The notes beneath the pieces are model-generated. The model was not told where the DNA came from, ran no database searches, and saw nothing but the letters and a program-made list of their open reading frames with translations. 64,000 nucleotides of DNA, from the NCBI RefSeq assembly GCF_034479515.1, contig NZ_CP140152.1:1612001-1676000 (forward strand), in the 5' to 3' direction. How positions within the stretch are numbered: position 1 is the stretch's first letter; each line of letters begins with the position of its first letter. The translations under genes and the position numbers were made by a program. Below are positions 1 through 64,000 of this stretch, piece after piece. The DNA comes from Duganella zoogloeoides. GTDB lineage: Bacteria; Pseudomonadota; Gammaproteobacteria; Burkholderiales; Burkholderiaceae_D.

Positions 1-2
1 CG

Positions 3-578
3 CCGCCGATCGTGGCCATGACCGCCAACGCCATGGCCGCCGACCGCACCGCCGCCCTCAACGCCGGCATGGCCGACCACGTGGGCAAACCGTTCGATCT
101 GGCGCAGTTGATCGATGTGATCCTGCTGCACGTGGGGCGCGCACCGGTGTTGCCGATGGAGGCGGCGCCGGCATTGACGTTGGAAATCGGCGCTGCGCCC
201 GTGGTGCATGACCGCAGCTTGCCTGCCCCCGGCATCAACAGCGAAGCCGCGCTCAAGCGCATGGGCGGCCTGAAGTCGATTTACCTGATGGCCTTGCGCG
301 GTTTCGTCGAGGAAGCCGCGCGGCTGCTCGCGCAAATCGACAGCGCCCGCCCGACCCATGACGTGCAGGCCGCACTGCTGCCGCTGCATACCCTGAAGGG
401 ACTGGCCGGCACCATCGGCGCCGAACGCCTGCAAGCGCTGGCGCGCACCGCGGAAAGCGCGTTGAAGAACGCGCCGCACGCGTGGGAGGAGCTGGGGCCG
501 GTGATGGAGGAAACCGCAGGATTGGGCGACGAGATTGCCACGCTGGTAGCGACACTTGCTGCGCCACCCGCCGGTTGA
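3..578 (+). CDS. Hybrid sensor kinase or phosphorelay protein, C-terminal part (receiver end + Hpt domain)
   Basis: Partial: the frame is open at the left window edge, so the N-terminus and most of the protein are missing. The visible start reads PPIVAMTANAM, the end of a CheY-like receiver domain (beta4-alpha4, then the conserved lysine in VGKPFD). About 60 variable residues follow, then an Hpt domain whose phospho-accepting histidine lies in HTLKGLAGTIGA. Such C-terminal receiver-Hpt tails are typical of hybrid sensor histidine kinases that pass phosphate on to a separate response regulator. The kinase part and the signal are not in the window. The stop is a TGA at 576-578. Confidence 0.85.
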   Translation, partial: PPIVAMTANAMAADRTAALNAGMADHVGKPFDLAQLIDVILLHVGRAPVLPMEAAPALTLEIGAAPVVHDRSLPAPGINSEAALKRMGGLKSIYLMALRGFVEEAARLLAQIDSARPTHDVQAALLPLHTLKGLAGTIGAERLQALARTAESALKNAPHAWEELGPVMEETAGLGDEIATLVATLAAPPAG

Positions 579-591
579 TTGTTGCAACAAG

Positions 592-1173
592 TTAGCCCAC
601 GGTAAACATCATACTACCGCCCAACGCCATCTTTTCCCGCAACAGCGTGCTGGTGCCGATATCTTCGAGCGTCGGCCAGGCGACCAGGCTGGTGAGCTGG
701 ACGGCGGCGTAAGCTCCGTCGTCGGCGTGCCAGACCACGCTCAGGACCAGGCTTTCAATGCCTTCTGGGGTGACGCCCCGGACGTTCGCACCGGACGAGG
801 TCGCAACATCATATGCATAGCGCTGGTGGTGCACGGGGAGGGCAGCGTATTGCTGCCTGGCCCATGCCGGGTCCGGCCGCTGGAGCGGCCCGGGGTCTGG
901 ATCGTCCGGAAATAACTCGGCAAAGGTTCTGCCCGCAGGCTCGGTGGCGCCGTCTGCCACCAGCGCGACAGTCACGCGCTGGTCCGGTGACAGTTCGCGT
1001 ACCGCGACGAAGGTCAGCATGGTGGTTGGAGCGGCCGTGGCGCCACCCACGTCGAGGCAGGCGCGCGGCGCCATCGTGCGGCGGCTCGCGAGCCGCACAT
1101 CGATCATGGTCATGCCGGCCGTGCTGACTGTCGCCATCACGACATCATCGACCTCGATACGCAAAGCCGGCAT
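592..1173 (-). CDS. Hypothetical protein, about 193 aa
   Basis: Not recognised. The protein starts MPALRIEVDDVV and has no signal peptide, membrane segment or motif I can name. I chose the ATG at 1173 because AGGGAA lies about 8 bases upstream and the start then falls 11 bases after the stop of the upstream M16 peptidase gene; an earlier in-frame ATG at 1209 would overlap that gene. The mixed polar composition and repeated short beta-like stretches suggest a soluble cytosolic protein. It is probably the third gene of the operon with the two M16 peptidases, which is the only hint of a role. Confidence 0.7.
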   Translation of the reverse strand: MPALRIEVDDVVMATVSTAGMTMIDVRLASRRTMAPRACLDVGGATAAPTTMLTFVAVRELSPDQRVTVALVADGATEPAGRTFAELFPDDPDPGPLQRPDPAWARQQYAALPVHHQRYAYDVATSSGANVRGVTPEGIESLVLSVVWHADDGAYAAVQLTSLVAWPTLEDIGTSTLLREKMALGGSMMFTVG

Positions 1174-1183
1174 GATCCGTTCC

Positions 1184-2596
1184 CTATTTGGCGGCTGGCT
1201 GGAAGCCATCGGTGCCGATGTCGAGTTCCGTCACGTCGCCGTATTTTTTGGCGACGTCGCGGATGTCGTCAGCCTTGCCGATCAACACCGTTTGCAGGTT
1301 GTTGCGCGGGAAGTGCTGGTTCACCAGTGCCTTGGCGCGCTCGGGCGTGAGGCTGTCGACGTCGCGCGTAAAGTTGTCGATCTGTTCGCGGCCGACGTTG
1401 GACGCGTACATATCGCCGAGCAGCCCGGCCAGCTGTTCGCCGGTTTCATAGCGCGGCGGGAACTGGCCTTTCACGTACGCCTTGGCCGAATCGAGCGTGG
1501 CCTTGTCGATGCCCTTGTCCCACAGGCGCTGGTAGGTCTTGTGCGCCAGGGCCAGCGCATCGCCGGTCTTGGCCGACGCCGTGAAACTCGAGATGGCAAA
1601 GGTGCCGGTTTGCGACAGCACGCTGAACTGGCTGTTGGCGCCGTAGGTCAGGCCGGAGTTTACGCGCAGCTCGTCGTTGAGCCACGACGTGAAGCGGCCG
1701 CCCAGGATGGTGTTGAGCACTTGCAGCGGCACGTAGTCGGCGTCGTTGCGGGCGATGCCGGCGCCGCCGATCAGGAACGTGGTCTCGATGGCGTCGGGCT
1801 TGTTCACCAGCCACACGCGCGACCTGTCGGCTTGTACTTTACCGTTGTCCTGCTGCTGCGGCGCCGGGCCGGCAGCTTTCCAGGCGCCGAACAGCGATTC
1901 GATCTGGCGGCGCATCTCGTCCTTCTGGAAGTCGCCCACCACCACGATGGCGGCGTTGTCCGGACGGTAGAACTGGCCGTAGTAGCGTCGCACGTCAGCT
2001 TGCTTGAGCGCGCTGACGCTGCCCACCGTGCCGCTGGCGGGAATACCGTACGGCGCGCTGCCGAACAGCATGGCGCGGTAATACGTGTTCACCACGTTGC
2101 GCGGCGCTTCCTTGGCTTGCTTGAGACCGATCACCTTGCGGTCGCGCAGCTTGGCCAGTTCGGCCTCGTCGAACGACGGCTGCTGGACGATCTCGGCAAA
2201 CAGCGGCAGCAGGGCGGCGGCGTCCTTGCGGGCGAAGTTGGCTTGCACCGTGCTGGCCTCGGCGCCGGCGCCGCCGGCCAGGCGTGCACCGCGGAAGTCG
2301 AACGCCTCGTCGATGGCCTTCTTGTTGCGGGACGTGGTGCCCAGCAGCAGGGCGTCGCCGGTGAGGTTGGACAGGCCCGGCTGCGCGGCGTCGTTGACGG
2401 CGCCGGCCTTGACCACGGCGCGCACCGAGATCAGCGGCACTTCGTGGCGTTCCATCAAGTACACGGTCAGGCCGTTGGGCAGCTTGACGGTTTCGAACGC
2501 GGGCAGGCGGAATTCAGCGGCGGTGGCGGTGGCCGGCAGTGTGGCGGCGGCCAGCACGGTGCCTGCTGCCAAAACAGCTATCTTGGTGTATGTCAT
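1184..2596 (-). CDS. M16 family peptidase-like protein, subunit without zinc motif
   Basis: Secreted M16 (pitrilysin/processing-peptidase) family protein of about 470 aa. The start at 2596 has a GGAGGA ribosome site and gives a signal peptide ending near TATAA. The region where active members carry HxxEH reads QPGLSNLTGDALL, so the zinc ligands are absent. The later R..Y motif (RVNSGLTYGANS) that positions substrate in M16B heterodimers is present. In this family an active subunit with HxxEH pairs with an inactive one like this. The active partner is the gene immediately upstream, whose stop is only 5 bases from this start. A periplasmic peptide-degrading heterodimer is inferred. Confidence 0.88.
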   Translation of the reverse strand: MTYTKIAVLAAGTVLAAATLPATATAAEFRLPAFETVKLPNGLTVYLMERHEVPLISVRAVVKAGAVNDAAQPGLSNLTGDALLLGTTSRNKKAIDEAFDFRGARLAGGAGAEASTVQANFARKDAAALLPLFAEIVQQPSFDEAELAKLRDRKVIGLKQAKEAPRNVVNTYYRAMLFGSAPYGIPASGTVGSVSALKQADVRRYYGQFYRPDNAAIVVVGDFQKDEMRRQIESLFGAWKAAGPAPQQQDNGKVQADRSRVWLVNKPDAIETTFLIGGAGIARNDADYVPLQVLNTILGGRFTSWLNDELRVNSGLTYGANSQFSVLSQTGTFAISSFTASAKTGDALALAHKTYQRLWDKGIDKATLDSAKAYVKGQFPPRYETGEQLAGLLGDMYASNVGREQIDNFTRDVDSLTPERAKALVNQHFPRNNLQTVLIGKADDIRDVAKKYGDVTELDIGTDGFQPAAK

Positions 2597-2600
2597 GTAA

Positions 2601-3923
2601 TCAGTCCTCCTTCGCAGCAAGCACACCGATGGTGCGCTGCGACTTTTTCTGGTATTTGGCGGCCACGGCCTGGATGTCGGCGGGCGTCAGCTTGGCGTAC
2701 GCGGCGGGGGCGTCGAACATTTTCTTGTAGTCGCCGAAGAACATCTCGTAGTTGCCAAGCTGCTGGGCCTTGCCGTTGATGGTTTCCTGCTCGCGGTACA
2801 GGTTGACCAGTTTCTGGTTGCGCACCTTGTCAAGTTCCTCGGCGGTGACGCCGTCCTTGACCACTTTATCGAGCTCGGCCAGCACCGCTTTTTCCAGCGT
2901 GGCCGGATCGACCTTGGCGGCCGCCACGGCAAACACGTACAGCAGGCCGGGATCGAAACCCTCGGCGGCACTGGCCGACACTTGCGTGGCCAGTTGCTGC
3001 TCGACCAGCGCCTTGTACAGACGCGAGGTCTTGCCGTCGGCCAGTATGCTTTGCAGCACTTCCAGCGCGTAGTAGTCGGGGCTGTTGGCCGCCGGGATTT
3101 TGAAGGCGACCGCGAGGTTGGGCGACGTCGCCGATTCCTTGGTCACGAAAATGCGGCGCTCGCCGGTTTGTGGCGGCTCCACCGTGCGCACGGCCGGCGG
3201 CGGCGCGCCTTTCGGAATCTTGCCGAAGTAGCGCGTGGCCAGCTTCTTCACTTCCTCGGCCTTGACGTCGCCGACGATCACCGCCACCGCGTTATTCGGT
3301 GCGTAGTACGTTTTGAAGTAGTGTTCGAGGTCTTGCTGGGTCCATGCCTTGATGTCGGACTCGTGGCCGATCACGGGCCAGGAATACGGGTGGGCCGAGA
3401 AGGCCACGCCATTGACGGCCTGGTGCAGGGCGCGGATATTCGAGTTTTCCAGGCCGGTGCTGCGTTCGGACAGCACCACGCCGCGTTCACTGGCGACCAT
3501 TTTTGGATCGATGTTCAGGTGGGCGATGCGGTCGCTCTCGAGCGTGAAGATGGTCTCGAGCGAGCTGGCCGGGAACCAGTCCTGGTACACGGTCAGGTCG
3601 TTGCTGGTGTAGGCGTTGTTGGAGCCGCCCTTGGCTTCCATGGTGCGGTCGAACATTTTCGGGCCGAAGTTTTTCGAGCCGTTGAACATCATGTGTTCAA
3701 AGAAGTGCGACAGGCCCGTGGTGCCGGGCGCCTCGTTGCGCGAACCGACTTTCCAGAACGTGTACATATTGGCGTTGGGGATGGTGTGCGATTCCAGCAC
3801 GATGAACTTCATGCCGTTGGCCAGCGTGAAGGTCTGCACCTCGTCGGCCAGGTTCGCTTCCTTGGCCTGCGCGGTGGCGGCCATGCCGAGCAGAATGCTG
3901 GCGGCCAGGACTTTCCATTTCAT
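2601..3923 (-). CDS. M16 family zinc metallopeptidase, catalytic subunit
   Basis: Periplasmic or exported zinc peptidase of about 440 aa. The signal peptide ends near ATAQA. The inverted zinc motif HFFEH sits about 70 residues into the protein, followed by a conserved downstream glutamate region (ASERGVVLSER). Start at 3923 is set by AGGAG a few bases upstream; an ATG 30 bases earlier lacks a site. It is the first gene of the operon with the catalytically silent partner downstream. Substrate is unknown; M16B proteins of this kind degrade peptides or process exported proteins. Confidence 0.92.
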   Translation of the reverse strand: MKWKVLAASILLGMAATAQAKEANLADEVQTFTLANGMKFIVLESHTIPNANMYTFWKVGSRNEAPGTTGLSHFFEHMMFNGSKNFGPKMFDRTMEAKGGSNNAYTSNDLTVYQDWFPASSLETIFTLESDRIAHLNIDPKMVASERGVVLSERSTGLENSNIRALHQAVNGVAFSAHPYSWPVIGHESDIKAWTQQDLEHYFKTYYAPNNAVAVIVGDVKAEEVKKLATRYFGKIPKGAPPPAVRTVEPPQTGERRIFVTKESATSPNLAVAFKIPAANSPDYYALEVLQSILADGKTSRLYKALVEQQLATQVSASAAEGFDPGLLYVFAVAAAKVDPATLEKAVLAELDKVVKDGVTAEELDKVRNQKLVNLYREQETINGKAQQLGNYEMFFGDYKKMFDAPAAYAKLTPADIQAVAAKYQKKSQRTIGVLAAKED

Positions 3924-4041
3924 ATGCGCTCCTTGTATTGAAGCATAAAGCATACGATATCCGGCAATATTGTCGTTAATTATTTGCGGATGGCAAGCTT
4001 AGCAGATAGCATGACAGGAACTAAAAACCAGGGAGCAGCAG

Positions 4042-4521
4042 ATGGAAAAACCGATGGCCTGGGTCGCTCACGAGTTGAGCATGACCGTGCTGATGACGCC
4101 CGACATGGCCAATTTCTCCGGCAACGTCCACGGCGGCACCATTTTGAAATACCTCGACAGCGTGGCCTACGCCTGCGCCAGCCGCTACTGCGGCAGCTAC
4201 ACGGTAACCTTGTCGGTGGACCAGGTGATGTTCTTGCAACCGATCCACGTGGGCGAGCTGGTGACGTTCCTGGCGTCGATCAATTACACCGGTAACACGT
4301 CGATGGAAGTGGGCATCCGCGTGGTGACCGAAAACATCCAGAAGCGCCTGGTCCGCCACGCCAACAGCTGTTACTTCACCATGGTGGCCGTGGACGAACA
4401 CCGCAAGCCGCTGCCGGTACCCAAGCTGGTGCTGGAAACCGACGAACAGAAACAGCGCTGGGAACAGGCACTGCGCCGCAAGCACGCACGCCAGTCAGTC
4501 CACGGCGAACGCAAAAAATAA
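4042..4521 (+). CDS. Acyl-CoA thioesterase, hotdog fold (YciA-like)
   Basis: Cytosolic hotdog-fold thioesterase of 159 aa that hydrolyses acyl-CoA to free acid and CoA. The motif GNVHGGTILKYLDSVAY is the typical start of the catalytic helix in the YciA/BFIT acyl-CoA thioesterase group, with the acidic residue in YLDS. The tail is basic and rich in Q/R/K. GGAG precedes the ATG at 4042. It is transcribed divergently from the M16 peptidase pair. Chain-length preference cannot be told from the sequence. Confidence 0.9.
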   Translation: MEKPMAWVAHELSMTVLMTPDMANFSGNVHGGTILKYLDSVAYACASRYCGSYTVTLSVDQVMFLQPIHVGELVTFLASINYTGNTSMEVGIRVVTENIQKRLVRHANSCYFTMVAVDEHRKPLPVPKLVLETDEQKQRWEQALRRKHARQSVHGERKK

Positions 4522-4532
4522 CCCCCACTTCG

Positions 4533-4607
4533 GGGTCAGTGCCGACATTTGGACACGAACTGGGCCTTATGGCTGTTGGGCTCGTGTCTAAATGTCGGCA
4601 CTGACCC
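4533..4607. repeat. Long near-perfect inverted repeat (REP-like hairpin)
   Basis: Arms 4533-4558 and 4582-4607 are complementary over 26 bases with one G-T wobble. The outer end reads GGGTCAGTGCCGACATTT. The 23-base loop can pair a little further. No T-run follows, so it does not look like an ordinary intrinsic terminator, though it lies just after the thioesterase stop. It resembles the intergenic REP-like hairpins often seen in Oxalobacteraceae. Only one copy is seen in the window. Confidence 0.7.
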
Positions 4608-4634
4608 TGAACTGACGCTGACCCTGAACTGACG
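4601..4634. repeat. Two tandem copies of a 17-bp unit
   Basis: CTGACCCTGAACTGACG occurs at 4601-4617 and again, identical, at 4618-4634, followed by a broken third copy (CTGATCCT). The first copy overlaps the right arm of the adjoining hairpin, so the unit grew from the hairpin end. Confidence 0.8.
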
Positions 4635-4669
4635 CTGATCCTCTGTCCCCCCCCGATTTAAGGAAAGTC

Positions 4670-5293
4670 ATGTTGCGACGTATGGTGGTTGTGGTGGCGG
4701 TGCTGGCAGCCTTGGCGGGCGCGGCGAGGGCGGTTGAGCCGGTGCAGCCGGCTTTGCGGGCGGAGTTGTTAGCGATGAAGGAGCAGGACCAGGCCGTGCG
4801 GCAGGCCACCACGCTGGAACAAATGCGGAAATGGGAGGCGGTCGATGCCGCCAACCTGGTGCGCATCAAGGCCATCGTTGCGCAATACGGCTGGCCGACC
4901 GTGTCGATGGTCGGTCAGGATGGCGCCAGCGCGGCCTGGATACTGGTCCAGCATGCCGGCCGCGATGCGCCGTTCCAGCAACAGGTGCTGGCCATGATGG
5001 AGCCGCTGGTGGCGCAAGGCGAAGTACGCGGCGTGGAGTATGCCTACCTGTATGACCGCACCCACTACCCGCAGCGCTACGGTACCCAGGGTACCTGCGT
5101 CAACGCCCGGGCGTGGCAGCCATTCGAGATCGAAGATCTGGCCAATGTCAATGCGCGCCGCCGCGCACTGGGGCTAATGTCCATGGCCGAGTACGCAAAG
5201 CATTTCGAGTGCGATGGGCCGCTCATGTCCTTTGGCCATGCCACCAAGCGCACGGTGCCGGTACCACCGGACGACAAGCCCGCGACACCGTAG
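4670..5293 (+). CDS. DUF6624 domain protein, exported
   Basis: 207 aa with a hydrophobic N-terminal signal ending near GAARA. The body shows the DUF6624 pattern: a D..N/L.RIK helix, GWP..S.VG.DGA.AAWILVQHA, and further on AYLYDR ... QRYGTQGT. The biochemical role of the family is not known; some members occur near polymorphic toxins or as lone exported proteins. An AAGGAAAG ribosome site precedes ATG 4670. It follows the hairpin/repeat element and stands alone. Confidence 0.8.
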   Translation: MLRRMVVVVAVLAALAGAARAVEPVQPALRAELLAMKEQDQAVRQATTLEQMRKWEAVDAANLVRIKAIVAQYGWPTVSMVGQDGASAAWILVQHAGRDAPFQQQVLAMMEPLVAQGEVRGVEYAYLYDRTHYPQRYGTQGTCVNARAWQPFEIEDLANVNARRRALGLMSMAEYAKHFECDGPLMSFGHATKRTVPVPPDDKPATP

Positions 5294-5329
5294 TAAACTG
5301 GTCGCCCCATCGTTCTTCAGGAGTGCGAT

Positions 5330-5758
5330 ATGGAAGCTCAGCAATTACATCGTGGCAGGCTGATCGACCACCTGCAACTGGTGGTGCGCGACCTGCCTGC
5401 GTCCCGGCAATTTTACGAGGCTGTATTGAAGGTGCTAGGGGTGCCGATTGGCGGCGAGGGCGACAGTTATTTCTGGGCCGACGAGCTGTTCGTCTCCACC
5501 GCCGAGAGCGACGCGGCGCTCGGGGTGCTCACCGGGCGCCACCACCTGGCGTTCCAGGCTGCCGACCGCGCCACCGTCGAGGCGTTTTACCGGGCCGCGC
5601 TCGCTCATGGCGGCACCGACAACGGCGCCCCGGGCGAACGGCCGTATCACCCCGGCTATTATGCGGCGTTCGTGCTCGACCCCGACGGCAACAACATCGA
5701 GGCCGTGTTCCACGGCGCCGCCAGGCGCAGCGCACCATCGGTCGAGATCACTTTTTGA
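5330..5758 (+). CDS. VOC family (glyoxalase/bleomycin resistance-like) protein
   Basis: 142 aa, one vicinal-oxygen-chelate domain made of two beta-alpha-beta-beta-beta units. Candidate metal ligands are the histidine in IDHLQLVV, the histidine pair in RHHLAF and the glutamate in NNIEAVF. The phrase DPDGNNIE is characteristic. AGGAG lies 7 bases before the ATG. Substrate is not predictable. The 3' end overlaps the convergent APS kinase gene by 11 bases. Confidence 0.88.
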
Positions 5759-6314
5759 GGCGTGGCGCCAAGTGTGCCAGCACCAGCCGGCATGACTGAT
5801 CAAGCGGTATGGCGGACGTGTCGAGCGCAAGCGCCGGTTGCAGCGGCGCCTCGTACGGCGCCGAGACGCCGGTAAATTCCGCGATCAGTCCGGCGCGCGC
5901 CTTTTGATATAAACCCTTGGGGTCGCGTTGCTCGCACACCGCGCCTGGCGTGCTGATCCAGGTTTCGATGAACAATTCGGCGCCGATGATGTCGCGCGCC
6001 AGCGCGCGGTCGGCCCGTTGCGGCGAGATGAAGGCGCAGAGCACGATCAGGCCGGCGTCGTTCATCAGTCGCGCCACTTCCGCCGCGCGGCGGATGTTTT
6101 CCTGGCGGTCGGCCGGGGAGAAGCCGAGGTCGCGGTTCAGGCGGCAGCGCAGCACATCGCCGTCGAGCACGGTGACGTGATGGCCGGCAGCGGCCAGTTG
6201 CGCTTCGAGCGCAAACGCCACCGTCGATTTGCCGGCGCCACTGAGGCCCGTGAGCCAGACCGTGAAGCCGCGCTGGCGGGCTGGCCCTGTTGTTGTCGCC
6301 CGGTGGTCGTTCAT
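5748..6314 (-). CDS. cysC: Adenylylsulfate (APS) kinase
   Basis: 188 aa P-loop kinase that phosphorylates APS to PAPS. Walker A is GLSGAGKST, followed by LDGDVLR and a lid/substrate region with [13 protein letters not shown] and FTG..APYE, all diagnostic of CysC. The start is the ATG at 6314; no clear ribosome site is visible there, so the start is moderately certain. No cysD, cysN or cysH lies nearby, so the ATP sulfurylase must be encoded elsewhere, and this lone copy may serve a PAPS-dependent reaction. It follows the glucarate transporter gene on the same strand, but a terminator hairpin separates them. Confidence 0.9.
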
Positions 6315-6419
6315 CGCTGGGCCGCTGGCAGGATAGTGCGCATGGATCGAAGCCAGGACTCGGCCATAAATATTGTCAGCCGTAATTATAGCGGCCCAAA
6401 TACGGTGGCTGAAAATAAA

Positions 6420-6452
6420 TGCCGCCGAGTGTGCAGAAGCACACCGGCGGCA
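6420..6452 (-). terminator. Intrinsic terminator after the glucarate transporter gene
   Basis: Hairpin with 13-base arms (one bulged A) and a 6-base loop. On the minus strand it is followed by ATTTATTTTC. It lies about 20 bases past the transporter stop. Confidence 0.75.
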
Positions 6453-6472
6453 GCGAGCGCGCCCTCCAGCCC

Positions 6473-7774
6473 TTACTTCTTGGGCCCCCGCGTCAGGAAC
6501 ACCAGGGCCGCGGCGACCAGCGACGCCGCCGCCAGCCCATACAGGCCGCCCTGGATCGAACCGGTCTTCTGCTCGAGGTAGCCGAAGGTGGTCGGCGCCA
6601 CGAAGCCGCCCAGGTTGCCCAGCGAGTTGATCAGCGCGATCACGGCCGCAGCGATGCGGGCGTCCAGGTATGCTTGCGGAATCGGCCAGAACAGCGCGGA
6701 TGCCGCCTTGAAGCCGATGCCGGCAAAGCAGATCGCCACGAACGCGAACACCGGGCCACCCACGGTGGACATGAACATGCCGGTCGCCGCGATCACCAGG
6801 GCTATCGCCACCCACATCTGCTGGTGCTTGAAGCGGGCGGCCAGCGAGGCAAACATATACATGGCCGCGATCGAGATAATCCACGGAATCGAGTTGAACA
6901 GGCCGATCTGGAAGTCGGTGTAATGGCCCATCTTCTTGATGATGCTCGGCAGCCAGAAGGTGGCGCCATAAATCGTCAGCTGGATGGCAAAATAGATAAA
7001 GCAGAACAGCGCGATGCGGCTGTCGCGCAGCAGCGAGAACATGCTGACGTGACCCGGTTTCGATTTCTCCCGCTCCTTCTGTTCGGCCGCGATCACGGTG
7101 ACCAGCTCGTGACGCTCGGCGTCGGTGAGCCACTTGGCGTCGCTCGGCTTGGAGTCCAGGCAGAACCACACCACAAAGCACAGCAATATCGACGCCACGC
7201 CTTCGATGATGAACATCCATTGCCAGCCGTGCAGGCCGCCGCCTTCGATTTGCAGCAGCGCGCCCGACAATGGACCGGACACCACCGACGCCAACGCCGA
7301 ACCGCTGAGGAAAATCGCCATCGCCTTGCCGCGCTCGGCATTTGGCAGCCACTGGGTGAAGTAATAGACCACGCCCGGGAAGAAGCCAGCCTCGGCCACG
7401 CCAAGCAGGAAGCGCATCACGTAAAACGACGTCTCCCCTTGAACGAACGCCATGCCGGTGGCGACGATGCCCCAGGTGGCCATGATGCGGGTGAGCCACG
7501 CCTTGGCGCCGAAGCGCTGTTGCAGGATATTCGACGGCACCTCGAACAGCGCGTAGGCGAGGAAGAAAACCCCGGCGCCGAAGCCGAACGCGGCCGCGCC
7601 GATGCCCAGGTCCGCCTCCAGGTGGGTACGGACAAAGCCGATGTTGACGCGGTCGATGTAGTTGGCGATGAACATCACCACGAACAAGGGCAGGATGCGC
7701 CACTTGATCTTGCTGACCGCGCTGGCCAGCACGCTCGATGGCGCGCCGGCGGCGGTGGGTAAAACTGTACTCAT
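6473..7774 (-). CDS. gudP: MFS transporter, anion:cation symporter family, probable D-glucarate/galactarate importer
   Basis: 433 aa with 12 predicted membrane segments. It shows ACS-family features: [12 protein letters not shown] in TM1-2, [14 protein letters not shown] in TM4 and the central loop ending near SLLRDSR. ACS members import sugar acids with protons. The neighbour is a glucarate dehydratase, so D-glucarate or galactarate is the likely substrate. A GAGGAG site lies before ATG 7774. It is co-transcribed with the dehydratase, 36 bases downstream of it. Confidence 0.88.
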
Positions 7775-7809
7775 GTTGCAGTCTCCTCAAACTTGCATGA
7801 ATCGGATGA

Positions 7810-9156
7810 TCAGCGCACCAGGCAGGGCTTTTTGTTATCGAATTTCCAGCCTGGAATCAGGTACTGCATGGCGACGCCGTCGTCGCGGGCGCCCAGGCCC
7901 ATGTTCAGGTACAGCTGGTGGCCCGCTTCCAGCGCATCGAGGTCGAGTTCCACGCCCAGGCCCGGGGTGGTGGGCACTTGCACCTTGCCGCCTTCGATCT
8001 GGAACGGGTTGCGGGTCAGGTGCTGGCCGTCCTGCCAGATCCAGTGGGTGTCGATGGCGGTGATCTTGCCCGGTGCTGCGGCGGCCACGTGGGTGAACAT
8101 CGCCAGCGAGATATCGAAGTGGTTGTTCGAATGCGAACCCCAGGTCAGGCCCCATTCATGGCACATCTGCGCCACCCGTACCGAGCCCTGCATGGTCCAG
8201 AAGTGCGGGTCGGCCAGCGGAATGTCCACCGATTGCAGCGAGATCGCGTGCTGCATCTCGCGCCAGTCGGTGGCAACCATATTGGTGGCGGTGAGCAGGC
8301 CGGTGGCGCGGCGGAATTCGGCCATCACTTCGCGGCCGGAGAAACCGTTCTCGGCGCCGCACGGATCTTCGGCGTAGGCCAACACGTCGTGCTGGTCGCG
8401 GCACAGGCGGATCGCGTCCTTGAGCAGCCAGCCGCCGTTGGGGTCGAGCGTGATGCGCGCCTGCGGGAAGCGTTCGTGCAGCGCGGTGACGGCCGCGATC
8501 TCGTCCTCGCCGCGCAGCACGCCGCCCTTGAGCTTGAAGTCCTGGAAGCCGTAGCGGTCGTACGCCGCTTCGGCCAGGCGCACCACCGCTTCCGGTGTCA
8601 GGGCTTTTTGATGGCGCAGGCGCAGCCAGGCGTCTTGGTTGTCGGGATCGGCCGCGTAGGGCAGGTCGGTGTCGTTGCGGTCGCCAATGTAGAACAGGTA
8701 GCCGAGCATTTCCACCTCGGTGCGCTGCTGGCCGTCGCCGAGCAGGGCGGCCACCGGCACGCCCAGGTGCTGACCCAGCAGGTCGAGCAGCGCGGCTTCG
8801 AGCGCCGTGATGGCGTGGATGGCGATGCGCAGGTCGAACGTTTGCAGGCCGCGACCACCGGCATCGCGGCCGGAAAACGCCATGCGGGCAGCGTTGAGGA
8901 TGGCCTTGTAGTTGCCGATGCCGTGGCCGATGACGAGTTCCCGGGCGTCTTCCAGGGTCTGGCGGATCGCTTCGCCGCCTGGGACCTCACCGACGCCGGT
9001 GTGGCCGGCGCTGTCGGTGAGGATGACGATGTTGCGGGTGAAGTAGGGGCCGTGAGCGCCGCTGAGGTTGAGCAGCATGCTGTCGCGTCCGGCAACCGGG
9101 ACCACGCGCATGGCAGTGATGGTAGGCGTGTCGTTGTGGGTCTGGCTGGTCATCAT
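7810..9156 (-). CDS. gudD: Glucarate dehydratase
   Basis: 448 aa, enolase superfamily. It dehydrates D-glucarate (and L-idarate) to 5-keto-4-deoxyglucarate. Length and sequence match GudD: the lysine motif DFKLKGG, metal ligands in DPNGGW and EDPCG, and the catalytic histidine in [12 protein letters not shown]. Two adjacent ATGs occur (9156 and 9153); AAGGA is closer than usual to the first, so the second may be used. First gene of the gudD-gudP operon, divergent from a LacI-type regulator. Confidence 0.93.
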
Positions 9157-9177
9157 GAATCCTTGGTTGTTCTTGAA

Positions 9178-9212
9178 ATGATTGCGCTGTCATTCAATGG
9201 TAGCGATGTCAT
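9178..9212. promoter_or_regulatory. Two candidate operators of the LacI-type regulator
   Basis: ATGATTGCGCTGTCAT at 9178-9193 and ATGGTAGCGATGTCAT at 9197-9212 share 13 of 16 positions and have ATG...CAT ends with a central GCG, the general form of LacI/GntR-type operators. Their centres are 19 bases apart. They lie just upstream of gudD, between it and the divergent regulator gene. The assignment is inference. Confidence 0.45.
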
Positions 9213-9290
9213 TTGCAAATATCAATCTAAATTTGCGAGATTTACGCATTTTTATGATTGAAGCAAATGATAGAAAATGATGTGTTGCTA

Positions 9291-9296
9291 TATAAT
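9291..9296 (+). promoter_or_regulatory. -10 hexamer TATAAT of the LacI-type regulator, next to its ATG
   Basis: A perfect TATAAT followed by 7 bases and then ATG 9304. No Shine-Dalgarno sequence is present and the -35 is weak. Transcription would start at or next to the ATG, implying a leaderless mRNA. Confidence 0.55.
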
Positions 9297-9303
9297 CGGG
9301 CCC

Positions 9304-10359
9304 ATGACCATCAAAAACGACCAATCCGAGTTGCGCGTCCTGCGCACCGCCAACGCCGACATTCCGGTCAGCGGCGCCACGCTGGCCGATGTGGCCAAGG
9401 TGGCCGGCGTGTCGCCGATCACGGTATCGCGCGCGCTTAACCAGCCGCAGCTGGTGCGGCCGAACACGCTGGCGCGGGTGCAGCAGGCGGTGCAGCAGAC
9501 CGGCTACGTGAAAAACATGATGGCCGGTGCACTGGCATCCAACCGCAGCAAGCTGGTGTCGCTGGTGATCCCCAGCATCGCCACGCCGATCTTTGCCGAA
9601 ATGGTGGAAGCGGTGACCGATACCCTCACGCAAGCCGGTTACCAGTTGCTGCTGGGCTTGTCACGCTACGAGCCGTGGCGCGAGGAAGTGCTGGTCGAAA
9701 CCATCCTCAGCCGTCGCCCGGACGGCATCATCGTCACCGGCACGCTGCATACCGACAACACGCGGCGGCGGCTGGAGCTGTCCGGCGTGCCGGTGGTGGA
9801 GGCGTGGGACATGGCGTCGTCGCCGATCGACATGGTGGTGGGCTTTTCACACGAAGAAGTGGGACAGGCCACGGCGCGCCATTTATTGAAACGCGGCTAC
9901 CGCCGCATTGCGATTTTGGCCGTCAACGACCCGCGCGGCGCGCGCCGCAACCAGGGGCTGCAGGCGGAACTGGCGCGCCACGGCGTGGCGGTGGCGGCGG
10001 TGCAACTGATGCCGCTGCCCACCACCTTGCAACTGGGTCGCGAGGGACTGGCGCAACTGCTGGCGCAAGCGCCCGAGCTCGACGCCGTCGTGTGCAGCTC
10101 CGATACGCTGGCGCACGGCGTGCTGACCGAGGCCGTCAGCAGGGGACTGGACGTGCCGGGGCAGGTGGCCGTGATCGGTTTTGGCGATCTGAATTTCGCA
10201 GCCCACACGTATCCGCCGCTCTCGACCATCCACGTCGATGGCCGCAACATCGGCACCGTGGCGGCGCAACTGCTGCTGGACCGGCTCGATGGCGGCAACC
10301 AGGTGCGCCCGCGCGTGATCGATACCGGCTTCGAGTTGATACACCGGGCCAGTACCTGA
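9304..10359 (+). CDS. LacI-family transcriptional regulator (gluconate/sugar-acid GntR-like subgroup)
   Basis: 351 aa. The N-terminal LacI helix-turn-helix is at about residues 20-60 (TLADVAKVAGVSPITVSRALN). It is followed by the hinge and a periplasmic-binding-like sensor domain (VSLVIPSIATPIFAEMVEAV ... DGIIVTG ... VIGFGDLNF). The wording resembles the gluconate-responsive GntR group. It is divergent from gudD-gudP and probably represses them in the absence of sugar acid. ATG 9304 is preferred over one 27 bases upstream, which would overlap the -10 hexamer. Confidence 0.9.
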   Translation: MTIKNDQSELRVLRTANADIPVSGATLADVAKVAGVSPITVSRALNQPQLVRPNTLARVQQAVQQTGYVKNMMAGALASNRSKLVSLVIPSIATPIFAEMVEAVTDTLTQAGYQLLLGLSRYEPWREEVLVETILSRRPDGIIVTGTLHTDNTRRRLELSGVPVVEAWDMASSPIDMVVGFSHEEVGQATARHLLKRGYRRIAILAVNDPRGARRNQGLQAELARHGVAVAAVQLMPLPTTLQLGREGLAQLLAQAPELDAVVCSSDTLAHGVLTEAVSRGLDVPGQVAVIGFGDLNFAAHTYPPLSTIHVDGRNIGTVAAQLLLDRLDGGNQVRPRVIDTGFELIHRAST

Positions 10360-10445
10360 CCGAGCCGTCACTGCGCATCGCGGACCGCCGCGTAGGCGGG
10401 AATCCAGGTTTGCCCCCGTTGTCTCGCCCGTCCTCGACAGCAGCA

Positions 10446-11213
10446 CTACGCCGCTGGATTGCCACCTGCGCCATATTGACGGATCGAGGCCCTGCGCAGT
10501 TTCCAGACTATCCAGCTGGCCCAAAAGCGGTTAAGCCACGGTGGCGAGATTCGCCCCGCCAACCGGCGCTGCATCGCCAGCGCAGGCGACGGCTGCGCGC
10601 CCGGCACCGCAAACCAGATCCGGTTATTGCCCGCCACCCCGCGCAAGGTGCAGATCCTGCCGCCGAACGCATGCCGCAGGCGCCGCAGCATGATGCCGTA
10701 CGACGGGTCGTAACTGAAAACATTGGCCACCAGCACGCCGCCGGGGCGCAGCGCGCGGCGGCAGTCGGCGTAAAAGGCGGCACTGCCCAGCGGCGCCGGC
10801 AGGCCGTGTTCGTCGAAACCGTCCACCAGCAGCACGTCGGCGCTGCCGCGCAGCTGGCGCATGTAGCTGGCAGCGTCGGCATGGACGATGCGCAGCCGGT
10901 CGTCATCGGGCGGGATGGCGAACTGCTCGCGCAGGGCGATCACGTCGGCCCGCAATTCCAGCACGGTGATGCGCGCGCGCGGCAGGTAGCGGTAGCAGAA
11001 CTTGACCAGCGAACCGCCGCCCAGGCCCACCATCACGATGTGCGCCGGCTGCGGCTGGAACAGGGTAAAACACATCATGGCGCGGCAGTAGGCGAGTACC
11101 AGGTCGTCGGGATGCGATAGCTTCATCTCGCTTTGCACCATGCCTGGGCGAAATTCCAGCAGGCGGCGATTGCCACGGGTGTGGACCTGGGGATGGGGAT
11201 CGGGTGGCGTCAA
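10446..11213 (-). CDS. Spermidine synthase-like methyltransferase-fold protein
   Basis: 255 aa Rossmann-fold protein of the spermidine/spermine synthase group. VMVGLGGGSLVKF is the glycine-rich cofactor loop, VLELRAD the acidic strand end and VDGFDEHGLP the loop that carries the gatekeeping aspartate in true synthases. Upstream R.LLEF....VQSEM matches the usual N-terminal strand, which supports the TTG start at 11213 although no ribosome site is seen. Many stand-alone homologues lack proven aminopropyltransferase activity and no speD lies nearby, so the substrate is uncertain. Confidence 0.8.
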   Translation of the reverse strand: MTPPDPHPQVHTRGNRRLLEFRPGMVQSEMKLSHPDDLVLAYCRAMMCFTLFQPQPAHIVMVGLGGGSLVKFCYRYLPRARITVLELRADVIALREQFAIPPDDDRLRIVHADAASYMRQLRGSADVLLVDGFDEHGLPAPLGSAAFYADCRRALRPGGVLVANVFSYDPSYGIMLRRLRHAFGGRICTLRGVAGNNRIWFAVPGAQPSPALAMQRRLAGRISPPWLNRFWASWIVWKLRRASIRQYGAGGNPAA

Positions 11214-11344
11214 GTGTCTGAAAAATCCGGGATGTCGATTTATAGTAGCATGCGGCCGTCACTTTCATTTACAGAAGGAAAATTTCTAGGTAAATTGGCG
11301 GGGCACCGCCACGGGCGGACCATACGCAAAACCGGAGAACCACG

Positions 11345-11620
11345 ATGTTTTTAGATCACCCCACGCTGACCGCCACCAACAGTATTACTGAACCCGACCG
11401 TATCGAGCGCCTGACCCGCGTGTACGGTTACGTGGTGGCGCTGGCCGACCTGTCGGGCCACCAGAGCTTCATTGAAAAAGTCAGCCAGCTGCACGATCAC
11501 AAGGGCACGCTGATCGTGTTCTGGCACGACAGCCCCAACGAGGACGAAAAAGAACTGTTCTCCAGGGCCTGGGCCAGCAAGATGGGCGACGGCACCACCA
11601 ACGTCGAACACGAGGTCTGA
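11345..11620 (+). CDS. Small hypothetical protein, 91 aa
   Basis: Not recognised. Acidic, soluble, with one region WHDSPNEDEKELFSRAW that looks helical and amphipathic. GGAG lies 8 bases before the ATG. Its stop is 13 bases before the start of the GGDEF membrane protein, so the two are probably co-transcribed. Confidence 0.75.
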   Translation: MFLDHPTLTATNSITEPDRIERLTRVYGYVVALADLSGHQSFIEKVSQLHDHKGTLIVFWHDSPNEDEKELFSRAWASKMGDGTTNVEHEV

Positions 11621-11633
11621 GTCGCCCCCGGTC

Positions 11634-12815
11634 ATGGATATCAAGACGCTGGTCCTGGCGCTGGCGCTGGGCAACCTCAGCCTGTGCGTGGCGCTGTTCT
11701 TTTTCGAGCAGCCAGCCGGCGCCGCTAATGCGGCGCGCGGCAATGCCACGTGGGCGCGCGCCCGGCAACTGCAGGCACTGGCCTGGGGCCTGGTGTACCT
11801 GCGCGGCACGCTCCCCGATTTCCTGACCATACCCTTTGCCAATACCCTGCTGCTGGCCGGCTTTGCGCTGGACGCGGCGGCGCTGTGGGATCAGGCCGGC
11901 CGGCGCATCTGGCGCCGCTACCTGCTGCCCGTGCTGCTGATCGCGGTGGCGGCCTTTGTCGGCGCCTGGCTGTTGCAACGCACGCCGCCCGAGCGGCAGG
12001 CGATTTCTTCGCTGGCCATCGGCTTCTTTGTCGCTGCCGGCGCCGGCGCGCTGGGCCGGGGCTGGTCGGCGGGCACGCTGCTGCGCCGCTACCTGGTGGC
12101 CAGCACGGTGGTGCTGGCGCTGGCAGTCGTCGCGCGCGGCCTGCTGGTGCTGCTCCTGCCCAATGGCTGGTCCTGGGTGAGCCCGGAGCTGGTGCAGGGC
12201 ATGGGCCTGGTCGCCCTTTACCTGGTCATGCTGGGCAACGGCTTCGGCTACCTGCTGCTGGTGCGCCAGCGCCTGCAAAACGAGCTGGAACGGCTGGAAG
12301 TGATCGATCCTTTGACGTCCGCCCTGAACCGGCGCGGCTTCCACCAGGCGCTGGCGCCGTGGCTGGCGCTGGCGCGCCGGCCCGGTCAGCCTACCGCGCT
12401 GGTGATCATCGATCTCGACGATTTCAAGCGCGTCAATGACCATTATGGACACCTGGCCGGCGACCAGGTGCTGGTCGCCATGGCCCACGCCTGCAAGCGG
12501 CAGCTGCGTGACAGCGACACCCTGGGCCACCTGGGCGGCGGCGAATTCGCCATCCTGCTGCCGCGCACCGCGCTCGATGATGCGCTGCTGGTGGCCGAAC
12601 GCGTACGCGGCGCACTGGCCGTGCAACCGGTCAAGGCCGAAAAAGCCATCATCAACCTCACCGCCAGCCTGGGCGCCACCACAATGCGCGCCGACGACAC
12701 CACCGTGGGCCTGTTCCAGCGCGCCGACCTGGCGCGGCAACTGGCCAGGGCGGCCGGCGGCAACCGGGTGGCCGCGCAGGCTGCCGCCGATCGCGCCGCC
12801 ACGCTCGACGCCTGA
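11634..12815 (+). CDS. Membrane GGDEF-domain protein with degenerate GGGEF active site
   Basis: 393 aa. The N-terminal half has about six or seven membrane segments (residues roughly 1-215). A GGDEF domain follows from about residue 225. The signature loop reads GGGEF at residues 301-305, with glycine in place of the metal-binding acidic residue, while the inhibitory I-site RDSD (residues 292-295, five before the loop) is intact. Such proteins often bind c-di-GMP as receptors instead of making it; weak cyclase activity cannot be excluded. The start at 11634 has a weak site but abuts the small upstream gene. Confidence 0.88.
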   Translation: MDIKTLVLALALGNLSLCVALFFFEQPAGAANAARGNATWARARQLQALAWGLVYLRGTLPDFLTIPFANTLLLAGFALDAAALWDQAGRRIWRRYLLPVLLIAVAAFVGAWLLQRTPPERQAISSLAIGFFVAAGAGALGRGWSAGTLLRRYLVASTVVLALAVVARGLLVLLLPNGWSWVSPELVQGMGLVALYLVMLGNGFGYLLLVRQRLQNELERLEVIDPLTSALNRRGFHQALAPWLALARRPGQPTALVIIDLDDFKRVNDHYGHLAGDQVLVAMAHACKRQLRDSDTLGHLGGGEFAILLPRTALDDALLVAERVRGALAVQPVKAEKAIINLTASLGATTMRADDTTVGLFQRADLARQLARAAGGNRVAAQAAADRAATLDA

Positions 12816-12858
12816 GTGCCGGAGCACCTGGCCAATTTATCCCGCATGGCGGACTCGA

Positions 12859-12876
12859 TTGTCATCATGCCGTCAC
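12859..12876 (+). promoter_or_regulatory. Candidate PhoB box upstream of ppx
   Basis: TTGTCAT, four bases, CCGTCAC. Each half matches the CTGTCAT/C Pho half-site in 6 of 7 positions, and the 11-base period is correct. It lies 97 bases before the ppx start. A TATCGT hexamer lies about 11 bases beyond the box, where a Pho promoter -10 is expected. The overlapping inverted repeat ATGCCGT...ACGGCAT (12867-12887) is an alternative reading. Confidence 0.5.
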
Positions 12877-12973
12877 AAGTACGGCATATCGTGATAGCAT
12901 TTTTAAAATCATCTAAATCGTTTAGTTAAATTTTTTTCCGCCGGCGCGCGCCGGGCGGGCATGGGTTCATATT

Positions 12974-14428
12974 ATGTATGCAGCAGTAGACCTGGGTTCC
13001 AACAGCTTCCGCCTCCACATCGGCAAACACGATGGCGATGCGATCCGCGTGCTCAAGAGCGTGCGCGAACCGATCCGCCTGGCTGCCGGCCTCGACGACA
13101 AGGGCAACCTCACCCCGGCCGCCATGCAGACCGCGCTGGCGTGCCTGCGCAATTTCCGCGAGGTGCTGGCCAGCTACAAGCTCGACGCGGTGCGCGTCGT
13201 CGCCACGTCGGCCATGCGGGTGGCGCGCAATTCGGCCGTTTTCCTGCCCGAGGCCGAGCAGGCCATCGGCTATCCGATCGAGATCATCTCCGGCGAAGAG
13301 GAGGGGCGCCTGATCTACATGGGCGTGGCCAGCGCCGTGGCGGTGCCCGGCGAGCGGCGCCTGGTGATCGACATCGGCGGCGGCTCCACCGAGTTGATAC
13401 TGGGGCGCGGCCAGGAAATCGAGCGGGTCGAATCGTTCAGCGTGGGCACCGTCAAGCAAAGCCTGTCGTTCTTCGTGGGCGGCCGGGTGGACGGGCCGTC
13501 GTTCGAGGCGGCCATCCTGTCGGCGCGCAGCCATTTCGAGGATGCCGCGCCGCCGTACCGGCCGCAGTTCTGGAAGCAGTGCTACGGCTCGTCCGGCACC
13601 GCGCGCACGATTGCCGACATCATCGTCAAGAACGGCATCGGCAAGGAGGTCAATGCCGAGACGCTGTCCGCGCTCAAGCAGCGCTTCATCGAATTCGGCC
13701 ACGTGAGCAAGATCGATATGCCCGGCCTGCGGCCCGACCGCGCCAGCACCATCATCGGCGGCCTGGCGATCTTGATCGGCCTGGTGCGCGAGCTCGGCAT
13801 CCCGGTGGTGCAGCCGATCGAGGCGGGCCTGCGCATGGGCGTGATGTGGGATTTGCACCTGCGCTCGACCAAGCGCGATCGCCGCGAGCAGTCGGTGCAG
13901 GCGTGCGTGGAAAAATTCCACGTCGATCAGCGCCGCGCCAACCGGGTAGCCGACGACGCGCTGGCGCTGTACGCGCAAACCAAGCCGTCGTGCGAGGTCT
14001 ATACGCGCCACCTGTACTGGAGCGCGCTGCTGCACGAGGTAGGACTGGTGGTGTCGCACACCGGCTACCACAAGCACGCATGCTACATGATCGAAAATGC
14101 CGATCTGCCGGGATTTACCACGCGTGAGCAAAAGCTCATGAGCCGGCTGGTGGTGGCGCACAAGGGCAACTTGCGCAAGGTGTCGGAGATGATCGAGGAA
14201 GTCGATATCGCCAAGGCGGTGGTGGCGTTCCGGCTGGCGGTGCTGTTCATGCACTCGCGCATCGACATCGACTTCAGCCTGGTCAAGCTGCGCATGAAGA
14301 GCCGCGTCGAGCTCGACATCCCGCGCGAGTGGGTGGCCGACCACCCCACGCTGTCGTACTGGCTCGAAAAAGAACAGGAACACTGGGACGACGTGGGCGT
14401 GGATTTCACCATCAGGACTACCGGATGA
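12974..14428 (+). CDS. ppx: Exopolyphosphatase / guanosine pentaphosphatase family
   Basis: 484 aa, ASKHA ATPase fold. The N-terminal motif AVDLGSNSFRLHIG and the second phosphate loop VIDIGGGSTELILG are diagnostic of Ppx/GppA. The C-terminal half is an HD-like helical region typical of the long form. It removes terminal phosphate from polyphosphate and possibly pppGpp; Ppx and GppA cannot be separated by eye. The ribosome site before ATG 12974 is weak. A possible PhoB box upstream fits phosphate-starvation control. Confidence 0.9.
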   Translation: MYAAVDLGSNSFRLHIGKHDGDAIRVLKSVREPIRLAAGLDDKGNLTPAAMQTALACLRNFREVLASYKLDAVRVVATSAMRVARNSAVFLPEAEQAIGYPIEIISGEEEGRLIYMGVASAVAVPGERRLVIDIGGGSTELILGRGQEIERVESFSVGTVKQSLSFFVGGRVDGPSFEAAILSARSHFEDAAPPYRPQFWKQCYGSSGTARTIADIIVKNGIGKEVNAETLSALKQRFIEFGHVSKIDMPGLRPDRASTIIGGLAILIGLVRELGIPVVQPIEAGLRMGVMWDLHLRSTKRDRREQSVQACVEKFHVDQRRANRVADDALALYAQTKPSCEVYTRHLYWSALLHEVGLVVSHTGYHKHACYMIENADLPGFTTREQKLMSRLVVAHKGNLRKVSEMIEEVDIAKAVVAFRLAVLFMHSRIDIDFSLVKLRMKSRVELDIPREWVADHPTLSYWLEKEQEHWDDVGVDFTIRTTG

Positions 14429-14521
14429 TTGCCCAAAACGCCAGCACATTTGCGATTGCACAAGCAAAATTCCTTTAAATGATATATATTGTTTATATCG
14501 TTGGATAATTTTGGAGCCTGT

Positions 14522-15394
14522 ATGAATAAAACTATTGATGAACAAGTGATCGATAAAACGCCTTCAAGCAAAGCCGCTGTGAATGCTGTGCCAGCCAAGT
14601 CCGCCGAAGCGAAAGTCGAGTCCGCACCGGTTGCCAAGCCAGCCGCCGCGAAGCCTGCGGTTGCCAAACCGGTCGCCGCCAAGGCGGCAGTTGCCAAGCC
14701 GGCAGTTGCCAAGACTGATGTCGCCAAGGCCGCTGCGGCCCAGCCTGCTGCCGCCAAGCCAGCCGCTGTCAAAGCAGCTGCCGCCAAGCCTGCCGCCGCC
14801 AAAGCCGCTGCTGCCAAGCCTGCTGCAACCAGGGCCGCCGCTGCCAAGCCAGCCGCCGCAGCCGCCACTAAAGCTGCCGCCAAGCCAGTGACCAAAGCTG
14901 CCGCCAAGCCAGTAGCCGCTACACCAGCAGCCGCCAAGGCCGCGCCGAAGGCTGCCGTCAAGCCAGCCAGCAAGCCCGAAGCCAAGGCCGCCGGCAAGCC
15001 AGCCACGAAAGCCACCGCCAAGGCCGCGCCGAAGGCCGCTGCCAAGCCTGCGGTGAAAGCATCGAAGCCAGCAACCATGCAAGCAACTAAGCAAGCAACT
15101 AAGCAAGCAACTAAGCAAGCAACCAAGCCAGCTGCCAAGACCGCCGCCGTGGAGGCCGGCGCCGACAAAGCCCGCAAGGACAAACTGGTGCGCGACAGCT
15201 TCACCATGCCCGAGCAGGAGTACGCAGTGCTCGGCCAGGTCAAGAAGACCTGCCTGAAAGCCGGCATCGAGATCAAGAAAAGCGAACTGCTGCGTATCGG
15301 CGTGGCACTGATCAGCCAGATCGATCTGGCCACCCTGAAAAAAGTGCTGGCCAGCCTGCCGCAACTGAAAACCGGCCGTCCAAAGAAGTCCTGA
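14522..15394 (+). CDS. Alanine/lysine-rich histone H1-like (AlgP-type) protein with conserved C-terminus
   Basis: 290 aa. Residues about 15-210 are low-complexity, built of degenerate AAKPA and AKPAV repeats, strongly basic and certainly disordered, like AlgP and eukaryotic H1 tails that bind DNA non-specifically. The last 75 residues are ordinary sequence (DSFTMPEQEYAVLGQVKK ... ELLRIGVALI), probably a small folded domain. GGAG precedes ATG 14522. The upstream 90 bases are AT-rich. Repeat length is likely to vary between strains. A role in nucleoid structure or regulation is inferred. Confidence 0.85.
   Translation: MNKTIDEQVIDKTPSSKAAVNAVPAKSAEAKVESAPVAKPAAAKPAVAKPVAAKAAVAKPAVAKTDVAKAAAAQPAAAKPAAVKAAAAKPAAAKAAAAKPAATRAAAAKPAAAAATKAAAKPVTKAAAKPVAATPAAAKAAPKAAVKPASKPEAKAAGKPATKATAKAAPKAAAKPAVKASKPATMQATKQATKQATKQATKPAAKTAAVEAGADKARKDKLVRDSFTMPEQEYAVLGQVKKTCLKAGIEIKKSELLRIGVALISQIDLATLKKVLASLPQLKTGRPKKS
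15079..15126 (+). repeat. Four tandem copies of a 12-bp unit inside the histone-like gene
   Basis: GCAAGCAACTAA is repeated at 15079, 15091 and 15103, with a last copy differing by one base (GCAAGCAACCAA) at 15115. It encodes QATK repeats and keeps the frame, so slippage changes protein length only. Confidence 0.85.
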
Positions 15395-15431
15395 TGGAGG
15401 AAACACTGATCTGAATACAACAGATCGGTGC

Positions 15432-15464
15432 ATGTCACGGAAATGACATTTTTCTGTCATTTCC
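15432..15464 (+). promoter_or_regulatory. Candidate triple PhoB box / palindrome upstream of olsB
   Basis: Seven-base units ATGTCAC (15432), ATGACAT (15443) and CTGTCAT (15454) are spaced exactly 11 bases apart, as in Pho boxes; the last is a perfect half-site. GGAAATGACA and TGTCATTTCC (15439-15448, 15455-15464) also form a perfect inverted repeat. No T-run follows, so a terminator is less likely. The gene start is 53 bases downstream. Confidence 0.5.
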
Positions 15465-15516
15465 TTGAAGTATTCGATGGTTACGCTTGCTTCGTCACCC
15501 ACACAAAGGATGAAGC

Positions 15517-16305
15517 ATGCAAACCTCGATCTTACAAGCTGCGAACCTCCCGGCGGACGTCCGTCCCGCTTCCGGCAAGCTGGTGCTGAGCATGGCAAGC
15601 ACGCCGGAAGAGCTGCACGAAGTGCAGCGCCTGCGCTACAAAGTCTTCATCGAAACCATGGGTCTGTCCTCGCTCGAAAGCCCCGATGGCCTCGACAGCG
15701 ACGAATTCGACGCCTATTGCGACCACCTGATCGTGCGCGATGTCGATACCCTCAAAGTCGTCGGTACTTACCGCCTGCTGAGCGCTACCCGCGCCCGCAA
15801 GCTGGGCCGCCTGTATTCCGAAGGCGAGTTCGATCTTGGCCGCCTCAATCACCTGCGCGGCCGCATGGTGGAAGCGGGCCGCGCCTGCATCCATCCCGCC
15901 TACCGTGGCGGCAGCGTGATCATGTTGCTGTGGTCCGGCCTGGCCGAGTACATGCGCCGCGAAAATTGCGATTACCTGATCGGCTGCGCCAGCATCAGCC
16001 TGGCCGATGGCGGCCACAATGCCGTCGCCGTCTATCAGCAACTGATCGGCAAGCACCTCGCTCCCCTCGAATACCGCGTAACTCCGCACCTGCCATTCCC
16101 GTTCGGCAAGCTGGAAGCGGCGCAAAAGCCGCAAGTACCTGCGCTGCTCAAGGGCTATATGCGCTCGGGCGCGTGGATTTGCGGCGAACCGGCCTGGGAT
16201 CCGGATTTCGAAAGCGCCGACCTGTTCCTGATGATGCCGCTGGCGAACCTCGATGCGCGCTATGCGCGCCACTATGGCGTGGGCGGCGAGCCGCTGGCAG
16301 CTTGA
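15517..16305 (+). CDS. olsB: Ornithine N-acyltransferase-like GNAT protein (OlsB family)
   Basis: 262 aa, Acetyltransf_5 type GNAT fold. Motifs seen are RLRYKVFIETMG near residue 45, VVGTYRLLS, VEAGRACIHPAYRGGSVIMLLW and the later IGCASISLADGGHNAVAVYQ. These match OlsB, which transfers a 3-hydroxyacyl chain from acyl-ACP to ornithine as the first step of ornithine-lipid synthesis. olsA is not in the window. AAAGGA precedes the ATG. Ornithine lipids replace phospholipids in phosphate starvation in many bacteria, which fits the Pho-like box upstream. Confidence 0.85.
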   Translation: MQTSILQAANLPADVRPASGKLVLSMASTPEELHEVQRLRYKVFIETMGLSSLESPDGLDSDEFDAYCDHLIVRDVDTLKVVGTYRLLSATRARKLGRLYSEGEFDLGRLNHLRGRMVEAGRACIHPAYRGGSVIMLLWSGLAEYMRRENCDYLIGCASISLADGGHNAVAVYQQLIGKHLAPLEYRVTPHLPFPFGKLEAAQKPQVPALLKGYMRSGAWICGEPAWDPDFESADLFLMMPLANLDARYARHYGVGGEPLAA

Positions 16306-16424
16306 CCGCACCCCGCCTTCGGCGATACGCCGCCCCAGCCTTGTCGGGATGGACTGCGGCAGCGACCGCCCCTGGGCGTCCCTGCGCGGTACAATCGAGC
16401 CTTGTACGACTACGCGGGGCGGCA

Positions 16425-17243
16425 ATGAAACTCGACCAGGAAACAGAACGCAGCGGCACCCAGCAGCGCCCGGTGCTGCGCCATCGCGGCATCGCGCCGG
16501 AAGGCGCGATCGCCACCACCGACCAGGTGGCGGAAGAGCTGCCGGTGGCGCTGGTGTTTAATGGCATCTCGCACGCGGTGATGATGGTCACGCCGCGCGA
16601 CCTGCAGGCGTTTGCCATGGGCTTTGCGCTGACCGAAGGCCTGGTGGGCAAGGCGTCCGACGTGTTCGATATCGAAGTGCAGGAACACGCGCGCAGCGTG
16701 GAGGTGGCGCTGACCATCGCGCAGGAAGACTTCATGCTGCTCAAGCAGCAGCGCCGGTCGATGGCGGGGCGCAGCGGTTGCGGCGTGTGCGGTGTCGAGA
16801 GCCTGGAGCTGATCGATGTCACGCCGCCGCGCATTGACGCCGCGCCGCTGCACGACGACGTGTCGCTGGCGCCGGCCATCGCCCGCGCCGCAGCCGGATT
16901 GGGCGCGCACCAGCACCTGATGCGCGCCACCGGCGGCGTCCATGCCGCCGCCTGGTGCGACGCCAGTGGCGCCGTGCTGCGCGTGTGCGAAGACGTGGGC
17001 CGCCACAACGCCATGGACAAGCTGATCGGCTACCTGGCGCTCGAGCGCGTGGACATGACCCAAGGCTTTGTATTCATGTCGAGTCGCGCCAGCTATGAGC
17101 TGGTGCGCAAGGCCGCACGCCTGAACATCCCGCTGCTGGCCACCATTTCGGCCCCGAGCACCCTGGCGATCGACGTCGCGCTGGCAGCCGGCATCAAGCT
17201 GGTGAGCTTTTGCCGCAAGGACGATTGCGTCGAGTACACTTGA
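16425..17243 (+). CDS. fdhD: Formate dehydrogenase accessory sulfurtransferase
   Basis: 272 aa. FdhD carries sulfur from IscS to the molybdenum cofactor of formate dehydrogenase. The double-cysteine motif GCGVCG (in GRSGCGVCGVES) is present, as are CEDVGRHNAMDKLIGYL and SSRASYELVRKAA. A TACAAT -10-like hexamer lies at 16390-16395. The formate dehydrogenase genes are not in the window. The start at ATG 16425 has only a weak ribosome site but the protein begins at the expected place. Confidence 0.93.
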   Translation: MKLDQETERSGTQQRPVLRHRGIAPEGAIATTDQVAEELPVALVFNGISHAVMMVTPRDLQAFAMGFALTEGLVGKASDVFDIEVQEHARSVEVALTIAQEDFMLLKQQRRSMAGRSGCGVCGVESLELIDVTPPRIDAAPLHDDVSLAPAIARAAAGLGAHQHLMRATGGVHAAAWCDASGAVLRVCEDVGRHNAMDKLIGYLALERVDMTQGFVFMSSRASYELVRKAARLNIPLLATISAPSTLAIDVALAAGIKLVSFCRKDDCVEYT

Positions 17244-17245
17244 CT

Positions 17246-18436
17246 TTATACCAAGCCGAGATCGCGCCCCCTGGTGCCGAAGATGGTTTCCACCTGGCCG
17301 CTATTCAAGCCGTACATGCGCGCCAGCAGGCCGCCGAACATGGCGCGGTATTCGTTGAGCACCGGGTAGTCACGGTTCTGGAACAGGGTTTTCTGTTCCA
17401 GCGCGATCTGCTCGCCGCGCACCGCGTTGCCGCGCACGCCGCCACCGAGCACCCAGTACACCGAGCCGTGACCGTGATCGGTGCCGCGGTTGCCGTTCTC
17501 GCGGAAGGTGCGGCCGAATTCACTGACCACCACCACGACCGTGTCTTTCCACTCCGGCCCCATTTCCTGGGCGAAGCCGGCCAGGCCGCGGCCCAGTTCC
17601 TCGAAGCGGTTGGACAGGTAGCCCGCGCCGTTGCCCTGGCCGACGTGGGTGTCCCAGCCGCCCACGTCAACAAACCCGACGTTGTATTTCTCCTTCATAA
17701 GCCTGGCGATGCGGCGCGCTTCCAGTTCAAAACCCTTGGCGGTGATGGCGTTGCGGTTGGCGGCGTCCATTTCGCCTATCATCTGCTTCATCACGTCCTC
17801 GCGCACCACGAAACCCTCGCGCACCTGCGACGCCAGCGGACTGCCGTCGTACATGGCGGCGATCATGCGGGCCTGGCGGGCATCGACCTGAGGCTTGCCG
17901 AGCGAGCGCAGCGCCATGTTGGGCAGCTGCGCCGTGCCCTGCATGATCAGCGGCAGCTGGTCGGTGAATGAAATGGCGCTGGCGCGGTCGGCATTGAGCG
18001 TGGTGGCCAGCCGGTTCAAGAAGCCGGAGCGATAATCGCGCGTGCCTTGCAGCGGTTGCCCCAGTTCGATGCTGTCCTGGGTTTCGAAGTGGCTGCGCGA
18101 GAGGTCCTCGGTGCCGGCAAACGGCACGAACGCCGCCTCGCCGCTGGTAAACAGCGGGTAGATGGTGTCGCGCAGCGCCGGGTGCAGGCCCCAGTCGGCA
18201 TTGATGGCCAGCGCCGACTTCAAATCGTCGGACGGCTTGGGGATGGCGATATTGGGCCGCACCTGGTAGTAATAGTCGCTCGAGATCGGCACCAGCAGGC
18301 TGGTGGCGTCGTAGCCGCCGCGCATGAACACGAACAGCAGGCGGGTCTTGCTGGCCGGTGCGGCCCACAGGTTGCCGGCGGCGGTGGCTGCAAGGGGCAG
18401 TGCGGCCAGCGATTTGAGCAGGGTGCGGCGTTCCAT
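17246..18436 (-). CDS. DUF1501 family protein, Tat-type signal
   Basis: 396 aa. It starts MERRTLLKSL followed by a hydrophobic stretch ending near LWAA, a probable Tat signal. The body resembles the sulfatase/alkaline phosphatase superfamily: FVFMRGGYDATSL, DVGGWDTHVGQG, VVVSEFGRTFREN and TDHGHGSVYWVLGG. DUF1501 genes are nearly always paired with DUF1800, as here, with 15 bases between the genes. The function is unknown; a periplasmic or surface role is inferred. The stop lies 2 bases from the convergent fdhD stop. Confidence 0.9.
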   Translation of the reverse strand: MERRTLLKSLAALPLAATAAGNLWAAPASKTRLLFVFMRGGYDATSLLVPISSDYYYQVRPNIAIPKPSDDLKSALAINADWGLHPALRDTIYPLFTSGEAAFVPFAGTEDLSRSHFETQDSIELGQPLQGTRDYRSGFLNRLATTLNADRASAISFTDQLPLIMQGTAQLPNMALRSLGKPQVDARQARMIAAMYDGSPLASQVREGFVVREDVMKQMIGEMDAANRNAITAKGFELEARRIARLMKEKYNVGFVDVGGWDTHVGQGNGAGYLSNRFEELGRGLAGFAQEMGPEWKDTVVVVVSEFGRTFRENGNRGTDHGHGSVYWVLGGGVRGNAVRGEQIALEQKTLFQNRDYPVLNEYRAMFGGLLARMYGLNSGQVETIFGTRGRDLGLV

Positions 18437-18451
18437 GGTGGTCTCCTTGTT

Positions 18452-20017
18452 CTAACGGTGCATTAGTTCCGGTGACGACAGCAGCAGGGTGTTCCATTCC
18501 TGCGGCGAGGTTGCCTGTTCCAGTGCCCGGCGCGTGTTCGGCGCCAGGGTTTGCTGCAAGGACTGGTAGTAAAAGGCGCTGGCCAGTTGCGGGAACGCGG
18601 CGCGTTCCTGCGGCTGCGGCCCTTCGGCCTTGAACAGTCCCGCGTTGCCCGAGCCAATGGCCTTGGCGATCTCGAAGCGGGTGGTCATCTGGCCCGGGCT
18701 GGCCCAGCCGGGCTGGGTGAGCGCATAGCCGTCCGGCGTTTGTCGGCCGTACAGCGGCTGCGCCATGCGGTTCAGCCACCCCAGCATGGGCGCGGTGTTG
18801 AGCACCACCTTGTCGTCGTAGGTCAGGCGCACGGCCGCGACCACGTAGTGCACCGGGTCCTTGAATTTCTTGCCGAGCGACTCGGCAAACTCGGTCGATG
18901 TGAGCATGGTGCGCATGACCGCCGCAATGTCGCCGTCGGACGACTGGAACACTGCGGCCATGCGGGCCACCAGCGCCGGCGGCGGTTCGTCGGCGACGAA
19001 ATATACGGCCAGCTTGCGGCTGATGAAGCGCGCCGTGGCCGGACTGCGGCACAGGCGGTCGAGCGCCTCGTCCACCTCGGCCAGGCCGCGTCCCTTGATC
19101 GGCTGGCCCAGGAACTGCTTGTTGCCGTAGTCGTGGCGGTTGGGATTGAACTCGAACAGACCGGTGCGCACGTACTGCGACTGCAATTCCTTTTTCACCT
19201 TCGGTGCCGTATCGCCCAGGTTGATCCCGATGCCGGTGAGGATGCGCGCCAGTTCCTGAACGTCGCGCTGGCTGTAGCCGCCGTCCACGCCCAGCGTGTG
19301 CAGCTCCATCAGCTCGCGTGCATAGTTTTCGTTGATGCGGTTGGCGGCATTCTGTTCGTTGTCCAGGTAGCGGATCATGGCGGGATGACGCACGGTGGCG
19401 CCCAGCAGGTCGCGGAACTTGCCCAGCGCATGCGGCCGGATCGCGGTTTCTTCGTAGTCGCCCACCAGCGCGCGCAGGTTGCTCTTGCCCGAGTGGACGT
19501 TAAAATGGTTCATCCAGAACCACGCCATCTGCTCCTGCAACTGGTTGGGCGAATACAGGTCGCGCAGCAGCGAGCGCGTGGCCGCCTCGCGCGCCAGGTT
19601 GTTCATCGCCTGCTGGTAAGCCTTTTGCGCGGTTTTCTTTTGTTCGTCGTCGGCGATCTTGTCGGCGTCCTTGCGTTGTTGTTCCAGGTCCGCCACCAGC
19701 TGCGGCAGCGGCTTGCTGGCGATGGTTAAACCGTCGATCTGGGTCTGGGCGGCGGCCGGCAAGAATGCCGGGGACGGCCGCAGCTGCTGCTCCAGCCAGG
19801 CATCATAGCCCAGCGCCTGCGCCTGCTGCCAGGTGCCCTGGTTGACGCCCCAGCTGACGCGGTTGACGGCGGCGGGCAATTGCGCGGACGTGATGATGGC
19901 GGCGCCAGCAGTGCCGGGAGCGCGGTCGCCGGTGGCGGCACAGCCGGCCAGCAGCGTGATTGCGCCGGCAAATAGCGTGACGATCAAGGTGCGCATCGTG
20001 TTGGTTTTGGTTTGCAT
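18452..20017 (-). CDS. DUF1800 family lipoprotein
   Basis: About 521 aa. It starts MQTKTNTMRTLIV, with a lipobox at LLAGC that predicts a lipid anchor. DUF1800 features are seen: AWFWMNHFNVHSG, ENYARELMELHTLGVDGGYSQRDVQELARILTG, and a C-terminal part with PGWASPGQMTTRFEIA. It is partner of the downstream DUF1501 gene; the function of the pair is not known. The start could be 21 bases later (second ATG, 19996). Neither has a strong ribosome site. Confidence 0.88.
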   Translation of the reverse strand: MQTKTNTMRTLIVTLFAGAITLLAGCAATGDRAPGTAGAAIITSAQLPAAVNRVSWGVNQGTWQQAQALGYDAWLEQQLRPSPAFLPAAAQTQIDGLTIASKPLPQLVADLEQQRKDADKIADDEQKKTAQKAYQQAMNNLAREAATRSLLRDLYSPNQLQEQMAWFWMNHFNVHSGKSNLRALVGDYEETAIRPHALGKFRDLLGATVRHPAMIRYLDNEQNAANRINENYARELMELHTLGVDGGYSQRDVQELARILTGIGINLGDTAPKVKKELQSQYVRTGLFEFNPNRHDYGNKQFLGQPIKGRGLAEVDEALDRLCRSPATARFISRKLAVYFVADEPPPALVARMAAVFQSSDGDIAAVMRTMLTSTEFAESLGKKFKDPVHYVVAAVRLTYDDKVVLNTAPMLGWLNRMAQPLYGRQTPDGYALTQPGWASPGQMTTRFEIAKAIGSGNAGLFKAEGPQPQERAAFPQLASAFYYQSLQQTLAPNTRRALEQATSPQEWNTLLLSSPELMHR

Positions 20018-20257
20018 GGCGTGTCCCGGAACGCTAATGACGCAAGAGTATGCCAAATTGAGGGCCCTGCTATATTTCTTTTGTGTAGGGTGCAACAAAT
20101 TGTTACCGGGAGACGGGACGTGTAGGCACAGCCGGGAGGTAAAACTGGAGGGGGGAGAGTAATGCAGCTGTCAGCGGGGTTTGGGCTGAAGCATGATCGC
20201 ATTGGGGGCGCCGGTACCGCATGCCGGCGCCTGGCATAGCAAGATCAGCGAGGCTGT

Positions 20258-20545
20258 TCAATGCATTGAGGCGGTCGACAGATCTTTTAGTTCTCGGATG
20301 CTGATATCTGACTTTTCGTGCATCCGCAGCAAAATCGTGGCCCCCACGGCCAACTTACGGTGGCGAATTTTGCTGATGATCGGCGGTTGAACTTCCAAAA
20401 CGCGGCACAGCTCTGCATCGTTTTTAAGGTTCATCTTTTCGATCAAAGTATCGAGTAACTTGTTCGGAACAAAACTGGAAGGTTCCAGCGCCCGAGCACG
20501 ATTCATCGCTTCGATCAATTCCATCTTTTTTTGCCTTACGTTCAT
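20258..20545 (-). CDS. Small helix-turn-helix protein, 95 aa
   Basis: Short regulator-like protein with a central helix-turn-helix (KNDAELCRVLEVQPPIISKIRH), Cro/XRE-like. AAGGAGGAG seven bases before the ATG is the strongest ribosome site in this region. Base composition is visibly more AT-rich than its neighbours, which hints at transfer. It has no obvious partner gene: DUF1800 is upstream on the map and an ABC ATPase gene follows. The target is unknown. Confidence 0.75.
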   Translation of the reverse strand: MNVRQKKMELIEAMNRARALEPSSFVPNKLLDTLIEKMNLKNDAELCRVLEVQPPIISKIRHRKLAVGATILLRMHEKSDISIRELKDLSTASMH

Positions 20546-20722
20546 TTTTCGCTCCTCCTTAGCTTAAACGTGAAGAAATGACGTCTTCCCAGCAAGGCTA
20601 GCGCTCACACTATTGCTTTGAATGTGGAGCGCTACTCAACATTCTTGATAACCGTGCAAGTTAGTTCAAATCATACTCCTTTGCGGCCCTGGCTGCAGCG
20701 TTTAACAATTGAATTATCTTGT

Positions 20723-21412
20723 TTATTGCTCAAATGGCTTGACGATTGTTGTTTCTTGTATGCCGCATTTCGATAGTTGTAGGATTTTGTCTGTCATTTC
20801 GGCGGCGATGTGCGAATGTGTGACCATGATGGCGCAGGCGCCGGTCGATTTGATCTCGCGGTGGAGCAGTTCCAGGATGCCGTGGGCGGTGTCGGGGTCG
20901 AGATTGCCGGTGGGTTCGTCGGCCAGCACCAGGGCCGGGCGGTGCACCAGCGCCCTGGCAATGGCCACGCGCTGCATCTCGCCGCCGGACAGTTGATGGG
21001 GGAAGTCGTCGCCACGCCCGCCCAGGCCCACGGCGTCGAGCATCTCGGCCGCGCGCGCCACGGGCAGGCCGTTGAGCAGCAGCGGCAGGGCGACGTTTTG
21101 CAGCAGGGTCAGGTGCGGCAGCACATGGAAGGCCTGGAAGATGAACCCCATGCGCGAACGGCGCAGGCGGGTGGCGGCGTCGTCGTCCAGGCCCGCCATC
21201 GGCACGCCATCGATGATGATGGACGAGGTGCTGGCCGGATCGGGCGCATCGAGGCCGGCGATCAGGTTGAGCAGGGTGGACTTGCCCACGCCCGAGTCGC
21301 CCATGATGGCTACGAATTCGCCGGCCCGGAAGGTCCACGACAGGTTGGCCAGCACCGGGCGGCCCTGGTACGACTTGGACAGGTTGCGAAGTTCTAACAG
21401 GGGCGTGGGCAT
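20723..21412 (-). CDS. ABC transporter ATPase, LolD/MacB type, in the PhnD-like importer operon
   Basis: 229 aa nucleotide-binding subunit. Walker A is GDSGVGKST, signature [15 protein letters not shown], Walker [12 protein letters not shown]. The phrase [22 protein letters not shown] is typical of LolD/MacB ATPases, which normally serve lipoprotein or efflux systems and not importers. Here it is the last gene of the phnD-phnC-phnE-phnE operon and starts 7 bases after the second permease stop. It may be a second ATPase of the importer; the pairing is inferred. Confidence 0.88.
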
Positions 21413-21418
21413 AAAAAC

Positions 21419-22225
21419 CTAGCGGGTGAGGGCGCGCCGTAGCGCATAGCTGATGGCGTCTACCAGGGCCACCAGTACCAGCATGGCGATGATGACGGTG
21501 GCCGCCTGCTGCATCTGGAACAGCGACAGGTGGTATTTGAGCATTTGGCCGAGGCCGCCGGCGCCCACCACGCCCAGGATGGCGGCGGCGCGGATATTGT
21601 TTTCCCAGCGGTACAGCGTGTACGAGAGCATCTGCGGCAGGGTTTGCGGCAGGGTGGCGTAGAGAAATGCGGCAGCGGCGCTGGTACCGTTGGTGCGCAG
21701 CGTGGCTTCCGGTCCCGGCGGGGCGTTTTCCAGTGCGTCGGCAAACAGCCGGCCCAGCACCCCGGCCGTGTGGGCAGCCAGCGCCAGCGTGCCGCCAAAC
21801 GGCCCCAGGCCGGCGGCAATCAGCAGGATCGAAGCCCACACCAGTTCGGGAATCGAGCGCAGTACGTTGAGCAGGGCGCGCACGCCCGCGCGCGGCGCCT
21901 GGCCCAGGCGGCCCGACGCCGGCAGCGCCAGCGCCAGCCCGGCCACCACCGCCAGCAGCGTGCCCAGTGCCGACATCGACATGGTTTCCAGCGTGGCCCA
22001 CGCGGTCTTGACCAGGAACGGCGTGGCGGTTTCCGGCGGAGCGAAGCCGGCCAGCAGTTCGGCGGCGCTGTTGACGGCGTCGAGCGTGAAAAAGTCGCGC
22101 CACTTGAGCGGCAGCGACGCGAAACTGGCTGCCACCAGCGCGGCAAGCAGCGCCATCACGGCGATGATGGTCCAGTCGCGCGCCGGCGGCCTGGGCATGT
22201 GTTGGGTGTCATGCATATGCTTCAT
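21419..22225 (-). CDS. PhnE-type ABC importer permease 2
   Basis: 268 aa, about six membrane segments. The coupling motif near the C-terminus is YTLYRWENNIRAAAILGVVGAGGLG, typical of phosphonate-type (PhnE) permeases. Start ATG 22225 overlaps the stop of permease 1 (ATGA), indicating translational coupling. It probably forms a heterodimer with permease 1. Confidence 0.88.
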   Translation of the reverse strand: MKHMHDTQHMPRPPARDWTIIAVMALLAALVAASFASLPLKWRDFFTLDAVNSAAELLAGFAPPETATPFLVKTAWATLETMSMSALGTLLAVVAGLALALPASGRLGQAPRAGVRALLNVLRSIPELVWASILLIAAGLGPFGGTLALAAHTAGVLGRLFADALENAPPGPEATLRTNGTSAAAAFLYATLPQTLPQMLSYTLYRWENNIRAAAILGVVGAGGLGQMLKYHLSLFQMQQAATVIIAMLVLVALVDAISYALRRALTR

Positions 22226-23103
22226 CCGAGCCGCCGCCGCAAGATTTTGGAAAACAAATCGGCCAGCGCGACCAGCAGCACGAACACCAGCAGCATCGAC
22301 GACACCTCGGCGCCGGCCAGCATCTTCATCGATTCGTCCATCCGCTGGCCGAGGCCACCGGCGCCCACGAAGCCCATCACCACCGAGCCGCGAATCGCAC
22401 ACTCCCAGCGGTACACCGTGTACGACATCAGTTCGGACGCCGATTCCGGCAGCGCGCCGTACAGCAGCGCAGCCAGCCTGCCGCTGCCGTTGGCCAGCAG
22501 GGTGTCGGTGCTGTGGGTGTCCGATGATTCGAGGATCTCGGCATACACCTTGCCCAGCATGCCGCAGTAAGTGAGCGCGATGGCCAGCACCCCGGCGGTG
22601 GGGCCGAAACCGATGATGCGCACGAACAGCAGCGCCCACACCAGTTCCGGCACGCTGCGCAGCAGGATCAGGATCCAGCGTACGCCCTGGCGCAGCAACC
22701 GCGCGGGCAGGCGCGTGCGGCCGTTGCCCAGCGCCGAGATCGACAGCCGGTCGGTGATGATCAGCGTGGCCGGAATGGCCACCACCAGCGCCAGCGCCAG
22801 GCCGGCGGTGGCAATGGCCACCGTTTGCCAAGTTTCGCGCAGCAGCAGTTGCAGGAATTCCGGGTCGTGTGCGGGTACCAGGAAGTCTGACAGGAAGCGG
22901 CCGGTGGCGGACAGGCTTTGCCAATCCCATAAAATCCACGGCTTGAACTCGCTCATCACCAGCATCGGCCACACGAGGGCCACCGCGAGCAGGCAGGCGA
23001 TGATGCGGCCGCGCCAGGCCGGATCGCGGTGCAGGTGCGCCGGCAACTGCGCGGCCAACTGCGTGGATGAGCGGGCGGACATCGGGCGGTGCATTGCGGT
23101 CAC
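22222..23103 (-). CDS. PhnE-type ABC importer permease 1
   Basis: 293 aa permease with the motif YTVYRWECAIRGSVVMGFVGAGGLGQ and about six membrane segments. It begins with a GTG whose GTGA overlaps the phnC-like stop; an ATG 9 bases later is an alternative. It shares organisation with permease 2, from which it probably arose by duplication. Confidence 0.88.
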   Translation of the reverse strand: MTAMHRPMSARSSTQLAAQLPAHLHRDPAWRGRIIACLLAVALVWPMLVMSEFKPWILWDWQSLSATGRFLSDFLVPAHDPEFLQLLLRETWQTVAIATAGLALALVVAIPATLIITDRLSISALGNGRTRLPARLLRQGVRWILILLRSVPELVWALLFVRIIGFGPTAGVLAIALTYCGMLGKVYAEILESSDTHSTDTLLANGSGRLAALLYGALPESASELMSYTVYRWECAIRGSVVMGFVGAGGLGQRMDESMKMLAGAEVSSMLLVFVLLVALADLFSKILRRRLG

Positions 23104-23945
23104 AGGCAGGCGCCGGCGCCGGGTTTGACCGGCAGGGTCTCCGGTTCCGGTGCTGCTGGCGGTGCCGGCCTGGCGGGTTCGCCCTGGTACAACTGGGCGA
23201 TCATCTGTGGCGTGACCTGCTCGCGCGGCAGGTCAAAGACGATGCGGCCGGCGCGCAGGGCGACGATGCGCGGAAAATGCGCCAGCGCCAGGTCCACCTG
23301 GTGCAGGCTGCACACCAAAGTGGCGTTGCGCGCGGCGGCCTCTTCGCGCAGGGTACTCAAGGTCAGTTCGGAGAGCACCGGGTCGAGCGCGGACAGCGGC
23401 TCGTCCACCAGCAGCGCTTGCGCCGGGGAGAGCAGCAGCCGCGCCAGGCCGCAGCGCTGGCGTTCGCCGCCCGACAGGCGGTCCACGCGCGAATACAGTT
23501 TATCGCCGAGGTTGAAGCGCGCCAGCGCCTGCCACGCGGCTTGCGGATCGGCCGGCTTGAACAGCGAAGCCAGTGCGCGCCAGATGCTCCATTGCGGCAG
23601 GTGCGCGGCCAGCACCGCCGTCACCACCCGCTGGCGCGGCGGCAGCGGCGGCGTTTGCGGCGCCAGGAACAGGCGCGCACGCAACCGGTGGCGCGCAGCG
23701 TTGCCGAGCGCCCACGGATCCTGATCGAACATGGTGAAAGTGCCCTCAAGGGGCTGCTGCGCGCACGCCAGGGTGGCCAGCAAGGTGGTCTTGCCGGCGC
23801 CGGATGGGCCGATCAGCGCCAGTTGCTCCCCTTGTTCGATGGTGAGCGAGAGACCCCGCAGCGCGGGCAGGGGGACGCCTGAAGGCGCACCTGACGATGC
23901 GCCGCGATGGCGCACCGTCAGGTCGTGCAAATGGTAGGTCGGCAT
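23100..23945 (-). CDS. PhnC-type ABC importer ATPase
   Basis: 281 aa. Walker A GPSGAGKTT, signature LSGGERQRCGLARLL, Walker B LLVDEPLSALD, then the H-loop in SLHQVD. It is more divergent than classical PhnC, with a proline-rich tail (EPARPAPPAAPEPE) that is probably disordered. It energises the two permeases encoded downstream. Confidence 0.88.
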   Translation of the reverse strand: MPTYHLHDLTVRHRGASSGAPSGVPLPALRGLSLTIEQGEQLALIGPSGAGKTTLLATLACAQQPLEGTFTMFDQDPWALGNAARHRLRARLFLAPQTPPLPPRQRVVTAVLAAHLPQWSIWRALASLFKPADPQAAWQALARFNLGDKLYSRVDRLSGGERQRCGLARLLLSPAQALLVDEPLSALDPVLSELTLSTLREEAAARNATLVCSLHQVDLALAHFPRIVALRAGRIVFDLPREQVTPQMIAQLYQGEPARPAPPAAPEPETLPVKPGAGACL

Positions 23946-23969
23946 GCAGGGCTGAGATAAAAGCTGGGA

Positions 23970-24848
23970 TTACTTCTTCAGCAGGCCGGCGTTTTGCGCG
24001 GCAGCTTCGATGGCGATGTAATTTTCAGCCTTGGTCGGAATGAACTTCGATGCGCGTTGCAGGTCCATGATCACCTTGTCTTGCGGGTTCTTCGGATCGA
24101 GCGCCAGGAAGGCATCGGTCAGCTTTTTCTTGAGGTCCGCGTTCATGTCGGTGCGCACGGTCCAGTTGTAGTCGTAGTAGCCGGGGGTGGTGTAGAACAC
24201 GCGCACCACGCTTGGGTCGACCTTCTTCTCGGCCACCAGCTTTTCCCAGACCGAGATGTTCAGTGCGCCGGCATCGACCTTGCCGCCGGCCACTGCCGCC
24301 ACGGTGGAGTCGTGCTGGCCGGAGAAGGCGATGCGTTTCAGGTCGGTGTCCGGATTGATCTTGGCGGCCAGCAGGAACGAGCGCGGCATCAGGTGGCCCG
24401 AGGTGGACGATTCCGAACCGAAGGTGAAGGTGTGGCCTTTCAGGTCTTCCAGCTTGTTGATGTCTTTCTGGGTGGTGATGAACACCGAGCGGAATTTTTC
24501 ATCTTCGGCGCGCTGCACCAGCGGCGTGACCTGGTTCTTGCTGCGCTCTTTGGCCTGCACGAAAGTGAAGCCGCCGAACCACACCATGTCCACTTTCTTG
24601 TTGATCAGCGCTTCCACCGAGGCGGCGTAATCGGTCACCGGGGTGAACTCGACCTTCATGCCGATTTTCTTTTCCAGGTAGTCGCCCAGCGGCTTGAACT
24701 TGCGCTGCAGCTCGGTCGGTGCTTCATCGGGAATCGCGGTGACGCGGAACACGCCGTTGGCCGATTGCGCCTGGGCGAATGCTGCGGTCACCAGTAAGCC
24801 GGCGGCCAGCACCGATTTCAAGGTGCGCAGGGAGGAAAATTTCATCAT
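23970..24848 (-). CDS. PhnD-like ABC substrate-binding protein, putative selenium oxyanion binder
   Basis: 292 aa periplasmic binding protein with a signal peptide ending near AFAQA. The mature start VTAIPDEAPTELQRKFKPLG and the following PVTDYAASVEAL, VDMVWFGGFTFVQA are PhnD-family. From memory, NCBI has a PhnD-like family named putative selenate-binding whose members open in this way and sit near selD. Here no phosphonate genes and no Pho box are seen, while egtDB is divergent and the sen genes are 6 kb away, so selenite/selenate is the inferred ligand. Two adjacent ATGs (24848, 24845) are possible starts. Confidence 0.75.
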   Translation of the reverse strand: MMKFSSLRTLKSVLAAGLLVTAAFAQAQSANGVFRVTAIPDEAPTELQRKFKPLGDYLEKKIGMKVEFTPVTDYAASVEALINKKVDMVWFGGFTFVQAKERSKNQVTPLVQRAEDEKFRSVFITTQKDINKLEDLKGHTFTFGSESSTSGHLMPRSFLLAAKINPDTDLKRIAFSGQHDSTVAAVAGGKVDAGALNISVWEKLVAEKKVDPSVVRVFYTTPGYYDYNWTVRTDMNADLKKKLTDAFLALDPKNPQDKVIMDLQRASKFIPTKAENYIAIEAAAQNAGLLKK

Positions 24849-24998
24849 GGAAGGCCCTAAGGGTGAGTTGGGTGAAACGCCGCACAGTGTTTTTATGCGC
24901 GCCGCGAAAGAATGCGTATTCGGCTATGATAACAAAAAGTCGGCTCTTGCCTTGCAGCCTAGTGCAGACCGGCATTACCCCTAAAGGCAGAGCAATTT

Positions 24999-25964
24999 AT
25001 GCAGACAACCCGCCCGGAGCATCCCGCGCGCGCCCACGGCAGCGCTGCGGTCATCGCGGAAATTTCCGCCGGCCTGTTGGCCCCCACCGCCCATACGTCC
25101 CCCAAGTTCCTGTACGACAGTCTCGGTTCGCGGCTGTTCGAAGCGATTTGTGAATTGCCCGAGTACTATCCCACCCGCACCGAAGCGGCGATCTTCGCGG
25201 CCCACGGCGCCGCCATGGCGCAGGACATCGGCACCGGCGTCTCGCTGATCGACCTGGGCGCGGGCAATTGCGCCAAGGCGGCCAGCCTGTTCCCGCTGCT
25301 GCAACCGGCGCAGTACGTGCCGGTCGATATCTCGCGCGACTTTCTCACCGAGTCGGTCACGCGCCTGCAACAGCGCTTTCCGCACATCGAGATGACCCCG
25401 CTGGGGCTCGACTTTTCCGGCGGCTTCGCGCTGCCCGACAGCGTGCGCTCCAGGCGCCGGCTGTTTTTCTACCCCGGCTCATCGATCGGCAATTTTTCAC
25501 CGGAACAGGCGATCGCGTTTTTGCACGGCCTGCGCGCCAATGCCGGCGACGACGGCGGCCTGCTGATCGGCGTGGACCTGGTCAAAGACAGCGCGGTGCT
25601 CGACGCGGCATATGACGACGCCATCGGCGTCACCGCCGCGTTCAACCTGAACATGCTGCGCCACGTGAACCACCTGCTCGGCGCCGACTTCAATGTGCGC
25701 GACTGGCAGCACCACGCGTTTTTCAACCCGCACGAGAAGCGCATCGAAATGCACCTGGAGGCGCGCAGCGCCGTCACGGTGCGCTGGCAGAACCATGAGC
25801 GCCACTTCGCCAGCGGCGAACGCATCCACACCGAAGACAGTTACAAATACACGCGGCAGTCGTTCGTCAGCCTGCTCGAACAAGCGGGCTTTGCCACCAA
25901 CCGCGTATGGACCGACGAGAACAACTGGTTTGCCGTGATCTACGCCCGCGTCATCCCCGACTGA
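24999..25964 (+). CDS. egtD: L-histidine N-alpha-methyltransferase (ergothioneine/selenoneine precursor synthesis)
   Basis: 321 aa SAM-dependent enzyme that trimethylates histidine to hercynine. Diagnostic stretches are SPKFLYDSLGSRLFEAICELPEYYPTR, LIDLGAGNCAKA, FFYPGSSIGNF and the C-terminal IHTEDSYKYTRQSF. Hercynine is the acceptor for both EgtB and SenA, and both genes are in this window. GGCAGAG precedes the ATG weakly. It is divergent from the PhnD-like operon and its stop is 11 bases before egtB. Confidence 0.95.
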   Translation: MQTTRPEHPARAHGSAAVIAEISAGLLAPTAHTSPKFLYDSLGSRLFEAICELPEYYPTRTEAAIFAAHGAAMAQDIGTGVSLIDLGAGNCAKAASLFPLLQPAQYVPVDISRDFLTESVTRLQQRFPHIEMTPLGLDFSGGFALPDSVRSRRRLFFYPGSSIGNFSPEQAIAFLHGLRANAGDDGGLLIGVDLVKDSAVLDAAYDDAIGVTAAFNLNMLRHVNHLLGADFNVRDWQHHAFFNPHEKRIEMHLEARSAVTVRWQNHERHFASGERIHTEDSYKYTRQSFVSLLEQAGFATNRVWTDENNWFAVIYARVIPD

Positions 25965-25975
25965 GGAAATCCCTG

Positions 25976-27241
25976 ATGGATATGCGCCAGCCGCAAGTAA
26001 TTTACACGCAACCGGGTGACACGCAACCGAGCGATACGTCACTGGGCGACTTGCCCCTGGACGCACGCTACAGCGCGGTCCGGGCCCACACGCTGGCGCT
26101 GGCCGCGCCGCTCAGCGACGAGGACTGCGGCGCCCAGTCGATGCCCGACGCCAGCCCGGTCAAGTGGCACATGGCGCACACCACGTGGTTTTTCGAGACC
26201 TTCATCCTCGAGCGCATGGAGCCGGATTTTGCGCCATTCCATCCGGCGTTCCGGGTGCTGTTCAATTCGTATTACAACGGCGTGGGCGACAAGCATCCGC
26301 GCGCCCAGCGCGGCCTGCTCACCCGGCCCGCCATGGCGCAGGTGCGCGCCTACCGTCACGATGTCGATGCGCGCGTGGCGCGACTGCTGGCATCCGCACT
26401 CGATGCACAGCAGCGCGCGCAACTGGAACTGCTGGTCACGCTGGGACTGCAACACGAGCAGCAGCACCAAGAACTGATACTCACCGATGTCAAGCACCTT
26501 CTGGCGCAAAGCGCCTTGCTGCCTGCTTACCTCGATGCGCCGCGCCCCGCTGCGCCGCCGGCCGCGCCGTTGGCCTGGGTAGATATTGACGGCGGCCTGG
26601 CCGACATCGGCCATGCTGGGGACGGCTTTTGTTTCGATAACGAATTGCCGCGCCACAAGCAATACGTGGCGCCGTTCCAGTTGGCCTCGCGCCTGGTCAC
26701 CAACGGCGAGTACCTGGCTTTTGTTGCCGCCGGCGGCTATTTCAATGCCGCGCTGTGGCTGGCCGAAGGCTGGGACTGGGTGCGCTCGCAGGGCTTGAAG
26801 TCGCCGTTCTACTGGCGCTGCGACGAGCAGGGCGCCTGGACCGAATTTACGCTGCACGGCGAGCAGCCGCTCGATCTCGAGCGTCCCGCGACCCACCTGT
26901 CGCTGTTTGAAGCCGATGCTTATGCGCACTGGGCCGGTGCGCGCCTGCCGACCGAAGCGGAGTGGGAAGTTGCAGCCGCGTCGGCGCAAAATTCGGAACT
27001 GCAACAGATGTTCGGCCACTGCTGGCAATGGACCAGCAGCAGCTATGCGCCATACCCCGGCTTCCAGGTCGCGCCCGGTGCGCTGGGCGAATACAACGGC
27101 AAGTTTATGTTGAACCAGTACGTGCTGCGCGGCTCGTCGTGCGCCACGCCGGACGGCCACGCGCGCGCTAGCTATCGCAACTTTTTCCCGGCCGGTGCAC
27201 GCTGGCAGTTCACCGGCTTGCGGCTGGCGCGCCAGGCTTGA
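25976..27241 (+). CDS. egtB: Ergothioneine sulfoxide synthase-like non-heme iron enzyme
   Basis: 421 aa. The N-terminal DinB_2 domain has the three iron histidines: H68 in KWHMAHTTWF, and H160 and H164 in HEQQHQE. The C-terminal formylglycine-generating-enzyme-like domain ends in YVLRGSSCATPDGHARASYRNFF. EgtB joins hercynine with cysteine or gamma-glutamylcysteine using O2. No egtA, egtC or egtE lies nearby, so the cysteine-using type is possible. GAGG precedes ATG 25976. It is the second gene of the egtD-egtB operon, and a paralogue of senA 5.5 kb away. Confidence 0.92.
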   Translation: MDMRQPQVIYTQPGDTQPSDTSLGDLPLDARYSAVRAHTLALAAPLSDEDCGAQSMPDASPVKWHMAHTTWFFETFILERMEPDFAPFHPAFRVLFNSYYNGVGDKHPRAQRGLLTRPAMAQVRAYRHDVDARVARLLASALDAQQRAQLELLVTLGLQHEQQHQELILTDVKHLLAQSALLPAYLDAPRPAAPPAAPLAWVDIDGGLADIGHAGDGFCFDNELPRHKQYVAPFQLASRLVTNGEYLAFVAAGGYFNAALWLAEGWDWVRSQGLKSPFYWRCDEQGAWTEFTLHGEQPLDLERPATHLSLFEADAYAHWAGARLPTEAEWEVAAASAQNSELQQMFGHCWQWTSSSYAPYPGFQVAPGALGEYNGKFMLNQYVLRGSSCATPDGHARASYRNFFPAGARWQFTGLRLARQA

Positions 27242-27389
27242 CCACTGTATCACTCAAATTCACGAGTATTCTCACCAAGAGCGGGGCAACGCTCGATCTT
27301 TCGTGCCCGTTCGCTTGCTATTAGCAATCAGGTAAATGATAATTTAAACATCTTTTCAATCGCACTAATCATTTACTTTACTTCCTACC

Positions 27390-27962
27390 ATGCCCATCCA
27401 CATACGACGATTAACCCCGGCGGACTCTGCTGCCTTCCAGGCGCTGCGTCTTGCCGGCCTGCGCGAAACCCCCAACGCCTTCACCTCCAGCTACGAAGAG
27501 GAATGCAACACACCGTTGTCGGTCACGGAAGCCTATTTCGCGTCCGAAGCCGGCCGCAACCGCTTCGGCGCCTTTGACGGCGAGCGACTGGTCGGTATGG
27601 TGGGAGTGGGGCGCGAAGCGCAGATCAAGCTGCGCCACAAGGCTTTCATACGCGGTATGCAGGTCGATATGGCGTATCGCGGCACCGGCGTGGGACGCCA
27701 GCTGATGAACCAGGCGATGGAGTGTATTGCCACCATGGAAGGCGTGACCAAGGTCACGCTGGCGGTCACGGTGGGCAATGCGGCCGCGATCCACCTGTAC
27801 GAGTCATTGGGCTTCAAGGTGTATGGCCGCGAGCACTGTGCGCTGATCGTCGATGGCGTGCCGTACGACGACATCCTGATGGACAAGAAGTTGACCAATG
27901 AAAATGACGAGAGCGATTTGCTCTCGTCAGTGGCATCGTCCGGCTTCGACCAGACGATCTGA
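27390..27962 (+). CDS. GNAT family N-acetyltransferase
   Basis: 190 aa GNAT fold. The acetyl-CoA loop is MAYRGTGVGRQLMNQAM and the late strand AIHLYESLGFKVYG. Substrate unknown; the N-terminal LRETPNAFTSSYEEE is seen in many small uncharacterised GNAT proteins. It ends inside a palindrome shared with the convergent leuA stop. Upstream 140 bases (27242-27389) hold only AT-rich promoter-like sequence. Confidence 0.88.
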   Translation: MPIHIRRLTPADSAAFQALRLAGLRETPNAFTSSYEEECNTPLSVTEAYFASEAGRNRFGAFDGERLVGMVGVGREAQIKLRHKAFIRGMQVDMAYRGTGVGRQLMNQAMECIATMEGVTKVTLAVTVGNAAAIHLYESLGFKVYGREHCALIVDGVPYDDILMDKKLTNENDESDLLSSVASSGFDQTI

Positions 27963-27985
27963 TCGCTGCCTGATCAGGCAGCGAT
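27962..27985. terminator. Perfect 24-bp palindrome at the convergent GNAT/leuA ends
   Basis: ATCGCTGCCT, GATC, then AGGCAGCGAT: a 10-bp stem with a 4-base loop. It covers the end of the GNAT stop (TGA 27960-27962) and the leuA stop (TGA 27976-27974). There is no T-run on either side, so it may block read-through or protect 3' ends instead of acting as a classical terminator. Confidence 0.5.
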
Positions 27986-29668
27986 GGCGGCCTTGGCCTG
28001 CGCTGCGTCGATGGCGTTCAACTGGCGGTTCACCGCGCTGAGCACCGCCTTGAACGACGCCGTCAGAATATTGCTGTCAGTGGCTGCGCCGAACAGCGTT
28101 GGACCGTTGGCCAGGCGCAGTTCCACATAGCACGCCGCCTTGGCGTTGGCGCCCGAGCCGATCGAATGCTCGTGGTAGTCCATCAGCTTGATGTCGAGGC
28201 CCAGTGCATCGACAAACGCGTCGATCGGACCGTTGCCGCCGCCTTTCAGGGCCAGCGCCGCATCGCGGTGGGTGAGGGCAATGTCGATCTGCACCGGCTC
28301 GTCGCTGGTGGTGTCTTCCACCATCTTGTGGGCGTTGTACGCGTACGGCTGGTTCTGCTCGAAGTATTCGCGGCTGAAGATCTCGTAGATGCCTTCGGCA
28401 GTGATTTCCAGGCCGGTCTGGTCGGCCACGGCTTGCACCGCGCGCGAGAACTCGATTTGCAGGCGGCGTGGCAACACCAGGCCATAGTCCTGCTCCAGCA
28501 GGTAGGCCATGCCGCCCTTGCCCGACTGGCTGTTGACGCGGATCACGGCATCGTAGCTGCGACCGAGGTCGGCCGGGTCGATCGGCAAGTACGGGATTTC
28601 CCACAGCGCGCCATCTTTTTGCTGCGCAAAACCTTTTTTGATCGCATCCTGGTGCGAACCGGAGAAGGCGGTGAACACCAGGTCGCCCACGTAAGGGTGG
28701 CGCGGGTGCACCGGCAACTGGTTGCACTCTTCCACGCACTTGCGCACTTCGTCGATGTCGGAGAAATCGAGGCCCGGGTGCACGCCTTGCGTGTACAGGT
28801 TGAGCGCCAGCGTGACCAGGTCGACGTTGCCGGTACGCTCGCCGTTACCGAACAGGCAGCCCTCGACGCGGTCGGCGCCAGCCATCACGGCCAGTTCGGC
28901 CGAAGCCACGGCAGTGCCACGGTCGTTGTGCGGGTGCACGCTGATGATCAGCGCGTCGCGGCGGGCCAGCTTGCGCGACATCCATTCGATCTGGTCGGCG
29001 TAGATGTTGGGGGTGCTGCACTCGACCGTCGAAGGCAGGTTGATGATCATTTTCTTTTGCGGCGTCGGCTCCCAGATGGCGGTGACGGCGTCGCAGATAT
29101 GCTTGGAGAAATCGAGTTCGGTCGTGGAGAACGATTCCGGCGTGTACTCGAAACCCCAGTCGGTTTGTGGATGCTGCTTGATCAGTTCCTTGACCAGCTT
29201 GGTACCGGTGGTGGCGATATTGGTGATTTCTTCACGCGACATGCCGAACACCACTTTGCGGAACACCGGTGCTACCGAGTTGTACAGGTGGATGATGGCG
29301 CGCTTGGCGCCTGCAGCCGATTCCACGGTGCGGCGGATCAGTTCATCGCGCGACTGGGTCAGCACGATGATGGTGACGTCGTCGGGAATGCGGTTCTCTT
29401 CCACCAGGCGGCGCACGAAGTCGAAGTCGGTTTGCGACGCGGACGGGAAGCCCACTTCGATTTCCTTGAGACCCACCTTGATCAGGAGGTCGAAGAAGCG
29501 CAGCTTTTTCTCGATGCTCATCGGCTCGATCAGCGCCTGGTTGCCGTCACGCAGGTCGGTGCTCATCCAGATCGGCGGCTTGCTGATCACATTGTTAGGC
29601 CATTGACGATCCGACAACTGGATGGCGGGGAAGGCGCGATATTTCGCTGCTGGGTTCTGCAACATCAT
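27974..29668 (-). CDS. leuA: 2-isopropylmalate synthase, long form
   Basis: 564 aa. It condenses acetyl-CoA with 2-oxoisovalerate in the first committed step of leucine synthesis. The metal/substrate motif [11 protein letters not shown] and [17 protein letters not shown] are present, as is the C-terminal regulatory domain that binds leucine ([19 protein letters not shown]). AGGAG precedes the double ATG. It sits between the egt and sen genes but has no functional link with them. No leader peptide with leucine codons is seen upstream. Confidence 0.96.
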
Positions 29669-30050
29669 GGGGTGCTCCTGGGTCTCGAATTTTGAAAAGT
29701 GCTGTGCCAGCGGATGGCTGGCGCGGTGTGGCGGGCGGCTGCCGGGCGGCCACGGAACGCTAGGCCAGGCAACCGATCGGTAGCTTTAGCAATAGCTTAG
29801 CGAAAAAATCGCCAGTGCGGGATGGAGCATGGGTAGCCGTGGTCAACATCGGTGCAAACTTTCCTGGATTTGGGGAGACTGTGTGGCTTATGGCCGACAC
29901 GGGTACAGCTGAACGCTAAATTAAGCGTGTGCAGGTAGGCGCGCTGCTAGCGATAGGGCGCTAGCCAACGGCAACAGGAAAGCGGATAGGTGCAGATGCG
30001 AAGTCATGCCCTAAATGTACGAGATTGCAAGCCCCGCTGTCAAGGATTTG
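29669..30050. other. 382-bp region without a gene upstream of leuA
   Basis: It holds the leuA ribosome site (AGGAG) and promoter region, and an inverted repeat GCTAGCG ATAGGG CGCTAGC near 29949-29968. No ORF with a credible start was seen, no T-box or leucine-rich leader. The part next to 30050 is the 3' flank of the DUF1993 gene. Confidence 0.5.
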
Positions 30051-30548
30051 TTACGCAGAATCGAACGAGAAGCAGGGTGGATACTGGTGGAAGCCGTCGA
30101 AATCGGCCTTGCCGATCGGCACCCCGGCCTGGCGCGCGATCGCGTACACCATCGAGTAATGGAAAAAGAAGTTGGGCACCGCATACAGCAAAAAGTACTC
30201 TTCGCTGTCGAGCGCCAGGCCTGCAAACCCGGCGGTGGTGGCAACGGGCCGCGCCGCCACGAGAAAATCCTCATCGGGAATCGCCGCCAGGTAAGCCACC
30301 GCGGCATCGAGCTGCGCGTGCACGCTGGCAAAACTGTCGTGGTCGGCGCCGAACGACACGATTTCCCGGCCCGCGAGCGGGCAGGTGCTGCGCAAGGTAA
30401 AACCGATGGCCGTGCGCGCCTGTTGCAGCAGCGGAAACATGGTCGGATGCAGCCGCGCGGTGCCAACGTCGGCATCGAACCGTTCGGCCACCAGCAGCAA
30501 TTGCTTGAGCCGCGCCAGGTAATGCAGAAACAACTTCGTCGGCACCAT
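30051..30548 (-). CDS. DUF1993 (DinB-like fold) protein, last gene of the sen operon
   Basis: 165 aa. DUF1993 belongs to the DinB/YfiT-like fold, the same fold as the metal-binding N-terminal domain of EgtB and SenA. It starts 13 bases after the selD stop with GGAG at the right distance, so it is co-transcribed with senB-selD. Compared with the second DUF1993 protein in this window (49863-50372), two histidines are replaced: LLYAVPNFFFH against LFHYALPHFYFH. Only one histidine of that helix remains, so metal binding is doubtful. A role in selenium or thiol chemistry is inferred. Confidence 0.85.
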   Translation of the reverse strand: MVPTKLFLHYLARLKQLLLVAERFDADVGTARLHPTMFPLLQQARTAIGFTLRSTCPLAGREIVSFGADHDSFASVHAQLDAAVAYLAAIPDEDFLVAARPVATTAGFAGLALDSEEYFLLYAVPNFFFHYSMVYAIARQAGVPIGKADFDGFHQYPPCFSFDSA

Positions 30549-30561
30549 GCCCGCTCCGTGT

Positions 30562-31608
30562 TTAGTTGACCGTCACGCGCGGCGCGCCGTCGGCCATGCG
30601 GCCGATGACAGCGGCTTCACCGAAGCCTTCGCGCGCAAACAGCGCCAGTACGTCGTCGACGCTGGCCGCGTCGCACGACACCAGCAGGCCGCCCGAGGTT
30701 TGCGGGTCGGTCAGCAGCGCGTGGCGCGCGGCCGAAATCCCCGGCGCCAGGTCGACGTCCTTGCCGTACGCCTCCCAGTTGCGGCCCGACGCGCCGGTGA
30801 AATAACCGTCGGCGGCCAGCTGCTCCACGCCCGGCAGCAGCGGAATGGCGTCCATGTCCAACTGCGCTTCGAGCTTGGCGCCGCGCGCCAGTTCCAGCAG
30901 GTGGCCCAGCAAACCGAAGCCGGTGACGTCGGTCATCGCGTGCACGCCGGCCATATCGGACAGCGCCTTGCCCGGCTTGTTGAGCTTGGTGGTATTGGCG
31001 ATCATGGCGGCGTAGCCGTTCGCATCGAGCTGGTCTTTCTTGAGCGCGGCCGACAGCACGCCCACGCCCAGCGGCTTGCCCAGGATGAGCACATCGCCGG
31101 CGCGGGCGTCGGCATTGCGCTTGATTTTCGACGGGTGGATCAGGCCCATCACCACCAGGCCGTAGATCGGCTCGACCGAATCGATGGTGTGGCCGCCGGC
31201 GATCGGGATGCCCGCTTCGGCGCAGATCGATTCGCCGCCCTTGATGATCTGGCCGATGGTCTCCACCGGCAGCTTGTTGATCGGCATGCCGACCAGGGCC
31301 AGCGCCATGATCGGCGTGCCGCCCATCGCATACACGTCGGAGATGGCGTTGGTGGCGGCGATGCGGCCGAAGTCGTACGGATCGTCGACGATCGGCATGA
31401 AGAAATCGGTGGTGGCGATCAGCGCCTGCTCGTCGTTGAGCAGGTAGACGGCCGCGTCGTCGGCGGTTTCGATCCCGACCAGCAGTTCCTTCGGCACCGG
31501 GAAACCGCTGGAATTCTTGAGGATCTCGGACAGCACGCCGGGCGCGATCTTGCAGCCGCAGCCGCCGCCGTGCGAAAAGGAGGTCAGTTTGATAGCGTCG
31601 TTGCTCAT
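30562..31608 (-). CDS. selD: Selenophosphate synthetase (SelD/SenC)
   Basis: 348 aa. It makes selenophosphate from selenide and ATP. The catalytic Cys/Lys motif is GGGCGCK near residue 17-20; TTDFFMPIVDDPYDFGRIAA and the C-terminal DPQTSGGLL match the AIR-synthase-like SelD family. Cysteine, not selenocysteine, is used. Its ATG overlaps the senB stop (ATGA), indicating coupling. In the selenoneine pathway this protein is called SenC. No selA, selB or mnmH is in the window, so a dedicated role with SenB is likely. Confidence 0.93.
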   Translation of the reverse strand: MSNDAIKLTSFSHGGGCGCKIAPGVLSEILKNSSGFPVPKELLVGIETADDAAVYLLNDEQALIATTDFFMPIVDDPYDFGRIAATNAISDVYAMGGTPIMALALVGMPINKLPVETIGQIIKGGESICAEAGIPIAGGHTIDSVEPIYGLVVMGLIHPSKIKRNADARAGDVLILGKPLGVGVLSAALKKDQLDANGYAAMIANTTKLNKPGKALSDMAGVHAMTDVTGFGLLGHLLELARGAKLEAQLDMDAIPLLPGVEQLAADGYFTGASGRNWEAYGKDVDLAPGISAARHALLTDPQTSGGLLVSCDAASVDDVLALFAREGFGEAAVIGRMADGAPRVTVN

Positions 31609-32756
31609 GGTTTGTTTCCTTCTTGAGGGTTCAGCAGATTATCCACCAATGCGAGCAATGCTGCCCGCTCGGCCGCTGGCGCGAACAAGGGCGCGCGCGC
31701 GGCGCACTGTTCGCGCAGCAGCTGGTGGAAACGGGGTTCTTCGATGGTGCGGTCGATCAGGCGCGCCAGCGCGGCGGCGTCGCCGGGCGGGAAGTAGCCG
31801 GCATAGTCGTCCCCCAGCATGCCGCGGTTGCCGTTGATGTCGCTCGCCAGCACCGGTACGCCGGCCGTCACCGCTTCGATGATGACGTTGGCGCCGCCTT
31901 CCATGTGCGAGGTAAGCGCCATCGCGTGGCAGCGTTTCAGGCGCTGGCGGGTGGCGGCATGGGCCATGGCGCCCAGCCAGCGGTAGCGCGGCTGCTGCGC
32001 AGCGGTTGCCTGCGCGGCCGCGGCCAGCTCCGGTTCCAGTACCCCGCCGATATGGACCAGGCGTGCGGCCGGCGCCCGCACCAGTTGCGCCGCGCGCATG
32101 AAGGTGAGCGGATCTTTTTCATGGCGCAGGTGGCCTACCATGGCGATGTCGAACCGGCGGCGCGCCGTGGCGGGCACCGGCGCGAGCGCGGTGGCGGACT
32201 GGTAGATCACGTGGGCGCCGGCGCGCAGCGCCTCGGGCAGCAGCATGCGGCCGGCCGGCTGCAGCAGCACCAGCGCGGTGGCCTGCACCAGCGCGCGCTG
32301 GGCGTCGGCGTCGACCGCGATGTCGCGATAGAGGTCGGTGCCGGTCAGCAGCAGCACGGAAGGGCGGTCGGGCCAGGCGCGCGTCCACGCGTCGAGCGAT
32401 GGCGCCGAGCGGCGCGCGTGCAGCGCGATCAGCAGGTCGGGGGGCGGCGCGTCACGGCCTGGCGTCGCGCCGGTGGCCGTGGTGGTCACCAGTCCGGCGG
32501 CCTGTGCCTCGGCAGCAGCAGTAGTGGCGCTGGCGCCGGCACCGGCATGTGCCTCGGCAGCAGCAGTGGCTTCGGCGCCGGCATTGGCGTGGGCAGCAGC
32601 CGCGCCAGCGGCGCGTGCCGCCGGCCACTGCTGCGCCAGCGTCACCCGGTAATGTGCGCGCAAAAACCTGGCCCAGCGGCTGGCGCTCTGCCAGTTGCCG
32701 TTGTTGGCGCCCGCCGCAGCGGGGCCGACGATCCAGATATGCTGTCGTGGCTTCAA
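31605..32756 (-). CDS. senB: Selenosugar synthase, glycosyltransferase fold (SenB)
   Basis: 383 aa, GT-B glycosyltransferase. SenB combines selenophosphate with a UDP-sugar to give the selenosugar used by SenA. The N-terminus IWIVGPAAAGANNGNWQSA is typical, as is DLLIALHARRSA, and the C-terminal EGGANVIIEA is the donor-binding loop. Start TTG 32756 is fixed by this N-terminus, with GGGAAAA upstream. Residues about 46-100 are an alanine-rich low-complexity insert encoded by tandem repeats; the usual loop here is shorter. First gene of the operon with selD and DUF1993, divergent from senA. Confidence 0.88.
   Translation of the reverse strand: MKPRQHIWIVGPAAAGANNGNWQSASRWARFLRAHYRVTLAQQWPAARAAGAAAAHANAGAEATAAAEAHAGAGASATTAAAEAQAAGLVTTTATGATPGRDAPPPDLLIALHARRSAPSLDAWTRAWPDRPSVLLLTGTDLYRDIAVDADAQRALVQATALVLLQPAGRMLLPEALRAGAHVIYQSATALAPVPATARRRFDIAMVGHLRHEKDPLTFMRAAQLVRAPAARLVHIGGVLEPELAAAAQATAAQQPRYRWLGAMAHAATRQRLKRCHAMALTSHMEGGANVIIEAVTAGVPVLASDINGNRGMLGDDYAGYFPPGDAAALARLIDRTIEEPRFHQLLREQCAARAPLFAPAAERAALLALVDNLLNPQEGNKP
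32503..32589. repeat. Imperfect tandem repeat (about 45 bp x 2) in senB
   Basis: TGTGCCTCGGCAGCAGCAGT begins a unit at 32503 and again at 32548; copies are about 45 and 42 bases. It encodes the alanine-rich insert of SenB. The frame is kept. Confidence 0.7.
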
Positions 32757-32768
32757 AGATTTTCCCGT

Positions 32769-32774
32769 TACAAT
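32769..32774 (+). promoter_or_regulatory. -10-like hexamer TACAAT in the 24-bp senB/senA gap
   Basis: TACAAT is followed by 6 bases and then ATG 32781; no Shine-Dalgarno sequence is present. It suggests a leaderless senA transcript. The -35 would lie inside senB and is not convincing. Confidence 0.4.
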
Positions 32775-32780
32775 CGCCGC

Positions 32781-33986
32781 ATGAATACCAGCCCCTGTTC
32801 GTTCCGGACCGCCACGCCGCAGCAGCTCGCGCAGTCACTCCGACTGGCACGCGATTATACGCTGCGGCTGTTCGACTGCCTTGCCGCCGCCGGCATGGAT
32901 GCGCCCGCGCGCGTGCCTTACCTGCGCACGATTAATCCGCCACTGTGGGAAATCGGCCACACGGCCTGGTTTGCCGAATGGTTCATCCTGCGCGAGGCCA
33001 CGTCCAGCCATCCGGCCGACGGCAACGGCAGCTGCCTGCTCACGCGCGGCGATGACTGGTTCGACTCGGCGCTGGTGCCGCACCGCAGCCGCTGGACGCT
33101 CGACCTGCCGCCTCCCGCGCAGCTGAAAACCTATTGTCGCGAAGTGCTCGACCGGGTGCTCGACAAGCTCGCGCGCGAACCCGATACCGACGCCGCGCTG
33201 TACCCATACCGGCTGGCGCTGGCGCACGAGGACATGCATGGCGAAGCATTGCTCTACACCTTGCAGACGCTGGGGCTGGCCGCGCCGCCAGGCGTCGTGC
33301 CGGCCGCACCGGAACAACGTGGTTATGCGCCGTCGGAGATCGGCTTTGCCGGCGCCACGTTCGAGCTGGGCGCCAACGGCCCCGGCTTTGTCTTCGACAA
33401 CGAGCGCCAGGCGCACCGGTTCGACATCGCGCCGTTCGCCATCGACAGCACGCTGGTGACCAACGACCAATTTGCCGCTTTTGTCGACGATGGCGGCTAC
33501 GACCATCGCCAGTTCTGGAACCGGGAAGGCGCCGACTGGCTGCTGCGCCAGGAGCGCAGCGCGCCGCGCTACTGGCACCGCGACGGCGCGCAGTGGCGCA
33601 CCGTGCGCTTCGGACAGGCGGCAGACCTCGACGGCGCCGAGCCGGTACGCCACATCACCCTGCACGAAGCACTGGCTTATTGTGCGTGGGCAGGACGGCG
33701 TTTGCCGAGCGAAGCGCAATGGGAGTTTGCTGCATTGTCGGGCCACCCGGCGTTTCGCTGGGGCCAGTTGTGGGAATGGACGGCTACGCCGTTCGAGCCG
33801 TACCCGGGCTTCGCGGCGGACCGGTACCGCGAGTATTCGCAGCCGTGGTTTTCCAGCCACCAGGTGCTGCGCGGTGCGTCGTTTGCCACGCCTGCGCGCT
33901 TTATCTCGCCGCGCTACCGCAATTTTTATACGCCGGAGCGCGACGACATGTTCGCGGGACTGCGCACCTGCGCCTTGCCGCGCTGA
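32781..33986 (+). CDS. senA: Selenoneine synthase, EgtB-like non-heme iron enzyme (SenA)
   Basis: 401 aa. It forms the C-Se bond between hercynine and a selenosugar. N-terminal DinB_2 domain with iron ligands H60 in WEIGHTAWF and H149, H153 in HEDMHGE; C-terminal FGE-sulfatase domain ending QVLRGASFATPARFISPRYRNFY. It is distinguished from EgtB mainly by context: senB and selD are divergent, 24 bases away, and a separate egtB exists in the window. Its start ATG 32781 has no ribosome site. Hercynine would come from the nearby egtD. Confidence 0.9.
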   Translation: MNTSPCSFRTATPQQLAQSLRLARDYTLRLFDCLAAAGMDAPARVPYLRTINPPLWEIGHTAWFAEWFILREATSSHPADGNGSCLLTRGDDWFDSALVPHRSRWTLDLPPPAQLKTYCREVLDRVLDKLAREPDTDAALYPYRLALAHEDMHGEALLYTLQTLGLAAPPGVVPAAPEQRGYAPSEIGFAGATFELGANGPGFVFDNERQAHRFDIAPFAIDSTLVTNDQFAAFVDDGGYDHRQFWNREGADWLLRQERSAPRYWHRDGAQWRTVRFGQAADLDGAEPVRHITLHEALAYCAWAGRRLPSEAQWEFAALSGHPAFRWGQLWEWTATPFEPYPGFAADRYREYSQPWFSSHQVLRGASFATPARFISPRYRNFYTPERDDMFAGLRTCALPR

Positions 33987-34017
33987 GCGGCGCCAAGGGC
34001 AGGTGGTATGGTGAAGA

Positions 34018-35250
34018 TCAGATCAGCGATTCGCCCAGTTCCACCAGGTCGTCCGCGTATTCCGATTCGATCAGCTCTTTACGGGCCACGCCGCTGCGAT
34101 ACGCTGCGGTGGCGATTTTCGGCGTGACGCCGCGCAGCAGGCGCGGGTCCAGCAGACCTGGCACCACGTAGTCCTTGCCGAAGCGGGCATCGCTGCGGGC
34201 CATGTCGGCCAGGGCCACCACGCAGGCGCGCTTCATTTCCTGGTTGATGGTCGAGGCGCCGCAATCGAGCGCCGCGCGGAACAGGTAAGGGAAGCACAGC
34301 GCGTTGTTGATCTGGTTCGGGTAGTCCGAGCGGCCGGTGGCGATGATGGCGTCGGGCGCCACTTCGCGCACCAGTTCCGGGCGCAGTTCCGGCTCCGGGT
34401 TGGCCAGCGTGAAGACGATCGGGTGCGGGTTCATGGCGACGATGTCGGCCTGCGACAGCACGCCCGGACCGGATACGCCGAGGAACACGTCGGCGCCTTC
34501 CATCACTTGCGACAGCGTGGTGAATGGTGTATCGCGCGCCCATGCGGCCTTCTCGCCGTCGAGCGGACGCACGGTGGACAGCACGCCCTTGCTGTCGCAA
34601 ACAAAAATATTGTGTTTTTGCGCGCCCAGGTCCACCAGCAGTTCCAGGCAGGCCATGGCCGCGGCGCCGGCGCCCGAGCACACGATCTTGACGGTGGCGA
34701 TATCGCGGCCGGTCATTTCGATGGCGTTGAGCATGCCGGCGCCCACGACGATGGCGGTGCCGTGCTGGTCGTCATGGAAGACGGGAATCGACAGGCGCTC
34801 GCGCAGCTTGCGTTCGATGTAGAAGCACTCGGGCGCCTTGATGTCTTCGAGGTTGATGCCGCCGAAAGTAGGGTGCAGCGAGGCGATGATGTCCACCAGC
34901 TTGTCGGGATCGGCTTCGTCGATCTCGATGTCGAAGGCGTCGATGCCGGCGAACTTCTTGAACAGGACCACTTTGCCTTCCATGACCGGCTTGCCGGCCA
35001 GCGCGCCGATGTTACCGAGACCCAGCACGGCGGAACCGTTGGTGATCACGCCCACCAGGTTGCGCTTGGCGGTGTATTCATAGGCCTTGGCCGGCTCGCG
35101 GGCGATTTCCATGCACGGCGCAGCCACGCCCGGCGAGTAGGCCAGCGCCAGGTCTTCCTGGGTGGCGACGCTCTTGGTCACTTCGATGGCGATCTTGCCG
35201 GCGCGGCCGGCACGGTGATATGCGAGGGCCTTCTGTTCAATGGTGCTCAT
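34018..35250 (-). CDS. Malic enzyme without phosphotransacetylase domain
   Basis: 410 aa. It converts malate to pyruvate and CO2 with NAD(P). Motifs: [34 protein letters not shown], the active-site [11 protein letters not shown], and [16 protein letters not shown] for the cofactor. Large MaeB enzymes are about 760 aa with a C-terminal PTA-like domain; this one stops at the end of the catalytic part. AAGGAAA precedes the ATG. Coenzyme preference is not determined. Confidence 0.92.
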
Positions 35251-35290
35251 GGTTTCCTTATCGTGTATGTATAAATTATTATGTTTAAAG

Positions 35291-35327
35291 CGAAAAACGC
35301 CTGCACGGGCGTGAACCGGTGCAGGCG
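35291..35327 (-). terminator. Intrinsic terminator of the glutamate dehydrogenase gene
   Basis: Arms CGCCTGCAC (35298-35306) and GTGCAGGCG (35319-35327), followed on the minus strand by a TTTTT run at 35297-35293. It lies about 20 bases past the gdhA stop. Confidence 0.85.
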
Positions 35328-35349
35328 CAATGTGACGCTGTTCGTTACA

Positions 35350-36645
35350 TCAAGGGTACAGGCCGCGAACTTCGCGGGCCTGCAGCACCCGAGTGCAGGC
35401 AAGAATGAAGGTCGCGGTGCGCAGCGTTACCTTCTTCTCCTGCGACACGGCCCATACCGACTTGAAGGCGTCTTGCATGATGTGCGTCAGGCGGGCGTTG
35501 ATTTCGTCCTCGCTCCAGAAGAAGCTCGAGAAGTCCTGTACCCATTCGAAGTATGACACAGTTACGCCGCCGGCGTTAGCCAGCACATCGGGCACGATCA
35601 GCACGTCCTTGTCGGTCAGGATGTCGTCCGCTTCCGGCGTGGTCGGGCCGTTGGCGCCTTCCAGGATGATCTTGGTGCGGATGCGCGGTGCGTTTTCCGC
35701 CGTGATCTGCTGTTCCAGTGCAGCCGGAATCAGGATGTCGGACTCGATACCCCAGAACGCGTCGCGGTCCAGGAAGGCTTCGGCGCCGGGGAAGCCGGTC
35801 ACGCTGCCCGCTTCGGCCACGTGCTTGTGCAATTGGGCGATATCGAGGCCGCCTTCGTTGACGACGGTGCCGGTATGGTCCTGCACCGCGATGACCTTGG
35901 CGCCGGCGTCCGCAAACATGGTGGCGGCCACGCCGCCCACGTTACCGAAGCCCTGGATGGCGACCCGGGCGCCTTCGATGGCCACGCCGCGCTGTGCTGC
36001 CGCTTCGCGGCCCACCACGAATACGCCACGGCCGGTCGCTTCGCGCCGGCCCAGCGAGCCACCGAGCGAGATCGGCTTGCCGGTCACCACGCCGGTGGAC
36101 AGGTTACCTTCGATCATGGCGTACGAGTCCATCATCCAGGCCATTACCTGTTCGTTGGTGTTGACGTCGGGCGCCGGGATGTCCTTGTTTGGTCCGATGA
36201 TCAGGCTGATTTCGCTGGTGTAGCGGCGCGTGAGGCGCTGCAGTTCGCCGCGCGACAGGGTTTTCGGATCGACGCGGATACCGCCCTTGGCGCCGCCGTA
36301 GGGCACGTTGACCGCTGCATTTTTCACCGTCATCCACGCCGACAATGCCATCACTTCCGACAGCGTCACATCCTGGTGGAAGCGCACGCCGCCCTTGCCC
36401 GGACCACGCGACATATTGTGCTGCACACGGTAACCCTCGTAGTGCGAGATGGTGCCGTCGTCACGTTCGATCGGCACATCGACCGTCAGGATGCGCTTGG
36501 GGCGCTTGAGGGTTTCCACCCAGCGCGACAGCGAGCCGAGATGCGGCGTCACGCGGTCGATCTGCTGCAGGTAGACGCCCCATGGACCCAGGTCGTCGGG
36601 ATTGAGGTAGGAAGGCAATACGTGCTGCTGGTGCGCGGTGGTCAT
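35350..36645 (-). CDS. gdhA: Glu/Leu/Phe/Val-type dehydrogenase, glutamate dehydrogenase
   Basis: 431 aa. Substrate motif [13 protein letters not shown] with the catalytic lysine; the nucleotide fold begins at [14 protein letters not shown]. It converts glutamate to 2-oxoglutarate and ammonia. AGGAG precedes the ATG. A LysR-type gene lies 167 bases upstream on the same strand and might regulate it. Confidence 0.93.
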
Positions 36646-36812
36646 GCGTGTGCTCCTGTGGATTCGTCAAGAATTCGTTATATTGGAACCGGGCTTGTGG
36701 CGTTGTTCCAGTGTGTCGAATCATAGGACTGCGCCGCAGGAGCGGCCAATGCCGTCTGCGCATCCGGTTATGCAAAAGACGCATAGTTACATTATTTTTA
36801 CTATTTTTGAGG

Positions 36813-37775
36813 TTATCGCTCCGAGGCCGGCACGCGCCGGCGCGGCGCCTTGTCGTTCTGGCGCTGTTCGAGGAAATCCCACAGGCGCCCCACGATGGCC
36901 TTGCCGCGCCGCTGGGCCGACGGGCGTTCGCGGTACAGGCGGATATCCATCTCGATCTCCCAATCGGCGCTGTTGTTGTCGGCCCGCGCCAGCTGCTTTT
37001 GTTTGAGTTCACGGGTGACCGCCGACTCGGGTAAAAATGCGATGCCCCGGCCCTCCAACGCCATCATTTTCAGGCCTTCGGCCATGTCGGTTTCGTAGTG
37101 GGGTTCCAGGTGCAGCGGCGGCTTGGCGTCGCCGAGGATCAGTTCCACCATGCGGCCCAGGTAGGCGTTGTTGGTGTACGAGAGGAACGGCAGCGGCGCC
37201 TTGCGGGTGCCGGGCAGCACGAATTCCGGCACGCGGTTCTTGTCGCAGCGGGCGTAGGCGCGCAGCGATTCGCGGCCCAGCACCAGCATGTCGTAGCGCG
37301 ACGGGTCGAGCTGCACCGGCTGGCGCGGATGGTGATAGCACAGCAGCAGGTCGCAGCCGCCTTCCACCAGTTGCAGCACGGCGTCGTGGACGTTGACCGC
37401 CATCAGGCGGCTGTTGATTGGCGCAAAATCGGCTTCCAGCGCGGTGAGCCACTTGGGCACGAACGTGAGCGACAGCGTGTGCGGCACGGCCAGGTCGATG
37501 CTGTTCTGCGCGGCCGCGCGCTTGGAGCGCAGCATGTCGCGCGCGCCGTTGATTTGCGCCAGCATCTCCAGCGCCTGTTCGTAGAACACGATGCCGGCCG
37601 GGGTCAGGCGGGTGGGATACGACGTGCGGTCCACGAGATCCGTGCCGAGCCAGTTTTCCAGCGACTGGATGCGGCGCGAGAATGCCGGTTGCGTCACATG
37701 GCGCAGCGCCGCCGAGCGGCTGAAGTTATTGGTCTCCACCAGCGAGATGAAGTCTTCGAGCCATTTGGTTTCCAT
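36813..37775 (-). CDS. LysR-family transcriptional regulator
   Basis: 320 aa. The N-terminal winged helix (WLEDFISLVETNNFSRSAALRHVTQPAFSRRIQSLE) resembles the hypochlorite-responsive HypT/YjiE branch of LysR. The sensor domain follows. AAGGA precedes the ATG. gdhA lies downstream on the same strand and an MFS gene lies upstream; the target is unknown. Confidence 0.88.
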   Translation of the reverse strand: METKWLEDFISLVETNNFSRSAALRHVTQPAFSRRIQSLENWLGTDLVDRTSYPTRLTPAGIVFYEQALEMLAQINGARDMLRSKRAAAQNSIDLAVPHTLSLTFVPKWLTALEADFAPINSRLMAVNVHDAVLQLVEGGCDLLLCYHHPRQPVQLDPSRYDMLVLGRESLRAYARCDKNRVPEFVLPGTRKAPLPFLSYTNNAYLGRMVELILGDAKPPLHLEPHYETDMAEGLKMMALEGRGIAFLPESAVTRELKQKQLARADNNSADWEIEMDIRLYRERPSAQRRGKAIVGRLWDFLEQRQNDKAPRRRVPASER

Positions 37776-37784
37776 GCAAAGTCC

Positions 37785-39074
37785 TTAGTGCGGTTGCGGC
37801 GTATCGTTAAGCGGCGCGGCCGTGATGGCGCGCATGGGCGTGAGCAGCCAGGCCAGCGCCGCAAACACCACCAGTATGATGCCACCGCCGACGAACAATT
37901 GCGACAGCGAGATCAGCGTCAGCAGCCATCCGGTACCCGCCGCCGACAGCGGCGCCAGTCCCATGAAGATGAACATGAAGATGCTCATGGCGCGGCCCAT
38001 CATGGCCGGCGCTACCCGGCGCTGGATCCAGGTGAACACGCCGATCTGCATATAGCCAGACACGGCGCCGATGGCCAGCATCGGCAGCACCGCCTGCCAC
38101 AGCGTGCCGGCGGCGCCGAGCGGCATCACCAGCAGCCCGACCAGCGCATCGGCCGCCAGGATGGTGCTGCCGAACGTGAGCAGCGTTATCCGGTCGCCGG
38201 CCTTGGCAGCGATGCCCATGCCCAGCAAGGTGCCGGCGCCGTTGGCGCCCATCAGCAGCCCGAGCGTGGACGCACCGTGCAGTGCGCCAGCCAGCACCGG
38301 CACCGCCACCTGCATGGCGCCGCCGATGAACAGCGCCACCACGCCCCAGTAGATGAAGCACAGGCGCATCGGCTGATCGTCCCACACCATGCGCAGCCCC
38401 GCGCCCACGGCGCGCAGCACCGGCTCCGGCGCAGCGGTGGAAGCTGCCGGCGCGGCGATCAGCGCCACCCGCGACAGCGTCCATGCGGACAGCAAAAAGC
38501 TGGCGGCATCGAGGCCGAATGCCAGCGCCAGCCCCGCCGGCTCGGCGCCAGCGCCGCCACTGCCCAGCGCCAGTACCCCGGCCGCCAGTAGCGGCCCGGC
38601 CAGCATCGACAACTGGCGCAGTCCCATCAGCATGCCGTTGGCCGCCTGCAGATGCTCCGCCGGCACTGCCTGCGGCAAGATCGACGTTCCGGCCGGAATG
38701 CCGAATGCCTGCGCCAGGCCCAGGCCGAACGCCAGCGCATAGAGCAGCGCCAGCGGCACGTGCCGGTCCAGCAGCAGTGCCGATGCCAGCAGTGCCAGCA
38801 AGGCCGCGTTGGCGTACTTGCTGAGCATGAGCACGCGCTTGGGTGAGTGGCGGTCCACCAGCGCGCCGCCAAGCAGGATGAATACCGCGCGCGGTATGCT
38901 CATCAGGGCGATAGACAGACCGAGCGCCAGCGGGTCGCCGGTGAGCGACAGCACCAGCCATGGCAGGGCGATCATGGTCAGCTGGTCACCCAGCATGGAG
39001 ATTGCGCCGCCGCGCAGCAGCCAGCGGAAATTGAGGTTGCCCATCAGGGCGCTACGCGGTTTGCCGGTACTCAT
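37785..39074 (-). CDS. MFS transporter, probable drug/small-molecule efflux (MFS_3 type)
   Basis: 429 aa with 12 predicted membrane segments. The first loop has the MFS motif ALVDRHSPKRVLML. It resembles the EntS-like MFS_3 group. It starts 5 bases after the MarR stop and is co-transcribed with it; no independent ribosome site is seen. Efflux of a compound sensed by the MarR protein is inferred. Confidence 0.88.
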   Translation of the reverse strand: MSTGKPRSALMGNLNFRWLLRGGAISMLGDQLTMIALPWLVLSLTGDPLALGLSIALMSIPRAVFILLGGALVDRHSPKRVLMLSKYANAALLALLASALLLDRHVPLALLYALAFGLGLAQAFGIPAGTSILPQAVPAEHLQAANGMLMGLRQLSMLAGPLLAAGVLALGSGGAGAEPAGLALAFGLDAASFLLSAWTLSRVALIAAPAASTAAPEPVLRAVGAGLRMVWDDQPMRLCFIYWGVVALFIGGAMQVAVPVLAGALHGASTLGLLMGANGAGTLLGMGIAAKAGDRITLLTFGSTILAADALVGLLVMPLGAAGTLWQAVLPMLAIGAVSGYMQIGVFTWIQRRVAPAMMGRAMSIFMFIFMGLAPLSAAGTGWLLTLISLSQLFVGGGIILVVFAALAWLLTPMRAITAAPLNDTPQPH

Positions 39075-39079
39075 CGGTG

Positions 39080-39538
39080 TCAGGAATTGGACGCGTTCAT
39101 GCCGGCGATCAGGCCCAGCGCGGTGCTCATTTCGCTCAACTGCGCCGGCGGGCAGCTGCGCAGCAAGTCACGGCTGATCTGCTCGGCGACCACCACCGCG
39201 TTGTCCAGCAGTTCGCGCCCGGTGGGGGTGATGGCGGCATACGCCACGCGGGCGTCGCGCGGGTCTTGCTGGCGTTCGACCAGGCCGATTTTTTCCAGCG
39301 GCAGCAGGGTACGGGTGACGCCGGAGGCGGTCAGGCCCTGGCGCTCGGCCAGGTCCACCCGGCGCAGGCGGCCGCCCGGTGCGCGGCTCAGGTAGTGCAG
39401 CAGCATGAAGTCGCCAAAGCTGATGCCGTGGTAGCCGCCCAACACCTGGTCGAGCCGGCGTACCAGCGTGGCTTGCGCGCGGGCCAGGCGCAGGGTGAAT
39501 TCCAGGCCGGGCGCCACTGGCGGATTGTCGTGTTCCAT
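39080..39538 (-). CDS. MarR-family transcriptional regulator
   Basis: 152 aa winged-helix protein. The recognition helix region is AERQGLTASGVTRTLLPLEKIGLVERQQDPRDARV. ATG 39538 is chosen because AAGGAG lies 6 bases upstream; an ATG at 39565 has its only ribosome-like site directly adjacent to it. First gene of a two-gene operon with the MFS transporter, and most likely autoregulated through the palindrome upstream. Confidence 0.9.
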   Translation of the reverse strand: MEHDNPPVAPGLEFTLRLARAQATLVRRLDQVLGGYHGISFGDFMLLHYLSRAPGGRLRRVDLAERQGLTASGVTRTLLPLEKIGLVERQQDPRDARVAYAAITPTGRELLDNAVVVAEQISRDLLRSCPPAQLSEMSTALGLIAGMNASNS

Positions 39539-39567
39539 CACATGCTCCTTGATGTGGTTGTCCATTC

Positions 39568-39607
39568 CTTGAATATTACTTGATTAATGCTTGAGTAAGC
39601 AAGTAAT
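39568..39607. promoter_or_regulatory. Candidate MarR operator with 11-bp direct repeats
   Basis: ATTACTTG (39575-39582) and CAAGTAAT (39600-39607) are perfect inverted arms, and most of the interior is also symmetrical. CTTG recurs at 39568, 39579 and 39590, every 11 bases. It lies just upstream of the marR-type gene. Confidence 0.5.
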
Positions 39608-39680
39608 TATTTGTTTATCCCTCAGCCCGAGATGGCTATGATAACGTTTTCATAAACATATAAAATCCGGGGACACCACC

Positions 39681-40886
39681 ATGCACATGGGTACTACCGA
39701 AATTTTCCTGATCGCAATGCTGTTGATTTTTGCCGTGCCCTACCTGATCTGGCGCGTGGGCGGCACCGACTACTACGCGCCGCTGGTAATCGTGCAGATC
39801 ATCACCGGCGTGATCCTCGGGCCCGGCATCCTCGGCCGCGCCTATCCCGAGTACTACACCTTCGTGTTCAATCCGCAGGTGGTGCAATCGCTTAACGGCA
39901 TCGCCTGGTGGGCGGTGATGATATTCGTGATGCTGGCCGGGATCGAACTCGATCTGAAAAAGGCCTGGGAGCACCGCCGCGAGAGCACGGTTACCGCCAG
40001 CCTGGCGCTGGGCACGCCGCTGCTGTTCGGTTGCATCGCCGCGGCCGGCATGCTGGGCTTTGCCGGCTGGATCGGTCCGAAGGCGCAGTCGTGGCAGTTC
40101 GTGCTGGGCGTGGGCATGGCGTGCGCCGTGACGGCGCTGCCGATCCTGATTTTGCTGATGGAAAAGCTCGAGATCCTGCGCGAGAACATCGGCCAGCGCA
40201 TCCTGCGCTACGCCAGCCTCGACGACATTGCCATCTGGGCGGTGCTGGCCGTGATCATGCTCGACTGGGACCGCGTGACACGCCAGCTGGGTTTCATCGG
40301 GGTGTTCATCGTCGCCACCCGGCTGTTCCGCATGTTGATGGCCAGGCTCGAGGAGCGCGACCGCTGGTTTGTCGCGCTGATCTGGCTGGTGGCGGTATCG
40401 TTCGCGGCCGACTGGGCCGGCTTGCACTACATGGTGGGCGCATTCCTGGCCGGCGCCGTGATGGATGCACACTGGTTCGCCCAGCAGCGGCTGGACTTCA
40501 TGCGCCAGACCGTCCTGATCACGATCATGCCCGTGTACTTCCTCAGCGCGGGCCTGCGCACCAACTGGGCGGTGGGCGGATCGGCCGTGTTCATCGCGGC
40601 GGCAGTGCTGCTGGCGGCGTCGTTGTCGGGCAAGCTGATCGGCACCCACATCGCCGGCCGTATCCTGAAATGGGGGCCGGGCGAAGCGTCCATCATCGGC
40701 TGGCTGTTGCAGACCAAGGCGCTGATCATGATCATCTTTTCCAACATCCTGCTCGACAAGGGCCTGATTACCAACGAGACCTTTACCGCGCTGCTGCTGA
40801 TGGCCATTGCCAGCACCATGCTGACGGTGCCGATGGTGTATCCGAAATTGCGGCGCGCGGCGCAGTTGATCGTTAAAACCAGCTGA
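39681..40886 (+). CDS. Cation:proton antiporter, CPA2 family
   Basis: 401 aa with about 12 membrane segments. Characteristic stretches: GVILGPGILG, a dedicated FVMLAGIELDLKKAW helix, and LDDIAIWAVLAVIM, where the paired aspartates at the ion site lie. Family members exchange Na+ or K+ for protons. A GGGGA site precedes ATG 39681, with a second ATG at 39687. Ion specificity is not shown. Confidence 0.9.
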   Translation: MHMGTTEIFLIAMLLIFAVPYLIWRVGGTDYYAPLVIVQIITGVILGPGILGRAYPEYYTFVFNPQVVQSLNGIAWWAVMIFVMLAGIELDLKKAWEHRRESTVTASLALGTPLLFGCIAAAGMLGFAGWIGPKAQSWQFVLGVGMACAVTALPILILLMEKLEILRENIGQRILRYASLDDIAIWAVLAVIMLDWDRVTRQLGFIGVFIVATRLFRMLMARLEERDRWFVALIWLVAVSFAADWAGLHYMVGAFLAGAVMDAHWFAQQRLDFMRQTVLITIMPVYFLSAGLRTNWAVGGSAVFIAAAVLLAASLSGKLIGTHIAGRILKWGPGEASIIGWLLQTKALIMIIFSNILLDKGLITNETFTALLLMAIASTMLTVPMVYPKLRRAAQLIVKTS

Positions 40887-40892
40887 TATAAT
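40887..40892 (+). promoter_or_regulatory. -10 hexamer TATAAT next to the DUF3297 start
   Basis: Perfect TATAAT, 6 bases, then ATG 40899. TTGATC at 40866-40871 could be the -35. No ribosome site follows, so the mRNA is probably leaderless. Confidence 0.55.
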
Positions 40893-40898
40893 TATGGG

Positions 40899-41156
40899 AT
40901 GAACGAACCTATCCAAACCCCACAACAGCCTGCGCTGCCAGATCGCCTGTCGATCGACCCGCGCAGCCCGCACCACGTTGCCGCCGTGTTCGAACACGAA
41001 GTTGGCATCACCTTCAACGGCAAAGAACGCATGGATGTCGACGAGTACTGCATCAGCGAAGGCTGGATCAAAGTCCCGGCCGGCAAGGCAGTCGATCGCC
41101 GCGGCAACCCGATGCTGATCAAGCTCAAAGGCGTGGTCACCGCGTTTTACAAGTAA
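40899..41156 (+). CDS. DUF3297 family protein
   Basis: 85 aa. ALPDRLSIDPRSPHH, VGITFNGKERMDVDEYCISEGWIKVPAGKAVDRRGNP identify DUF3297, a small proteobacterial glutathione-peroxidase-neighbour type protein of unknown function. It is followed by a strong terminator. It has its own promoter-like hexamer. Confidence 0.92.
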   Translation: MNEPIQTPQQPALPDRLSIDPRSPHHVAAVFEHEVGITFNGKERMDVDEYCISEGWIKVPAGKAVDRRGNPMLIKLKGVVTAFYK

Positions 41157-41173
41157 GCGGATACTGCTTATTC

Positions 41174-41209
41174 AAAAAGCCACCTCGGGCAACCGCAGGT
41201 GGCTTTTTT
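41174..41209 (+). terminator. Intrinsic terminator after DUF3297
   Basis: AAAAAGCCACCT and AGGTGGCTTTTTT form a stem with an inner CGG/CCG pair and a GCAA loop; a run of six T ends it. It works in both directions and also serves the small minus-strand gene that ends at 41229. Confidence 0.93.
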
Positions 41210-41228
41210 CATTCCAGGGGGCCCGTTG

Positions 41229-41432
41229 CTAGTTAGCCAGCGGCTGCTTCGGCGGCACGTCGCGCAGCTTGTCGAGCATTTGCAGCGTATTCGGCTGCAA
41301 ATTCATGATGCCGTGATAGGCGCAATACTCGCAAAACGCTTCTTCAGGGCTCATGGCGATAATCGTCGCATCCGAGTGGCCACGGCGGCGCAGGGCGCGC
41401 AGGCAGGCTGCATCCATATTCCTGGGGTTCAT
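41229..41432 (-). CDS. Small hypothetical protein, 67 aa
   Basis: Not recognised. Starts MNPRNMDAACLRALRRRGHSD; GGAG lies 7 bases before the ATG, and it ends beside the shared terminator, both signs of a real gene. Two cysteines in CEYCAYHG could bind a metal. No neighbour suggests a function. Confidence 0.7.
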   Translation of the reverse strand: MNPRNMDAACLRALRRRGHSDATIIAMSPEEAFCEYCAYHGIMNLQPNTLQMLDKLRDVPPKQPLAN

Positions 41433-41598
41433 GCACTTACTCCATTTCGAGATATTAGTTAATCGTCTAATGTCCAGAATTATAAATGAAATAGTGCCAC
41501 ATAGAAACTTTATTGAACTTTTTTATATGTGATTTGAATGTAGTAAAACTCTGGGCATATTTGATCATGCGGCAGGAGTGTGCGTTAGCGCACATCAG

Positions 41599-42834
41599 CT
41601 ACGGCCGTGCCGGGGCGCGCTGGTCGAGCATGCGCACCAGTACCAGCGATCCGAGCGACGTCGCCACCATCAAATAGCCGATCACATCGAAGTGTTGCAG
41701 GCGCCCATCGGCGCCCTGGCTGACGACATGTCCGGCCACCACGGACGCCACACCGCCGGCCAGTTGCTGCAGCGACGCGCTGATGGCGTTGAAGGCGCCA
41801 CGCTGGGTGGGCGGCGGGATCGAGGCTGCCAGCGCCTGGAACGGGATCATGCGCGAGAAAATCCCCACGAACATGATGGCGTTGAGCACGATCAGCACCG
41901 GCAGCGAAATCCGCGGCAGGTGGGTATAAATCACCACGGTAACGATCGAGACGATGGTACCGAACAAAAACACCGGGAACTTGCCGCGCCTGTCGGCGAT
42001 ACGGCCGATCATCGGCCCGGCAAAGATGGTGCAAATGCCGGTGACCAGGTACACGGTGGGCAAATGCTGCATGTCGATGCCGAGGTTGTTGACGATGTAG
42101 GCGCTGCTGAACGGCATCAGCATGAAGCCGCCCATGGTCAGCAAGGCGGTGGTGGCAAAAGCCAGCAGGTGGTGCGGCACTTTGACCGTGTGATACAGGT
42201 GCATCCAGGGGCTGTGTTCCTGCGGCTTGTCCAGGTGGGCATTGACCGGCTCCATCTGCCACGCCACCACCAGGCCACCGACCAGGCCGAAAGCGGCCAG
42301 CGCCAGGAACGGCACATGCCAGTCCCAGTGGTTGGACAGATAAATGCTGATCGGGATGCCGAGCACCTGGCTGGCGGCAAACGCGGTCTGGATCAGCCCC
42401 ATCACGCGGCCCCGCATGGAAGGTGCGAACAGGTCGGTGGCAATTGCCAGCACCACGGACCCGATCACGCCGCCAAACAAGCCGGTCACCACGCGCGCGA
42501 TCACCAGCGCCTCGAAACTCTGCGCCAGCCCGCACCACACGGTGCCGAGGATAAAGCCCGAGTAAAAGAACAGCAGCAGTTTTTTGCGGTCGTAACGGTC
42601 GGCAAATCCAGCCGTGAGCAAGCCGGAAATGCCGGCGCTGAATGCGTAGGCCGACACCACCAGGCCGAATTCGGCGGGACCGATGGCAAGCGCCGGCATG
42701 ATCACCGCGCCCAGTGGCGACATGATCATGAAGTCGAGGATCACGGCAAACTGCAGGAAGGCGAGCAGGGCGACGACGATTTTCTGGTAGCGCGAGAACG
42801 CTGGGGTTGCTGGCGATTTTATTGTTGTTGGCAT
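41599..42834 (-). CDS. MFS transporter, DHA1 type
   Basis: 411 aa, 12 predicted segments. Loop motif GFADRYDRKKLL, and the TM5 motif GLIQTAFAASQVLGIPIS. Drug:H+ antiporters of this group expel small molecules. No ribosome site is seen before ATG 42834; instead three 12-base repeats that match the MarR-site sequence lie just upstream. Confidence 0.88.
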   Translation of the reverse strand: MPTTIKSPATPAFSRYQKIVVALLAFLQFAVILDFMIMSPLGAVIMPALAIGPAEFGLVVSAYAFSAGISGLLTAGFADRYDRKKLLLFFYSGFILGTVWCGLAQSFEALVIARVVTGLFGGVIGSVVLAIATDLFAPSMRGRVMGLIQTAFAASQVLGIPISIYLSNHWDWHVPFLALAAFGLVGGLVVAWQMEPVNAHLDKPQEHSPWMHLYHTVKVPHHLLAFATTALLTMGGFMLMPFSSAYIVNNLGIDMQHLPTVYLVTGICTIFAGPMIGRIADRRGKFPVFLFGTIVSIVTVVIYTHLPRISLPVLIVLNAIMFVGIFSRMIPFQALAASIPPPTQRGAFNAISASLQQLAGGVASVVAGHVVSQGADGRLQHFDVIGYLMVATSLGSLVLVRMLDQRAPARP

Positions 42835-42840
42835 GGCTGG

Positions 42841-42876
42841 CTTGGTTAAATGCTTGGGTAAATACTTGATTAAGTG
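42841..42876. promoter_or_regulatory. Three 12-bp tandem repeats upstream of the DHA1 MFS gene
   Basis: CTTGGTTAAATG (42841), CTTGGGTAAATA (42853), CTTGATTAAGTG (42865). TACTTGATTAA is identical to a stretch of the MarR-gene upstream site 3 kb away, and ATGCTTG.GTAA also occurs in both. Confidence 0.6.
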
Positions 42877-44544
42877 CTAGTTGGTGGCGTCGACCTTATT
42901 GCTCGAGCTGGCCGAATGGGGAGTAAGGTACAGCTTGCCGCCCTGGTAGTCGAACACGATGTCGAGCTGGCGCAGGATGCCGTTGCTGATGTTGCCGGCA
43001 ATCGCGGTGCCAGTCGTGCCATTGAGCAGACCGCCGGCGTGGGTCGCCAGTTCCAGCGTGGGATCGGCGATGCGCACATCGCCGATTTCAAACAGTTTGC
43101 CTTGCGTGGCCAGCACCCGGCTCTTGCCGCCGATGCCTTGCGCGGTTTGCACCACGTCGCCGGCGCCGTATTTGGCCACCAGGCCGTGGCGTTCCACGAA
43201 CGACTGGTTCAGCGTGAGCGAATAGTCGCTGCCGGTGTCGATGGTAAACATCCCGGGCAAGCCATCGAGCTTGGCCGCCACTTGCGGCGTGCGGTCGTGG
43301 AAGGTGAGCGGGATGGCCGTGGCCGCGCCGCGATAAACGAAATCCCTGGGATCGTAAAACGTGATCTGGCGCGCCGCATAGTCGATGCGGGTGGGCGTGA
43401 GCGACAGCCATTCGTAGCCGATGGTGCCGTCGATGGGCAGGTTGTCGAGCGTGGGGCTGGTAAAGAATGCCTGCTGGTTCAGGGTCAGGCCGGCCAGGCC
43501 GATCTGGTTGATGGTGGTGAGCATGCCGCGCTCGCTTTGCGGTCCCATGCCGGACAATACGGCTACGCCCTGCACGGGCAACTGCAAGCGCCGGTGCAGC
43601 CTGTTGCTGATGACGTTGCGCGCGCCAGTGTCGAGGATGAAGCGGAATGGTCCCTGGCCGTTCAAAGTCATCGCGACGCAGATGTGCGCCTGGCACGGCT
43701 CGAACGGTATCGTTACCGACCGCCGGCCGGCGCCGAAGCCGTCGATGGCAGCCGGCGCCGGCAGCGTGAAGTCGAGTTGCGCGGCAGGGCGGTTCAGCAC
43801 CATGCTGGTCACGCGCAGCACGTCTTCATCGCGCTGGTCACGACCGTCGCGCGTGCGTTCCTCGAACGGCATGATGACCTTGTCCACCCGGCGGAAATCG
43901 CGGTAATCGACGGTGAGCAGTTTGCCATCGACGACTTCCTGGCGCCGCTCCACGCGGCCGGTGGCGGTGTTGATCCAGAAGTCGAACGCTGCGCCGCGCT
44001 GCGGCGTCACCTGTACCACGGTGTAATCGACGCCGCCGTGCCGGCGCGGCCCGCGCAGTTCCAGCTTGCTTGCCTTGCCATTGCCGCGCGCGAACCACCA
44101 GCCGTACGATTGCCGGCGCAGGTACTGTTCGGGATTGGGCGCAGCGGCGTCGAGCTTTTCCACGCGGCCCATGCGCTGCTGCCAGAAATCGCGCCCGTCC
44201 GAGCGCGACATCTGCCGCGCCACTGCCGACGACGGAATCCGCTGCGCGTAACGGCCGCTGACGAAATCAAGGTCGCTGCTGCCGGCTTCCTCGTGATCGT
44301 CATTACCCGTATTGCCGCCATTGCCACCATAGCTGCGCACGAACTGCGTCTGCAGCGTGGTGACGGTGCGCCAGGCCTCGCCACCCACGGCCACGCGTGC
44401 TTGCGCCATCAATGCCTGTGCAGTGGGCGCCGCCGTGGCGGAGGGCAGGGCGGCAACTGCCAGCCACAGTGCGCCGGCAAGCCGGAAAAGAGTACGGGCA
44501 GTCAACGATAAAACTTTCGGTAGAGGACGGGATGAGACATGCAT
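42877..44544 (-). CDS. Exported protein with two retropepsin-like aspartyl protease domains
   Basis: About 555 aa from ATG 44544, with a signal peptide ending near SATAA. Residues up to about 290 form a domain without recognised family. Two Asp_protease_2-like domains follow, each with a DTG: D305 in FILDTGARNVIS and D436 in FTIDTGSDYSL. Retropepsins need two DTG motifs at a dimer interface, so the two domains may form an intramolecular pair. Unusual for a bacterial protein; substrate unknown. A GGAGG lies about 15 bases upstream of the ATG, further than usual. Confidence 0.8.
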   Translation of the reverse strand: MHVSSRPLPKVLSLTARTLFRLAGALWLAVAALPSATAAPTAQALMAQARVAVGGEAWRTVTTLQTQFVRSYGGNGGNTGNDDHEEAGSSDLDFVSGRYAQRIPSSAVARQMSRSDGRDFWQQRMGRVEKLDAAAPNPEQYLRRQSYGWWFARGNGKASKLELRGPRRHGGVDYTVVQVTPQRGAAFDFWINTATGRVERRQEVVDGKLLTVDYRDFRRVDKVIMPFEERTRDGRDQRDEDVLRVTSMVLNRPAAQLDFTLPAPAAIDGFGAGRRSVTIPFEPCQAHICVAMTLNGQGPFRFILDTGARNVISNRLHRRLQLPVQGVAVLSGMGPQSERGMLTTINQIGLAGLTLNQQAFFTSPTLDNLPIDGTIGYEWLSLTPTRIDYAARQITFYDPRDFVYRGAATAIPLTFHDRTPQVAAKLDGLPGMFTIDTGSDYSLTLNQSFVERHGLVAKYGAGDVVQTAQGIGGKSRVLATQGKLFEIGDVRIADPTLELATHAGGLLNGTTGTAIAGNISNGILRQLDIVFDYQGGKLYLTPHSASSSNKVDATN

Positions 44545-44596
44545 GGTAGCCCAAAAGCACCTCCACGCGTAAGCAACCGCGCGCCTAAATAAAAAC

Positions 44597-44620
44597 GGCC
44601 ACCGGATCGCTCCGGTGGCC
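44597..44620 (-). terminator. Intrinsic terminator of rhlE
   Basis: GGCCACCGGA, TCGC, TCCGGTGGCC: a perfect 10-bp stem, followed on the minus strand by GTTTTTATTT. It lies about 35 bases past the rhlE stop. Confidence 0.9.
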
Positions 44621-44654
44621 ATGTTTTAATACCTAGTCAGCTGGCAAATCGCGA

Positions 44655-46052
44655 TTAACGATCGCCGTAGCTGCGACGGGCGCCGTCGGTGCTGCGCGGG
44701 TTGCTACCCTTGTAGCCGCCGCCCGAGCCTTCCTTGCGTGGTGCGTTAGGATTGCTGAAGCTGCGTTGGCCCGGCTTGGCGCCGCCACGGTTGTCGCCTG
44801 GTTTCCAGCCGCCTGGACGCGAGGTCGAGCGTGGCGCCATGCCCGATTTCTTTGGCTCGTAGCCCTCGACCACGTTCACCGGGATCAGCTGCTTGGTGAA
44901 GCGTTCGATGCGCTTGACGTTCATGCCTTCGGCATGGTTGACCAGCGAGATCGCCCGGCCGTTGCGACCGGCGCGGCCGGTACGGCCGATGCGGTGGACG
45001 TAGTCTTCCGGGAACTTCGGCAGATCGTAGTTGAACACGTGGGTGATCGTCGGCACGTCGATACCGCGGGCGGCAACGTCGGTAGCGATCAGGATCTTCA
45101 CCTGGCCGCGACGCAGGCTGTCGAGCGTGCGGTTACGGGCGCCCTGGTGCATGTCGCCATGCAGTGCGGCAGCCGAGAAGCCGGCGATGTTCAGGCGGTC
45201 GGCGATGGTGTCGGCGTCACGCTTGGTGGCGGTGAAAACAACTGCCTGGTCGAGCGACTCGTCGCGCAGCAGGTGGTCCAGCAGGCGGTTCTTGTGCGAC
45301 AGGTCGTCGACGAAGTGCACCGTCTGGGTGATGTTTTCGTGCTTGTTGGCAGCGCTGATGATCTGGATGACCTGCGGATCCTTGGTGATGCGGCGAGCCA
45401 TATTGCCCACGACGCCGTCCAGGGTGGCCGAGAACAACATGGTCTGGCGCGTCGATGGGGTCGCTTCAACGATTTTTTCGATGTCGTCGATGAAACCCAT
45501 GTCCAGCATGCGGTCGGCTTCGTCCAGCACCAGGATTTCCAGTTGCGAGAAGTCGATCTTGCCCGATTCCATGTGGTCGATCAGGCGGCCAGGGGTGGCC
45601 ACCAGGATTTCAGGATTCTTGGCCAGCAGTTGCATCTGCTTAGGGTAAGGCATGCCGCCCAGGATCGAGACGGCCTTGATACGGCGCAGGTTGACGCTGT
45701 ACTTGTCGGTGTTGGTGGTCACTTGCAGGGCCAGTTCGCGGGTAGGCGTGAGCACCAGCATTTTTGGCTGGGCGGCCTTGAAGCGCGGACGCTCGCCACG
45801 GGCGCGGGCTGCCTGCATTTCCTGGTTAGGCGTTTTGCCGGCAGCTGCCGGCTCGGATGCGAATAAACGGTGCAGCGACGGCAGCATGAATGCTGCGGTC
45901 TTGCCGGAACCGGTTTGCGAGGATACCAACAAGTCCTTGCCTGCGATGGCCGCAGGAATAGCCTGCTGCTGAACCGGGGTCGGCGCGGTGTAGCCGGAAT
46001 CGGTCAGGGCTTTAATGATGGACGTGTTGAGACCAAGTGCTTCAAATGTCAT
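44655..46052 (-). CDS. rhlE: DEAD-box RNA helicase
   Basis: 465 aa. The motifs in order: Q-motif PTPVQQQAIP, Walker A SQTGSGKT, PTRELA, TPGRL, DEAD, SAT, then HRIGRTGRAGR. The tail (about 385-465) is basic and rich in G, R, S and P. RhlE helicases act in ribosome assembly and RNA decay. ATG 46052 is chosen as it gives the normal N-terminus MTFEALGL. Confidence 0.93.
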   Translation of the reverse strand: MTFEALGLNTSIIKALTDSGYTAPTPVQQQAIPAAIAGKDLLVSSQTGSGKTAAFMLPSLHRLFASEPAAAGKTPNQEMQAARARGERPRFKAAQPKMLVLTPTRELALQVTTNTDKYSVNLRRIKAVSILGGMPYPKQMQLLAKNPEILVATPGRLIDHMESGKIDFSQLEILVLDEADRMLDMGFIDDIEKIVEATPSTRQTMLFSATLDGVVGNMARRITKDPQVIQIISAANKHENITQTVHFVDDLSHKNRLLDHLLRDESLDQAVVFTATKRDADTIADRLNIAGFSAAALHGDMHQGARNRTLDSLRRGQVKILIATDVAARGIDVPTITHVFNYDLPKFPEDYVHRIGRTGRAGRNGRAISLVNHAEGMNVKRIERFTKQLIPVNVVEGYEPKKSGMAPRSTSRPGGWKPGDNRGGAKPGQRSFSNPNAPRKEGSGGGYKGSNPRSTDGARRSYGDR

Positions 46053-46426
46053 GCTGTTCTTTCGTAAAAATCTGCGTTCACGCTTGAGCGGAACGCGAAA
46101 TAGCAACGCCTACCAAAACGAAATGACTCAATCAAAATCGAAAGAAATTTCGGCACAAAAGCTTTGCGCCGGGACGGTGTCAGGTGCGACACCAGAGGCG
46201 GGAGGGCTTTAGCGACATCAGGATGATGCGCAAGGGCTGCGTAGCTGCTAATAAATCCTGGCTGAACAATCGGCGCCGCTGCTTGATTTGCGACGCGCTC
46301 ATTGCAGCGCACAAACAGGACTATACAGCAGTTAGGGCGGTCTGTACAGGTGCACAGTATAAACGAGGCCGGGGGCGCTTCGAAAAGCGCCCCCGGCCGG
46401 TGCTGCGAACGATTTTTAGAGCAAGA
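46053..46426. other. 374-bp intergenic region between rhlE and fabI
   Basis: It contains the probable rhlE leader, an inverted repeat GGTGTCAGGTGCGACACC (46176-46193), and the fabI 3' hairpin. No credible gene: the open frames there lack ribosome sites. Confidence 0.5.
46367..46398 (-). terminator. Hairpin after fabI
   Basis: GGCCGGGGGCGCTT, CGAA, AAGCGCCCCCGGCC: a perfect 14-bp GC-rich stem with a CGAA tetraloop. Only a short TTTAT follows on the minus strand. It lies about 30 bases past the fabI stop. Confidence 0.75.
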
Positions 46427-47218
46427 TTACAGGTAATCTTCCGCGTTCAGACCCATCACGTGCGAGAAGCCGCCGTCAACGTAGGTGATCTCGCCGGTGA
46501 TGCCCGAGGCCAGGTCCGACAGCATGAAGGCGGCGGTATTGCCCACTTCGTCGATGGTGACGTTGCGGCGCAGCGGCGCGTGCGACGAGGCAAAGCCGAG
46601 CAGCTTGCCGAAGTCCTTGATGCCCGAAGCGGCCAGGGTCTTGATCGGGCCGGCCGAAATGCCGTTGGCGCGGATACCCTTTTTGCCCAGGTTCTCGGCC
46701 AGGTAGCGTACCGACGCTTCCAGCGAGGCCTTGGCCAGGCCCATGGTGTTGTAGTACGGGATGGCGCGGATGGCGCCCAGGTACGACAGGGTCAGCAGCG
46801 ACGAACCTTCTTTGAGCAGCGGCAGGGCAGCCTTGGCCATCGCCGGGAAGCTGTAGGCCGAGATGTCGTGGGCCACGCGGAAGTTCTCGCGGGTCAGGCC
46901 GTCGAGGAATTCGCCGGCGATCGCTTCGCGCGGGGCGAAGCCGATGGCGTGGACCAGGCCGTCCAGGTGCGACCAGTTCTTGCCCAGGTCGGCGAACAGC
47001 GCGTCGATTTGCTCGTCGCTGCCGACGTCGCAGTCGAACACCAGCTTGCTGTCGAATTCGGCGGCGAATTCGGTGATGCGGTCTTTAAAACGTTCACCAA
47101 CGTAGGTGAATGCCAGTTCGGCGCCTTCGCGGTGGCAAGCCTTGGCGATACCGTAAGCGATGGAACGGTTCGACAGCAAACCAGTGATGAGGATTTTTTT
47201 GCCTTGCAGGAACGCCAT
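46427..47218 (-). CDS. fabI: Enoyl-[acyl-carrier-protein] reductase (NADH)
   Basis: 263 aa. The short-chain dehydrogenase FabI carries out the last step of each fatty-acid elongation cycle. Motifs: [13 protein letters not shown], the catalytic Y-x6-K in [13 protein letters not shown], and [10 protein letters not shown] at the end. GGAG precedes ATG 47218. Target of triclosan in the family. Confidence 0.96.
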
Positions 47219-47428
47219 AATGACTCCAATTGCGACTGCGCCCCCGTGCTGGCTCAGAGCCTGCAGGGCGACGGCAGTGGGGGGTTGTTTTGTACTGTGT
47301 GGTTGGCTATTGCCGGACACGCAAGTCCGAGATTGTAGGGCGTGTCTGCCGCGACTGCAAGAATTCTTCACAGGCCGCGCACCGGCGCGCGGCCTGCTGC
47401 CTCAATGTAGCTACTCGGTTGTCGTTAA

Positions 47429-48844
47429 TTAATTGCTTTTTTTGCGGTTCCTGGTTTTGATCGAGTCGCGCGAGACGCGCGCCTTGACCAGCGACACCGG
47501 GCCGGACTTGCTGCCGGCATTGGCGCCGGCGCGCTTGTAGCCCGACTTGCTGACAGTGCGCTCGGGCTCGAAGGCCACGGTGGCGTTGTCGGCCACTTCG
47601 GGCGCGATGTCGGTGTAAGTGCCGGTGGCGATTTTCGGCACCAGGATGGTGGAGCCGGCTTTCAGCAGCGAACGCTGCGGCAGGTTGTTGGCCTGGCGGA
47701 TCACGTCCGGCGTGGTGTGGAAGCGCGACGCAAGCGAGCTGATGTTCTCTTTGGCGCTGGTAATCTTGTGCACGGTCCAGGTGGACAATTCCTTGCCCCA
47801 CTGCGCCAGGTTCAGGTGGAACTTGTCGGCGTTTTCCTTGGGCAGCAGGATCTTGGTCTGTTCGTCGCCGGTGATCACCGGGCGCTTGAATTGCGGGTTC
47901 AGGGCCTTGAATTCGTCGATCGACAATTCCGCCAGTTGCGCAGCAATGGTCATGTCGATATCGCTGGTCTTGTCCACCGCCGTAAAGTAGGGCGTGTTGT
48001 CGATGATCGGCAGGCTCACCCGGTACTGGCTCGGATTGCCGATGATGTTCTTCATCGCTTGCAGCTTGGGCACGTATTCGCGCGTCTCGGTCGGCATCAG
48101 CGGCGACAGGCTCTCGAAATCGGTGGGCTTGCCGGCGGCGCGGTTGCGGGCCACGGCGCGCTGCACCGAGCCTTCGCCCCAGTTGTAGGCGGCCAGCGCC
48201 AGTTGCCAGTCGCCGAACATGTCGTTCAGGCGCTGCAGGTAGGTGAGGGCGGCATCGGTCGATTCCATCACGCCACGGCGCTCGTCCTTGAACGCATCCT
48301 GCTTGAGGTTGAAGTCGCGGCCGGTGCCCGGCACGAACTGCCACATGCCGGCAGCGTTGGCGCGCGACAGCGCTTGCGGGTTGAAGCCCGATTCGATGAA
48401 CGGCAGCAGCGCCAGCTCGGTCGGCATGCCGCGCTTTTCCAGTTCGCTCACCACGTAGAACAGGTACAGCGAGGCGCGCGCGCTGGTGCTGGCGATGTGG
48501 TCGGGGCGGGTGCTGAGCCAGGTGGTGTGGCGGGTGACCAGTTCGCTGTTCAGGTCAGGGATGGCGTAACCGCTGCGGATGCGGCCCCAGAGATCTTTTT
48601 CGTGGTACTCATCATCGGCGCGGGCAGGCTTGCTGGCCTTGAGCGAGACGGCGATGTCGGAGATGGAGGTTTTCGGCAGGGAGGGCAGGGTGCTGAGCGA
48701 TGCAGCGGCGGCAGTAATGGGTGTCAGGACGTGGGCGTCGTCGAGGTCGTGTTCGAGGGCATGGCTGGCAAACGGCGCCAGCAGGGCCAGGAACGCGGCC
48801 AGGGCCGCTGCGGAGTGACAGTTGTTACGGTTGCGTGCTTGCAT
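47429..48844 (-). CDS. mltD: Membrane-bound lytic murein transglycosylase D-like
   Basis: 471 aa from ATG 48844. The SLT domain has the catalytic glutamate in FIESGFNPQALSRANAAGMWQF and AAYNWGEGSVQ; a C-terminal LysM-like repeat (HTTPDVIRQANNLPQRSLLKAGSTILVP) binds peptidoglycan. It cleaves glycan strands in the cell wall. A signal-like hydrophobic segment follows the start. Two further ATGs lie upstream (48874, 48886); none has a clear ribosome site. No lipobox is seen, unlike E. coli MltD. Confidence 0.88.
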   Translation of the reverse strand: MQARNRNNCHSAAALAAFLALLAPFASHALEHDLDDAHVLTPITAAAASLSTLPSLPKTSISDIAVSLKASKPARADDEYHEKDLWGRIRSGYAIPDLNSELVTRHTTWLSTRPDHIASTSARASLYLFYVVSELEKRGMPTELALLPFIESGFNPQALSRANAAGMWQFVPGTGRDFNLKQDAFKDERRGVMESTDAALTYLQRLNDMFGDWQLALAAYNWGEGSVQRAVARNRAAGKPTDFESLSPLMPTETREYVPKLQAMKNIIGNPSQYRVSLPIIDNTPYFTAVDKTSDIDMTIAAQLAELSIDEFKALNPQFKRPVITGDEQTKILLPKENADKFHLNLAQWGKELSTWTVHKITSAKENISSLASRFHTTPDVIRQANNLPQRSLLKAGSTILVPKIATGTYTDIAPEVADNATVAFEPERTVSKSGYKRAGANAGSKSGPVSLVKARVSRDSIKTRNRKKSN

Positions 48845-49073
48845 AGTTTTCCATTGCTGTTGTTGAACCAACATCGAGTGGACCATGAAATAAACGTGGA
48901 GTGTACGAAGCTCGTCGATGCGCGTCAAGGATTATGTCAATCACGTGACTTCATTATAAGGAATAGTTGCCGGTAGATAAGGATGTGATCGAAGCAAAAT
49001 GCATGAAGTATCGGTCGTCTCCAAGAGTGCGTACAATCTCGTCTTTGCATAGTTTGAAACAAGGAATCGCCCC

Positions 49074-49637
49074 ATGAGTACCTCCGCCCCCGCCCTCGAT
49101 CACGACGCTGTCGTTGCCGACACCGTTCACTGGCTGGAAAAGGCCGTAATTGGCTTGAACCTGTGTCCGTTCGCCAAGGCAGTCCACATCAAGAAACAGG
49201 TGCGCTACGTGGTGAGCGAGGCGACCACGCCGGAAGCGCTGCTGGAAAAGCTGATGGAAGAGCTCGAACACCTGGCAGAAGCAGACCCGGCAAAGCTCGA
49301 CACCACGCTGATCATCCACCCGCATGTGCTGAAAGACTTCGAGGATTACAACGAGTTCCTCGACGTGGCCGATGCCGCGCTGGAAGACATGGACCTCGAC
49401 GGCATCCTGCAGGTGGCCAGCTTCCACCCGGACTACCAGTTCGCCGACACCGACAAGAACGACATCGAGAACTACACCAACCGCACCCCGTATCCCACCT
49501 TGCACCTGCTGCGCGAAGAGAGCATCGACCGCGCGGTGGAAGCGTTCCCGGAAGCGTCCGAGATTTTCGAGAAGAACATGGACACCATCCGCGCGCTGGG
49601 CCACGATGGCTGGGACAAGCTGATGGACAAGGCATGA
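49074..49637 (+). CDS. DUF1415 family protein
   Basis: 187 aa. Contains WLEKAVIGLNLCPFAKAV and IHPHVLKDFEDYNEFLD, DPDYQF-like stretches of DUF1415. Function unknown. TACAAT at about 49031 and AAGGA before the ATG suggest its own promoter. Overlaps the start of a DUF1289 gene by four bases (ATGA). Confidence 0.92.
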   Translation: MSTSAPALDHDAVVADTVHWLEKAVIGLNLCPFAKAVHIKKQVRYVVSEATTPEALLEKLMEELEHLAEADPAKLDTTLIIHPHVLKDFEDYNEFLDVADAALEDMDLDGILQVASFHPDYQFADTDKNDIENYTNRTPYPTLHLLREESIDRAVEAFPEASEIFEKNMDTIRALGHDGWDKLMDKA

Positions 49638-49837
49638 GCGCAGGCAGCAATGACGACCTGCCCGAACGCCCGGACACGCCGTGCGTGGCCGTGTGCTCGA
49701 CCACGTTCGACGACGTGTGCCGCGGGTGCGGGCGCACCGTGGTCGAAGTGGCGCACTGGGTATCGATGACGGCCGAGCAGAAAGAGCTGGTCTGGCAACG
49801 CATCCTGGCGCAGGGCTACCCGCGCCGGAACAAATAA
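49634..49837 (+). CDS. DUF1289 family protein
   Basis: 67 aa. CVAVCSTTFDDVCRGCGRT carries four cysteines and the WxxM helix, the hallmark of DUF1289, probably a small Zn or Fe-S binding domain. Translationally coupled to DUF1415. Confidence 0.92.
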   Translation: MSAGSNDDLPERPDTPCVAVCSTTFDDVCRGCGRTVVEVAHWVSMTAEQKELVWQRILAQGYPRRNK

Positions 49838-49862
49838 ACCGGTATCGCCAGTATCGCCAGTA

Positions 49863-50372
49863 TCAATAGGTACCGATGTAATCCTTCTTGCCCACCTCGA
49901 CACCGTTATGGCGCAGGATGTCGTACGCGGTGGTGGCGTGGAAGTAGAAGTGCGGCAGCGCGTAGTGGAACAGGTACGTCTGGCCGGTGAAGTGCTTGGT
50001 CTTCTCGCCGCTGCCGGTCGTGATCGCACGCGTTTCGCTGCCTTCGATGGCGTCCTGCGGCACGCTGTCGATGTAGGCCAGGGTCTTTTCGATGCGCTGC
50101 TTGAGTTCCGCGAACGTTACTTCCTTGTCGTCGTACGATGGCACGTCCAGGCCGCCCAGGCGGGCGGCTGCGCCCTTGGCGAAATCGCAGGCGATCTGCA
50201 CCTGGCGGGTGAACGGCAGCATGTCCGGGAACAGGCGGTATTGGAGCAGGGCGTTCGGGTCGATCTTCTTGTCGGCGATGTGCGCTTCGGCCTTGCCCAG
50301 GATGTTGTGCAGGCTGTTGAGGATCTGCTTGAATGCTGGAATCGAGGCGGAGTAGATCGAAAAAGTGGTCAT
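49863..50372 (-). CDS. DUF1993 (DinB-like) protein, second copy
   Basis: 169 aa from ATG 50372. Contains LFHYALPHFYFHATTAYDILRHNG with three histidines, suited to metal binding in a DinB fold, and GGLDVPSYDD. This is the more complete version of the DUF1993 protein found in the sen operon. Stand-alone gene; function unknown. Confidence 0.88.
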   Translation of the reverse strand: MTTFSIYSASIPAFKQILNSLHNILGKAEAHIADKKIDPNALLQYRLFPDMLPFTRQVQIACDFAKGAAARLGGLDVPSYDDKEVTFAELKQRIEKTLAYIDSVPQDAIEGSETRAITTGSGEKTKHFTGQTYLFHYALPHFYFHATTAYDILRHNGVEVGKKDYIGTY

Positions 50373-50570
50373 TGGAGCTTTCCATATGTTGACAGGGAGC
50401 CGCGATATTAGCCTGTCGTCACGATTTTTGCTTGCATGGCCGTTTTTTGACGCCGGTTTGCGTGCATAATTCTGAAAGGTAATATTTTGCAACGCTCACC
50501 GTGACATTTCCGACGATGCCCAACCCTTTCCTCTTGCGCCATTCGATACCGCTACCTAGTCTGTCCGTGC

Positions 50571-53500
50571 ATGGGTAAGGCCATCGAACGCTTGCGTGTC
50601 CGGCTCGGGGCTTTGCGTGGTTTGCCGCGTTCGTCGATCTATGGCGCGCTGCTGGCGGTCGTGTTCGGTGGCCTGGTGGTGCCGGCCGCCATCGGCAGCT
50701 ACGTGCTGATCGGCGTGCACGAGAAGGAATCGGCGCGCATCGCCCTCAACGAGTCGCTGCAACGCAATGCCGACATCCTGGCGCTGGGCATGCAGGAGTC
50801 GCTGTGGAATATGAATGCCGAATCGGCCCATTCGCTGGTCGAATCGGTCATGCGCGACAAATCGGTGGTGCGGGTGGAAGTGGTGGGCCAGGCCGACACC
50901 CAGTTCATGCATGTCGATTCCCCGCGTAAGCCCACCAGCAATATCTACCGCGCCGAGCGCGAAATCACCGTGCGCGGCGAGCGCATCGGCCGCATCATGG
51001 TCGAGATGGACGACGCCCGCAGCCAGCAGGACTTGCGTGAAAAACAGTGGTCGTACGTGCTGGTGCTGGCCGCCCAATTGATGGTCTCGCTGGTGCTGAT
51101 CGTGCTGTTCCTCAATGCCCGCCTGATCCGGCCGCTGCGCAAGCTCACCGGCTTTTCCGACCGCCTGGCGCGCGGCGACTTCGATACCCAGCTCACCGTG
51201 CGCGGCCGCGACGAGCTGGGCCGCCTGTCGCTGCAACTGGAACAGATGCGGGTGGCGATCAAGCACCTGTTCGAGGATATCGGCCAGCGCGAGGAGCGCT
51301 TCCGCACCATCGTCACCCAGGTGCCGGGCGCGGTGTTCCGCTACCGGCCCGACGGCCCGATCGAATTCGTCTCCGACGCCATCGAGGAAATTTCCGGCTA
51401 TCCGGCCAGGCAGTTCATGCGCGGCACCACCGACAGCTGGACCAACCTGATCGCGCCCGACGACCGCAAGCGCCACCGCCGTACGGTGGCCGACGCGCTT
51501 GCCAGCGGCAAGCCCTACCAGATCGAGTACCGCATCATCGATGCCAGCGGCACCGAGCGCTGGCTGGCGGAAAACGGCCAGCCGCAAGCGGGCGACGACC
51601 ACAACCCGCTGTGGGTGGACGGCATCATGGCCGACATCAGCGAGCGCAAACACAATGAGATGCGCATCGAGGCGCTGCTGGCCGAGCAAAGCGCCATCCT
51701 CGACAACGTGATGTTCGGCGTGATGTTCGTGCGTAACCGCCACATCGTTTCGGTCAACCGCCGCTGCGAGGAACTGTTCGGCTATGCGCCCGGCGATATG
51801 CTCGGTTCCTCGACCGCGATTCTGTTCCCGACGGCGTTCGATTTCGAGTCGGCCGGCGCGCGCCAGTATCCGTCTTTGTCCGAGGGCAACTACTTCAACG
51901 AAGAGCGCCATTACCTGCGCCAGGACGGCAGCTCGTTCTGGTGCATGGTGAGCGGCTATGCGCTCGACCACCGGCGTGCCAACGAGGGCAGCATCTGGGT
52001 GTACGCCGACATCACCGAGCGCAAGGAGGCCGAAGAAAAGCTGCGCCTGTCGGCCACCGTGATCGAACACATCGCCGACGGCGTGGTGGTGCTCGATGCA
52101 CAAGGTACCATCGTTACCGTCAACCCGGCCTTCACCCAGATCACCGGCTACACGGCGGCCGAGGCGATCGGCCGCGACTACATGCTCACGCGCTCGGGCC
52201 GCCACGAACAAAGCTTCTACGACGAGTTGTGGCGCGAGCAGGTGGACACCGGCTTCTGGCAGGGGGAGTTGTGGAACCGCCGCAAGAACGGCGACGTTTA
52301 CCTCGAATGGCTGACGGTCAGCGCGGTACGCGACAGCCGCGGCCGGGCCACGCACCACGTGGGCGTGTTCAGCGACATCACCCGCGCCAAGGAGTCGCAG
52401 GACAAGCTCGACCACCTGGCGCACCACGATCCGCTCACCGCGCTGCCCAACCGCCTGCTGTTCAACGACCGCCTGCAGCATGCCTTGCAGCGCGCCACCC
52501 GCGACGGCGAACAGCTGGCGCTGCTGTTCATCGACCTCGATCGTTTTAAAAACGTCAACGACACGCTGGGCCACCACATTGGCGACGAGCTGCTCAAGCA
52601 GGTTGCGCGCGCGCTGCTCGAGCGCCTGCGCGATGGCGATACGCTGGCGCGCCTGGGCGGCGACGAGTTCATCGTCCTGCTGGAAAACGTGGGCAGCCAT
52701 TACGGCCCGGCGCACGTGGCCGAAAAGCTGGTGCAGATGTTCGACCAGCCGTTCCAGGTGGCGGGCCACGAATTGTTCGTCACGTGCAGCGTGGGCATCA
52801 GCCTGTTCCCCGACGACGCCAGCGACCTCAATATGCTGATCCGCAATGCCGACGTGGCCATGTACCAGGCCAAGGCGCGCGGACGCAACGGCTACAGCTT
52901 CTATATGCCGTCGATGACGGGCGAGGGCGTGGAGCGCCTGCGCCTGGAAACCTACCTGCGCCGCTCGATCGAAAAGAACGAGATCTTCCTGACCTACCAG
53001 CCGCAGGTGGAAATCGACACCGGCCGCCTGATCGGCGTGGAAGCGCTGGTGCGCTGGAACCACCCGGAGCTGGGACTGGTGCCGCCGGTGCGTTTCATCC
53101 CGCTGGCGGAGGACACGGGCTTCATCAACCAGCTCGGCGAATGGGTGCTGCACGAAGCATGCCGGCAGATGAACCGCTGGCAGGAAGCTGGCCTGCATGT
53201 TCCCAAGATGGCGGTCAACCTGTCGGCGCGCCAGTTCGAGCGCGGCGGCATCGTCAACCTGGTGGCCGACATCCTGGCCGATACCGGGCTGGCGCCGCAG
53301 CGCCTGCAACTGGAAGTGACGGAATCGGTGATCATGAACACCGGCGACGCCATGGTGTTCATCAACGACCTGCACGCGATCGGCGTGGCGCTGGCGATCG
53401 ACGATTTCGGCACCGGCTATTCGTCGCTGGCATACCTGAAGCAGTTGCCGGTGCAAACGCTCAAGATCGACCGCTCGTTCATCAAGGATATCTCCACCGA

Positions 53501-53693
53501 CGCCAACGACGAGGCGATCGCGATTGCCATCATCCAGCTTGGCAAGAGCATGAACCTGTCGGTGATCGCCGAAGGCGTGGAGACCAAGGAGCAGGCGACC
53601 TTCCTGCTGCGCCACGGCTGCCGCCTGGCGCAGGGCTATCTCTACGGCAAGCCGCTGAGTCCGGCAGATTTGCTGGCGCGCTGGCATGTCTAA
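50571..53693 (+). CDS. Membrane PAS-GGDEF-EAL sensor of c-di-GMP turnover
   Basis: 1040 aa. One N-terminal membrane segment, a periplasmic part (residues about 50-165), a second segment, a HAMP domain, about three PAS domains, then GGDEF and EAL. GGDEF is intact (residues 696-700) with I-site RDGD just before; EAL is intact (E824) and DDFGTGYSS is present. Both synthesis and breakdown of c-di-GMP are possible. No ribosome site is seen before ATG 50571. Its last 8 bases overlap the next gene. Confidence 0.93.
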   Translation: MGKAIERLRVRLGALRGLPRSSIYGALLAVVFGGLVVPAAIGSYVLIGVHEKESARIALNESLQRNADILALGMQESLWNMNAESAHSLVESVMRDKSVVRVEVVGQADTQFMHVDSPRKPTSNIYRAEREITVRGERIGRIMVEMDDARSQQDLREKQWSYVLVLAAQLMVSLVLIVLFLNARLIRPLRKLTGFSDRLARGDFDTQLTVRGRDELGRLSLQLEQMRVAIKHLFEDIGQREERFRTIVTQVPGAVFRYRPDGPIEFVSDAIEEISGYPARQFMRGTTDSWTNLIAPDDRKRHRRTVADALASGKPYQIEYRIIDASGTERWLAENGQPQAGDDHNPLWVDGIMADISERKHNEMRIEALLAEQSAILDNVMFGVMFVRNRHIVSVNRRCEELFGYAPGDMLGSSTAILFPTAFDFESAGARQYPSLSEGNYFNEERHYLRQDGSSFWCMVSGYALDHRRANEGSIWVYADITERKEAEEKLRLSATVIEHIADGVVVLDAQGTIVTVNPAFTQITGYTAAEAIGRDYMLTRSGRHEQSFYDELWREQVDTGFWQGELWNRRKNGDVYLEWLTVSAVRDSRGRATHHVGVFSDITRAKESQDKLDHLAHHDPLTALPNRLLFNDRLQHALQRATRDGEQLALLFIDLDRFKNVNDTLGHHIGDELLKQVARALLERLRDGDTLARLGGDEFIVLLENVGSHYGPAHVAEKLVQMFDQPFQVAGHELFVTCSVGISLFPDDASDLNMLIRNADVAMYQAKARGRNGYSFYMPSMTGEGVERLRLETYLRRSIEKNEIFLTYQPQVEIDTGRLIGVEALVRWNHPELGLVPPVRFIPLAEDTGFINQLGEWVLHEACRQMNRWQEAGLHVPKMAVNLSARQFERGGIVNLVADILADTGLAPQRLQLEVTESVIMNTGDAMVFINDLHAIGVALAIDDFGTGYSSLAYLKQLPVQTLKIDRSFIKDISTDANDEAIAIAIIQLGKSMNLSVIAEGVETKEQATFLLRHGCRLAQGYLYGKPLSPADLLARWHV

Positions 53694-55965
53694 CCTTTCC
53701 CGACGACGTTTCCTGTTCGGCGCGGTGTCCGCCGGCGCCGCCGCAGGAGCACTGGTGGTGGGCTGGGGTGTGCTGCCCGCGCGCCAGCGCCTGCATGCGT
53801 CAAATCCGCTGCCGCTGACCGACGGCGCCGTGGCGCTCAACGGCTGGGTGGCGGTCGCGCCCGATGGCAGCGTCACCATCGCCATGCCGCGCTGCGAGAT
53901 GGGGCAAGGTGTACACACCGCCCTGCCGATGCTGGTGGCCGAAGAGATGGACGTGCCGCTGGCCTCGGTGCGGCTGGTGCAGGCGCCGCTGGACGCCATT
54001 TTCGGCAACATTGCCATGCTGCAGGACGGCCTGCCGTTCCACCCCGATGACGATGGCGCGCTCCAGGCCGGCACGCGCTGGATCGTGGGCAAGGTGGCGC
54101 GCGAGCTGGGCATCGTGATTACCGGCGGCTCGTCGAGCGTCAAGGATGCATGGCTGCCGATGCGCGAAGCCGGCGCCGCCGCGCGCGCCATGCTGGTGAC
54201 GGCTGCCGCCAGCCAGTGGCGCGCGCAGGTGGCCGATTGCCGCACCGGGAACGGATACGTGCTGCACGCGGACGGGCGCAAGCTGGCCTACGGCGCGCTG
54301 GCCGCTGCCGCCGCCACATCGCAGCCAGGCGCGGTGCGCCTCAAGTCACCGCAGGATTTCACGCTGATCGGCCGCGCGCAGCCGCGCCGCGACACGCCGT
54401 CGAAAGTCGATGGCAGCGCAGTATTCGGCATCGACGTGCGCCTGCCCGGCATGGCGTACGCAGCGGTGCGGATGGCGCCCGTGATCGGCGGCGTGGTGGC
54501 CTCGGTCGATTCGTCGGCCGCGTTGCAGATGCCGGGTGTACTGCGGGTGGTCGATTTTTCCGGCGCCATCGCGCACCTGGCTGGCGCCGGCGCCGGGGTG
54601 GCCGTGGTGGCGCGCAGCTGGTGGCAGGCCAAACAGGCCGCGCTGGCGCTGGTGATCACCTGGCGCGACGGCGCTCATGCCGGGCTGTCGAGCGAGGCGG
54701 TGTTTGCCGGCTTTGCCGCCAGCCTGGACCGGGAAGCGGGCTACGCCTACCACCAGGCCGGCGATATGGATATCGTCGAGGGCAAGGGTAGCAACGTGGC
54801 CAGGACCATCGGCGCCGAGTACCGCGCGCCGTACCTCGCGCATGTGGCCATGGAGCCCATCAACTGCACCGCGCAGGTGAATGATGGCAAGGTGCACCTG
54901 TGGGCGCCCACGCAGGCGCCCGGTTTCGCGGTGAAGGCGGCGGCGCAGGCGGCCGGCGTCTCGCCTGAGGCGGTGACGCTGGAGGTGACCTTGCTGGGCG
55001 GCGGCTTCGGCCGCCGGCTGGACGTGGACATGGTGGCGCAGGCGGTGGCGATTGCCCGCATGATGGATGGCGTGCCGGTGCAAACCATCTGGTCGCGCGA
55101 GGACGATACCGGCCACGACGTCTATCGCCCGGCAGCGCTGGCGCGCTTTTCCGCCACGCTCGACGGCGTGGGCCACGTGCTCGGGTTCGACTGCAAATCG
55201 GCCAGCGGGTCGGTGTCGCACCAGTTCTTCAAGCGCAACCTCGGGCTGCCGGCGGCGGGGCCGGACAAGACCACGGCCGAAGGCGCGTTCGACATGCCTT
55301 ATGAACTGCCCAACCAGCGCATCCGCCACGTGATCGTGGACAGCGCCGTGCCGCTCGGTTACTGGCGCTCGGTGGGCCATTCGCACAACGCGTTTTTCAA
55401 GGAGAGCTTCATCGACGAACTGGCGCACGCCGCCGGCCGCGACGAGGTGGCGTTCCGCCGCGCGCTGCTGGCGCGTCATCCGCGCCACCTGGCGGTGCTC
55501 GATGCGGCCGTAGCGCGCGCCGGCATCGCGCCCGAAGGCCGCGCGCACGGCGTGGCGCTGCACCAGTCGTTCGGCACCATCGTGGCGCAGGTGGCGCAGG
55601 TATCGGTGGAGGGCTCGGAGATCCGGGTGCACCGCGTGGTGTGCGCGATCGATTGCGGCCTGGCGGTCAATCCCAACATCATCGCCCAGCAGGCGGAATC
55701 GGGCGTGGTGTTCGGCCTGTCGGCGGCGCTGTTCGGCGCGGTGACCATCAAGGACGGCAAGGTGGAACAGTCGAACTTCCACGACTACCCGGTGGTGCGG
55801 CTGAACCAGGCGCCGGTGGTGGACACGATCATCATGGCCAGTGCCGCGCACCCGGAAGGAATGGGCGAGCCGGCCGTGCCGCCGGTGGCGCCAGCCGTGG
55901 CCAACGCCGTGTTCAAGTTGACGGGCAAGCGCTTGCGCAGCTTGCCGTTGACGCTGTCAATTTAG
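53686..55965 (+). CDS. Molybdopterin-binding hydroxylase large subunit (isoquinoline 1-oxidoreductase beta type)
   Basis: 759 aa. Tat signal MSNLSRRRFLFG. Xanthine dehydrogenase-family motifs: RCEMGQGVHTALPMLVAEEMD, VEVTLLGGGFGRRLD-like, and the base glutamate E728 in EGMGEPAVPP. These subunits bind molybdopterin cytosine dinucleotide and need a small [2Fe-2S] subunit plus an electron acceptor. No such gene is next to it, so it is an orphan here. Start overlaps the upstream gene. Confidence 0.9.
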   Translation: MSNLSRRRFLFGAVSAGAAAGALVVGWGVLPARQRLHASNPLPLTDGAVALNGWVAVAPDGSVTIAMPRCEMGQGVHTALPMLVAEEMDVPLASVRLVQAPLDAIFGNIAMLQDGLPFHPDDDGALQAGTRWIVGKVARELGIVITGGSSSVKDAWLPMREAGAAARAMLVTAAASQWRAQVADCRTGNGYVLHADGRKLAYGALAAAAATSQPGAVRLKSPQDFTLIGRAQPRRDTPSKVDGSAVFGIDVRLPGMAYAAVRMAPVIGGVVASVDSSAALQMPGVLRVVDFSGAIAHLAGAGAGVAVVARSWWQAKQAALALVITWRDGAHAGLSSEAVFAGFAASLDREAGYAYHQAGDMDIVEGKGSNVARTIGAEYRAPYLAHVAMEPINCTAQVNDGKVHLWAPTQAPGFAVKAAAQAAGVSPEAVTLEVTLLGGGFGRRLDVDMVAQAVAIARMMDGVPVQTIWSREDDTGHDVYRPAALARFSATLDGVGHVLGFDCKSASGSVSHQFFKRNLGLPAAGPDKTTAEGAFDMPYELPNQRIRHVIVDSAVPLGYWRSVGHSHNAFFKESFIDELAHAAGRDEVAFRRALLARHPRHLAVLDAAVARAGIAPEGRAHGVALHQSFGTIVAQVAQVSVEGSEIRVHRVVCAIDCGLAVNPNIIAQQAESGVVFGLSAALFGAVTIKDGKVEQSNFHDYPVVRLNQAPVVDTIIMASAAHPEGMGEPAVPPVAPAVANAVFKLTGKRLRSLPLTLSI

Positions 55966-56390
55966 CCGAGGGCGTTGCGCAGCAGCGCGCGCAGATTGCA
56001 TTCGCGCTGCCAGCGCGCGCGCTCCTCGCTGTTGAGGACCATTTCCGTCATCTCAGCGTCGGAGATGTCGGTTTGCGCCTGCACCAGCCGGTGCGCCAGC
56101 GCCGGATCGGGCAGCATGGTGCCGAAGAAGGCCACCAGCTCGTGGTGCTGGATCAGCAGGGTGGGGAAGTTTTCCACGTCGAGGTCGCCAACGACGTCGG
56201 CATGGTCTTCGATGTCGATCCACAGGAACAGTTTATCGGGGTGGCGCGCGGCCACGCTCTCGAAACTGGCCTGATAACTGTCGCAGGTGCCGCACCAGGC
56301 GGCGCATAGGCAGGCAATGATCCAGCGGTCGCCGGCCAGCGCGGCGGCCACTTGCTCACGGTTATCGGAATTGAGGGCAATACTGTACAT
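55962..56390 (-). CDS. Thioredoxin-family protein
   Basis: 142 aa. The active site is CAAWCGTC and the cis-proline is in FPTLLI. A thioredoxin fold in the cytosol (no signal). Its stop overlaps the stop of the convergent molybdopterin gene by 4 bases. Partner unknown. Confidence 0.9.
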   Translation of the reverse strand: MYSIALNSDNREQVAAALAGDRWIIACLCAAWCGTCDSYQASFESVAARHPDKLFLWIDIEDHADVVGDLDVENFPTLLIQHHELVAFFGTMLPDPALAHRLVQAQTDISDAEMTEMVLNSEERARWQRECNLRALLRNALG

Positions 56391-56479
56391 GGTGTTGGCG
56401 GCGTTCTCGGCGGTCCAAACCGTTATTTTACATCCCGACGCAGGGTCGCGCCGGCCGCCGTGCCGGGTTAAAATGCGGG

Positions 56480-57223
56480 ATGCCTACAATTTCCGCTCAT
56501 CCCGTCATTATTGCCGTCGAAACCTCGTCCGAGGCCGCCTCGGTTGCCCTGTTGCGTGGCGACACCGTGACCAGCCGTGCGTCCTCGGGCGTGCGCACCC
56601 ATTCCCAGTCGGTCTTGCCGATGATCCAGGAGCTGCTGGCCGAAGCCGGCATCACCCTCAAGGACTGCAACGCGGTTGCCTTCGGTTCCGGCCCCGGCTC
56701 GTTTACCGGCGTGCGCACCGCCTGCGGCGTGGCCCAGGGCCTGGCCTTTGGCGCCAACCTGCCGGTCGTGCCGGTCGTCACGCTCGACGCCATGGCCCTG
56801 GCCTGCCACCAGCGCCAGGGCGCCACCGACGTGCTGGCCGTACTTGATGCCCGCATGGGCGAGGTGTACTGGGCGCAATATCGTTTCGATGGCGGTGCCG
56901 TGCTGGCCGAGCCGCAGGTGGTGCAGCCGGCCGTGCTGTCGGCGCCGGGCGCGGTGCAGGCCCAGGGGGCGCCCGTCTTGTGCGGCAATGGCTTGTCGGC
57001 GTATGCCGACGTGTTTGCCGCTATGGCCGATGGCTCCCTTGCGGAGGTTGCCGAAATCATGCCGCATGCCGAGCAGATCGCCCAACTGGCCAGCCTGGCG
57101 CTGGCCGCCGGCCGCACGGTGACGGCGGCCGAAGCGCAACCGCTGTACCTGCGTAACAAGGTTGCCTATACCCAGGCCGAGCGGCGCGACATCAATGCTG
57201 CCAAAGCGGCGGGTGGCGCATGA
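56480..57223 (+). CDS. tsaB: tRNA threonylcarbamoyladenosine biosynthesis protein TsaB
   Basis: 247 aa. AVETSSEAASVALL and GSGPGSFTGVRTACGVAQGLA are TsaB hallmarks. It is a non-catalytic partner of TsaD in t6A synthesis. TAAAAT five bases before the ATG, with no ribosome site, suggests a leaderless mRNA. First gene of tsaB-rimI-udg-DUF1853. Confidence 0.95.
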   Translation: MPTISAHPVIIAVETSSEAASVALLRGDTVTSRASSGVRTHSQSVLPMIQELLAEAGITLKDCNAVAFGSGPGSFTGVRTACGVAQGLAFGANLPVVPVVTLDAMALACHQRQGATDVLAVLDARMGEVYWAQYRFDGGAVLAEPQVVQPAVLSAPGAVQAQGAPVLCGNGLSAYADVFAAMADGSLAEVAEIMPHAEQIAQLASLALAAGRTVTAAEAQPLYLRNKVAYTQAERRDINAAKAAGGA

Positions 57224-57690
57224 AGCAGGCGTGGGACCTGGCGCGGCTGGTGTATGAACCGATGCAGCGCACCGACCTGGAAGAGGTGCTGGCGCTCGAG
57301 CAAAGCGTCTATCCGCACCCGTGGAGCATGGCCAATTTTGCCGATTCGCTCGCCAGCGGCTACCACGCCTGGGTGTTGCGCGACCACGGCGGCGTGCTGC
57401 TCGGCTATTTCCTGTTGATGCCGATGGTCGATGAAGCGCACCTGCTCAACGTGGCAGTGGCGGCCGACCGGCAGGGGCAGGGCCTCGGCCACCTGCTGCT
57501 GAACCAGTCGGTGGCCTGCGCGCGTGGACTCGGCATGGAATCGGTGCTGCTGGAGGTGCGGCCGTCCAATATGCGCGCGCTGGCGATTTATGAGCGCTAC
57601 GGATTCAAACAGATCGGTCGCCGCAAGGGTTACTACCCGGCAGCGAACCAGTTACGCGAGGATGCCATCGTGATGCGGTTCGAGTTATGA
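57220..57690 (+). CDS. rimI: Ribosomal protein alanine N-acetyltransferase
   Basis: 156 aa GNAT. Acetyl-CoA loop RQGQGLGHLLLNQSV, E and Y catalytic residues in LLEVRPSNMRALAIYERYGF. It acetylates S18. ATGA overlap with tsaB, as is typical. Confidence 0.93.
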   Translation: MKQAWDLARLVYEPMQRTDLEEVLALEQSVYPHPWSMANFADSLASGYHAWVLRDHGGVLLGYFLLMPMVDEAHLLNVAVAADRQGQGLGHLLLNQSVACARGLGMESVLLEVRPSNMRALAIYERYGFKQIGRRKGYYPAANQLREDAIVMRFEL

Positions 57691-58745
57691 GCGTCTCTCC
57701 CCGCAATGCAGTGTTTCTGCAAGAAATGGGCGTTGGCGCGCTGTGGACGTTGCGCCATGCCGGGACGGCGTTGGCGCCGGGCGATGGTGCCGACGCGGCT
57801 GCTGCCGGTGTAGCGGATCAGCATCAGGGCATGGACGTGCCTGTGGCTGCAATGCCCGGTGCGCCCACCGCGCCAGCCCGACCGCCGTTACCTGCTGCGA
57901 CGGCCGCCGCGCCAGCACCAGCCGTGGCAGATGCCGCCGCTGCCGCACCTTCGCCTGCGCACGAGGCAAGCCCGGCACATGGGCACACGCCGGCACAAGT
58001 GCCGGCGTCTGCGCACGCATCGGGGCCAGCCCCGGTTTCGGCCCCGCTGCCAGCACGGCATCCGGCCACGTCGCCCGTGGTCGCTTCTGACGACGAATCG
58101 ACCGCCTGGTTCGACGATGTGCCGGCCGCCACGCCGCCACCGCCGCGCCCGCGTCCAACGCAACCGGCGCAACCGGTCACCGACGAGGCCATCGCCGCCA
58201 TGGACTGGCCTGCCTTGCAATCGGCCGTCTCGAACTGCACCCGCTGCCCGCTCGCCGCCACGCGCCGCCACGCCGTCAATGGCCGTGGTCCCGAACAGGC
58301 GGCGTGGCTGGCGATCGCCACCGGGCCCTCGGCACTCGATGAAACCGAGATCCGTCCGCTGGCGGGCGACGCCGGCCAGCTGCTGGACAATATGTTCAAG
58401 GCCATCGCGCTCAAGCCCGAGGCCGATGTGTATATCACCCACCTGGTCAAATGCCGGCCGGCCACGGACGACGGCGCCCAGCGCAACCCGACCGCCGACG
58501 AGCTGACCGCCTGCCGGCCATACCTCGACCGCGAACTGGCGCTGACCGGCGCCACCATGGCGATGACCTTCGGCCAGTTCGCCGCCAAGGGCCTGATGAT
58601 GGGCCCGGCCGCACGCGGCAAGGTGATGCGCTATGGCGACCTGCCGGTGGTGGCCACCTACCACCCGGACGACCTGCTGGCACGCCCCGAAGACAAGGCC
58701 AAAGCCTGGGGCGACCTGTGCCTGGCCAGGACCGCGCGTGACTGA
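57687..58745 (+). CDS. Uracil-DNA glycosylase family 4, with degenerate first motif
   Basis: 352 aa. Residues about 30-150 are Ala/Pro-rich and disordered; the glycosylase domain follows, with Fe-S cysteines in CTRCPLAATR, KCRP and CRPYLDREL. The first motif, usually GE-PG, reads ATGPS (211-215) here; the late histidine motif is present in ATYHPDDLL. Overlaps rimI (ATGA). Probable DNA repair enzyme, but reduced activity is possible. Confidence 0.85.
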   Translation: MSVSPRNAVFLQEMGVGALWTLRHAGTALAPGDGADAAAAGVADQHQGMDVPVAAMPGAPTAPARPPLPAATAAAPAPAVADAAAAAPSPAHEASPAHGHTPAQVPASAHASGPAPVSAPLPARHPATSPVVASDDESTAWFDDVPAATPPPPRPRPTQPAQPVTDEAIAAMDWPALQSAVSNCTRCPLAATRRHAVNGRGPEQAAWLAIATGPSALDETEIRPLAGDAGQLLDNMFKAIALKPEADVYITHLVKCRPATDDGAQRNPTADELTACRPYLDRELALTGATMAMTFGQFAAKGLMMGPAARGKVMRYGDLPVVATYHPDDLLARPEDKAKAWGDLCLARTARD

Positions 58746-59757
58746 GGACCGCGCCAGCGCAACCGCCAGCCCAGCCATAACGGCTGGAGGTCGCGCCAGC
58801 GCTTCCACCAGTTCGGATTCTTATCAGGCTGGATTCGCCCAACGCTGGAGCAACCTGCATCATCCCCGGGTGCGGGCGCTGGCATGGTTGCTCGATGCCC
58901 CCGACCTGCTGGACCCCGCCGCACCGCACTGGCAGGGCCGGATCGCCACGCTGGGCCCGGTAACGGCAGGTGATGCCGACTGGCTGGCCGCGCTCGATCT
59001 CGATCCGGCGCCGCTCGACGCCGCGCTCGGTGAGCGTCACTATTCCCGCCTGGGCCTGTACGCGGAAAAGCTGCTGGCCTTCTATTTCGCCAGCCGGCAA
59101 ACCCTGGTGGCGCACGGCCTGCAAGTGCGCGCCAGCCGCAACGATACCGTGGGCGAGTTCGACTTCCTGCTGCGCGACGGCGCCGCGCTGGTGCACCTGG
59201 AATTCGCCACCAAGTTTTATCTGTTGGACGCGGCCACCGCCGGCGCCGACTTCAACGGCCTGATCGGCCCCAACCTGGCCGATACCCTGGGCGCCAAGAT
59301 GCGCAAGATTTTTGACAAGCAATTGGCGCTGGCCCAGCACCCGGCCGCCCAGCCGCTGCTGCCGCAAGCGGTGGACCGGGCGCAGGCGCTGGTCAAGGGC
59401 TGGCTGTTCTATCCGCACGATCAATCACCGGGCGTGACGCCTGGCATTTCACGCGAGCACTGCCAGGGCTTCTGGATGCCGTTGGCGCAAGTGGTTGACT
59501 TGCCGGGCGAGCAGTTTTGCATCATGCCGCGCCTGCAATGGTTGGCGCCGTTGAAGGTGCCGACTGGCGCTGGCATGGACCGCGAGGCATTGCAGGCAGA
59601 ACTGGACTGCCAGATGGCGCAGGTATCCGCCCCGGTCATGGTGGCGGTGCTGCGGCAGGAAGGGGAGTGGCTGCTGGAGCAGCGGCGCGGCTTCATCGTG
59701 CCCGACGACTGGCGCGACCGCGCCGCGCAAAACCGCCGCGACGGCAAACTGCCTTAG
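58738..59757 (+). CDS. DUF1853 family protein
   Basis: 339 aa from GTG 58738, which overlaps the udg stop. DUF1853 hallmarks are seen: RLGLYAEKLLAFYF, VGEFDFLLRD and HLEFATKFYL, resembling a nuclease-like fold. Last gene of the tsaB operon; function unknown. Convergent with lplT, with a 4-base stop overlap. Confidence 0.9.
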   Translation: MTEDRASATASPAITAGGRASASTSSDSYQAGFAQRWSNLHHPRVRALAWLLDAPDLLDPAAPHWQGRIATLGPVTAGDADWLAALDLDPAPLDAALGERHYSRLGLYAEKLLAFYFASRQTLVAHGLQVRASRNDTVGEFDFLLRDGAALVHLEFATKFYLLDAATAGADFNGLIGPNLADTLGAKMRKIFDKQLALAQHPAAQPLLPQAVDRAQALVKGWLFYPHDQSPGVTPGISREHCQGFWMPLAQVVDLPGEQFCIMPRLQWLAPLKVPTGAGMDREALQAELDCQMAQVSAPVMVAVLRQEGEWLLEQRRGFIVPDDWRDRAAQNRRDGKLP

Positions 59758-61016
59758 TGCTTCGCTTCTCCAATTAAGGAGACCGAATCAAACTCGCGCT
59801 GATTCGCCTTGTGACGGCGAAGAATCATCAACATCGTCCCCGCCAGGAACATCCCGAAGATCATGATGATCACATTCAGGTTCATATGGCCGCGCAGCAT
59901 CAGCGAGTAGGCTGCCAGCATGGTCAGGATCGACAGGTTTTCATTGAAATTCTGTACCGCGATCGAGTGACCTGCGCTCATCAGGACGTGGCCGCGGTGT
60001 TGCAACAGCGCGTTCATCGGCACCAGGAAGAAGCCGCCCAGCAAGCCGACCAGCACCAGCAGCGGATACGCCAGCGCCACCGATTTCACCAGCGTCATGC
60101 CCATCACGATCACGCCCATGGCAATCCCGACCGGGATCACCGTCAGCGAGCGGCGCAGCGTGATGCTGCGCGCCGACAGGATCGCACCGACCGCCACGCC
60201 GATCGCCACCACGCCCACCAGGCTGGTGGCTTGCTCATAGGACAGCTTGAGCGTGCGGTTGGCCCATTCGAGGACGATGAATTGCAGGGTCTGCGCGGCG
60301 CCCCAGAACAGGGTGGTCACGGCCAGCGAAATCTGGCCCAGCTTGTCTTTCCACAGCAGGCCGCAGCAGGTCGCGAATTCGCTGATCAGCTTGATCGGAT
60401 TGCGTTGCTGGTGGCCATACACGCAGCCGGTGTCCGGGATGCGGGTGTTGAAGATGGCGGCCAGCGCATAAATCACCACCACCACGCACAGCGCGGCTTC
60501 GGTCGGGGTTTCGATGCCGGTGTCGATGAATGGCAGGTCGAAGCCGAGCAGCACCGACGACAGCCGGTCGCCAACCAGCGCGCCGCCGAGCACGGTGCCG
60601 AAGATGATGGACATCACCGTCAGGCCCTCGACCCAGCCATTGGCAGCAACGAGCTTTTCAGCCGGCAACAGTTCAGTCAGGATGCCGTACTTGGCGGGCG
60701 AATACACGGCCGCGCCGAAGCCGACGACGGCATAGGCCACCAGCGGATGAACGTGGGCAAACATCAGCATGCAACCGCCAACCTTGATCAGGTTGGAGAC
60801 GAACATGACTTTGCCTTTTGGCATCGAATCGGCAAACGCGCCGACAAATGCTGCCAACAGGACGTAAAACAGGGTGAAGGAAAGCTTCAGCAGCGGCGTG
60901 ATCCAGCCGGGCGAATTCATGTTGATCAACAGGTCAATCGCGACGAAGAGCAATGCGTTGTCAGCCAGCGAAGAAAAGAACTGCGCCGACATGATGGTAT
61001 AAAAACCACGATTCAT
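59754..61016 (-). CDS. lplT: Lysophospholipid transporter
   Basis: 420 aa MFS protein. AQFFSSLADNALLFVAIDLL and AAVYSPAKYGILTELLPAEKLVAANGWVEG are LplT signatures. It flips lysophospholipids into the cell for re-acylation. Divergent from alr. The usual aas acyltransferase gene is not adjacent. Confidence 0.92.
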   Translation of the reverse strand: MNRGFYTIMSAQFFSSLADNALLFVAIDLLINMNSPGWITPLLKLSFTLFYVLLAAFVGAFADSMPKGKVMFVSNLIKVGGCMLMFAHVHPLVAYAVVGFGAAVYSPAKYGILTELLPAEKLVAANGWVEGLTVMSIIFGTVLGGALVGDRLSSVLLGFDLPFIDTGIETPTEAALCVVVVIYALAAIFNTRIPDTGCVYGHQQRNPIKLISEFATCCGLLWKDKLGQISLAVTTLFWGAAQTLQFIVLEWANRTLKLSYEQATSLVGVVAIGVAVGAILSARSITLRRSLTVIPVGIAMGVIVMGMTLVKSVALAYPLLVLVGLLGGFFLVPMNALLQHRGHVLMSAGHSIAVQNFNENLSILTMLAAYSLMLRGHMNLNVIIMIFGMFLAGTMLMILRRHKANQREFDSVSLIGEAKH

Positions 61017-61157
61017 TCTGGACTGCCTGAAAGCTTATATTGGCTTGCTTTATACCACGCTTTGTTCGTAACCCCAAGAATTGAGCGGTGCGCCGGCGGG
61101 CGCAATTGGTACGCAGTTGGTAGAATACCGCCTTCACAGATAGCGCAGAGAACCCCC

Positions 61158-62261
61158 ATGCCCAGGCCGATACTTGCCACCATCCACATCGCATCCATGC
61201 AGCATAATCTGGCGGTTGTCCGGGCCTGCGCGCCCGGCGCCAAGGCCTGGGGCGTGCTCAAAGCCAATGGCTATGGCCACGGACTGGAACGCGCCATGCG
61301 TGGCTTCGCCGATGCCGACGGCTTGGCGCTGGTCGAACTCGACAACGCCATCCGCCTGCGTGAGCTGGGCTGGAAGAAGCCGATCCTGTTATTGGAGGGT
61401 TTCTTCGGTTTCGAGGACTTGCATACCATGGCCGGTTACAGCCTGCAGTCGGCCGTCCATTGCAACGAGCAACTGGCCTGGCTGGAAGCGGCCGACGCCG
61501 ACCTTGGCGAGCGCGGCATCAAGTTCGACCTGCACCTCAAAATGAATACCGGCATGAACCGGCTCGGCTTCAAGCCCGAGGCATTTGCTGCAGCCCATGC
61601 GCGCCTGGTCGCCCTCGCTTGCGTGGGTAATATCACCCTGATGACCCACTTTGCCAATGCCGACGACGCCGAGCATCCGCTGCTGCCGATCGCCGAGCAG
61701 ATCCGCCGCTTCGAGGCCGGCGCGGCCGGCTTGCCCGGCATGCGCAGCCTGTCCAATTCGGCCGGCGTGCTGCGCCAGGGCGAACTGGAAGACCTGTTGC
61801 GCAACGACTGGGTGCGCCCCGGCATCATGCTGTACGGTGGCACCCCGGGCGGCAAGTCGGCAGCCGACTACGGCCTGCGGCCCGCCATGACGTTAACCAG
61901 CGAAATCATCGGCGTGCAGGACATCGCCGCTGGCGACGCGGTCGGCTACGGCAGCCGCTTCACGGCCGATGGCGCTATGCGGGTGGGCGTGGTCGCTTGC
62001 GGCTATGCCGACGGCTACCCGCGCCACGCGCCGCTCGACACGCCGGTGCTCGTCGATGGCGTACGCACGCGCCTGGTTGGGCGGGTGTCGATGGACATGC
62101 TGACGGTGGACCTCACGCACATTCCCGCTGCCACGGTTGGCAGCAAGGTGGTGCTGTGGGGCGACGGCTTGCCGATCGACGAGGTGGCCACTGCTGCCGG
62201 CACCATCGGCTATGAGCTGATGTGTGCGCTGGCGCCGCGCGTGGCCGTGGTAGAGGGATAA
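61158..62261 (+). CDS. alr: Alanine racemase
   Basis: 367 aa. It supplies D-alanine for peptidoglycan. The PLP lysine is in LKANGYGHG, the catalytic tyrosine in VGYGSRF, and RPGIMLYG is present. GAGA precedes the ATG. It stops 2 bases before radA's GTG. Confidence 0.95.
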   Translation: MPRPILATIHIASMQHNLAVVRACAPGAKAWGVLKANGYGHGLERAMRGFADADGLALVELDNAIRLRELGWKKPILLLEGFFGFEDLHTMAGYSLQSAVHCNEQLAWLEAADADLGERGIKFDLHLKMNTGMNRLGFKPEAFAAAHARLVALACVGNITLMTHFANADDAEHPLLPIAEQIRRFEAGAAGLPGMRSLSNSAGVLRQGELEDLLRNDWVRPGIMLYGGTPGGKSAADYGLRPAMTLTSEIIGVQDIAAGDAVGYGSRFTADGAMRVGVVACGYADGYPRHAPLDTPVLVDGVRTRLVGRVSMDMLTVDLTHIPAATVGSKVVLWGDGLPIDEVATAAGTIGYELMCALAPRVAVVEG

Positions 62262-62263
62262 CC

Positions 62264-63640
62264 GTGGCCAAGGCAAAAACCAATTTTGTGTGCACCGAGT
62301 GCGGCAACATCGCCACCAAGTGGACCGGCCAGTGCTCGGCTTGCCAGCAGTGGAATACCATGGTGGAGAGCGTGGTCGAGCAGGGCGGCAACAACCGCTA
62401 TTCGCAGCCACAACACCTGGCGCTGGCGCAAACGGCGCCGGTGCTGTCGCTGGCCGATATCGACGCCATCGACGTGCCGCGTTTCGGCACCGGCATCGAG
62501 GAATTCGACCGCGTGCTCGGCGGCGGCCTGGTCAGCGGCGGCGTGGTGCTGATCGGCGGCGACCCCGGCATCGGCAAATCGACCTTGCTGTTGCAGGCGC
62601 TGGCCAATGTGTCGCACATGAAGCGGGTGTTATATGTAAGCGGCGAAGAATCGGGTGCGCAAATCGCGCTGCGCGCCAAGCGCCTGATGATCGACGCCCG
62701 CGATCTGAAATTGCAGGCCGAGATACAGCTGGAAAAAATCCTCGGCACGCTGGCCGACCTCAAGCCCGAAGTGGCCGTGATCGACTCGATCCAGACCGTG
62801 TATTCGGATGCGCTCAGTTCGGCGCCGGGTTCGGTGGCGCAAGTGCGCGAATGCGCGGCGCAGCTCACCCGTGCAGCAAAGCAGACCGGCGTGACCATCA
62901 TCCTGGTCGGCCACGTCACCAAGGAAGGTGCGCTGGCCGGTCCGCGCGTGCTCGAGCACATCGTCGATACGGTTTTGTATTTCGAGGGCGACAACCATTC
63001 GAGCTTCCGCCTGGTGCGGGCCATTAAGAACCGCTTTGGCGCCGTCAACGAGCTCGGTGTATTTGCCATGACGGAAAAGGGCCTGAAGGGCGTCTCCAAT
63101 CCGTCGGCCTTGTTCTTGTCGCAACATGATAACCAGGTGCCCGGTTCGTGCGTGATGGTCACGCAGGAAGGCACGCGCCCGCTGCTGGTGGAAATCCAGG
63201 CGCTGGTCGATGCCAGCCACTTGCCCAACGCGCGCCGGCTGTCGGTGGGCCTGGAGCAAAACCGTCTGGCCATGCTGCTGGCGGTGCTGCACCGCCATGC
63301 CGGCATTGCCGCGTTCGACCAGGACGTGTTCATCAACGCCGTGGGCGGAGTAAAAATCACCGAGCCGGCGGCCGACCTTGCCGTGCTGCTGGCGATCAAT
63401 TCATCGATGCGCAACAAGCCGCTGCCGCGCGGCTTCGTGGTGTTTGGCGAAGTGGGGCTGGCCGGTGAAATCCGCCCCGCGCCGCGTGGCCAGGAGCGCT
63501 TGCGCGAAGCGGCCAAGCTCGGTTTTTCGATCGCCATGATCCCGAGCGCCAACGCGCCCAAGCAACCGATCGAAGGAATGACGATCATTGCGGTAGATCG
63601 TATCGACGATGCTTTCAATAAGCTGCGCGAAATCCAATAA
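62264..63640 (+). CDS. radA: DNA repair protein RadA (Sms)
   Basis: 458 aa. N-terminal zinc finger with C-T-E-C and C-S-A-C, Walker A GGDPGIGKST, the KNRFG motif and a C-terminal Lon-like protease domain. It processes recombination intermediates. GTG 62264 is used because the protein starts MAKAKTNFVC there and AGAGGGA precedes it. Co-transcribed with alr. Confidence 0.95.
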   Translation: MAKAKTNFVCTECGNIATKWTGQCSACQQWNTMVESVVEQGGNNRYSQPQHLALAQTAPVLSLADIDAIDVPRFGTGIEEFDRVLGGGLVSGGVVLIGGDPGIGKSTLLLQALANVSHMKRVLYVSGEESGAQIALRAKRLMIDARDLKLQAEIQLEKILGTLADLKPEVAVIDSIQTVYSDALSSAPGSVAQVRECAAQLTRAAKQTGVTIILVGHVTKEGALAGPRVLEHIVDTVLYFEGDNHSSFRLVRAIKNRFGAVNELGVFAMTEKGLKGVSNPSALFLSQHDNQVPGSCVMVTQEGTRPLLVEIQALVDASHLPNARRLSVGLEQNRLAMLLAVLHRHAGIAAFDQDVFINAVGGVKITEPAADLAVLLAINSSMRNKPLPRGFVVFGEVGLAGEIRPAPRGQERLREAAKLGFSIAMIPSANAPKQPIEGMTIIAVDRIDDAFNKLREIQ

Positions 63641-63702
63641 AGCTGTATTGTTACGTGTTTCTAAGAGCAATAGTGCTCTTTACGTAATAAAGGACAGGGA
63701 AA

Positions 63703-64000
63703 TTGTTAGTCGATCAACGATCCGCCGCACGCAAGATCGTGCGCGCCAAGGCAGTGGTGGTAATGGATGGCCTGCCGCCGCAGCAAGGGCGGACCATCGA
63801 TATCAGCGGCATCGGTGTATCGCTCACCTTCGACCATAAGCTGGCGGTCGGCCACATGGGACAGGTCACCTTCGAACTGTTCATGGACGGCAAGGGCCAG
63901 CTGGTCAGCACCCGCTGCAAGGTCAACTACTGCATCTTCAGCGGCGACCAGTTCAAGATCGGTTTCACCTTCGTCAACCCGGACCTCGGGACCATGGCGA
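63703..64000 (+). CDS. PilZ-domain protein, truncated by window end
   Basis: Only the first 99 codons are in the window. The frame starts TTG 63703 after GGACAGGGAAA. The c-di-GMP motif is RSAAR near residue 6 and DISGIG at about residue 34, the two halves of a PilZ site. It would bind the c-di-GMP made or broken by GGDEF/EAL proteins. It follows radA by 62 bases with a weak hairpin AAGAGC...GCTCTT between. Confidence 0.75.
   Translation, partial: MLVDQRSAARKIVRAKAVVVMDGLPPQQGRTIDISGIGVSLTFDHKLAVGHMGQVTFELFMDGKGQLVSTRCKVNYCIFSGDQFKIGFTFVNPDLGTMA

Follow-up and report, generated by a model that had tools for sequence, protein, structure and literature searches.

The 64,000-nucleotide window of Duganella zoogloeoides DNA analysed here contains a genuine selenoneine (sen) cluster, in which senA is transcribed away from senB and selD, and motif conservation across related loci suggests that the start signal of senB and selD is hidden within the coding sequence of senA. 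Such a sen control region, of which no description turned up in the literature listings examined, looks new. The explanation as a whole, in which the selenoneine genes share selD with other pathways and are controlled from a compact region of intertwined signals with an embedded promoter, is one we consider likely.

All three sen genes are intact open reading frames. senA (32781-33986, + strand) starts with an ATG and encodes 401 aa, while on the opposite strand senB (31605-32756, 383 aa) has an inferred TTG start and selD (senC; 30562-31608, 348 aa) an ATG, the two overlapping by 4 bases. The senB start carries the caveat that a 90%-identical relative (L076), read by eye, has an ATG one codon later. 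The initial annotation had described senA as divergent from senB-selD, with 24 bases between the senA and senB start codons; the coordinates and strands of the open reading frames agree, and exactly 24 bases were counted. The divergent layout to which it drew attention is real and nothing unusual: it is the rule in the family, being found at 80 of the 81 family loci that have both genes and at 20/20 order-level loci where senA was seen beside senB, on which grounds it was dropped as a peculiarity. The span assigned to the locus (30051-33986) does hold senA, senB and selD intact, with the reservation that at its left end it also includes a DUF1993 gene 3' of selD (30051-30548, - strand; PF09351, 108.4 bits), which we judged to lie outside the pathway. 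As a candidate fourth pathway gene it was dropped, since among the loci examined the window genome and D. phyllosphaerae were the only ones with a relative right after selD. A DUF1993 relative was also seen on the opposite side of senB-selD in 17 further rows, drawn from overlapping sets.

SenA had been called EgtB-like, with H60, H149 and H153, which we take to be the iron ligands, and unlikely to be just a second EgtB, given a separate egtB. These points stood. The three histidines are present, in columns common to EgtB, and SenA reached 523.7 bits against the NCBIfam SenA model NF041186 (cut-off 420) and failed EgtB membership, with 290.6 bits against the EgtB model (cut-off 360). The window EgtB has the opposite pattern, with 398.3 bits against the SenA model and 547.5 against the EgtB model, TIGR03440. 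This ergothioneine sulfoxide synthase is encoded by a gene of its own, placed after egtD and spanning 25907-27241 (+ strand) from its first ATG, the true start probably lying downstream, near 25979. The best PDB sequence match of SenA was Variovorax paradoxus SenA 8ryz (7.9e-90), which was also the best Foldseek match of its predicted structure (TM 0.84), and the nearest PDB entry to the window EgtB was Chloracidobacterium EgtB 8qf6 (1.5e-131, vs 1.9e-35 for SenA). In an IQ-TREE tree of 38 rows, some of them chosen at random from a larger set, SenA and EgtB are divided by a branch with support 100, placing SenA outside the EgtB clade, in which the initial annotation had allowed that it might fall; this result was used instead of an earlier FastTree tree, which gave the SenA group a support of 0.296 after re-rooting. 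Structure alignments comprised 33 and 22 rows. EgtB (ergothioneine) and OvsA (ovoselenol) are related to SenA in fold and sequence, but both scored below SenA in sequence and structure, and EgtB formed a separate clade in the tree, which was built of SenA and EgtB rows. Were SenA a second EgtB, the product of the locus would be a sulfur and not a selenium compound, and the fold and conserved histidines common to both enzymes are compatible with this; the cut-off it passes, the cut-off it fails, the branch dividing it from EgtB and the accompanying SenB and SelD genes render it exceedingly improbable.

The remaining enzyme assignments hold as well. SenB scored 386.6 bits against TIGR04348 (cut-off 300), its PDB match was V. 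paradoxus SenB 8jjq (7.8e-77), and Foldseek ranks 1-15 of its predicted structure were all SenB, all of which bears out its designation as a selenosugar synthase; in fold, both SenA and SenB resemble the Variovorax enzymes. SelD surpassed the cut-offs of NF002098 (543.8 bits, cut-off 299) and TIGR00476 (440.6 bits, cut-off 125) and has the C17-G-C19-K20 motif, in which C17 and K20 are presumably the catalytic residues. When searched against characterised enzymes, SenA thus leads to 8ryz and SenB to 8jjq, and SenA, SenB and SelD all pass curated cut-offs, so that the three together fit the selenoneine pathway, as had been proposed. A hercynine source is present in the form of egtD, a histidine methyltransferase gene (24999-25964, + strand; TIGR03438, 391.8 bits, cut-off 290.9). 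Based on family membership, SelD would provide selenophosphate, SenB would convert selenophosphate and a UDP-sugar to a selenosugar, and SenA would join the selenosugar with hercynine from EgtD to form selenoneine, which the strain probably produces. The sen cluster of V. paradoxus was reportedly described by Kayrouz et al. 2022. It likewise has three enzymes in one cluster (PMC9814287), and the likeness extends to the SenA and SenB matches to solved proteins given above. Window SenB keeps the equivalents of N20, H58, D86, R155, K158, E231 and E239, the seven SenB residues discussed in PMC9814287, PMC10702425 and PMC10891094; these include the catalytic lysine K158 and the UDP-sugar residues N20, E231 and E239, and the T23 equivalent is Ser.

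The presence of selD with its CGCK motif in the locus was correctly noted, although the gene is not for selenoneine only. It is the only over-cut-off SelD match in the genome, which also has selA, tRNA-Sec, a formate dehydrogenase with one in-frame TGA, and mnmH, and selD is therefore shared rather than a dedicated senC: the single SelD should also serve selenoprotein synthesis and tRNA modification. Because selD is the sole copy, the senB-selD operon would also supply selenocysteine and 2-selenouridine. Among relatives, SelD was searched for in 73 of the 98 senB genomes that had been fetched and in G100, a genome lacking SenB. The selenoneine pathway is hereby placed in a Duganella-like genome in which it and a selenoprotein system depend on a single SelD.

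The predicted -10 element of senB-selD, TATAAT at 32854-32859 (- strand), lies within senA codons 25-27 (Asp-Tyr-Thr), and the case for it comes from codon conservation and from gene separation. Codons 25-27 are N/D/H-Tyr-Thr in 63 of 74 aligned, divergently arranged senA rows, and 63/63 of these spell ATTATA, which occurs in 0/11 of the remaining rows; the alignment excluded 6 of 81 loci (a joined match with a stop or <330 aa) and 1 of the resulting 75 rows, gapped at these codons. Among 72 senA columns, T-ending codons are most frequent at codon 26 (1.00), followed by codon 25 (0.97), vs a median of 0.34, and residue 25 underwent at least 13 changes among the N/D/H-Tyr-Thr rows on the best tree. 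Of 17 loci where senB has no neighbouring senA, 16 have TATAAT just upstream of senB, the hexamer preceding the start of the SenB match by 36-48 nt. None of 14 relocated senA genes has ATTATA, although the tree places 11 of them among rows that bear the motif. Three Pseudoduganella that lack senB have selD directly divergent from senA, and there the motif is present; in five divergent senA-selD loci without senB it is absent. A tree-corrected test of divergence against motif had three independent pairs, of which a mean of 1.8 were as expected, none ran against the expectation and the rest showed no difference (p 0.5). The set of named relatives, being the best 80 of 230 matches, leans to close relatives and derives partly from the same assemblies as the other set.

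Could the control of this sen locus be quite ordinary, with SenA requiring Asp/Asn/His-Tyr-Thr and ATTATA being mere codon preference? In the 33-row alignment Tyr26 and Thr27 hardly vary, T-ending codons are frequent at some other columns (e.g., Tyr352, 0.82), and two relocated SenA retain Glu-Tyr-Thr. Yet both codons end in T in every one of the 63 rows, against a senA usage of about 0.32 GAT and 0.42 TAT, Tyr is missing at codon 26 from the other 12 relocated SenA, V. paradoxus SenA has Arg-Arg-Thr there, and TATAAT stands upstream of senB in 16 of the 17 loci where no senA adjoins it, so we hold this account to be very unlikely. The two relocated SenA that keep the Tyr encode it by other codons, and thus the Tyr can be retained independently of the promoter. 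A second alternative, that TATAAT is not the senB -10 but a binding site for a regulator common to both genes, draws on the partial inverted repeat GCG-TATAAT-CGC and on there being no -35 in view; it has to contend with a perfect -10 hexamer in the correct orientation, with its normal promoter distance from senB in loci without adjacent senA, and with its absence from relocated senA, and is in our judgement unlikely. On the promoter reading, TATAAT within codons 25-27 would drive senB-selD in the direction opposite to senA and would constrain the SenA protein at these positions. The motif is at most a clade trait, since it was found in 0/20 loci that belong to the order but not to the family, and TATAAT is absent within 260 nt upstream of senB in 13 of 81 loci. 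No -35 element was conserved in the stacked senA or senB-selD promoters, a consensus promoter scan listed neither -10 site, and no Rfam element lies in the control region, the sole match in 29500-34500 having 17 bits vs a gathering score of 100 and lying elsewhere.

For senA itself, conservation among senA loci points to a predicted -10 element, TACAAT, at 32769-32774 (+ strand), 6 bases before the ATG. Of 81 senA loci, 40 carry the hexamer 4-9 nt ahead of an in-frame start (mean of 0.2 in shuffled sequence) and 41 do not; it occurs at none of the tested starts of egtB (28 loci), egtD (19), selD (89), leuA (40) or senB (98). Seven of the 14 relocated senA, one of which has TAAAAT instead, retain it at a distance of 6 nt from the ATG; this retention, like the GATTATCG of three loci, was judged by eye. 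In the count for other families, three of the 20 loci (L264, L269 and L271) were seen only from about residue 13, with their upstream DNA outside view. A TACAAT promoter would drive senA from so near the ATG that the message would be leaderless, as the senA mRNA probably is.

The two opposed -10 elements, 32769-32774 (+) and 32859-32854 (-), are, on the strength of sequence and conservation, positioned for overlapping transcripts. Transcription ordinarily starts a short, characteristic distance beyond the -10, and this usual distance, applied to the two positions, predicts promoters that face each other and divergent transcripts that overlap by about 67 bp (32781-32847), i.e., between the senA 5' end and a senB leader of about 91 nt. 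Passing polymerases should consequently interfere, as far as can be told from the DNA. It is tempting to go further and propose a switch of selenium allocation, in which transcription of senB-selD and of senA would each suppress the other, through colliding polymerases and an antisense leader, the mutual suppression leaving cells in one state or the other, general selenium supply or selenoneine making, with SenA residues fixed by the embedded promoter for this purpose; we regard this proposal as rather doubtful.

Arrangements of this kind have precedents. In the class 1 integron, according to PMC5559693, the Pc promoter lies within intI1 and faces PintI1, and interference between them was reported; as in the sen locus, the promoter of a divergent unit sits inside the coding sequence of its neighbour and faces the neighbour's promoter. 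The genes are, however, unrelated, and the sen case is built on conserved codons and separated genes rather than on reporter data. The divergent scbA and scbR of Streptomyces coelicolor (PMC3134472) also have face-to-face promoters, with an overlap of 53 bp compared to the approximately 67 bp predicted for sen, but they belong to an antibiotic-signalling regulon and have been modelled as a bistable switch, whereas sen comprises two biosynthetic units with no known regulator. The sen locus offers a testable model for the control of these genes, and illustrates well how a promoter can determine the codons, and perhaps the residues, of the enzyme gene that it overlaps, for which the gene separations are natural experiments. 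Relatives that retain only senA or only senB point to uses of the selenosugar or of SenA beyond the known pathway.

Window SenB differs from that of V. paradoxus in having Glu for Val157, EGGANV for EGGAHV and a long Ala-rich loop. The two substitutions are the same in most relatives, on counts that covered 88 of 98 loci (the others had a stop in the joined match or none usable). Glu157/Asn235 was dropped as a mark of the Oxalobacteraceae, since Glu157 is also present in 30/30 order-level loci, so that the exceptions are V. paradoxus and, within the family set, G162; at the order level, a regular-expression look that caught 6 of 30 was replaced by another comparison. The loop, a low-confidence region at residues 55-97 (32466-32594, - strand), was delimited by length, tandem repeats and pLDDT, the last being <50 at residues 55-80 and 88-97. 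The stretch from NNGNW to LLI that contains it measures 93 aa in this SenB, compared with 77 in G199 and 36-53 in the remaining 90 of the 92 loci counted (of 98), and tandem repeats at 32498-32614 in this region indicate that the loop is probably a tandem-repeat expansion.

The pathway is already known, and the locus in the window is a further member: the initial annotation had placed senA (32781-33986, forward strand), senB (31605-32756, reverse strand) and selD (30562-31608, reverse strand) correctly, and the iron histidines of SenA that it named (H60, H149 and H153) and the CGCK motif of SelD (C17-G-C-K20) are all there. Its argument that SenA is unlikely to be a second EgtB, as a separate egtB exists, was upheld by profile scores: with the SenA model (cut-off 420) SenA reaches 523.7 bits, with the EgtB model (cut-off 360) 290.6, and the window's EgtB gives the reverse pattern. 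Among solved structures, V. paradoxus SenA was the best match for SenA (7.9e-90 and 8.6e-90), and the first structural match of the predicted SenA model (mean pLDDT 82.2) was 8ryz (TM 0.84). Clustering of SenA inside the EgtB clade, which the annotation had held to count against its reading, is not what a tree of 38 rows gave: a branch with an SH-aLRT of 100 divides the 26 SenA rows, V. paradoxus among them, from the 12 EgtB rows, Chloracidobacterium among them.

SenB scored 386.6 bits to TIGR04348 (cut-off 300) and matched V. paradoxus SenB at 7.8e-77, and ranks 1-15 of a Foldseek search with its model were SenB throughout. It keeps equivalents of N20, H58, D86, R155, K158, E231 and E239, residues discussed in passages of PMC10891094 and PMC10702425, and has Ser for T23. 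At the position of Val157 the window's SenB has Glu, as do 87/88 family rows and 30/30 order-level loci, and the His of EGGAHV is Asn in 85/88 and 25/30, respectively. In V. paradoxus SenB, Val157 is close to the N-acetyl group, and the replacements that the relevant passages of PMC10891094 name do not include Glu; the sugar preference of a SenB with Glu at this position may differ. Of 92 loci measured, 90 have 36-53 residues between NNGNW and LLI of SenB; the stretch reaches 77 residues in another genome (G199) and 93 in the window. The DNA of the long loop holds tandem repeats, its predicted model has pLDDT <50 at residues 55-80 and 88-97, and we take it as a repeat expansion.

The divergent senA/senB layout, with 24 bases between start codons, had been singled out in the initial annotation; the distance is exact, but as a distinctive trait it is ordinary, because the start-to-start gap has an estimated median of 32 bases across 81 loci. 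We infer TTG as the senB start codon, and the closest relative (L076) has, as read by eye, an ATG one codon on. The closest named SenA, among the best 80 of 230 matches (the window's own genome possibly excluded), is that of Duganella phyllosphaerae, at 90% identity. The senB and selD reading frames share 4 bases, and a DUF1993 gene (30051-30548) sits between selD and leuA; among the loci compared, this position just after selD is common only to the window genome and D. phyllosphaerae, and a DUF1993 relative in other loci lies on the opposite side of the cluster.

A TACAAT (32769-32774 in the window) occurs 4-9 nt before the in-frame senA start in 40/81 loci, versus 0.2 expected from shuffled upstream sequence, and 31 of the 41 TAnAAT cases stand exactly 6 nt from the ATG. 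The same test found no TACAAT at egtB (28 loci), egtD (19), selD (89), leuA (40) or senB (98). With a -10 at that distance, the usual spacing has transcription begin at the first base of the ATG, and the senA transcript is thus predicted to start at 32781 and to be leaderless. PMC4603805 describes, in Burkholderia cenocepacia, leaderless genes that carry a TA-rich motif immediately upstream. Elsewhere in the window, at 9291-9304 (TATAATCG), TATAAT lies 7 nt before a likely ATG, another probable leaderless-type start, of a gene that by eye reads like a LacI-family regulator (MTIKND...).

The candidate promoter of senB-selD is embedded within senA itself. Of 75 senA genes in a codon alignment, 74 had letters at codons 25-27; codon 25 is followed by Tyr-Thr in 63 of these, residue 25 being Asn (27), Asp (22) or His (14), and all 63 carry ATTATA, which on the opposite strand reads TATAAT (32854-32859 in the window), aimed at senB. 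The other 11 rows are not ATTATA at these codons. For T-ending codons, codon 26 ranked first (1.00) and codon 25 second (0.97) among 72 columns with a median of 0.34, and residue 25 has undergone at least 13 changes among motif-bearing rows on the best SenA tree. No recognisable -35 was found for either promoter.

Loci in which the two genes are separated serve as natural experiments. In 17 family loci the fetched stretch includes senB but not senA; 16 of them carry TATAAT, mostly in the form CGTATAATCGC, 36-48 nt ahead of the point where the SenB match begins, and G293 carries none. Twelve of the 17 genomes have SenA over cut-off at another site, and it was not found in the other five. The 14 relocated senA genes of the 12 have ATTATA at codons 25-27 in no case (0/14); two of them retain Tyr but use different codons, and in seven a TACAAT or TAAAAT is kept, 6 nt from the ATG. 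On the tree, nine of the 14 form a cluster that joins two rows bearing the motif, with support 99 for the cluster and these two rows together, two fall among motif rows at a weakly supported fork, two have no settled place and one lies outside. A tree-corrected test of the link between divergence and the motif had only three pairs, of which 1.8 on average ran as expected and none ran the other way; it was not significant. In named loci (best 80 of 230), the motif is in 71, including 68/69 with divergent senB. The other 11 of the 80 gave no SenB match at E 1e-40: the motif is present in three, all Pseudoduganella, where selD is directly divergent; it is absent from five other divergent-selD loci without SenB, three of which have GATTATCG between the genes instead, and from three Janthinobacterium loci with senA alone, where TACAAT is kept. 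Beyond the family, ATTATA was in 0/20 senA loci and TACAAT before the ATG was not seen (the start being out of view in three of the 20), so the arrangement seems to belong to the Oxalobacteraceae portion of the family.

Based on these elements, the senA start at 32781 and a senB start near 32847 would face each other on opposite strands, with transcripts overlapping by 67 bp and a senB leader of ~91 nt, and we infer that passing polymerases and antisense pairing should couple the senA unit with the senB-selD unit. Precedents for a face-to-face arrangement are the class 1 integron Pc/intI1 pair (in part of PMC5559693) and scbA-scbR (in part of PMC3134472). No description of embedded, face-to-face sen promoters was present among the open-access matches listed, a scope outside which lie subscription papers, preprints and the original 2022 paper, and within that literature we rate the arrangement as a new variant.

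The window genome, a single 6.32 Mb contig, has one SelD over cut-off, and also SelA, tRNA-Sec, MnmH and a formate dehydrogenase whose gene contains a single in-frame TGA; therefore, the operon selD should be the only selenophosphate source for three uses. EgtD, encoded by a gene that ends 4.6 kb away from selD, can supply the hercynine. At E 1e-40, in a search set that also took in a 74th genome without SenB (G100), 72 of 73 senB genomes had exactly one SelD and one (G162) had none; its locus (L063) has divergent SenA (42%) and SenB (48%), and the genome is rated complete. selD adjoins senB on the same strand in 89/98 family loci, with none in the fetched stretch of the other nine (one only 4.5 kb).

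SenB was over cut-off in 97/294 family genomes and in 46/150 of a sample of the order that takes in three family genomes; the 98 family loci fetched are those 97, window genome included, and G238, which is below cut-off. senA and senB are divergent in 80 of the 81 family loci with senA in the fetched stretch, the sole exception (L103, G004) having its senA and senB on either side of an egtD homologue, and in the order sample senA is beside senB in 20/30 fetched loci, divergent in 20/20. Five genomes (L043, L065, L075, L214 and L217; G251, G098, G149, G223 and G232) have senB-selD and no SenA over cut-off, their best SenA-model match being 393-403 bits, a strength shown by EgtB; this would leave a selenosugar without known use. 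Eleven named loci (L142, L145, L160, L173, L175, L176, L178, L184, L185, L187 and L189) have SenA without SenB (0/11 at E 1e-40, in a search in which named controls gave no match, the same model matched elsewhere, and some assemblies may be incomplete), and selD is divergent from senA in eight of them. Two genomes (G128 and G195; L222, L225, L237 and L238) each have two SenA over cut-off, none beside senB.
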